Positions 1-31,768 of a DNA stretch of 31,768 nt are shown here, one piece after another. The position numbers and the translations under genes were made by a program. Origin of the DNA: a virus; the IMG/VR virus record IMGVR_UViG_3300034198_004094, positions 1 to 31,768 of that record; one strand, given 5' to 3'. The notes below the pieces were generated by a model that saw nothing but the letters and a program-made list of their open reading frames with translations, was not told the origin of the DNA and did not search any database. How positions within the stretch are numbered: position 1 is the stretch's first letter; each line of letters begins with the position of its first letter.

Positions 1-1
1 A

Positions 2-148
2 GAGTGCATCATCCAACTGACAGACGGATACATCGGCAACTGGGGCGACGAGTGGGAAGCACCAATCCTGTGGGTCATCACCGAGAGCAACTACAACAGC
101 AACAAGATTGTCTCGCCTGTCGGCAAGACTGTTCACATCAAGGGGTAA
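2..148 (+). CDS. Partial hypothetical protein (3' end only)
   Basis: An open frame enters from the left edge and runs 48 codons to a TAA at 146-148. The visible C-terminus is polar, with motifs such as GYIGNWGDEWEAP and a basic ending (VHIKG). The next gene begins 4 bases later, which fits the tight operon spacing seen to the right. The start lies outside the window, so full length and function are unknown. The frame is supported by its uninterrupted length up to the edge and by its close fit to the following ribosome site. Confidence 0.55.
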   Translation, partial: ECIIQLTDGYIGNWGDEWEAPILWVITESNYNSNKIVSPVGKTVHIKG

Positions 149-152
149 GCAG

Positions 153-398
153 ATGACTAAAGCAATCATACGTTACGGTTACGACAGCTATGTGGTGGAG
201 GCAGAGGATGCACTGCGCATACATGAAATCCTAGCCAAGGCTGAACATTACCATAGGAAATACCGCTCAACAGAGGAGGGTGGCACTTCTTATTATGTCT
301 GGGAGCAGGACATGAACAGTGACATGCGCGACATTACGCTGATGCCCGATGGCCTCTACCGCATGGCCAAGTTGGCTGGCAAACCCGAAGATAAATAA
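153..398 (+). CDS. Hypothetical phage protein, 81 aa
   Basis: I chose the ATG at 153 because a purine-rich AAGGGG site (about 140-145) sits about 7 bases upstream. The longer in-frame start at 108 would overlap the preceding frame by 41 bases and has no ribosome site. The product begins MTKAIIRYGYDSYVVEAED, is mixed alpha/beta in appearance and rather acidic. It has no signal peptide, membrane segment or motif that I recognise. It is probably an early accessory gene; the function is unknown. Confidence 0.72.
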   Translation: MTKAIIRYGYDSYVVEAEDALRIHEILAKAEHYHRKYRSTEEGGTSYYVWEQDMNSDMRDITLMPDGLYRMAKLAGKPEDK

Positions 399-411
399 AA
401 ACACGAGTCAG

Positions 412-433
412 TAGGTCACACCTAACTAAGTTA
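412..433. repeat. Palindromic intergenic element, copy 1
   Basis: Two overlapping perfect inverted repeats fill the gap before the 283-residue gene: TAGGT-CAC-ACCTA (412-424) and TAACT-A-AGTTA (423-433). A related block, CCTAACTAGGTTAG, occurs at 2427-2440 in another intergenic gap. Shared symmetric sequence in two non-coding gaps suggests a protein-binding site or part of a phage promoter. No -10 or -35 can be assigned with confidence. The symmetry is seen; the function is inference. Confidence 0.35.
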
Positions 434-458
434 CACCTATTCAAGAAGGAGCAAGCAT

Positions 459-1310
459 ATGAGTATTAGTTCTTCATCGGTTCTTGTCGAACTGAACATC
501 TCCGTCTGGACGGCTAACAAGCTGGACAAGGACGCGACCAACAAACTGACTGCTGACAATAGAGCAGACGCAAACGCAGCGCAGGTGCGCAAGAACCTGA
601 TGGCTGGCACTTCGTTACGGAAGGACATAGCGGACTTTGCTGCTGGCTGTCGTATGTGGCACAACACACGAACGCTACCTTGGTCTGACCGTGGCCCTCG
701 CCTGTTACCCACAAGTCTGTTTCTCGACTACAAGGCAGAAGCCAACACGCGGCGCGATGCGTTCATGCAGATGAAGGACAAGTTTCGCATGGAATATCCG
801 AGGCTGCTGGCCACACGGATACTATCAATGGGCGACCTACATAACCCTGATGACTACCCGCATGTTGACGAGGTGATGGGCAAGTTTGACTTCCGCCTTG
901 TGTTCTCTCCCGTTCCAGAGTCGGGCGACTTCCGCTTAGACATACCAAAGCAGGACATGGACGAGATACGTAAGGAATACGATACTAACTTTGTTACACG
1001 TATCGAGGAAGCCATGCGGTCCCCATGGGAGAAGCTGCACACTATGTTGTCTGGCATGAGCGCCAAGCTGACCGATAGCGATGACGAGACTAAGAAGCGG
1101 TGGCACGACACGTTCATTACCAATGCGCAAGACATGTGCGGGATGCTGACCCACCTAAACATTACGGGTGACCCCAAGCTGGAAGCTGCGCGGCGGCAAC
1201 TGGAACAGGCGCTAATCAACGTCGATATTGACGACATCAAAGAGGAAGTGGGTGTTCGCGTAGACCTAAAGCAAAAGGTCGATGACATCCTCAAGGGTTA
1301 TGACTGGTAA
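459..1310 (+). CDS. Hypothetical early phage protein, 283 aa
   Basis: The start at ATG 459 is supported by GAAGGAG about 8 bases upstream. The protein is soluble-looking, charged and mostly helical. A central stretch (about residues 90-165) has a long helix (YKAEANTRRDAFMQMKDKF) followed by an FDFRLVFSPVP segment. That pattern loosely recalls DUF3150 proteins of phages and mobile elements, but I cannot establish the relationship by eye. It is followed after 12 bases by another large unrecognised gene, so the two are probably co-transcribed and may act together. No catalytic motif is evident. It could be a host-takeover or DNA-metabolism accessory protein, but function is unassigned. Confidence 0.85.
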   Translation: MSISSSSVLVELNISVWTANKLDKDATNKLTADNRADANAAQVRKNLMAGTSLRKDIADFAAGCRMWHNTRTLPWSDRGPRLLPTSLFLDYKAEANTRRDAFMQMKDKFRMEYPRLLATRILSMGDLHNPDDYPHVDEVMGKFDFRLVFSPVPESGDFRLDIPKQDMDEIRKEYDTNFVTRIEEAMRSPWEKLHTMLSGMSAKLTDSDDETKKRWHDTFITNAQDMCGMLTHLNITGDPKLEAARRQLEQALINVDIDDIKEEVGVRVDLKQKVDDILKGYDW

Positions 1311-1322
1311 AGGAAGACTAAC

Positions 1323-2234
1323 ATGACAATGAATTACGACGGCTACACATATACCGAACTCGATGGATACAAGAACGTATACAGGCGGGAATACAAGGCA
1401 CAGAACAACCCGTATCAAGGGCCAGCGGTGCTTGCACCTAAGCTTGCACCCTTTGTGGATGCGATACTGGCACAGCGCCCCAAGTGGAAGTTTGTGGCTA
1501 GGCAGCGGGCGGGGACGGTTCTCCAAGACGACGGAACCAACACCCCTGCGTTTGGCACTCTTCAGGTCTACACAGAGAATGACGAGATACTGGGAGAACT
1601 TGATACCACCTACACCTACCGTGGTGGCGAGAGCCAGCTTACTTACACCTACGACAACGAGAGGCTGAGTGACAAGAGGCAGCGTGGGTCTTGGTCGAAG
1701 AGCACAAAGCTGGATAAGGCAGTCAAGGATGTGCTCAAGAACTTCCGCCCGAAGAACACTAACGAAATTGTGCGGGAGCGTATGAGCCTTGCGGGTAGCG
1801 TGGTAGGGCAAACAGCGGCTGAAGCGCAAAAGAAGTTTATGAACCCATACTCCAAGCTAAACCAGCAGATGACTAACTTTGTTATGTATAACTGGGCTAC
1901 GCTATCTCCGATGTTCACGAAGGCGGGTCTTGAGTTTGACCCCGAACTTCCAGAACTATACGCGGCTGCTATGAAGGCCAAGGAGATGAAGGAGTCGTTC
2001 GCTCCCGATGGCGGCGTAACCATAATAGTGCGACCTAGTGATTATCTTGTAGTGCGAAACACTGGCGTAGACGATAAATACGATGTACAGATTAAAGCAC
2101 CAGAGGAACTGCCAGCCGAGGTGCGCCGCAAGCTGGGTATACTCAAGCTGACGGAACTTAGGCAGTACGTCCCCGACATGGGCGTGCATTGCGCGAAAAA
2201 TACATACTTTATTACTGGGAAGGACATGATGTGA
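1323..2234 (+). CDS. Hypothetical phage protein, 303 aa
   Basis: The ATG at 1323 follows AAAGGAAG at a usable distance, just after the previous stop; a second ATG lies two codons in. The N-terminal half is rich in Tyr and beta-type segments (for example TLQVYTENDEILGEL and SQLTYTYDNERL). The middle is basic and helical (residues about 115-165), and the C-terminal part ends in CAKNTYFITGKDMM. No known motif, signal sequence or membrane segment is visible. Its tight linkage to the 283-residue gene suggests a two-gene early unit. Its stop overlaps the GTG start of the next small gene. Function unknown. Confidence 0.85.
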   Translation: MTMNYDGYTYTELDGYKNVYRREYKAQNNPYQGPAVLAPKLAPFVDAILAQRPKWKFVARQRAGTVLQDDGTNTPAFGTLQVYTENDEILGELDTTYTYRGGESQLTYTYDNERLSDKRQRGSWSKSTKLDKAVKDVLKNFRPKNTNEIVRERMSLAGSVVGQTAAEAQKKFMNPYSKLNQQMTNFVMYNWATLSPMFTKAGLEFDPELPELYAAAMKAKEMKESFAPDGGVTIIVRPSDYLVVRNTGVDDKYDVQIKAPEELPAEVRRKLGILKLTELRQYVPDMGVHCAKNTYFITGKDMM

Positions 2235-2416
2235 TTGAAGAAACTAAACGATACCGAGGGCAGCGTGGGTTGGGCAAGCGCCCCGCCATGAGCCTTGCAA
2301 ACCTGCGGCTGCGGACGGACATCCTCGACTACTATAAGACGTTCCCAAGCTACACGGCTAAGATGCGTGAAGTCCTAACGGAGTATGCAGAAGCCGAATC
2401 GGCGGACTACAAATAG
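2231..2416 (+). CDS. Small hypothetical protein, 61 aa
   Basis: I place the start at the GTG at 2231, which overlaps the previous TGA stop (GTGA), with a GGGAAGGA site just upstream. The alternative longer frame from 2189 would overlap the upstream gene deeply. The product is basic at its N-terminus (KRYRGQRGLGKRP), then helical with an acidic end. It could bind nucleic acid, but no named motif is recognisable. It is the last gene before a rho-independent terminator and ends with TAG. Confidence 0.6.
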   Translation: MIEETKRYRGQRGLGKRPAMSLANLRLRTDILDYYKTFPSYTAKMREVLTEYAEAESADYK

Positions 2417-2426
2417 ACTAGTAACT

Positions 2427-2440
2427 CCTAACTAGGTTAG
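2427..2440. repeat. Palindromic intergenic element, copy 2
   Basis: CCTAACTAGG (2427-2436) and CTAAC-TAG-GTTAG (2428-2440) are overlapping inverted repeats just after the small gene's stop and just before the terminator stem. The core CCTAACTA plus GTTA matches the block at 422-433. It is a candidate operator or phage-specific regulatory element; only the sequence similarity and symmetry are seen. Confidence 0.3.
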
Positions 2441-2444
2441 AACT

Positions 2445-2470
2445 GACCGCCCTTGTGGCGGTCTTTTTTT
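2445..2470 (+). terminator. Rho-independent terminator
   Basis: A perfect 7-bp stem GACCGCC/GGCGGTC with a 5-base loop (CTTGT) is followed by seven T residues and a further T-rich run. It ends the first plus-strand transcription block and separates the unrecognised early genes from the replication block. A new promoter is therefore expected in the bases that follow. Confidence 0.9.
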
Positions 2471-2490
2471 GTCTTTTTTATTTTTCATGT

Positions 2491-2518
2491 TTGACAATGT
2501 ATAAGCATGATGTAAGGT
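2491..2518 (+). promoter_or_regulatory. Candidate sigma70-type promoter
   Basis: A perfect TTGACA (2491-2496) lies directly after the terminator and about 50 bases before the next start. The best -10 at a 16-base spacing is TAAGGT (2513-2518), which matches TATAAT at only three of six positions. TATAAG at 2500-2505 is too close. The position after a terminator and before a new operon supports a promoter; the -10 is weak, so the exact element is uncertain. Confidence 0.3.
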
Positions 2519-2543
2519 GGCCTCCCTAACAAGGAGCAACCAG

Positions 2544-2909
2544 ATGAAATACCCAGAACTTATCAACGTCACAGTCGTGCCCACGGCAGGGTATAAAGCG
2601 ATTTTCCTTAGCCCCTATGACAAAGAGGATATACCAGAAATGGTATCAGACTTGTGGATAGACCACATCATCGGATGGCGGGTTTCCACATATCAACGCG
2701 ACAACGGCGATATTTATTCGACCACGGACGCAATCACTGTAGATGGTTCGTCTCACCAAGACTACGCTGTTATGGCCCCAGACGGAACCGTTGCGGACTC
2801 GTTCCATAGCGCTCATGCTAACTTAGAAGAATACCTAGCCCATAACAGGAAATACCAAGCGGAACTGAAAGCCCTGCACGTAGAAATAACTGGAATTACC
2901 AGTGGCTAA
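2544..2909 (+). CDS. Hypothetical protein, 121 aa
   Basis: The ATG at 2544 is 7 bases after a perfect AAGGAG (2531-2536), so the longer in-frame start at 2517 is rejected. The first half of the product is beta-rich (YPELINVTVVPTAGYKAIF), the middle Asp-rich and polar, and the end helical with several His residues. No family is recognised. It opens the second plus-strand block and its end overlaps the GTG start of the VRR-NUC nuclease by 8 bases, so it is probably co-translated with it. Confidence 0.8.
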   Translation: MKYPELINVTVVPTAGYKAIFLSPYDKEDIPEMVSDLWIDHIIGWRVSTYQRDNGDIYSTTDAITVDGSSHQDYAVMAPDGTVADSFHSAHANLEEYLAHNRKYQAELKALHVEITGITSG

Positions 2910-3219
2910 AACCCCCGAAAAAGTGGTCAAGGACAAGGTCGTGTCCATCCTCAAGTCAGAGGATGTGTATTACTTCTTTCCCGCAACGCACGGCTACGGA
3001 CGCAGTGGCGTTCCAGATATCATAGCATGTGTAAACGGACACTTCTTTGCCATTGAGTGCAAGGCAGGTGGTGGCAAGCTGACCGCCCTCCAAACCCGCG
3101 AGATTGAACACATCCGCCGTTGCGGTGGCGTGGCTGTCGTGGCGAACGAAGACAACTGGGACATGGTGCGCGACATCGTGCGCAAGCTTAAGAATACTGT
3201 CATAGGAGAGGCGGCGTGA
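2902..3219 (+). CDS. VRR-NUC domain nuclease
   Basis: The protein of about 105 residues matches the VRR-NUC fold of the PD-(D/E)XK nuclease superfamily. A GVPDII motif carries Asp39, followed by the FFAIECKAGGG strand with Glu52 and Lys54, then Gln64 in the following helix. This family includes Holliday-junction and structure-specific nucleases (the FAN1 and phage stand-alone forms). The start is the GTG at 2902 inside the previous gene's end; it is the only start that keeps the complete domain. It sits immediately before the polymerase, which suggests a role in recombination or resolution of replication intermediates. All core catalytic residues are present, so I expect an active enzyme. Structure specificity cannot be told from sequence. 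Confidence 0.9.
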   Translation: MAKTPEKVVKDKVVSILKSEDVYYFFPATHGYGRSGVPDIIACVNGHFFAIECKAGGGKLTALQTREIEHIRRCGGVAVVANEDNWDMVRDIVRKLKNTVIGEAA

Positions 3220-3383
3220 TTAAAGAACGCATCGAAGCGCTACGCAAACGCGAAGCCGTGTGCTGGGATATGTCGGAGGTGTTCCTTCACGCGAAGGACG
3301 CACATGGTCTACATGACATGGGTGTAGAAATCCAAGGCATCCAGTGGGCCATCCGCGAACTGGAACTTCTGCTATGCAGATAA
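3216..3383 (+). CDS. Small helical protein, 55 aa
   Basis: A GTG at 3216 overlaps the nuclease stop (GTGA) and opens 55 codons to the TAA at 3381-3383, overlapping the polymerase start by 10 bases. An AGGAGAGG site lies just upstream. The product is helical and charged at the N-terminus (IKERIEALRKREA), with one His/Asp-rich centre and a Leu-rich end, as in a small coiled-coil or adaptor protein. The coupling on both sides argues that it is translated. No family is recognised. Confidence 0.68.
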   Translation: MIKERIEALRKREAVCWDMSEVFLHAKDAHGLHDMGVEIQGIQWAIRELELLLCR

Positions 3384-5194
3384 TCACAATCGACTTCGAG
3401 ACCTACTATGACCGAGCGTTCAGCCTGTCCAAGCTGACGACCGAGGAATATATCCGTGATGAGCGCTTTGAGACTATCGGCGTAGCTGTAAAGGTTGACG
3501 AAGGCGAGGCCCAATGGTTCAGCGGCCCGAAGGCCGCGACCAAGATGTTCCTTAGCCAATTCCCATGGGACGATGCTGTGGCTGTGGCGCATAACGCTGT
3601 GTTCGACATGGCTATCCTTAACTGGCAGTTCGACATCCGCCCCAAGCGCATTGCTGATACGTTGTCTATGGCAAGAGCCAAGCATGGAACGGAAGTGGGT
3701 GGTAGCCTCAAGGCGCTGGCCGAATACTATCAGTTGGGAGCGAAAGGCACTGAAGTTCTTAACGCACTGGGCAAACAGCGATTGGATTTCAACGCCAAAG
3801 ACTTAGCCAGATACGGAGAATACTGCCGTAACGATGCAGACCTCACCCATAGTTTATTCAAGTGCCTTGCTGATGGCTTCCCCCTCGTAGAGTTGCAGCT
3901 TATCGACCTGACCATCCGTATGTTTACCGAGCCAGTACTGACACTAGATAAGCAAATCCTGACAGAACACTTGGTCAAGGTGCAGGATGTCAAGGAGGCA
4001 CTGCTTGGTAGGGCACTGGTAGACAAGGCGGACATCATGTCCAACCCTAAGCTGGCCGACCTGCTGCGCAAGTGCGGTGTCGAGCCACCAACGAAGATTA
4101 GCCCAAAGACAGGCAAGGAGGCGTTCGCCTTCGCTAAGAACGACGAAGCATTCAAGGCGCTGCTGGAGCATGAGAACCCAGTAGTCCAAGCGATTGTGGC
4201 TGCGCGGTTAGGTGTAAAGTCTACCCTTGAGGAAACCCGAACCGAGCGATTCATCAAGATTGCGGAGCGCGGCACGTTACCTGTGCCCCTACGTTACTAC
4301 GCTGCACATACTGGGCGATGGGGAGGGGACGACAAGGTTAACCTTCAGAACCTACCTCGCAAGTCACCATTGAAGAAGGCGATGCTGGCACCGGAGGGGC
4401 ATAACTTTATCGACTGTGATAGCAGCCAGATTGAAGCACGGACCTTGGCGTGGCTGGCAGGGCAGAACGACCTCGTAGACGCATTTGACCGAGGCGAAGA
4501 TGTGTACAAGATTATGGCATCCTCTATCTACGGTGTGCCTATTGACGAGGTGACGGACGGCCAGCGCTTCGTGGGTAAGACAACCATCTTGGGCTGCGGC
4601 TACGGTATGGGGGCTGACAAATTCAAGGCGCAGCTAAAGACGTTCGGTGTCGATATGGAACTGGCCGAGTGCAAACGTATTATTAGCGTATACCGAGAGA
4701 CCTATTCCATGATCCCAAAACTGTGGCGTGAGGCTGGTGACGCTCTGGACGCTATGGCGAATAATCAAACTGCACCACTAGGGTTATCCGGTGTGCTGAC
4801 GGTGTGCGGTGCAGATGGTATCAAGCTGCCCAACGGGCTGAGCCTCAAGTATCCCGACCTCCGCTGGGTGTATGGCGATAACGGTAAGCCCGAGATGGTT
4901 TACAACCAGAGGAAGGGTAAGGCTATCCTACCCACCCGCATCTACGGCGGAAAGCTAATCGAGAACGTGTGCCAAGCCTTGGCCCGTATCATAATCGGTG
5001 AGCAGATGCTAATGATTGCACGTAGCTACCGTGTGGTGATGACCGTGCACGACGCGATAGGGGTGGTTGCCCCTACTGAGAAAGCCGCAAAGGCGCGGCA
5101 ATTTGTAGAGCAGTGTATGCGTATGCGTCCCAAGTGGGCGACAGCACTGCCGTTAAACTGTGAAAGCAAAGAAGGAGCAAGTTATGGCGGGTGA
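3374..5194 (+). CDS. polA: Family A DNA polymerase with 3'-5' exonuclease
   Basis: This 606-residue protein is the phage replicase: a proofreading exonuclease followed by a Pol I-type polymerase domain, about the size of the Klenow fragment, with no 5' nuclease. Exonuclease motifs are DFET (7-10), HNAVFDM (73-79) and YCRNDADLT (150-158). Polymerase motif A is DSSQIEAR (Asp349). Motif B runs R398-xxx-K402-xxx-L406-xxx-Y410-G. Motif C reads VHDA (His559, Asp560, Ala561). Leu406 is equivalent to E. coli Phe762, and the usual Glu of the HDE motif is Ala. I use the ATG at 3374, which starts directly with the beta strand carrying exonuclease motif I. The start overlaps the small upstream gene. It works with the SNF2-type helicase and primase-helicase encoded downstream. 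Confidence 0.97.
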   Translation: MQIITIDFETYYDRAFSLSKLTTEEYIRDERFETIGVAVKVDEGEAQWFSGPKAATKMFLSQFPWDDAVAVAHNAVFDMAILNWQFDIRPKRIADTLSMARAKHGTEVGGSLKALAEYYQLGAKGTEVLNALGKQRLDFNAKDLARYGEYCRNDADLTHSLFKCLADGFPLVELQLIDLTIRMFTEPVLTLDKQILTEHLVKVQDVKEALLGRALVDKADIMSNPKLADLLRKCGVEPPTKISPKTGKEAFAFAKNDEAFKALLEHENPVVQAIVAARLGVKSTLEETRTERFIKIAERGTLPVPLRYYAAHTGRWGGDDKVNLQNLPRKSPLKKAMLAPEGHNFIDCDSSQIEARTLAWLAGQNDLVDAFDRGEDVYKIMASSIYGVPIDEVTDGQRFVGKTTILGCGYGMGADKFKAQLKTFGVDMELAECKRIISVYRETYSMIPKLWREAGDALDAMANNQTAPLGLSGVLTVCGADGIKLPNGLSLKYPDLRWVYGDNGKPEMVYNQRKGKAILPTRIYGGKLIENVCQALARIIIGEQMLMIARSYRVVMTVHDAIGVVAPTEKAAKARQFVEQCMRMRPKWATALPLNCESKEGASYGG

Positions 5195-5555
5195 TTTAGA
5201 TTTACTGGAGGACCTCGTAGGGGTGTCCCCACTACCTATGATGGGGCGTAAGAAACTGCATAAGTTGAAGAAGTATAGATTTGAATGTAAAAATAAACAC
5301 CCTTTGCGGGGAGAAAACCTTATAATCCGCAAAAGCGGAACTCGTACAACTAAGATATGCAAGACCTGTCTCGATGTATCGAGGGCTAAGTGGAAGGCGA
5401 ACAATCCTGACTACAAGACACCGCAGCGCCTTGCCAAACAAACGAGGCCAGAGCGCATAAAAGAACTTGAGGCTGCTCTGCTAGACGTACTGACTTATAT
5501 GAGTCCTAGTACGCTCAAGGAGCGCTATGAGAAGATTGCACGGGGAGTGAAGTGA
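5184..5555 (+). CDS. Zinc-finger protein, HNH-associated type
   Basis: The start at ATG 5184 has GAAGGAG (5171-5177) just upstream and overlaps the polymerase end by 11 bases. Residues 35-62 carry a Cys35-xxx-His39 ... Cys59-xx-Cys62 cluster in the form CKNKHPLRGENL then KICKTCL. This arrangement is common as a zinc-binding N-terminal part of phage HNH endonucleases, but here no HNH nuclease core follows. The remainder is basic and helical (residues 66-123). It may bind DNA, or be a remnant or stand-alone version of the zinc module. The four metal ligands look intact. Its place after the polymerase suggests a DNA-related role, which is inference. Confidence 0.82.
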   Translation: MAGDLDLLEDLVGVSPLPMMGRKKLHKLKKYRFECKNKHPLRGENLIIRKSGTRTTKICKTCLDVSRAKWKANNPDYKTPQRLAKQTRPERIKELEAALLDVLTYMSPSTLKERYEKIARGVK

Positions 5556-5926
5556 TGGGCGAACCACATGACGTAGTGAAGCTACTACTTGCACGGATGG
5601 AGAGCCACCCCGAAGAGTTTCGGGGTCGAGCAGAAGCGTATTATGAGCGCTGGGTTAACCACATAGACGAGATACGCGAGCATGGAAACGAAACGGACAA
5701 AGCTTTAATCGTTGCAAAGCTACGGGATATTCGGATGACTGAAACTCACGAGCGAGTGATGGATGAACTGCTCAACGGCCCCGACAGACGTCGTAAGCAA
5801 GAAGAAGAAGCCGAGTACGAGCGTCACCTTGTACACGCAGCAAGCCATTCGCGGCAGCAACAGCTAACTTTTGGCACGCCTTATACCGACATGAACCCAA
5901 CAGGTAACTTAGGAGCAAGAAAATGA
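5555..5926 (+). CDS. Hypothetical charged helical protein, 123 aa
   Basis: I choose the ATG at 5555, which overlaps the previous stop as TGATG; a GTG one codon upstream is also in frame. The protein is highly charged and helical (for example RRRKQEEEAEYERHL at about residues 75-89), with His-rich and Gln-rich stretches near the end. No enzyme motif, signal or membrane segment is visible. Its own stop overlaps the methyltransferase start by four bases (ATGA), which implies translational coupling. Function unknown. Confidence 0.83.
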   Translation: MGEPHDVVKLLLARMESHPEEFRGRAEAYYERWVNHIDEIREHGNETDKALIVAKLRDIRMTETHERVMDELLNGPDRRRKQEEEAEYERHLVHAASHSRQQQLTFGTPYTDMNPTGNLGARK

Positions 5927-6519
5927 CCGAGTATCAATTTACAAAAGACTGGTTCAACTGGGCACCAGAAGTATGGAACCAACTCACCCCTATGCTGTCA
6001 GGTGAAGCAGGTAAGCGTAACTTCCTTGAGATAGGCTCGTTTGAAGGACGCAGCAGCATCTGGATTGCAGAGAACATGATGCAGGACGGTGACCGCCTTA
6101 ACTGTATCGACACATGGATGGGTGGCGAGGAACACGGCGAAGAGAACATGAATGAAGTGGAAGAGCGGTTTCGCGCTAACTTGATTGTCGCTGCGAAAAA
6201 GTTCCCAGAGCGCGTTATCGTCCAGCAAAAGGGTACTTCTACTCTCGCACTGGCACACAAGATTAGGCACGGTAGCTTCTACGACTTCATCTACATCGAC
6301 GGAAGCCACAAGGCACCTGATGTGCTGACCGATGCGTGTATGGCTTGGCCGTTGCTCAAGCGTGAAGGTCTGATGGTGTTCGACGACTATATGTGGGGCA
6401 ACCCCCGCGATGCGCTGCACCGCCCTAAGATTGCAATCGACGCTTTCACTAACATCTTCGGTGAGACAGCAGAGATTGTCCACGTTGGTTACCAACTAGT
6501 AGTACGCAAGAAAGGATAA
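5923..6519 (+). CDS. Class I SAM-dependent methyltransferase
   Basis: The 198-residue protein has the Rossmann-type SAM-binding motif FLEIGSFEGRS (34-44), an acidic motif II region (CIDTW, 61-65), DFIYIDGSH (121-129) and the later strand MVFDDYMWG (151-159). This is the pattern of the Methyltransf_24 / macrocin-type O-methyltransferase group, in which acidic and His residues near IDGSH can bind a metal ion. An AGGAGCAAG site precedes the ATGA overlap. A glycosyltransferase lies two small genes downstream, so the pair may act on a sugar or surface glycan. Methylation of nucleotides or protein is also possible. The fold is confident; the substrate is unknown. Confidence 0.9.
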   Translation: MTEYQFTKDWFNWAPEVWNQLTPMLSGEAGKRNFLEIGSFEGRSSIWIAENMMQDGDRLNCIDTWMGGEEHGEENMNEVEERFRANLIVAAKKFPERVIVQQKGTSTLALAHKIRHGSFYDFIYIDGSHKAPDVLTDACMAWPLLKREGLMVFDDYMWGNPRDALHRPKIAIDAFTNIFGETAEIVHVGYQLVVRKKG

Positions 6520-6523
6520 GAAC

Positions 6524-6694
6524 ATGGATTGGATTACGACTGTAGCAGTATTTGTATTGGTGTTCGTTAGCTATGCGATTGGGCGGCTTAGTAGTGACGC
6601 TACCCCCATCAAGCGTGAGAACGAGCGGCTCAACGCAGAACTAAAAAAGCTGACTGACCGTGACGAGCGTGGCCGTTTCAAAGGCGGTAAGTAG
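6524..6694 (+). CDS. Small single-span membrane protein, 56 aa
   Basis: The ATG at 6524 lies 4 bases after the methyltransferase stop, with AAAGGATAAG upstream. Residues 3-21 form a hydrophobic span (ITTVAVFVLVFVSYAIG). A heptad-like charged helix follows (residues 32-45, RENERLNAELKKL), then a basic, Gly-rich tail. This layout suggests an inner-membrane anchor with a short cytoplasmic coiled coil. It ends with a TAG that overlaps the next GTG start. It could anchor the neighbouring modification enzymes or act on the host membrane; neither is shown. Confidence 0.75.
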   Translation: MDWITTVAVFVLVFVSYAIGRLSSDATPIKRENERLNAELKKLTDRDERGRFKGGK

Positions 6695-6870
6695 TGCCCA
6701 AACGAGTATGGACGCCTGAGAGGGACGCAGAGTTGTTGGAGTATTACAAGTACGGCCTAAGGCCAGCGTACATGGCGGAACAGATGGGGCTTACGATTGC
6801 TTCAGTCGAGGGCCGTTACGGGAAGCTGAAAAGAATACAAAAAGCTAAGGAAGCAGAGAGCAATGACTGA
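6694..6870 (+). CDS. Myb/SANT-like helix-turn-helix protein, 58 aa
   Basis: A GTG at 6694 overlaps the preceding TAG and opens 58 codons to the TGA at 6868-6870, overlapping the glycosyltransferase start. The sequence follows the Myb/SANT or GcrA-like pattern: RVWTPERDAELLEYYKYG, then a helix ending MAEQMGLTIASVEGRY and a basic helix GKLKRIQKAK. The conserved Trp, the G-T/S-V-xx-R turn and the recognition-helix spacing are present. It is likely a small DNA-binding protein, perhaps a regulator of the operon or host. No strong ribosome site is seen, so translation is probably coupled to the upstream gene. Confidence 0.7.
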   Translation: MPKRVWTPERDAELLEYYKYGLRPAYMAEQMGLTIASVEGRYGKLKRIQKAKEAESND

Positions 6871-7618
6871 AGAGAAACGACCTAAGATTATGATCGCTAC
6901 ACCTATGTATGGCGGGATGTGTACTGGTATGTATGTGATGGGTTTGCTCAACACTATGGCCGTGATGCGCGAACTGGGTGTCGAGGTGCGTTGGGCACAT
7001 ATGACGAACGAGAGTTTAATCACCCGGGCACGTAACGAGCTTGCTCGTGCTTTCTTAGCCACAGACTGTGACTACCTAATGTTCATCGACGCTGACATTG
7101 GTTTCGACGGACAGGCTATCGCTCACCTGTTGGCCGTGGACGATGATATCGTATGCGGTATCTACCCCAAGAAGGAAGTGAACTGGGACAGCGTCAAACG
7201 TGCGGCGGCTGCGGGTAAGGAAGATTTACAGGATCACGCAGGTGCCTTTGTGTTTAACATGGTAGGTGAAGCGCATGTCGAAACCGACGAGCGCGGTACA
7301 ATCGAAGTGCGGCATGGTGGCACAGGCTTCATGCTTATTAGGCGGGGGGTGTTCGACCACCTTGCGCCACACGTACCAACCTACCGAACATCATCGTTCA
7401 TTAAACCGGACGGTGAGTATGAGAAGCCACTGACGCACGAGTTTTTTGCTACAAGCATCGACGAGACAGGTGCACTGCTGTCAGAGGACTACCACTTTTG
7501 CGAACTGTTTCGCAAACACGGAGGGAAGATATACGCCCATCCCTTCGTGAAATTGGACCACGTTGGGACCTACGTCTACAACGGGGACATTTTGAAATCG
7601 GGCGGAAACCTAAAGTAA
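6863..7618 (+). CDS. GT-A fold glycosyltransferase
   Basis: The 251-residue protein begins with a nucleotide-sugar-binding strand (KIMIATPMYGGMC) and has the metal-binding DxD motif in LMFIDADIGF (Asp76 and Asp78). Its C-terminal part contains a SEDYHFCELFRKHG segment, like the E/D-D acceptor-side motif of family 2-type transferases, and a closing HVGTYVY strand. It has no signal or membrane span, so it would be cytoplasmic. The context is a methyltransferase, a membrane mini-protein and a Myb-like protein within a replication operon. It may glycosylate phage DNA bases, a virion protein or a host glycan. An AGAGAG ribosome site and an ATGACTGA overlap precede the start. The fold is confident; the acceptor is unknown. 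Confidence 0.9.
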   Translation: MTEEKRPKIMIATPMYGGMCTGMYVMGLLNTMAVMRELGVEVRWAHMTNESLITRARNELARAFLATDCDYLMFIDADIGFDGQAIAHLLAVDDDIVCGIYPKKEVNWDSVKRAAAAGKEDLQDHAGAFVFNMVGEAHVETDERGTIEVRHGGTGFMLIRRGVFDHLAPHVPTYRTSSFIKPDGEYEKPLTHEFFATSIDETGALLSEDYHFCELFRKHGGKIYAHPFVKLDHVGTYVYNGDILKSGGNLK

Positions 7619-7630
7619 GGAGCGAATGAA

Positions 7631-8116
7631 ATGACGAAACAAAACAAAGCAGCATTAGTTACATCTATGTTGGAGCGAGGCTATCCCGTTAAAACTATTA
7701 AGCGGCTTGCTAAGACTAGTGAAAGCTACATATACTTAGTTAAGAAGAAGCTGGCGGAAGCAGCGGGAGAAGTCGTAACAGCGGTTAAAGAAGCCGTGAA
7801 CGAAGCCATAAACGAAGAAGTGATTAAGGCGGAGACTAAGAAGGAAGAACTGGATACTGTACTGGACGAAAGAGAAGACCAGTACGGCTCGTTCATGCAA
7901 GCCGCAGATACAGCCATCAAGATTAAGGGTGTCATGCATAACGCCATCGCACGTAACGACCTGCATCTATACCCCGATCAGTTGTTGTCATTGGATATGA
8001 TCGCGGTAAAGATAAGCCGTATCGTAAATGGCAACCCAGCGCACCGAGATAGCTGGATTGATATAGCGGGATATGCTACGTTAGTGGCTGAACGCCTACA
8101 AGGAAAAGCGAGATAA
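7631..8116 (+). CDS. DUF6378-like protein with N-terminal HTH
   Basis: The start at ATG 7631 follows TAAGGAG. Residues 1-40 resemble a small HTH (a YPVKTIKRLAKTSESYI segment with a turn, then basic KKKL). Residues 42-75 are an Ala/Glu/Lys-rich linker helix. From about residue 77 the protein follows the DUF6378 pattern found in phages: EREDQYGSF, a helix with DQLLSLDMIAVKISRIVNG (residues 116-134), and the closing HRDSWIDIAGYATL (138-151). DUF6378 has no established function that I know; its conserved Asp/His/Trp residues hint at a nucleotide- or metal-related role. The HTH fusion suggests it acts at DNA. It is followed after one base by a RecB/Cas4-type nuclease. Confidence 0.83.
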   Translation: MTKQNKAALVTSMLERGYPVKTIKRLAKTSESYIYLVKKKLAEAAGEVVTAVKEAVNEAINEEVIKAETKKEELDTVLDEREDQYGSFMQAADTAIKIKGVMHNAIARNDLHLYPDQLLSLDMIAVKISRIVNGNPAHRDSWIDIAGYATLVAERLQGKAR

Positions 8117-8117
8117 C

Positions 8118-8789
8118 ATGACAGCGTGGTCCTATAGCAGCATCAAGACCTTCGACCAGTGTCCGAAGAAGTACTTCCATCTCAAAGTTGTGAAGGATGT
8201 CAAAGATACGCCGGGGGAAGCTGCTGACTATGGGACCGCAGTCCATGAAGCTGCCGAGTTGTTCGTTAAGGACGGCACACCCATCCCAAAGAAGTTTGGC
8301 TACATGCAGCCCATCGTTGACAGCCTCGTTGCTATCGAAGGCGATAAGCACACGGAGTTAAAGCTAGGTGTCAGGAAGACGCCCACTGGCTACGCTCCGT
8401 GCAGCTTCTTCGCCAAGGATGTGTGGTGGCGCGGCATCGTCGACTTGGTTATCATCAACGGCGACACGGCCTACATGGTGGACTACAAGACGGGCAAGAA
8501 CGCCAAGTACGCAGACCCCAAGCAGCTTGACCTCATGGCTGGTGCGTTGTTCGTGCACTACCCAGACCTTAAGACGATTAAGTCTGCTCTGGCATATGTA
8601 GTGAGCAACGAGTTCATCAAGAAGGTTCACGTTGCTGAGCAGCGTGATGAATACCTAAATGTGTTTGTTGACGAACTAGGTCGCTTGGAACATGCCCAGC
8701 TTAGCGGCGTGTGGAACCCAAAGAGCAGCCCTTTATGTGGCTGGTGCCCTGTAACAGAGTGTGAACATCACAGACCACGGAGACGATGA
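8118..8789 (+). CDS. Cas4/RecB-like PD-(D/E)XK exonuclease
   Basis: The 223-residue protein carries the full PDDEXK_1 signature: SYSSIKTFDQCPKKY at the N-terminus, GTAVHEAAE (His42), VDLVI (Asp108), VDYKTGK (Asp121, Lys123) and a Gln motif (Gln135). Cys15 together with Cys207, Cys210 and Cys215 gives the one-plus-three Cys layout that binds a 4Fe-4S cluster in Cas4 and AddB proteins. It is likely a 5'-end-resecting exonuclease used in phage recombination or DNA processing. No Cas1, Cas2 or CRISPR array is nearby, so it is a stand-alone phage type. Its end overlaps the HNH-like gene. Catalytic and cluster residues all look intact. Confidence 0.92.
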   Translation: MTAWSYSSIKTFDQCPKKYFHLKVVKDVKDTPGEAADYGTAVHEAAELFVKDGTPIPKKFGYMQPIVDSLVAIEGDKHTELKLGVRKTPTGYAPCSFFAKDVWWRGIVDLVIINGDTAYMVDYKTGKNAKYADPKQLDLMAGALFVHYPDLKTIKSALAYVVSNEFIKKVHVAEQRDEYLNVFVDELGRLEHAQLSGVWNPKSSPLCGWCPVTECEHHRPRRR

Positions 8790-9073
8790 TGGCCCGCGAT
8801 TACCGCAAAGAGTATGATACCTATCAAGGCACTGAGCAGCAGAAGAAGAACCGCGCTGCACGTAACGCTGCACGTGCCAAGATGATGAAGGCCGGTAAGG
8901 TCCATAAGGGCGACGGGAAAGACGTTGCTCACGTTAAGGCATTTGACAAAGGTGGTAGTAATAAGACTGGACTACGTGTAGAAAGCGCATCAGCCAACCG
9001 CTCATTCAAACGGGACAGCAAGAAGAACCTTGTCTCCGAAGTCAGTACGCGGGAACGCAAAAAGAAGAAATAA
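8786..9073 (+). CDS. HNH-like small basic protein
   Basis: Two adjacent ATG codons (8786 and 8789) can serve as the start, overlapping the upstream stop. The protein is strongly basic (ends RERKKKK). Counting from the ATG at 8786, its centre reads KGDGKDVAHVKAFDKGG (about 41-57), then LRVESASANRSFKRD (63-77). This follows the phage HNH pattern DVDH...GG...NLR...sxNRSF, but the usual Asp-His pair is Ala-His and the motif-N Asn before LR is Gly. His49 and Asn71 remain. It is therefore an HNH-like fold that may be catalytically reduced or use altered residues. Position between an exonuclease and a helicase suggests a DNA-processing role. Confidence 0.8.
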   Translation: MMARDYRKEYDTYQGTEQQKKNRAARNAARAKMMKAGKVHKGDGKDVAHVKAFDKGGSNKTGLRVESASANRSFKRDSKKNLVSEVSTRERKKKK

Positions 9074-9093
9074 CATCTAGGTGGAGATACACC

Positions 9094-10644
9094 GTGCAAA
9101 TCGTAGACAATAAAGCGTTAGTCTTTGAGACTAACGAGCCTGACATTATTACCCACGTAATCCCGAACAGTGCAGTAATCGAGGACAACAAGGTGGCAGT
9201 TAAGTGGGGGATGCACGAAGTGCAAATCCTTGCTGGCTTAGGCTACAAGAACGCCCCGTCCCCCATCACGCGCGACTACAAGTGGACAGGCAAGTATACG
9301 CCGTTCGCGCACCAAGAGACCACATCATCTTTCCTGACAGCCAACAGGCGCGCATTTTGCTTCAACGAGCAGGGTACAGGTAAGACGGCCAGCGTCATCT
9401 GGGCAGCAGACTACCTGATGAACTTGGGTAAGATTAAGCGCGTCCTCGTGTTATGCCCCTTGTCCATCATGAAGTCGGCATGGCAGCGTGACCTGTTTAC
9501 CTTTGCGATGCACCGTTCGTGTAGCGTTGCTCATGGTGATGCCAAGACCCGCAAGAAGATTATCGAAGCTGGTTCTGATTTCGTCATCCTAAACTTTGAC
9601 GGCTTGGCTATCGTGGAGGATACAATCCGCAACGGCGGCTTTGACTTAATCGTTGTGGACGAGGCTAACGCCTACAAGAACTCACAGACCAACCGTTGGA
9701 AGACGCTGGCGGTGATAATGAAAGACCTCAACCCATACCTATGGATGCTTACAGGTACGCCTGCTGCTCAGTCCCCCATAGATGCCTACGGCTTAGCTAA
9801 GCTGGTGAACCCACAGAATTGCCCTACCTTTTACGGTGCATTCCGCGACCAAGTCATGATGAAAGTGACGCAGTTCAAATGGATTCCGAAGCCTAACTCA
9901 GACCGTGTCGTTCATAATGTGCTGCAACCCGCTATCCGGTTCGAGAAGAAAGACTGCCTCGACTTACCAGAGGTTACGTTCATCGAACGCGAGGCACCGC
10001 TTACAGCGCAGCAGAAGAAGTACTACCTGCAACTCAAGAACGAGATGCTGATTGAGGCAGGCGGCGAGGAAATCAGCGCGGTCAACGCAGCGGTCAAGAT
10101 TAACAAGCTGCTTCAGATTAGTGGTGGTGCGGTCTATGCGGATACTGGAGAAGTCATAGAGTTCGATGTGTCCAACCGGCTTAACGTCGTGCTCGAAGTC
10201 ATCGAGGAAGCTGCGAACAAGGTGCTGGTCTTCGTGCCATTCACCCACACCATCGAACTACTACGCGCTAAGCTGGAGAAGGCTGGCATATCCTGCGAGG
10301 TCATCAACGGTAAGGTGCCGCTCAATAAGCGCTCCGACATCGTCGACCAGTTCCAGACCCGCAAAGACCCGCATGTGCTTATCATCCAGCCACAGGCTGC
10401 ATCGCACGGGCTTACGCTTACGGCAGCAGACACAATCATCTGGTATGCCCCAGTGACAAGCGTAGAAACCTACTTGCAAGCTAACGCCCGCATCAACCGC
10501 CCCGGACAGAAGAACGCAATGACCATTGTGCATATCAGGGGCAGCGAGGTGGAGGACCGCCTTTTCTCCATGCTGCAAGGGAACATCAACAATCACGAAA
10601 GAATTATCGACTTATACCGTCAGATGATGATTGATGGTGCTTGA
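9094..10644 (+). CDS. SNF2-type DEAD-like helicase/ATPase
   Basis: The 516-residue superfamily 2 ATPase starts at a GTG (9094) with GGTGGAG upstream. Motifs appear in order: the upstream Q-type region with FAHQETTSSFL (71-81), Walker A NEQGTGKT (91-98), motif Ia VLCPLSIM, Walker B/motif II VVDEAN (187-192), motif III LTGTP (219-223), motif IV-V region ASHGLTLTAADT (436-447) and motif VI QANARINRPGQ (462-472). The second RecA-like lobe and the arginine finger are intact, and the length matches phage SNF2-like helicases. It probably translocates on double-stranded DNA during replication or recombination with the neighbouring nucleases. Its 3' end overlaps an unused upstream extension of the next gene. 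Confidence 0.95.
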   Translation: MQIVDNKALVFETNEPDIITHVIPNSAVIEDNKVAVKWGMHEVQILAGLGYKNAPSPITRDYKWTGKYTPFAHQETTSSFLTANRRAFCFNEQGTGKTASVIWAADYLMNLGKIKRVLVLCPLSIMKSAWQRDLFTFAMHRSCSVAHGDAKTRKKIIEAGSDFVILNFDGLAIVEDTIRNGGFDLIVVDEANAYKNSQTNRWKTLAVIMKDLNPYLWMLTGTPAAQSPIDAYGLAKLVNPQNCPTFYGAFRDQVMMKVTQFKWIPKPNSDRVVHNVLQPAIRFEKKDCLDLPEVTFIEREAPLTAQQKKYYLQLKNEMLIEAGGEEISAVNAAVKINKLLQISGGAVYADTGEVIEFDVSNRLNVVLEVIEEAANKVLVFVPFTHTIELLRAKLEKAGISCEVINGKVPLNKRSDIVDQFQTRKDPHVLIIQPQAASHGLTLTAADTIIWYAPVTSVETYLQANARINRPGQKNAMTIVHIRGSEVEDRLFSMLQGNINNHERIIDLYRQMMIDGA

Positions 10645-10694
10645 CAATGTCAAAGAGCATTGTAAGAACACGAAGGCCAGCCAAGGAGCAAAAA

Positions 10695-11099
10695 ATGAAT
10701 ACCGATAAATCCGTTGAGGAGATGGTGGCTGCGTACCGTAAGATACGTGAAGCTATCTCGGAAAAAGAAGAAGCCCACAAAGCAGATATATCTGGACTGC
10801 GTGAGCAACTCGACATTGTCAGTTATGCACTGTTGGGGGTTTGTAATTCCCTTCAGGCTGACAGCCTACGTACAGCGGCGGGTACAGTTAGCCGCCGCGT
10901 GAATACCCGTTACTGGACCACCGACTGGGAAAGGATGTACGAGTTCATTCGTGAAAACGATGTGCCATTCCTTCTTGAGCAGCGCATCCACAACGGCAAC
11001 ATGAAGCAGTTCTTGGACGAAAACCCAGACTCGCTTCCGATTGGCCTACAAGCTGATCGCAAATTTGTTATCCAAGTTCGTAAACCAACAGGAAAGTAA
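10695..11099 (+). CDS. Coiled-coil phage protein, Gam-like layout, 134 aa
   Basis: I choose the ATG at 10695 because a perfect AAGGAG (10683-10688) lies 6 bases upstream. The in-frame TTG at 10641 and ATG at 10647 lack a ribosome site and overlap the helicase end. Residues 1-45 form a charged helix (VEEMVAAYRKIREAISEKEE). The C-terminal half has an aromatic core (RVNTRYWTTDWERMYEF) and the helix EQRIHNGNMKQFLDENPD before a beta ending (KFVIQVRK). The arrangement of an N-terminal coiled coil and a small C-terminal domain resembles Mu Gam-like DNA-end-binding proteins, but this is only a suggestion. It is encoded just before the ssDNA-binding-like gene. Confidence 0.82.
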   Translation: MNTDKSVEEMVAAYRKIREAISEKEEAHKADISGLREQLDIVSYALLGVCNSLQADSLRTAAGTVSRRVNTRYWTTDWERMYEFIRENDVPFLLEQRIHNGNMKQFLDENPDSLPIGLQADRKFVIQVRKPTGK

Positions 11100-11111
11100 G
11101 GGGATATACCC

Positions 11112-11765
11112 ATGTCAAACGAAGTATCTATCTTTAAGCAAGCCGGTGCCGTCTCAACGTCAGTCGGTCGTCGTGAACTCAGTGAACTTGCTAAGTCGCT
11201 TGCGACCAGTGGTACCACATCGCGTCGTATCCAGACCAACACCAACGGTACGTTCAAACGCCTAATCAACGGTGAGCAGATTGGTGATGCAGTTCGTGGT
11301 GATATCAATGTCATCATCGTTCATGCACTGCCCAAGGTATCGCGTACATTCTACGCTGGGGCATACGACCCCAATGCAAAGCCGACGTTGCCAGATTGCT
11401 GGTCGAACGACGGTGACAAGCCAGAAGCATCTGCTGGTAACAAGCAAGCATCCAACTGCGCATCATGCGATATGAACGTAGTCGGCTCGGGCCAGAACGG
11501 TAAGGGTCGCGCCTGTCGCTTCCAGCGCCGCATCGCAGTGCTACTCGCTGGTGACGCATCTGGCGAAGTTTATCAGTTCAACGTGCCAGCTAAGTCGCTC
11601 TTCGGTAAGGGTGTCGGCAACGTGCATCCGTTCGAAAGCTACGTGCGGTATCTGCTGGGCCACAACGAAAGCCCAGACACGGTAATCACCAACATCAGCT
11701 ACGACTTGAACGCTGACTCCATGGAACTTCTCTTCACGCCTGTGCGTGGTTTGAACGAAGATTAG
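11112..11765 (+). CDS. Possible ssDNA-binding protein, N-terminal part
   Basis: The 217 residues start at ATG 11112 after AAGGGGATA. The protein has beta-type segments (INVIIVHALPKVSRTFYAG, VAVLL-like strands) and four Cys residues (96, 116, 119, 135) including CASCD, which may bind zinc. The open frame ends at TAG (11763-11765) but continues in the same frame to 12017, where it becomes acidic and ends in WGNGE, as ssDNA-binding proteins with acidic tails do. The gene sits between a coiled-coil protein and the primase-helicase. Assignment as an ssDNA-binding protein rests on this layout, not on a recognised motif. If the TAG is real, the main product lacks its tail. Confidence 0.75.
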   Translation: MSNEVSIFKQAGAVSTSVGRRELSELAKSLATSGTTSRRIQTNTNGTFKRLINGEQIGDAVRGDINVIIVHALPKVSRTFYAGAYDPNAKPTLPDCWSNDGDKPEASAGNKQASNCASCDMNVVGSGQNGKGRACRFQRRIAVLLAGDASGEVYQFNVPAKSLFGKGVGNVHPFESYVRYLLGHNESPDTVITNISYDLNADSMELLFTPVRGLNED

Positions 11766-11783
11766 TACGCCTTAGTCAAGGAT

Positions 11784-12017
11784 GTGCAGAAGGACCCAGC
11801 AACTAAGCGTCTGTGCGAACTGACCGTAGCTGCGCAAGATGGTGTTAAGAAGCAGCCAGAGGCACCCGCCCCCAAGCCAGCACCACAGGTCTCTCGTTCG
11901 GATGAACCCGACGAAGAAATCGAAGAACCCAAAAAGCGTGTTGCATCCAAACCCGAAACTGTGGCAGCATCAGAAAGCCTTGCGTCGGTTATCAGCGCAT
12001 GGGGTAATGGGGAGTAG
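11784..12017 (+). CDS. Acidic C-terminal tail of the split ssDNA-binding-like gene
   Basis: This frame is the direct continuation of the 11112-11765 gene; codons from 11766 to the TAG at 12015 are open. The first readable codons after the amber (YALVKDVQKDPATK) join smoothly to the upstream sequence (RGLNED), which argues for one original gene of about 300 residues. An independent GTG start at 11784 has AAGGAT about 6 bases upstream, so separate translation is possible but weak. The product is Pro/Ala-rich, then strongly acidic (DEPDEEIEEPKK), ending ASVISAWGNGE. The tail would be used for partner contacts if it belongs to an ssDNA-binding protein. Confidence 0.6.
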   Translation: MQKDPATKRLCELTVAAQDGVKKQPEAPAPKPAPQVSRSDEPDEEIEEPKKRVASKPETVAASESLASVISAWGNGE

Positions 12018-12019
12018 TA

Positions 12020-12253
12020 ATGAGTTACGGCTACAGCATTAAGCTGGTTGAAGCCAATCAACAGGCTGACGAGGGACACTTGGGTGTGCAGCTTGGGAGG
12101 AAGTGCATTGAGCATGGAATCTCGGTGAGCAAAGCTGCCAACGAACTGGGTGCTACTCGTCAGACTGTTTACAACTGGTTCTGCGGGGGTAGTGTCCCGC
12201 AGGGCGAGTTCATTGGGCTGATCCAAAAATACATCGCTCAACTGCCTAATTGA
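12020..12253 (+). CDS. Small HTH (XRE/Cro-like) DNA-binding protein, 77 aa
   Basis: The ATG at 12020 lies 2 bases after the preceding stop with GGGGAG upstream. Residues 34-56 form a helix-turn-helix: ISVSKAANELGATRQTVYNW, with the Ala-Gly turn and a Thr-Arg-Gln recognition helix typical of Cro/XRE proteins. Residues 21-33 give the preceding helix and 60-77 a final helix. It may regulate the operon or bind replication origins. Only one HTH is present and no oligomerisation domain is seen. It is placed just before the primase-helicase. Confidence 0.78.
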   Translation: MSYGYSIKLVEANQQADEGHLGVQLGRKCIEHGISVSKAANELGATRQTVYNWFCGGSVPQGEFIGLIQKYIAQLPN

Positions 12254-12277
12254 GCCTTTCAAGATGTGAGTTAGTTG

Positions 12278-12292
12278 GCGGGTAAACCCCGC
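12278..12292 (+). other. Small hairpin before the primase-helicase gene
   Basis: GCGGG-TAAAC-CCCGC forms a perfect 5-bp stem with a 5-base loop, 16 bases before the primase-helicase ATG. No T-run follows, so it is not a terminator. It could influence translation of the following gene, whose ribosome site (GAGAGTG) is weak. It may also be chance. Confidence 0.25.
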
Positions 12293-12308
12293 AACAGAGA
12301 GTGATGCC

Positions 12309-14600
12309 ATGGAGAATTTTGACCTAATGTCTGCTGTGCAGCCATCTGATGGATGGTTTGCCATTGTGGGCATCAAAGATAATGCAGTTAAACAAACATT
12401 GGTCGAAACCCGTGAGGAAGCCGACCGTGTTGCTGCCCAGTACCTAGCCCAAGAATGCAATGTGTTCTTCGGGGTGGCTAAGTTTAAGACGGACGCAGGC
12501 CGCACCAAAGACAACGTACTATCACTTCGTGCTTTGTGGCTCGACATTGACTGCGGTGAAGCCAAGGCGGTTATAAGCGACAAGACCGGACGCCCTGATG
12601 GGTATGCTACGCAGCGTGATGGGGCCATAGCTCTGCTTGAGTTCCGTAACCTTGTCGGTCTACCCAAACCAATCATCGTGAGTTCGGGACGCGGTATACA
12701 CGCATACTGGCCGCTTGACCGAGATGTGACCCGCGAAGAATGGGAACCTGCCGCTGAGCGTCTACGTGACCTATGCTACACCCATAACTTTTACGTCGAC
12801 CCTGCCGTGTTCGACGCGTCACGTATCTTAAGGATACCCGGGACATACAACTATAAAGACGCTACACCTAAGCCAGTAGAGGTAATGCGGCCCGCCGAGC
12901 CGACTAGCTTTGACGAGATCGTTAAGCTTATGGGCGTCAAGAAAGCTGCGCCTAAGAAGCAGTGGGAGCCAACCGAACTTGGTAAGGCCATGAGCGCCAG
13001 CACACAGTTCAACTTCAGCAAGATTATGACGCGTAGTGCCAAGGGCGACGGCTGCAACCAGCTTCTTCATGCCTACACGAACCGCGCCACGATAGACTAC
13101 TACGAGTGGTTCCATGCCATCTCGGTAGCTGCTCAGTGCGAAGACGCAGACAAAGCAGTTCATATGATGTCCGAGGGGCATCCCGACTACGACCCAGACC
13201 TACTGGACGCTAAGGTATCCACCATCAGGGGTGCAACTAGCTGCGCCAAGTTTGAAGGTAAGACCCCTGCGCTGTGCCAAGGGTGTAAGTGGAAGGGGCA
13301 AATCCTCGGGCCAAAGTATCTTGGCAAAGTTGTCAAGGAAGCGACCTCTGACCTCGTCGATATTGTTCTGGATACGCCAGAAGGGCCAAGGTCAGAGACG
13401 CTAACAATACCCAAGTACCCATTTCCTTATTTTCGCGGTGAGGGTGGGGGTATCTGGCGTACAGGCGCAAAGGGGGAGGATGGTACCGAGGCAGACCCTA
13501 TCCTTGTATACCCTTACGATTTTTATGCCTTAAAACGTATGCGGGACGCGAAAAACGGTGAAATAATCGTCTTCCGTCGCCATCTACCGCAGGATGGTGT
13601 CGAGGACTTCTTGGTTCCCCTCAACGAGGTGACCTCCAAAGATATGCTTCGTAAGGCTATCTCTACCTACAGCATCGTCGCTGCGGGTAAGACCTTCGAT
13701 ATATTGATGGACTACACCCTTAAGTCGGTAATCAAAATGCAAGATATAAGGAAAATGGAAATTATGCGTAATCAATTTGGATGGGCTGACAACAACAGCA
13801 AGTTTGTTATCGGAGATCAGGAGATCAGTAAGGATGGGGTGCTTTACAGCCCTCCGTCGAATGTAACAGCCAACATGGCAAAGCAGATGGGTCCGGTAGG
13901 CTCACTGGATAAGTGGAAGGAAGTCTGGGCACTTTACGGGCGTCCCGGCATGGAAGGCCATGCATTCGCCGCTTTGAGCGCATTTGGTGCGCCTCTGCTC
14001 CGCTTCTTGCGCCAGACAGGTGCGGCTATCAACCTCGTTAGTCCTGAGAGCGGCACGGGTAAGACCACCGCCCTGCGTATGGCTATGAGCGTATACGGAC
14101 ACCCAACAGAACTGATCGCTAAGAAGTCGGACACGCTCAACGCTAAGATGCAGTGGCTGGCCATCATGCGTAACCTGCCATTCTGCGTGGACGAAATCAC
14201 CAACATGCCAGCGGAAGAGTTCTCCGAACTGGTTTACGGTATGTCCCAAGGTAAGGGCAAGGAGCGTATGACTGCTGGGGGTAACGAACTCCGCATCAAC
14301 GACACGACATGGCAGACAATCTCGCTATGCTCGTCCAACGCTTCATTCTACGAGAAGCTGACCAACCTCAAAGGCTCGCCTGACGGGGAAATGATGCGCC
14401 TCATCGAGTACCGTATCAACCCCACGGATGCGATCCCAACGGATGTTGGCAAGGCTATGTTCGACCAGCAGTTGATGGAAAACTATGGCCACGCCGGTCC
14501 TATCTTTATCAAGTACGTGCTGGAGAACTTGGAAGAAACCGAGGAAGCTTGCATGGCAATCCAAGCGCGCTTGGACCGTGAACTACAGCTAACACAGTGA
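12309..14600 (+). CDS. Primase-helicase (AEP-like primase plus AAA+ helicase), frameshifted
   Basis: The N-terminal part has archaeo-eukaryotic primase motifs: LWLDIDCG (Asp79, Asp81), SSGRGIHAYW (125-134, with His131) and DASRILRIPGTYNYK (169-183). A Cys cluster (CAKFEGKTPALCQGCKWKG, about 322-340) follows. The C-terminal part is a DUF927-like superfamily 3/AAA+ helicase with Walker A SGTGKTT (581-587) and Walker B FCVDE (625-629). It would prime and unwind the phage replication fork together with the polymerase. The frame ends at TGA 14598-14600, but the family sequence continues in the next frame from about 14596 (SERFWSAGVAGNL), so the gene is interrupted by a single-base frame change. 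The real protein would be about 950 residues. Confidence 0.94.
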   Translation: MENFDLMSAVQPSDGWFAIVGIKDNAVKQTLVETREEADRVAAQYLAQECNVFFGVAKFKTDAGRTKDNVLSLRALWLDIDCGEAKAVISDKTGRPDGYATQRDGAIALLEFRNLVGLPKPIIVSSGRGIHAYWPLDRDVTREEWEPAAERLRDLCYTHNFYVDPAVFDASRILRIPGTYNYKDATPKPVEVMRPAEPTSFDEIVKLMGVKKAAPKKQWEPTELGKAMSASTQFNFSKIMTRSAKGDGCNQLLHAYTNRATIDYYEWFHAISVAAQCEDADKAVHMMSEGHPDYDPDLLDAKVSTIRGATSCAKFEGKTPALCQGCKWKGQILGPKYLGKVVKEATSDLVDIVLDTPEGPRSETLTIPKYPFPYFRGEGGGIWRTGAKGEDGTEADPILVYPYDFYALKRMRDAKNGEIIVFRRHLPQDGVEDFLVPLNEVTSKDMLRKAISTYSIVAAGKTFDILMDYTLKSVIKMQDIRKMEIMRNQFGWADNNSKFVIGDQEISKDGVLYSPPSNVTANMAKQMGPVGSLDKWKEVWALYGRPGMEGHAFAALSAFGAPLLRFLRQTGAAINLVSPESGTGKTTALRMAMSVYGHPTELIAKKSDTLNAKMQWLAIMRNLPFCVDEITNMPAEEFSELVYGMSQGKGKERMTAGGNELRINDTTWQTISLCSSNASFYEKLTNLKGSPDGEMMRLIEYRINPTDAIPTDVGKAMFDQQLMENYGHAGPIFIKYVLENLEETEEACMAIQARLDRELQLTQ

Positions 14601-14655
14601 ACGCTTCTGGTCTGCGGGTGTAGCGGGTAACCTTACGGCTGGCTTCATAGCCAAG

Positions 14656-15159
14656 ATGCTCGGCCTTATCGACTGGGATATGAACCGCCTGTACCAGTGG
14701 GCTTGCTCCATGGTCGTGGGCCTACGTGAGGAAATCGAAGCACCAGCCACTAACACGGCACAAATCATCGGTGACTTCATCAACCGCTATATGCAGAACA
14801 TCCTCGTCGTTGACGATGTGGTAGACCAGCGCAGCAATATGCCAACCATACCCCGTATGGAGCCAAAGGGTGAATTGGTAATTCGGTTTGAGCCAGACAC
14901 TAAGCTGATGTTCATCACGGCTAAGAAGTTCAAAGAGTACTGCGTTATCTACCAGATCAACTACAAGGAAACGCTGAAGAAGCTTAAGGACGAAGGCGTG
15001 TTCTTGCGCTCCGACACCAAGAGGATGACCAAGGGTATGAAGGTTACCACTACTGGCGTACAGGCGTTGTTCTTCGACACATCTGTAGGTGGCTTCCTAG
15101 ACATGGGCAACCTACTTCCCGAACCAGCCGAGGCAAACGATGAAAGTGCAGGGAGTTAG
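14656..15159 (+). CDS. C-terminal part of the primase-helicase (frameshifted)
   Basis: This frame is open from 14593, giving ERFWSAGVAGNLTAGF before the first ATG at 14656, so the coding continues straight from the upstream gene in a +1 frame. The sequence (GLIDWDMNRLYQWACSMV and later LFFDTSVGGFLDMG) looks like the helical end of DUF927-like phage helicases. There is no good ribosome site before 14656, which argues against an independent gene. It ends with TAG. If not restored by frameshifting it may not be made. The last 20 bases overlap the next small gene. Confidence 0.85.
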   Translation: MLGLIDWDMNRLYQWACSMVVGLREEIEAPATNTAQIIGDFINRYMQNILVVDDVVDQRSNMPTIPRMEPKGELVIRFEPDTKLMFITAKKFKEYCVIYQINYKETLKKLKDEGVFLRSDTKRMTKGMKVTTTGVQALFFDTSVGGFLDMGNLLPEPAEANDESAGS

Positions 15160-15334
15160 TTACGACGTAAACTGGAAAGCATTCAAGCAGGGGACGTCAA
15201 TTTTCATCCCCTGCTTGGACACCAAACGTGCCAGAGCACAAGTCCTAGTGGTTACCAAGCGGCTACGTATCAAGATATTGATAAAAATTGTGGTCGTAGA
15301 TGGAATTAGGGGTTTACGTATTTGGTCAATATGA
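15140..15334 (+). CDS. Small conserved-looking phage protein, 64 aa
   Basis: The ATG at 15140 is 6 bases after GAGG and overlaps the previous gene by 20 bases. The product begins MKVQGVSYDVNWKAFKQG, has an IFIPCLDTKRAR segment, then basic and beta-type parts (LRIKILIKIVVVDG) and ends GLRIWSI. It resembles short phage proteins of this type that follow replication genes, but no function is known to me. It is the last gene of the plus-strand operon, 44 bases before the terminator stem. Confidence 0.8.
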   Translation: MKVQGVSYDVNWKAFKQGTSIFIPCLDTKRARAQVLVVTKRLRIKILIKIVVVDGIRGLRIWSI

Positions 15335-15378
15335 TACGGCATGAGACGGAAGCTGCTCCTTCCGGTTAGGCATCACTC

Positions 15379-15410
15379 GGCCCCCACCCTTCTCCGGTGG
15401 GGGCCTTTTT
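15379..15410 (+). terminator. Rho-independent terminator between convergent arms
   Basis: A perfect 10-bp stem GGCCCCCACC/GGTGGGGGCC with a 7-base loop (CTTCTCC) is followed by five T residues (15406-15410). The U-tract lies on the plus-strand side, so it stops the replication operon. No T-run is seen on the opposite side for the minus-strand operon, whose last gene ends at 15415. A smaller CGGAAG/CTTCCG hairpin lies upstream at 15347-15364. Confidence 0.95.
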
Positions 15411-15414
15411 CATT

Positions 15415-18400
15415 TTAGCGGTTCTTTTGCAGCAAGCTGCGTACGTATGGATCAAAGTCCTTCGATACGCGTAGACCCTCCATAGACCCAGCACGATCCC
15501 TATCGCGGGTCTTAAGGCTGTCTTGCCAGTTTTCGGGGTATATCGGGGTAATGTGGGCGGTGCTGTCGTTCCACTCATAGATTTTATCCCAGAGTTTGTT
15601 GACGTTCTTCTCGCCCTCCTCAACGCTGATACGGTTAAGGTCGACGTCCCGATACACTTTTTCCAGCTTATCTAGGTACTCCGAGCGTTCCTTCTCAATC
15701 TTAATGACCGTCTTCTTGGCGAGGATATTACTTTTCTGGATGTCAGACACATCGGTACGACCAAAGCCAATACTCTGCCCAACAAGCACACCCCATGTGT
15801 AATCCTCCACCGGAGCGACAACATCCTGCGTATTAGGCGTGATATACCCTTCAGACCCAAGCCGCTTCGCCATAAGTGCGTTACGCAACGGTGCAGGCGC
15901 AAGGTTTTCAGCAGCCCTCCACCCTTCACCCTTAGCTGCATAGTCCGCGCCGCGAACTAGGTTGCGCACCACTGAGCCTGTCGCACCGAACGCTAAGGTA
16001 TATGCCAAGGACCGTAAGGCTTCCTCGTTGCTATCAACCGGCGTGTCGTCACGGAAGAACAACCCATCAAGGCCGACCGATGAGCCGATGTTCATGTTTG
16101 TAACAGCAGAGACAGGACCCATCTTAACCGCACGCGTAAGTAGTTTTGCCTGTTCGTCGTCAAGACCCAAGTCGTTAGCTAGGTCGCTGTCAGGGCCAAA
16201 GTACTCAGGTAAAAACTTCTCACGGAACCACAAATCAAGATTACGTGCTGTAAGTGGATTGTTATCATCATCGTCTTCGGCATCGCCAAGGCCAGCCGCT
16301 GCAAGAAGTGAGGTCATAAGCCCCATCATGAAGCTGTAACCGGGCATATTTACACTACCGGCAATCATCCATGTCATACCGAGGGTACCGAAGAACTGCT
16401 TAGCCGCAACCTTACGCTCTGCATTGGGGAGTAGTGTCACTGTGTTTAAAAAACTACGGGTAAGGAACGACGCAATCTGGATAGGGAACGAGTAGAACTG
16501 TAGCGCAACGCGGCCAATTGGCCCCTTCATAGCGCGAGGCTTACTGCTTTCAGCGTAGTCGAACATAGTTTCGAGCGTCAGGTCAGCAGCAGTATCCGCA
16601 GCAATCTCCATGGCGGTCTTAGGGTCCATGCCATCTTTGATGCGCTTAGCGTAATCTAACTCGAACGCCGACATATACGCGATTTCACGTGAAATGCGTT
16701 CCGCATGGTGAATACCACCAGCGAAGAAATCAAAGACCCACTTACCCATTTTTGCAGGACGCCCTTGGAACTGCGCACTTGGTCCGGCTTTTCGCTCCAG
16801 TACGTCACCAGTAAAGGTAGAATCCACAATGGCGCGCTTGCGTCCATACTCCCAAGCAAACTTTAACGCTTTGCCTAGTTCAGGGTCTTTGTTGTTGTTG
16901 ATGTATTTGCTGTCACCCATGGTGGGTTGGCCCCAGTTGGTAACAAGGGTGCCGGTTTCATCTACCTTAGCTGTACCAAACTTATTACCTAAGGTTGCGA
17001 TATACCGCGCAGCCACAGCCGCAGTCTGCACCGTACCATAACGTGCGCCGAGAGCTGGCATTGCCACGGTAGGAAGCTGGAAGAACTGTGCTATCACAGA
17101 TTTGATGGACGTCAGTAGGTAGAAGAACGTCGCCTTATTCGCCAAACGTGCCATCGTGTCGAGCGAACTCGTATTCGGGCTGAAGGTTTCAGCTACGCGG
17201 ATAGCCATCTCGTCAATAAACGGTTGGAGTTGATCGCGGTTCGGGTTTCCAGCCATGAGGCCATATGCCTCACCGAGGGTCTGGCGGATTTTTGATGAGT
17301 ACTGCAAGTGTGTTAGGCGGTTAGCCGTCGACATCTGGGAGTCGACATACGCACGTAGCGTATCCGCCGAGAAACCGGCAACACCTTCGCGGTGTTGATA
17401 TCGCTCAAGGTTAGAACCCTTAGGGAGCGATGCAGCATAAAGCTGGAAGATCATATCCTTAATGGCCCGGACATCGCCCATGCCACCCTTGTCGATTTCT
17501 AGCAGTACATTCTTAAGGACGTCAGAAGGTTCAGCACGCAAGAAATCAGCTTCTAAGCCATCAATATCTTGGCCGAAGTTAAAGACCTTTTCGTCGGCCT
17601 TGATTTCTGAGGCACTGCGGGTATCGCCCGCATCTTGCAGCTTTTTGATACCTTCTTTGATAGCTTGCTGGTAAGCCGTCCCGTTGTTGTACCGTTTTAC
17701 ATCGCGGTTCTTACCCTTACCGACGCGTACCCAATAATCCCCTGTACGGAACAAAGTAGCATAAGGGGCGTTCTTCTTGGCTGCTTCGTACAGCTTATCG
17801 AGTAGGTCAACAGTTTGCTGGATACGATCCGCAGGCAGGCCAGACTTACGCACGCTGGATACCTGAGCGTTATATTCATTCTCAAACGAAGTCTTGTAGC
17901 CACCCATTACCATATCATAGATTAGCTGCCCTTCACCATTGCCCATCTCTGGGGCGGCAAGCGCTTCGCGCATATCGTATATGTATTTGATTTGGTTTTT
18001 GCGGTTACCCAAGGCATCTTTACCCGCACCGCTCTTAACCAGTTCAGCAAGCGTGTTATCCGCAGCCATGGCTGCTGCAAGTGACGGGTGACGCGACTCC
18101 ACTCCTAATAGGGTAGAACCGTTAATCAAATTAGCCAGTAGCTCAGCGCCTTCGCTGTATTTGGCAGCGAACTTCTCGTAGCGTTTAGCGTTATAAGCAA
18201 GGTCCTTAAGCATCCCGTTACGGTAGCCGTCCATCCTGCCGAGAAGCTCGTTGATGCGGTTAAGTTTGCGCGCAACAGGCGGTGACAGCTTGTTGATTAT
18301 GCGGATGAGGTCCCGGCTGTACGTAAGGTAGCCCAGAACAAACCGACGCCGCTTGTCTGACATATCTTTCCACGCGGAGTCCAGAACATCAAGCTTGCCC

Positions 18401-21400
18401 TTAATACTCCGTGACTTGAAAAACATAGTCCAAGTATCGGTATTGTTTTGAGCAGCGTCTTGGCTGGATGCTAAATTTCTTTCAAGACGCCGTACCCCAG
18501 CCATTTGCCGTTGGTTTACCTTAGGCGCAGCCGCAGGTTTAGCTTTGCCCTTAGCTTTGCTAGCCATGTACTTGTTGATGATCTCAACGTCGGCATCGTC
18601 GTAGATTACGTAGTTAAATGACGGCCTTATCCGGTACGGGGACCGTGAATTGCCATCTAGATACTTAGTACCGCGCACACCGGCATCAAGCAGCGCTAGG
18701 GAAGCATCTTTAGGCGAACGGTACTCGCGGGCAAGTATGCGATAGGCATCTTCACCATCGCTTGGTGTTGTCCGCTCCATTTTGCTGCGCCTAACCATCA
18801 ACTTTGTAATTTTGCTGGCCAACGGTTTTGCTTGGTCAAGGAGCGCTTGCGCTTGGGCTAGCGTTCTTTGGCTTTCCTCACCATACTGTTTATTCTCGGC
18901 TAAATATTCCAGACGAGAAGATTCTTCCATCAGGGGATAATATTCTCCCCGCAGCGCTTCTATCTCTGCGTCTATAGCCTCTAACTCGCTAACTCCGTCT
19001 ATATCAAGTCCGAGTTTGGTAAATGCTGCCTTCACTATATCTGACTGTTTGGAAATAGGTTCGTCCCATAATAGGAACTGATTATCCTCAGGGGTTAACC
19101 TAACTTCATATAGTTTGCCGCCTTGAATGACTTTAGCGCCAGCCTCTATCAAAAGCTGTGCAACGGCTACTTCGCGCCTCAGACGCGCAACATTACGCTC
19201 AACTAATTTAATCGTTTCCGAGTCTGACTCTCTATCAAGGTAATCAAGATCGTCTTTAATCATGTCGTTAGTGGTTTCAATATACACCTCTAACTCTTCA
19301 CCCCTTGGTAGATGCCCAATCGAACGCTCGATGTTTTTCAAAGCCTGCCCATACGGAGTAACTTTAGGATCAAGGTTCTCCATTGCCCATGTAAGGACGT
19401 CTTTGCCATTTACGGTAATCTTGTGCTTGGACAACGCCTTCCTATAGTGTTCTGCAATTCCCCGTTTGTCTGCGAAGTACAGACCCCAACCATAGACCTG
19501 CGCACCTTCACCACTGCCGATTTCATTGGAATCGAACTTATCAAAGTCGTGCGGGCCACCATGCCAGCCATTGACCATGTAGCGCAGGCCTTTGATGATG
19601 GTGCTTTCGCGGTTGCCGTCGATGACTTGGTCGTGTGCCATAGCCAGAATGGAACGCACTTCGGCGTCACTATAGTCCAGCTTCAAACCAATGCGGCGAC
19701 CGAAGTCCTTGATGACGGCAGAAATCTTAGCCCAGACAGACGCATCTACGCGGCCAGCTTCTGACTCCTCCGCAAGCACTTCTTCCAATGCACGTAAGTT
19801 AGGGTTGCTGTCGTTAGCGTAGACACCGGGATTATCAAAACTCCACTGGTCAGCCTGCTCACGCAGCTTCTTGCTACCCTTATAAAGCTGGGCAAGTACT
19901 GCGTCCAAGCGGGTGTTGAAAAGCGCACGCAAGCCAAGGTGCCCAAGTGCCTCATGGTAGACAGCCGAGCTAGCTTCTTCAAACGTGTCAATGTTACTGG
20001 CGACAAAATAAATTGTGCCATCCGGAGCCACAAAAGCAGGGACGCGTTCCATGCCATCACGCGTAACAGCCCTGCGCAGCGTATCCGGAAGCTCAGCAAT
20101 CGTACCAATAACCTTGATGCCAATCTTAGCACGCCAGTTCTTTGTGAGGTCCTTGATGTGCTCTATAAGGTCAGTAGCAGCCATACCTTCAGCAGCTTTA
20201 CCACTGCGGCTAGCTTGATATCTTTGCTTCTTTTCGTGACGTTCCCTAGCGGCTTTAAGCTCGGCATCGACTTCATCAATCGTACGGCGCTTTGTTTGAA
20301 GCTCAAACTTAACCCTATTGTAAGTTTTCTCGCTGATGAAAGGCTCAATTCCCATCTCAGGAACGCCCTCAAAAGCTTCTTCAATTTCCCCCATCACACG
20401 CTCAGCTTTGTCTTCAGGCGCTTCTTCGAGGTCTTCCTCGGGTGTGACCTCAACGGGTGCAGCTTCCCTTTGCTTACGAGCTTCGATTTCCCGCCGCAGG
20501 TTAGCCTCGGCTTCAGCATCCGCAGCCTCTTGTGCCGCTAGTTCTTGTCGCCGTGTATCAACATAACCTTGTACATTTTCCTGTGCAGGTGCAGCTTCGG
20601 GCTTAGGGCCATACAACCGCGTCATGCGCTCTTCGGCTACACGACGGTAGGATGCTGGGTCGGGTGTGCTTGTCCCCATGCCCCAATCAGAACCCAGTGC
20701 CCACGACACATCCGGGAATTTCTGTCCTGCAAACGCTTTTTCGAAGTTATCCCAAACCACAGCAGGTTCACGCCTGTCTGGGCGGTAGGGTGTAGGTGCA
20801 GGTTCTTCAGCCACAACTTCTTCAGCCGCCATCTCAGGCGCAGGAGCTAGTGCGACGTCTTCAGGTGTAATGTCTGCTACAGTAGGTGTAGGCTGAGCCG
20901 CTACTGATTCTTCTGTTAAGGGCATCGCCGCAGCAGATGTAGGCGCAGCCTCGGGGGCAATACCCAAGTCCTTAGCCGCAGTCTCTGCGATGCCCGGAAC
21001 CACACTGGCAGGGTTAGGCTGCGTAGCAGCTTTGATAGCTTCAGTAACCGGAGCTTTAGCCGCCTCATCGAGGGTGGGTCCTGCTGGCGCTGCGGTAGGG
21101 GTCGGGGTCGGAGCGGTGAACGACTTACCAGTAACCGCTTCCAGCGCAGCCACGGGGTCACCGTCATACTTACCATTTGCAAGCTGCTGCTTAGCCTGAT
21201 TGAACTGCTTTTGGTCAATATCGTTGACGTAGATAGACTCGTTGTTAAGTATCGTGTCGTTCAGTAGCTGGGTAGCTGCGCTAACTCGTTCCTTCAGCGG
21301 CACCTTCTTGTTGGTAAGGGCTTGCTTGGCTTCGTCTAATGTACGCTGCTGTTGTCCTTCCGCTCCAGTATCTGTTCCAACAGTATCTCCACCAGTTCCC

Positions 21401-22926
21401 ACTGATCCAGTGTCAGTTTCCCCAGCGCTTCCGGCCATACCAGCGGGTCGTACCCCATCACCACTAGGAACGCTTGGCTCAGTTCCTCCGGCGTCAGTTG
21501 TATCATCAGTGACTGACTCATCTTCGCTCCTTAGCTTAGCCATATAGTTGCTGACATCTTGGCGCGCTTTTGCGTTAGCCTCAGCTTCCGACTTACCTTC
21601 GGATTTGTACCGTGTGAAAGCTTCTTCGTAGGCTTTACCTACACCACCGGGACCAACACGGAGCATATCCGCTTCAAGCGCAGCGGCGCGGCGTTCTTCA
21701 TCGTCAATTTGCTCTTGGCGCTTGTCTGTGATTTCCCCGCGACCAGCTGCGACATTTAGGCCACCACCAAGGATACCGCCAAGTGTGCCTTCATAAGCGG
21801 CGCGTGAGAGCACGCCCTTCATTAGATCAGTTGGGAAACCAGCGCGGGTTTGGGCAAGGTTCTCGGCCAGCGCCTCTTGCCCAGCTTGAACACCTTCAGG
21901 AATACCCTCAACAAGTGCACCTTCTACGCCGCGACGGATAAGACCTTTACCACCGGCTTCCGCAACCGCTTCAGCTACGTCGGCACCAGTAGCGCGGGCG
22001 GCAGCAGCCGCAGCAGCAGCTTTAGCAGTGCGGGTCGTAATCTGTTTGGTTACGTCCCCGAGAACCCTACTAGCAATCATTTTACCAAGTAGAGGGCCAG
22101 CACCCGTTGCACTTGCAGCACCACCAATAACGCCGCCAAGGGCGATCATATCTGTATTTTCACCACCGTAAGCCTGCGCTTCTTCCGCAATCTTTTCTGC
22201 TTGTGCATCGGATAGACCTGACTGCTTGGCGCGGGCGAGCGTAGCATCGTAGATGTCGCCCTTAATCATACCGACGCCTGAAGCTGTACCTACGCCCGCT
22301 GCGGCGAGTAGGGGTATATAACTAGCGCCACCAGTGAAAGGCGCAGCGAGAGTAGCACCAGCGGCAGCGATAGCTGCTGGGGCAGCAGTGCCTAATAGGT
22401 TAGCCGTAGTGTCAATAGGGTGCCGCAAGAATGCTTTACCGGCAGCGCCAGCACCTTCCCAGAAGCCTTCAGCTTTAGCCATTTCTTCTGCGTCTTTAGC
22501 GAAATCTTCACGGGCTTCCGCAGAGAGTAAGTCATTAGTGCCTTTACCAAAGCTTTCCAAGGCATCGGACGCTGCATTGTCCGCACCGAAAAGGTCAGTG
22601 AAAGTCTTACCTATGGTGGCTACCCCACCCATAACCCCGAGTGGAACGTCTGTGATACTAGACAAAACACCGCCAACGACTGGAATTTCCTCAATCGGGC
22701 TAGGGGCGAACTTCTGCTTTTGCTTCTCTTCGGGGGCGGGAGGAGCCTCTACAGGCTTCCAGTTCTTTTGCTCGTTTGGGTTACCGCCTTTGAAGACATA
22801 CCCACCCGAAACCGTACCGGGTTTTGGCACAGCTATGGGAGCAAGCTCCCAGTTCTTTTGGTCGTTCGGGTTCCCACCTTTAAACCGATATCCATCGACG
22901 ACTGCGCCAACATTAGGTACCGGCAT
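15415..22926 (-). CDS. Giant polyvalent virion protein (peptidase-like, ART-like, LPD38-like)
   Basis: The 2503-residue protein starts at ATG 22926 (TAATG overlap with the upstream gene, GGGGGAC before it). In order it has two repeats of FKGGNPNxQKNW (15-26, 45-56); Ala/Gly-rich helices that may insert in membrane (about 170-295); a low-complexity acidic linker (469-531) and a Pro/Ala linker (about 600-725). A zincin-like motif HEALGH follows (His991, Glu992, His996). Next is an ADP-ribosyltransferase-like domain starting WHGGPHDF (1121-1128) with GWGLYFA (1146-1152) and closing near residue 1440. A long helical region (about 1650-2300), like the LPD38/PLxRFG class, comes last. Such polyvalent proteins are injected with phage DNA. 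It ends the tail operon and probably enters the host. The HExxGH spacing differs from standard HExxH. Confidence 0.93.
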   Translation of the reverse strand: MPVPNVGAVVDGYRFKGGNPNDQKNWELAPIAVPKPGTVSGGYVFKGGNPNEQKNWKPVEAPPAPEEKQKQKFAPSPIEEIPVVGGVLSSITDVPLGVMGGVATIGKTFTDLFGADNAASDALESFGKGTNDLLSAEAREDFAKDAEEMAKAEGFWEGAGAAGKAFLRHPIDTTANLLGTAAPAAIAAAGATLAAPFTGGASYIPLLAAAGVGTASGVGMIKGDIYDATLARAKQSGLSDAQAEKIAEEAQAYGGENTDMIALGGVIGGAASATGAGPLLGKMIASRVLGDVTKQITTRTAKAAAAAAAARATGADVAEAVAEAGGKGLIRRGVEGALVEGIPEGVQAGQEALAENLAQTRAGFPTDLMKGVLSRAAYEGTLGGILGGGLNVAAGRGEITDKRQEQIDDEERRAAALEADMLRVGPGGVGKAYEEAFTRYKSEGKSEAEANAKARQDVSNYMAKLRSEDESVTDDTTDAGGTEPSVPSGDGVRPAGMAGSAGETDTGSVGTGGDTVGTDTGAEGQQQRTLDEAKQALTNKKVPLKERVSAATQLLNDTILNNESIYVNDIDQKQFNQAKQQLANGKYDGDPVAALEAVTGKSFTAPTPTPTAAPAGPTLDEAAKAPVTEAIKAATQPNPASVVPGIAETAAKDLGIAPEAAPTSAAAMPLTEESVAAQPTPTVADITPEDVALAPAPEMAAEEVVAEEPAPTPYRPDRREPAVVWDNFEKAFAGQKFPDVSWALGSDWGMGTSTPDPASYRRVAEERMTRLYGPKPEAAPAQENVQGYVDTRRQELAAQEAADAEAEANLRREIEARKQREAAPVEVTPEEDLEEAPEDKAERVMGEIEEAFEGVPEMGIEPFISEKTYNRVKFELQTKRRTIDEVDAELKAARERHEKKQRYQASRSGKAAEGMAATDLIEHIKDLTKNWRAKIGIKVIGTIAELPDTLRRAVTRDGMERVPAFVAPDGTIYFVASNIDTFEEASSAVYHEALGHLGLRALFNTRLDAVLAQLYKGSKKLREQADQWSFDNPGVYANDSNPNLRALEEVLAEESEAGRVDASVWAKISAVIKDFGRRIGLKLDYSDAEVRSILAMAHDQVIDGNRESTIIKGLRYMVNGWHGGPHDFDKFDSNEIGSGEGAQVYGWGLYFADKRGIAEHYRKALSKHKITVNGKDVLTWAMENLDPKVTPYGQALKNIERSIGHLPRGEELEVYIETTNDMIKDDLDYLDRESDSETIKLVERNVARLRREVAVAQLLIEAGAKVIQGGKLYEVRLTPEDNQFLLWDEPISKQSDIVKAAFTKLGLDIDGVSELEAIDAEIEALRGEYYPLMEESSRLEYLAENKQYGEESQRTLAQAQALLDQAKPLASKITKLMVRRSKMERTTPSDGEDAYRILAREYRSPKDASLALLDAGVRGTKYLDGNSRSPYRIRPSFNYVIYDDADVEIINKYMASKAKGKAKPAAAPKVNQRQMAGVRRLERNLASSQDAAQNNTDTWTMFFKSRSIKGKLDVLDSAWKDMSDKRRRFVLGYLTYSRDLIRIINKLSPPVARKLNRINELLGRMDGYRNGMLKDLAYNAKRYEKFAAKYSEGAELLANLINGSTLLGVESRHPSLAAAMAADNTLAELVKSGAGKDALGNRKNQIKYIYDMREALAAPEMGNGEGQLIYDMVMGGYKTSFENEYNAQVSSVRKSGLPADRIQQTVDLLDKLYEAAKKNAPYATLFRTGDYWVRVGKGKNRDVKRYNNGTAYQQAIKEGIKKLQDAGDTRSASEIKADEKVFNFGQDIDGLEADFLRAEPSDVLKNVLLEIDKGGMGDVRAIKDMIFQLYAASLPKGSNLERYQHREGVAGFSADTLRAYVDSQMSTANRLTHLQYSSKIRQTLGEAYGLMAGNPNRDQLQPFIDEMAIRVAETFSPNTSSLDTMARLANKATFFYLLTSIKSVIAQFFQLPTVAMPALGARYGTVQTAAVAARYIATLGNKFGTAKVDETGTLVTNWGQPTMGDSKYINNNKDPELGKALKFAWEYGRKRAIVDSTFTGDVLERKAGPSAQFQGRPAKMGKWVFDFFAGGIHHAERISREIAYMSAFELDYAKRIKDGMDPKTAMEIAADTAADLTLETMFDYAESSKPRAMKGPIGRVALQFYSFPIQIASFLTRSFLNTVTLLPNAERKVAAKQFFGTLGMTWMIAGSVNMPGYSFMMGLMTSLLAAAGLGDAEDDDDNNPLTARNLDLWFREKFLPEYFGPDSDLANDLGLDDEQAKLLTRAVKMGPVSAVTNMNIGSSVGLDGLFFRDDTPVDSNEEALRSLAYTLAFGATGSVVRNLVRGADYAAKGEGWRAAENLAPAPLRNALMAKRLGSEGYITPNTQDVVAPVEDYTWGVLVGQSIGFGRTDVSDIQKSNILAKKTVIKIEKERSEYLDKLEKVYRDVDLNRISVEEGEKNVNKLWDKIYEWNDSTAHITPIYPENWQDSLKTRDRDRAGSMEGLRVSKDFDPYVRSLLQKNR
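21336..21521 (-). CDS. Nested overprinted ORF inside the giant gene, 61 aa
   Basis: An ATG at 21521 (minus) opens 61 codons in a different frame within the giant gene. It is 5 bases after a perfect AAGGAG (21527-21532 on the plus strand as CTCCTT). The product begins MSQSLMIQLTPEELSQAF, is acidic with amphipathic helices (LTLDQWELVEILLEQI) and ends NSSVH before a TAG. The giant protein's matching residues (469-531) are a low-complexity Asp/Thr/Gly linker. That is expected if the linker's codons are bent to keep the second frame protein-like. It could be a small regulatory or virion protein. No family match is known; expression is inference. Confidence 0.5.
   Translation of the reverse strand: MSQSLMIQLTPEELSQAFLVVMGYDPLVWPEALGKLTLDQWELVEILLEQILERKDNSSVH
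21527..21532 (-). promoter_or_regulatory. Shine-Dalgarno site of the nested ORF
   Basis: The minus-strand AAGGAG lies inside the coding frame of the giant protein, 5 bases before the nested ATG. The same hexamer and spacing serve other genes of this operon, for example the tail-hub-like gene. Its presence in a coding region is what makes internal initiation plausible. Confidence 0.5.
22747..22926 (-). repeat. Two 30-residue repeats at the giant protein's N-terminus
   Basis: Residues 1-30 and 31-60 repeat the block GYxFKGGNPNxQKNW with a 90-bp period. The copies differ by a few codons, so it is an old duplication rather than a recent one. The motif is rich in Gly, Asn and Trp and may bind another virion component. 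Confidence 0.6.
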
Positions 22927-24503
22927 TATTGTCCCCCGTAATTACGATCCCACGGCGCAGTAGAAGCGCTGCCAGTCCCACCACTACCTGAACTTGGCAT
23001 CGCCGCAAGGATTGCTTGGACACGAGCTTTAAAAATCGCATCTTTTTCAGCAGGAGTCCCGTTACGATACTTCATGTCTTGTTGGACATCCGCTGATGCT
23101 AACTTAACAGCGTCGTTGATGCGACCTTCTTCAAGCTGAGCCGCTTTTGCTGCGTCTCCAAGTACGGATGCCTGAAAATTCTTATTGGTGCTGTAGATAT
23201 TAGCGTTGTAATTAAGGTTCTGACCTGCCTTTGTGGTCTCGTTCTGCATCAGCGCTTGTCGCCAGCTGTCGGTGCGTGACATATCCTTATAGGTGAGATC
23301 AAGTTCTGTCTTACCAAAGTCGAGCATGAAAGCTACGCGTTGGCGTGCTTCGTTGTTCTCGATGCCTTCAATCTCCGCATACTGGCTGAGATATTTTTCA
23401 AAGCGAGCTTCGCGTTCTTCCTTAGCCTTTTTGCCACTCGCAGTGGCAACTTTTCCGCCTTCAGCAACAGCCTGAAAGAAGTTAGGTGAGTTAGAGCCAG
23501 CGATGGCCCAGCCAGCTTCAGCAAGTGCAGACCATTTATCGTAGTTCTTCTGCTTCTTCTGGCTTTCTTCCGACATGCCTTCTTCGACATGCGCCTTCAG
23601 CTTGTCCCGAGCCTCAGTCTTAGGCTTAGGCATAAACTTATCGTAGAACTCACCAGCACGTTCAAACGCAGGCATCATCTGATCTGCAAGACTACCGCCC
23701 GGTGCATCTGTAGGGGTACGTGGATTAGCCGCCTGTGAAGGGTTAAGAAGCCCTTGACTACCAGACTTAGCCAGACCCGGACCCGGTTCGACATGCACAT
23801 GGTCACCTTCGTTGATGACGTCATACTGCGAACCAAACTCACCCTTAAGTTTCTGATGGAACGCAGCCATGCTCATACCCTTAGGTGGCACAAAGTCACG
23901 GGCATTATCTGTTTTATGAAAGCTATTAGATACGCCACCCGCTGCGGTGTTTTCCGCATCGCTACGCTGACGGCTTGTGACTCCGAGACCGGGAACAGCC
24001 TTAGTAGCCACATCTTCAAAATACTTACCGTAACCACCACCAGCAAACGCAACGATACCCCCGCCAGCATAGCTGCCGTTGTTAGGCTCATCAAACATAG
24101 TGTCGGGCAGAGGGAGTGTAGTAAGACCACCAGCAGCCATACCCATCGGCGCCTCTTCCATAGGCATTTCAGGTGCACCCATTTCGGGCATAGGAGCCTG
24201 CGCAGCTTCCGGCGTAGCACCAAGACCAGCGGGCATACCCTGCTGTGGCATCGGGGAAGGCGCACCAATCCCACCCATAGGAGGGGGAGGGGCTTGAGGA
24301 TTTAAAAGTTTCTCGGCTACAGTCTGCGTAGGAGCCTGCGCACTTTGTCCCGCTTCGTCCATCTGCTGCTTCTTCAGGGCCGCTAGGGTAAGTTCCAAAG
24401 GAGACATACGCCCCTTAGCAGAAGCCTCCGCCATGGCAGGTAAGTCATTCCCGTAAGCAAGAAGTAGTTCCAGAGGGGGTCGAATCATGAACGGTTGAGA
24501 CAT
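22926..24503 (-). CDS. Ejection protein with M15-like peptidase motif
   Basis: The 525-residue protein begins at ATG 24503. It has a Pro/Met-rich disordered N-terminal part (70-125), a Gly-rich hydrophobic stretch (GGGIVAFAGGG, 147-157), and a segment GGVSNSFHKTDNARDFVPP (189-207) followed by EGDHVHVEPGPG (232-243). His196, Asp203 and His237 match the zinc ligands of M15/VanY-like D,D-peptidases, so it probably cuts cell-wall peptide during DNA entry. The remainder is helical with coiled-coil tendency (about 300-480) and ends in a Ser/Gly-rich tail. Gene order places it just before the giant polyvalent protein. The zinc motif is visible; its activity is inference. Confidence 0.88.
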   Translation of the reverse strand: MSQPFMIRPPLELLLAYGNDLPAMAEASAKGRMSPLELTLAALKKQQMDEAGQSAQAPTQTVAEKLLNPQAPPPPMGGIGAPSPMPQQGMPAGLGATPEAAQAPMPEMGAPEMPMEEAPMGMAAGGLTTLPLPDTMFDEPNNGSYAGGGIVAFAGGGYGKYFEDVATKAVPGLGVTSRQRSDAENTAAGGVSNSFHKTDNARDFVPPKGMSMAAFHQKLKGEFGSQYDVINEGDHVHVEPGPGLAKSGSQGLLNPSQAANPRTPTDAPGGSLADQMMPAFERAGEFYDKFMPKPKTEARDKLKAHVEEGMSEESQKKQKNYDKWSALAEAGWAIAGSNSPNFFQAVAEGGKVATASGKKAKEEREARFEKYLSQYAEIEGIENNEARQRVAFMLDFGKTELDLTYKDMSRTDSWRQALMQNETTKAGQNLNYNANIYSTNKNFQASVLGDAAKAAQLEEGRINDAVKLASADVQQDMKYRNGTPAEKDAIFKARVQAILAAMPSSGSGGTGSASTAPWDRNYGGQ

Positions 24504-24508
24504 CTTTA

Positions 24509-25627
24509 TTAACCCCCACTAAACATCTTGTACGTGCTATATGCGCCTAAGCCAGCACCTGCAAGCTGTTGTGCAAGGCCCGGTGATGGTGCACTTGTTG
24601 TTTGTGTAGTGCTCATATTCTGAGGCACACCACTCATGAGGCCCATGTACTGCTGAAGTTTAGTATATGGATCGTTAGATGCCTTCTGGAAGTCTGCATA
24701 GTCGAGGTCGCGCATCTGCTGACCATATGCCTGCTCCTGTGCAGCCGTTGACTGCTGCATCCCAAGACGCTGAGCATCTGCGTTCTGCTGTGTCTGGCCA
24801 ATGTTGGCAAGCGTCTGAGCCATCTGCCCCGCAGTTTGAGCACCCTGAAGCCCCTGCGTTGCACCAAACTGGCGAGACGCCTCTCCGGCTTTCTGCGCTT
24901 CGAAGTCGTACTGCTGGTTAGCCAAAGCCGCCTGAAGATTGTTCTTAGCCCCCAACTCCTGCACACCCAGTCTCGCACCGAGGTTAGCATTGTTGACGTT
25001 GTAGGCTGCGTTACGGTCACTCTCGAACTGCTTCTGTGCGTTCTCATATGCAGACTGCATACCTGTAGCTTGGATGTCACCCATCTGACGACCAAGGTCA
25101 CGCTCACGAGTAAGACCAGCGAGAAGCTGGCGGCTACCGCCATAAGTACCCTGACGCGCCGCACCTAAATTCTGCATCAACTGTGATTGCTGAGCATCTT
25201 CTTGGGCTTTGCGCTTCTGGACATCCAGTACGTTCTGGACGTAAGGCGACATATACTGCTGAGCTTGTTCGTTCCCAAACTGCTGCGCAGGGTCCATCTG
25301 GTACATGTTAAGGTTTTGGTTTTGGACCTGCTGCGCATTAAATTGCGTAGGGTCGTAGTTGCCAGCATTAAGCGCAGCAACCCCAGCTTGGTTTGCAAAG
25401 TTCGTAGCCTGACCAAACTGGCCCGGTGTTTTCATCCCAGCGACTTCTTTTTGTAGGTTCTGCTGCTGCTGGGTAAACCCTTCAAGACGATCACGGTCAT
25501 AGATAGGGGTTTGAGTAGTGAGCAGGGCGTTAGCCCGCTGCATAGCGTTGTTATAATACGGTTGCTGAGCCGCACCGATGTTCGATGTGGTGTTGACAAC
25601 ATTCTGTGTAGTAACTTTAGCGGCCAT
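24509..25627 (-). CDS. Gln/Ala-rich internal virion (ejection) protein
   Basis: The 372-residue protein is rich in Gln, Ala and Asn and mostly helical. It has a motif QYMSPYVQNVLDVQKRKAQ (about 122-140) and a GAARQGTYGGSRQLLAGL segment (155-172), a pattern seen in internal virion proteins of podovirus-like marine phages. The last part is Ser/Thr-rich, then Gly/Ala-rich (LAGAGLGAYSTYKMFSGG). An AGGATG site precedes the ATG at 25627. No enzyme motif is visible. It likely forms part of the DNA-ejection tube together with its neighbours; that role is inferred from composition and gene order. Confidence 0.85.
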   Translation of the reverse strand: MAAKVTTQNVVNTTSNIGAAQQPYYNNAMQRANALLTTQTPIYDRDRLEGFTQQQQNLQKEVAGMKTPGQFGQATNFANQAGVAALNAGNYDPTQFNAQQVQNQNLNMYQMDPAQQFGNEQAQQYMSPYVQNVLDVQKRKAQEDAQQSQLMQNLGAARQGTYGGSRQLLAGLTRERDLGRQMGDIQATGMQSAYENAQKQFESDRNAAYNVNNANLGARLGVQELGAKNNLQAALANQQYDFEAQKAGEASRQFGATQGLQGAQTAGQMAQTLANIGQTQQNADAQRLGMQQSTAAQEQAYGQQMRDLDYADFQKASNDPYTKLQQYMGLMSGVPQNMSTTQTTSAPSPGLAQQLAGAGLGAYSTYKMFSGG

Positions 25628-25633
25628 TATAAA

Positions 25634-27208
25634 TCATCCTAACCCACGGGCTAACTTGGTGTCGTGACCACGCCCTGCCTTCTTCCGTGCCTTATGCGCC
25701 TTATCCATAAGAGCGTATAGCTTATCTGCACCCCGCTGGGGGCTACCTTTACCAATGCGGCGGACCACATTCGCGGGCATAATTACTTCGTCCCGAGCAA
25801 CACGGGCTGGCTGGCTGCGACCGATGCGGGCAGGTACACTATCACTTACGCCATCACCCGGACCTTGCACTGGCTGACCACCCATGCGGCGAAGGGCATC
25901 CATGCCAGCATTACTACTGCCGTTACCAATCTCAGATACCGTGCGGGCGTCGAGCACAAAGGCTCCATCGGACAACTGGACCTCGCCACCATGGGCGTAA
26001 CCTTCTTCCTCTGGGTCAACCCCGCCCATATATGTGACAGGCGCAAAGTCGTACATGTTATTGTTGGGCGTTTTATTTTTGGACGAAAGGCTGAAGAAGC
26101 CCCTCTTCTTTTCCGGTGCCCTAAGCACTGGCTGCATAATCTGCGTACCTTTGGCGGTGTGCGAACCGGGCTGCACGACCTGACCCATAGTGTTATAGAT
26201 TTCAGGCATATCCACCTCGAAGAACCGGCGCTGCTTCGACGAGAGCGGACCCTCTGGGTCCATGATTTGCTTACGGTCTTGTGCAAAGTACGGTCCTTGG
26301 AATGAGTTATCAATCCGGCCATCTGGACCTGCTACTCCGCCACCCGATGGGGTCATCGCGCCACTAACACCCTGCATAAGACCCATACCAGCAAGTTTAG
26401 GCGCGGCGTTAACAATAAAGCCCGGGGTACCAGAAGGTAGACCTGCCTTGGCAGCGTTACCGAAGTTCTGCATGAGACCCGGAAGACCAGTTTTAGCCGC
26501 TGTAAGAGTAGCAGGTGCAACCGCACCAGCAAGGCCGGAACCTGAACCTGCTAGGGTCATGGCATTAGCACCTGCATTCCCTAGGGTCATAGCTGTAGGC
26601 GCGGCAGCGTTAGCAAGTGTTCCGCCTGCTACGTTCATCACATTACCTGCACCACTTAGACCGGCAGTGGCAGCAGAAGGAAGTGTAGTCGCGCCAGCAG
26701 TAGTCGCCGCGTTAGTCGCCGCGTTAGTAGCTGCATTGGCAACCGTACCTGTAGCATTGGCAAATAGACCGCCAGCAAGTGAAGCACCACCATATGCTTG
26801 GAGACCGGCCATCAGACCTTTCTTAAGGCTACCTGTTTTAGCAACGGAGCCAGCAGCGACGAGACCCGCAGCCGCAAGCGGGCCGATGCCGGGAATAAAG
26901 TTAAGGCCAATCCCTAACAGCGTAGGTAGTAGTTTCTTAAGGAACCCAGCTTCAGGTAGACCTGTATGCGGGTTAATTGTGAGCGACCCACCATGCGCCA
27001 TAGCCAGACCCTGAAGGCTGTTAACCTCGTTTGGCGTCATGTGAACAAGCATAGAGTCTTCACCGCGACCTTGCGACTGAAGCTGCTGCGCCATAGGGTT
27101 TTGAGCTACGTCAAGCCCACCATGCATAGGGATGCCACCGGTGTTACGGGGTATAGGAGTCCCTAGATGTGGGAGACCACCCATAGGTGAGGCTGCGCTG
27201 TAGTCCAT
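25634..27208 (-). CDS. Gly/Ala-rich structural or ejection protein, 524 aa
   Basis: I choose the ATG at 27208 with AGGAAA upstream; a TTG one codon earlier would also be in frame. The first 60 residues are Pro/Gly/Met-rich. Residues about 88-135 hold a hydrophobic membrane-like stretch (KKLLPTLLGIGLNFIPGIG), then a long Ala/Gly/Thr-rich low-complexity run (ATNAATNAATTAGATT, about 155-170). The C-terminal 110 residues are more ordered, with DEVIMPANVVRRIGKG and GADKLYALMDKAHKARK. That ending recurs in virion proteins of uncultured aquatic phages, as I recall it. It may insert into or cross the host envelope with the other ejection proteins. Confidence 0.85.
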   Translation of the reverse strand: MDYSAASPMGGLPHLGTPIPRNTGGIPMHGGLDVAQNPMAQQLQSQGRGEDSMLVHMTPNEVNSLQGLAMAHGGSLTINPHTGLPEAGFLKKLLPTLLGIGLNFIPGIGPLAAAGLVAAGSVAKTGSLKKGLMAGLQAYGGASLAGGLFANATGTVANAATNAATNAATTAGATTLPSAATAGLSGAGNVMNVAGGTLANAAAPTAMTLGNAGANAMTLAGSGSGLAGAVAPATLTAAKTGLPGLMQNFGNAAKAGLPSGTPGFIVNAAPKLAGMGLMQGVSGAMTPSGGGVAGPDGRIDNSFQGPYFAQDRKQIMDPEGPLSSKQRRFFEVDMPEIYNTMGQVVQPGSHTAKGTQIMQPVLRAPEKKRGFFSLSSKNKTPNNNMYDFAPVTYMGGVDPEEEGYAHGGEVQLSDGAFVLDARTVSEIGNGSSNAGMDALRRMGGQPVQGPGDGVSDSVPARIGRSQPARVARDEVIMPANVVRRIGKGSPQRGADKLYALMDKAHKARKKAGRGHDTKLARGLG

Positions 27209-27217
27209 CAATATTTC

Positions 27218-27520
27218 CTAGGTCGAAGTCACAGTCTGCCAAGCAGACCCGTTGTATACACAAAGTTTGCCCAGAGTGGTATCAAAAACAACCCAACCCG
27301 CTGCCGGTGTCAAGGCATTTTTCTCTGCTGTGGTTACGTTCTTTGTGGCTAATATACCATTAAAAGTATCAGCCGTATACTTCTCAGCGTTGTTTGGCGT
27401 TCGTGAGTCAAGCTGCGAGAAGTAGTTTTCTAGCACGCGCAGCACCTGCCGCATGTATTGCGCATCCCACTTTGGTGGTGAGTTGGGCAGTGGCGGAAAT
27501 TTGAATTTGTCCATTGCCAT
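27218..27520 (-). CDS. Small tail-associated protein, 100 aa
   Basis: The ATG at 27520 overlaps the stop of the tail-hub gene (TAATG); a second ATG two codons in is possible. The N-terminal half is helical (MRQVLRVLENYFSQLDSRT). The C-terminus reads GWVVFDTTLGKLCVYNGSAW, a common ending of phage tail or fibre-associated proteins in which a short beta-hairpin displays a Trp. The longer in-frame start at 27571 lies inside the upstream gene and is rejected. It probably sits on the tail, between hub and fibres, but this is inferred from gene order. Confidence 0.85.
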   Translation of the reverse strand: MAMDKFKFPPLPNSPPKWDAQYMRQVLRVLENYFSQLDSRTPNNAEKYTADTFNGILATKNVTTAEKNALTPAAGWVVFDTTLGKLCVYNGSAWQTVTST

Positions 27521-29430
27521 TAGCGGGAACCATCCTGACGAGCATCGAGACGCGGCGCACCCAGTTGCCACTGAACCCCAAGGTTTGTTGACCGAATTTT
27601 AAATGCCATCTGACGCGCACGGGCACGCATGAAGACCTGATCGGTATACTGGTTAGCCGTAGTCTGGATCACACGTTGACTATCCGCAGCGTCGGACTGA
27701 GACGAACCACCGGGAAAATTCTTCGGGATTATGGTCAACGTAGCTTCAGGAGATGAGGCAGTAGAAGTATTAAAAGTAACGTCAGGGATAATTCGGCGGA
27801 TCAGCATGAAGTTATCACCATCACCAAGGTCAAAGGGCGACGACTGGATGTAGCTATCCATTGCAATAGCGTCGTCGTTCACCCCATCTTCATGGGAATA
27901 TACATAGCCCGAACCGGCAACGCCATTAACAACCGGAGTATTTGCAGCCTGCGGGAAATGGCGCAACGGAGTGTCAAGCCATGCCGTACGGTCAATGCTG
28001 CCATAGTACCAGATTTGCTCTAGGTGGTTGTAAATGACGTAGGCGTTGTTGTAGTCGCTGTCAGCCGTAGGGTAAAACCACCAGACTTCGTTCCATTGCT
28101 CATTGGTTCCGCAGACAATCTGGTCGGATTGATCGAAGTTAATGTTTGCAAATACATGGTTACGCAGTGTGCAAGGTAGCGTCTCAACGCGGCCAGTATA
28201 GGCATAGAACTTGTCCTGCCCCATCCAGTAAACGACGTTGGAAGCAGATACCATGCAGCGCGGTGAAGCGACGGAGATATTGTCTGCGTATTCCTGAAGC
28301 CCGAATACATCCGCAGTGCCGAGATACTGAAGTGTGTATAGATGTGTATCAGTCCAGATTAGGATTTCTTGGCGTGTTGGTAAGCCACGGATGATGCGCG
28401 ACCCACGGGAAACGCGAAGGTCACCTGCTGAAGAAGTAGATGATGGGGTCCAGTCACCGGGGCTATCCTGAGACGCCCAACGGATAAGCAGTGGGTCAAA
28501 GTCCGTAGTGCTTGTAGACCCATAAGGTACAGCCCCCAGAGCGATTAGGTGTTTGTCCTGTTGTGATACCAGCAACTGCATAATCTTCGACGGTACAGCG
28601 TTGGGGTCCTTGCTTTCGGCTGTCGCATAAGCTTGTAGGGTTATAGCATGTGCAGCCAAGGATGGTGCAGGATCAGTAGAAGCTTGGCGATACCACCAGT
28701 AGCCCGGACCGTTGCGGATATTCATCACAAGGTCGTTGTCGAAGTTGTCGAACCACCAGTCGCGCTGCGGTAGGTTAATAGGCGCACCAGTAGTACCAGT
28801 ACCCCAAGCATCACGCCCCCATGTGCCGACACCCCAACCGTAGCCAGCGGTTGCAATAGCGTAACCGGGTTCAATTTCAGCCTGCACAGTATAGCCTGCG
28901 CCACTTACGGAGGCATTAGATGTTGCTGCCGTAGTTGTAGCGAACGTAAAGCTGTTGGCTCCCGTCTTGGTTATCGTGCGGTCACCATTAAGTTCACTGA
29001 TGGGTATACCGCCAAGTGCTGAGGCAAAACCAGCAATAAGAACAGTTTCACCGGTATCGAGCCATGAAGGCAGGGTAGTCGTTGTGGTTACCGTGACGAG
29101 CTTCTGGGTATTAATTACCGCAAATGTGTTCGATCCAGCCAGCGCCGCGTCAAAAGGGGTGATGTCGTAGTACACGCCACCTGCTTCTATATAGACGCGC
29201 TCGTTCGTACCGAGGGCAAGGAAGTCATCTGAGTAGGATGTAATCCAGTTCCACATTTGGCGACACACACCGACAAACGCAGTGGGGGAGGACTTTACCC
29301 AGCCGCCAATCTTCTCCGGATAACCTGAGCGAAACCTGATTTTGTCGCACTCATACCAGCCGCCCTCGTTGGAGTAATCGGTCTGGTCGCGGTTCACACC
29401 GGGTTTAAACTGGAGCTTGATGAATGGCAT
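27520..29430 (-). CDS. Tail hub / DNA-stabilization-like protein, 636 aa
   Basis: The ATG at 29430 follows AAGGAG at 6 bases. The N-terminus reads FKPGVNRDQTDYSNEGGWY, then CDKIRFRSGYPEKIGGW, as in podovirus tail accessory or stabilization proteins (functionally like P22 gp10). The body is beta-rich with many Trp and Tyr, fitting a propeller-like hub. Central parts include a repeat-like region LVTVTTTTTLPSWLDTGE (about 110-127), and the C-terminus ends RSTNLGVQWQLGAPRLDAR. It would close the head-tail channel and hold fibres. The relation to gp10 is by type and position rather than by direct identity. Confidence 0.83.
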   Translation of the reverse strand: MPFIKLQFKPGVNRDQTDYSNEGGWYECDKIRFRSGYPEKIGGWVKSSPTAFVGVCRQMWNWITSYSDDFLALGTNERVYIEAGGVYYDITPFDAALAGSNTFAVINTQKLVTVTTTTTLPSWLDTGETVLIAGFASALGGIPISELNGDRTITKTGANSFTFATTTAATSNASVSGAGYTVQAEIEPGYAIATAGYGWGVGTWGRDAWGTGTTGAPINLPQRDWWFDNFDNDLVMNIRNGPGYWWYRQASTDPAPSLAAHAITLQAYATAESKDPNAVPSKIMQLLVSQQDKHLIALGAVPYGSTSTTDFDPLLIRWASQDSPGDWTPSSTSSAGDLRVSRGSRIIRGLPTRQEILIWTDTHLYTLQYLGTADVFGLQEYADNISVASPRCMVSASNVVYWMGQDKFYAYTGRVETLPCTLRNHVFANINFDQSDQIVCGTNEQWNEVWWFYPTADSDYNNAYVIYNHLEQIWYYGSIDRTAWLDTPLRHFPQAANTPVVNGVAGSGYVYSHEDGVNDDAIAMDSYIQSSPFDLGDGDNFMLIRRIIPDVTFNTSTASSPEATLTIIPKNFPGGSSQSDAADSQRVIQTTANQYTDQVFMRARARQMAFKIRSTNLGVQWQLGAPRLDARQDGSR

Positions 29431-29440
29431 CTATTACTCC

Positions 29441-30067
29441 TTAGAATGTCGGGTCTGCATAAACTGCAAAGGGTCTGCTAATTTCGACCAAGGTCGATGT
29501 ATTCCGGATGTATAACGTGCCTTCGATATAAGACAGGTCCGATGTGCTGCTAACTACATCAATCGCACGGTTGGATGACAGAGCATACCAACTAGTAAAC
29601 CCAGTAGCTGATACGTTTACACCGGCAAATTTTACATAGCCACCACTAGCTGCCCCTACTAGAGTAACATTGAGTCGTGTTTCATATCCATTACCCGGTG
29701 TTCCGCCAGTCGGGGTACCCCAAGCCGTAGGGCCAAGGGAGGTATCGAGACCAAATTGCGCACCAAACTTTGTACAAGTAGCTGCTGTGTTAACAGTGTA
29801 AGTTGCTTGATAAACAACCCCACTTCCACCTCGGTCGCTTAGGTCGATATTCTGTGCGTTATTAAAGACCGCTGTGAACGCCGTTGTACCGTAGAAGTTC
29901 CGGATGCTTATCTCACCAGACGATGGCACAGCACCATAAGTGCCCGTCGTCCCTGCGGGAACGTAGGCTCCGCCAGCGTAATACTCGCTCAAAGATATAG
30001 GGTTGCTGCCACCAAACTCAGTCTGGATGGTTGACAGACTTATAGCCCCACTTGACGGTATAGCCAT
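29441..30067 (-). CDS. Tail-fibre-like structural protein, 208 aa
   Basis: The start is ATG 30067, overlapping the upstream stop (TAATG). The first 60 residues hold two copies of a motif: IPSSGAISLSTIQTEFGG and later VPSSGEISIRNFYG. This internal duplication is typical of short phage fibre or structural proteins in which each copy forms a small beta unit. The remainder is Thr/Gly/Asn-rich and beta-type, ending AVYADPTF. No catalytic motif is visible. It is likely an exposed virion component next to the fibre gene; receptor contact is possible but not shown. Confidence 0.83.
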   Translation of the reverse strand: MAIPSSGAISLSTIQTEFGGSNPISLSEYYAGGAYVPAGTTGTYGAVPSSGEISIRNFYGTTAFTAVFNNAQNIDLSDRGGSGVVYQATYTVNTAATCTKFGAQFGLDTSLGPTAWGTPTGGTPGNGYETRLNVTLVGAASGGYVKFAGVNVSATGFTSWYALSSNRAIDVVSSTSDLSYIEGTLYIRNTSTLVEISRPFAVYADPTF

Positions 30068-30807
30068 TAGACGCTCCCGTAGCCTGTGACGTTGTTAATC
30101 GCTGTAAATGCACCTGCACTGCTTAGCTTGGCAATGTTGGTACCGTTATATTTGAAAAGCAAGTCCGTGCCGCTCTGCGTCATCGTGAAGTTTGCAGACA
30201 CAAAGTTAGTAGCGTTTGTAGCCGTAGTCGCGTTCGTAGCGTTAGTTGCGTTTGCGGCTGTGCCGCTGATACCAATAGCCCAAGTTCCTGTTGCACCCGT
30301 ACCATCGTTAGCTGGGACACCAAGAGCAGTACGCGCAGCGGCGGCGGTATTACCGCCAGTACCGCCAGAAGTAATCGGGAGAAACGTGCCGAGTGTCAGC
30401 GATGTAAGGTGAGTAGTCGCATCAACGACGTTAACGCCAGTGTTGTAAACCCATACGGTCTTACCTGTAGGGACGGCGATACCTGTACCCGTGGCATTCT
30501 TTACCGTGATCGTGCCGTCAGTGGCGTTGTTGATGATATATGCTTTTTCGATAGCAGGGACGACAAGGTTAAAGCCCGCAGTAGCAGTGCCAGTGAGGTT
30601 CAAGCGCATGTTACGCGCAGTCTGCGTAGCGTTGGTATCCGTCAGTGTGAGCGTGACGTTGGCGCTAGAAAAGGCAACATCAGCCGATCCAGCAATAGCT
30701 TCTTCAAGAGCAGTGCCGAGGTTGACGTTCGTGACGTTACCCCATGTGGTGGCGTTCTCGCCAGTGGTCATCAACTGGATTTTAAGGTTGCTGTACGTAC
30801 TTGCCAT
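30067..30807 (-). CDS. Tail fibre protein, 246 aa
   Basis: The ATG at 30807 follows AAGGAAC. The N-terminal part reads YSNLKIQLMTTGENATTWG, then a Thr/Asn-rich beta region. The motif FLPITSGGTGGNTAAAARTALG (about 143-164, of which SGGTGGNTAAAARTALG is the core) is a standard tail-fibre repeat signature. It is followed by a run GTAANATNATNATTATNAT (about 182-200), which is Ala/Asn/Thr repeat sequence. The C-terminus ends NVTGYGSV. These are classic features of phage fibre shafts. The protein probably mediates host contact; receptor specificity cannot be told. It is co-transcribed with the repeat protein upstream. Confidence 0.87.
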   Translation of the reverse strand: MASTYSNLKIQLMTTGENATTWGNVTNVNLGTALEEAIAGSADVAFSSANVTLTLTDTNATQTARNMRLNLTGTATAGFNLVVPAIEKAYIINNATDGTITVKNATGTGIAVPTGKTVWVYNTGVNVVDATTHLTSLTLGTFLPITSGGTGGNTAAAARTALGVPANDGTGATGTWAIGISGTAANATNATNATTATNATNFVSANFTMTQSGTDLLFKYNGTNIAKLSSAGAFTAINNVTGYGSV

Positions 30808-30816
30808 CTTCGTTCC

Positions 30817-31515
30817 TTATATTGGGATTTGCACCCAAGTCACTGTGTTCCCATCGTTAACTTGTACCCATGTTCCCGTCTGGCTATCATTGACAGGTAC
30901 CCAGTTAGGTGTTTGGTTATCATTAATTTGACCCCAAATAAGCACGGACCCAATACTACCAACAGCCGAAACCCCAATGGGGAATACCTTTGCTCCACCC
31001 CTTACGCTAGTAGTGCCAATAAATCCAGAGGCAGATACACCAGTAACGTAGTAGCCAGATTGAGTTTGTACGGTACCGAGAGAGCCAGTGGCAGAAACAC
31101 CCGTGAGAGTAGTATTTGCTTTACCTGCTACATTAACTGTACCAACAGACCCAGAAGCTGAGACGCCAGTAAGGGCAAAACTTGTGCTAAGGGCAACTGT
31201 TACTGTACCAAGAGAGCCAGTAGCGGAAACACCTGTGAGGGCTACATTAGCAAGACCAGCTACAATAACTGTACCAAGGGAGCCGGTAGCTGAAACACCC
31301 GTTAGGGTTACATTAATAGGCGCAGTTACATTTGCTGTGCCGATAGAGCCAGTAGCGGAAACACCTGTGAGGGCTACATTAGCAAGACCAGCTACATTTG
31401 CTGTACCAAGGGACCCAGTGGCTGAAACGCTAGTTACACTTACGCTGACGTTAGGGCTAGCGCTAACCCCAGTAGCAGCAAATGGTGCAGCCGCGAAGGA
31501 GGTAAAACCAAACAT
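30817..31515 (-). CDS. Repeat-rich fibre or adhesin-like protein, 232 aa
   Basis: The ATG at 31515 follows AAGGAGG at about 7 bases. From about residue 15 to 170 the protein is built of 22-residue units of the form LTGVSATGSLGTVxVAGLAN, which alternate small and beta-branched residues and would suit a beta-solenoid or a trimeric fibre shaft. The C-terminal 35 residues carry a second short repeat, WVPVNDSQTGT then WVQVNDGNTVT, with three Trp-Val pairs. No signal peptide is seen. It is probably a fibre or a decoration protein placed at the virion surface. The number of 22-residue units may vary between strains. Confidence 0.85.
   Translation of the reverse strand: MFGFTSFAAAPFAATGVSASPNVSVSVTSVSATGSLGTANVAGLANVALTGVSATGSIGTANVTAPINVTLTGVSATGSLGTVIVAGLANVALTGVSATGSLGTVTVALSTSFALTGVSASGSVGTVNVAGKANTTLTGVSATGSLGTVQTQSGYYVTGVSASGFIGTTSVRGGAKVFPIGVSAVGSIGSVLIWGQINDNQTPNWVPVNDSQTGTWVQVNDGNTVTWVQIPI
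31073..31468 (-). repeat. Six 66-bp tandem coding repeats
   Basis: The block GTACCA or GTGCCG followed by AGxGAGCCAGTxGC (plus strand) recurs at 31073, 31139, 31205, 31271, 31337 and 31403, always 66 bases apart. Each unit codes for 22 residues. Degenerate units continue on both sides (for example at 31013). Copies near 31205-31403 are the most alike, so recent duplication or exchange between units is likely. Confidence 0.85.
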
Positions 31516-31538
31516 GTATAGCCCTCCTTCTACTTAAG

Positions 31539-31768
31539 TTATTTTACAGCTACTGCATCTACCCATGCTTGGACTGTCAAGCGATGTTTTACACTGCAGT
31601 CTGTATACTTTGCAATGATATCAGCTTCCCAAAGCGCCCGCTCAGGGTCGATTAAATACGTTGGCGGCGTTTGGAGCGTCGGGCAGTTCGCTGCTAGGTT
31701 TGCCGGCGGCAGCGGCATTGGCGTCACTGACACCGCTTTCGAGCACCCGGCGCAAAGCGTCAGAACCA
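31539..31768 (-). CDS. Partial spanin-like (Rz1-type) lipoprotein
   Basis: The frame enters from the right edge and ends at TAA 31539-31541. The visible N-terminal part reads VLTLCAGCSKAVSV, a hydrophobic end followed by an AGC that could be a lipobox cysteine, although Cys at the -3 position is unusual. It continues with Pro-rich sequence (TPMPLPPANLAANCPTL) and a helical end (DPERALWEADIIAKY). Small Pro-rich lipoproteins of this form act as outer-membrane spanins (Rz1) in phage lysis. If the start is outside the window, an Rz, holin or endolysin gene may lie further right. An internal GTG at 31733 is also open but would lose the lipobox. Confidence 0.6.
   Translation of the reverse strand, partial: VLTLCAGCSKAVSVTPMPLPPANLAANCPTLQTPPTYLIDPERALWEADIIAKYTDCSVKHRLTVQAWVDAVAVK

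Follow-up and report, generated by a model that had tools for sequence, protein, structure and literature searches.

The window analysed here, a stretch of 31,768 nucleotides of viral DNA (IMG/VR record IMGVR_UViG_3300034198_004094, positions 1 to 31,768), carries on its minus strand a giant gene of the polyvalent type and, lying entirely within it in a different frame, a small second open reading frame (ORF) opposite giant residues 469-531 (Table 1). Relative to the giant frame the nested one is shifted by +1, and the product of the ORF at 21336-21521 (minus strand, 61 aa) reads MSQSLMIQLTPEELSQAFLVVMGYDPLVWPEALGKLTLDQWELVEILLEQILERKDNSSVH. The initial annotation had described a 61-codon minus-strand ORF with AAGGAG 5 nt before its ATG, overlapping a low-complexity linker rich in Asp, Thr and Gly; the sequence and its translation bore out both descriptions. 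The in-frame TAA upstream of the start speaks against entry into the nested frame from far upstream. Taken alone, the window's ORF is unsurprising, because the nested frame stays open in 57% of synonymous shuffles of the window's giant linker; it is comparative evidence, rather than ORF length, that lifts the nested ORF above chance.

Table 1. Coordinates of the nested gene, its start signals and the parts of its giant host gene in the window.
Feature	Position	Strand	Remarks
Nested small gene	21336..21521	minus	61 codons + stop; ATG start; C-terminal -SSVH*; family of 50 distinct peptides
Shine-Dalgarno AAGGAG	21527..21532	minus	5 nt upstream of the nested ATG; TAAGGAG from 21533
In-frame TAA upstream of the nested start	21531..21533	minus	four codons 5' of the ATG
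Giant polyvalent-type host gene, 2503 aa	15415..22926	minus	phrog_10089 DarB-like antirestriction, E=1.2e-40
Giant-frame linker, residues 469-531, overlapping the nested gene	21334..21522	minus	amino acids mostly follow nested-frame constraint
Giant N-terminal Ala/Gly-rich helical region, residues 76-468	21523..22701	minus	served as unbiased query; low-confidence all-helical model
Weak ADP-ribosyltransferase-like segment (ART-PolyVal), residues 1121-1166	19429..19566	minus	E=1.8e-4, under Pfam's cut-off
C-terminal polyvalent module, residues 1711-2487	15466..17796	minus	also occurs in cultured phages; part used for the census

The host gene is large and multidomain, with LPD or DarB-like domains in the window and its relatives, and is of the same kind as the polyvalent proteins treated, with LPD38 and LPD39, by Iyer et al. 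(2017; PMC5512222): LPD39 or LPD38 occurs in relatives, and the C-terminus is DarB-like. In the window's own giant the domain evidence consists of the DarB-like PHROG and the sub-threshold ART match. Giants that carry the nested gene have LPD39 or LPD38 wherever Pfam detects a domain, and LPD39 is also what Pfam detects in giants lacking it. Judging from these domains and from what is known of the family (PMC5512222), the giant protein is probably injected. An AlphaFold2 (AF2) model of its N-terminus was all-helical, with a mean pLDDT of 48. Farther along, giant residues 715-777 (window 20596-20784, minus strand) are 52% identical (E=6e-11) to QWY83152.1 of Rhizobium phage RHph_X2_24, which is the product of a free-standing 68-aa gene; its counterpart in the window is an in-frame domain of the giant. 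The window looks like part of a larger phage genome similar to the 60.6-kb contig L002. That contig (IMGVR_UViG_3300032327_000128, 60601 bases) encodes a nested protein and a 393-residue giant N-terminal region identical to the window's.

Relatives were collected with three kinds of query. The nested protein itself retrieved nine contigs, all of which had the nested gene; this query is biased toward the nested frame, and therefore the giant N-terminal region (residues 76-468) was also used, which added six new, distinct giants together with a near-copy. In all of these newly found giants except L030, which has neither the nested gene nor a long linker, a nested relative was clearly recognisable and occupied the same frame. 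Two early pattern matches, L012 and L014, proved to be proteins of no relation. The census proper took as its query a block from the C-terminal part of the giant, situated 875-1,460 codons away from the nested gene, and every ORF in the resulting loci was scanned with a profile of the nested family. It yielded 80 loci, 46 of them with the nested gene; among the 59 giants whose 5' end lies inside the locus, including one (L140) with the giant frame broken downstream of the nested gene, the gene was found in 43 and was missing in 16, and therefore is not always needed. All 50 distinct nested peptides lie under a giant ORF in one relative frame. The contigs of the 16 gene-less giants with intact 5' ends are often fragmentary and carry no copy at any other site, and no free-standing copy was found among the 50 distinct peptides and these contigs. 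The nested gene was also absent from cultured phages that share only the giant's C-terminal module, a tblastn search of cultured phages with six nested proteins gave no credible match, and a scan of a genome-contig collection found no relative. At two loci (L009:5084 and L140:8777) the nested gene is intact and the giant ORF is interrupted farther downstream, either by a real break or by an assembly error.

A start codon occupies the family start position in 49 of the 50 nested genes. Shine-Dalgarno matches of at least 4 bases precede 47 of the 50, all among the 49 with a start codon, compared with 15.8% of control sites, and matches of at least 5 bases precede 32, compared with 3.7% of control sites. 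An in-frame stop occurs within 10 codons upstream in 30 of 49 members, often directly before the start. These features indicate that the nested gene is provided with its own translation start. Its length ranges from 51 to 66 codons, and the C-terminus is VH, IH or LH in 43 of 49 members. Homologues of the giant gene had been proposed as the check on the nested frame, and among them the frame, its start and its Shine-Dalgarno sequence are kept, rather than the frame being broken, the Shine-Dalgarno lost and synonymous change unsuppressed. In the clade L062-L072 a conserved, open, basic extension lies 5' of the common nested start (MSKRRKRRRKREQDWMEEQ; MSKRRKRRRKREQDW...), so the true start there may lie farther upstream; the extension is a possible nucleic-acid-binding tail. 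A likeness between the N-termini of the nested protein and of the upstream gene's product (MSQ..MI) was dismissed as chance.

Selection on the two frames was compared in pairs of relatives. In 18 pairs, giant-frame positions 1, 2 and 3 within the nested gene changed at 0.167, 0.114 and 0.051 per codon, and in 150-codon flanks at 0.251, 0.214 and 0.375 per codon. Synonymous change in the giant frame is thus strongly suppressed across the nested gene, as the initial annotation had proposed to look for, with wobble change 7-fold lower inside than in the flanks. Because position 3 of the giant coincides with position 2 of the nested gene, substitutions inside show the nested frame's own pattern: its third position changes most, then the first, then the second. 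In a substitution-class test on 19 pairs (corrected for opportunity, binomial), changes silent in the nested frame and altering the giant outnumbered changes of the opposite kind by 226 to 58, which corresponds to a 4-fold preference for nested-silent over giant-silent changes (rate ratio 0.25, p=5e-26), and the chance that the frame would be open over 30 representatives is about 1e-35 if these are independent; the representatives and some of the pairs share ancestry, and therefore both probabilities overstate independence. No nested-silent change created a giant stop, where about seven were expected, which suggests translation of both frames. In many cases conservation is higher in the nested peptides than in the giant residues opposite them. 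By the sequence evidence, the nested protein is under purifying selection, the nested gene is more tightly constrained than the overlapping giant frame, and the giant frame is kept open through the nested gene with its amino acids there weakly constrained. Codon-usage scores were -0.24 for the nested gene, -0.11 for the giant in the overlap and +0.20 for the giant outside it.

These comparisons leave little to readings that deny the nested frame its own gene. An ORF held open by composition, as a by-product of codon choice in the Gly/Thr/Asp linker, would agree with the low complexity of that linker and with the shuffles of the window taken by itself, but the protein, start and ribosome-binding site are conserved, substitutions follow the nested phase, and chance openness is very unlikely in several clades (L038, L010 and L082); barring an alignment artefact, the substitution-class test has already refuted this reading, which we regard as vanishingly improbable. 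Nor is a nucleic-acid element, such as an RNA structure or recombination site whose coding look is secondary, anything but extremely improbable: in one relative (L131) a foreign N-terminal half has been fused to the giant close to the final codons of the nested gene, as such an element might allow, yet conservation tracks codon phase and amino acids, nested third positions are the most variable, and RNAalifold on 15 sequences found no consensus pair of a conserved RNA fold. Phages employ frameshifting in structural genes, and the +1 relation of the frames would suit a programmed shift that ends a short giant N-terminus in the nested peptide with no start of its own. The Shine-Dalgarno matches at the conserved start position and the stops shortly upstream of it tell against such a shift, which is very unlikely. 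A real, internally initiated gene is the reading we adopt, with a probability of roughly 0.93; a real second gene is almost certain because the sequence of the nested protein has persisted between distantly related phages as the giant around it changed. Four marks of an overprinted gene are present, namely same-frame openness, suppressed synonymous change in the host frame, purifying selection and, from sequence only, its own start, and by these marks the nested gene is old, fully nested and protein-coding.

A tree built from the giant C-terminal block (51 rows, midpoint root only) requires six changes between presence and absence of the nested gene, of which the starred branches force at least four. 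The deepest branches all carry the gene, and the patchy absence would be explained most simply by several losses from ancestral presence. The more alike two nested proteins are, the more alike are the 250 giant residues upstream of them (Mantel r=0.68), as expected under co-inheritance. In the most distant clades the giant N-termini have no detectable homology and the nested proteins can still be aligned; the nested gene is common to phages whose giants carry different domains. The earlier suggestion that a tolerant linker came first and the gene arose within it found no support here: conservation often favours the nested protein over the overlapping giant frame, the nested protein is present on the deepest branches, and the one gene-less relative whose linker could be read (L030) also lacks the long linker. 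The linker may instead exist because of the nested gene. This reverses the usual reading, as the hidden frame often dictates the linker of the visible protein, and it cautions that what looks like a low-complexity linker in a phage protein can be the imprint of a second gene.

The initial annotation's impression of a real protein was upheld, the product being small, soluble, helical and acidic, from an overprinted gene with its own ribosome-binding site. An AlphaFold2 model from 19 sequences places helices at residues 11-21, 31-34 and 38-57 (mean pLDDT 75), and the family has a median charge of -4. No membrane segment was predicted in any member (highest 19-residue hydropathy 1.16), and the window's peptide has neither a lipoprotein signal nor a transmembrane segment. 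The search of the product against phage proteins that had been suggested was run and matched nothing in PHROGs, nor, as noted above, credibly by tblastn. Pfam, NCBIfam and PDB likewise gave no match to the family, and a fold search with the small protein returned nothing at E<0.5; the family is unannotated and missing from every family library searched.

Among known systems, the Rz/Rz1 spanin genes of tailed phages, annotated in Erwinia phage PEp14, likewise include a small same-strand gene nested in another frame with its own start. Rz1 is an outer-membrane lipoprotein of lysis. The product described here, in contrast, has no lipoprotein signal or membrane segment and does not belong with Rz1 or the lysis genes, and the gene that encloses its own codes for a polyvalent protein of about 1,800-2,500 aa. 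Gene E within D of phiX174 and other overprinted genes of Microviridae, as covered in a review of overlapping genes (PMC8227390), are also fully nested second genes under their own selection, but phiX174 E is a membrane lysis protein of a tiny ssDNA genome, whereas the present host gene lies on a dsDNA phage contig. The embedded single-gene lysis genes of ssRNA phages are likewise small, unannotated genes inside larger phage genes, and share no sequence similarity (PMC7693330); the nested gene differs in being a single conserved family without a membrane segment. Searches of a limited set of papers gave no description of the nested gene; term searches showed none in PMC8227390, and in PMC5512222 they turned up no reference to overlap, alternative frames or internal translation. 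The familiar examples of phage genes lying wholly within another are associated with lysis or with small genomes; this family is widespread, old and situated in polyvalent genes of dsDNA phages.

Ribosomes would initiate internally on the giant's late mRNA, one message yielding both the giant and the small protein, and the latter may bind the giant, or the virion part that holds it, and keep it soluble or ready for packaging and injection. Our best guess, offered tentatively, is that the small protein serves the giant as an assembly factor or chaperone; this role is most simply inferred because the nested gene was never found away from the giant gene, and no fold or family match in the fold, Pfam, PHROGs, NCBIfam and PDB searches supports it. 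The nested product is thus a candidate for an unrecognised partner of polyvalent proteins. About as likely is a separate anti-host or regulatory role, in which case the nesting would reflect nothing more than an extension of the giant frame over the gene. Such a role would fit a gene that persists in giants differing in their domains and having N-termini without detectable homology, and the basic extension of one clade could bind nucleic acid, but every copy was found inside a giant gene and never free, which suggests a link to that gene or to its late expression. An antitoxin or immunity factor against an ADP-ribosyltransferase in the giant was considered in view of the weak ART-PolyVal match in the window and of Tsi2, a type VI secretion (T6SS) immunity protein, which made up two of four non-significant PDB profile hits (best E=0.34). 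The idea was dropped as quite unlikely, since the Tsi2 profile reached only that value and a Pfam ART match was found in none of eight nested-positive giants scanned; PDB fold searches gave no Tsi2-like match either, and the product does not group with Tsi2-like immunity proteins.

A more far-reaching and rather improbable proposal is that the locus has the small gene as its fixed, functional core, across which different polyvalent proteins have been built, the linker being a by-product of read-through and the conserved DNA a joint for module exchange. If that were true, the small protein would be a required partner for any effector cargo of the phage. L131, which adjoins L130 on the tree, is a recombinant that retains only the nested gene's last codons: at L131:976-7377 all of the giant upstream of them has been swapped for another N-terminal module, leaving the remnant ...EQTVH*. 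In L029 (6196-6450 and the downstream giant frame) a second partial copy of the nested tail (EQTVY*) lies farther downstream within that giant gene, which would suit a tail acting as a joint for module exchange.
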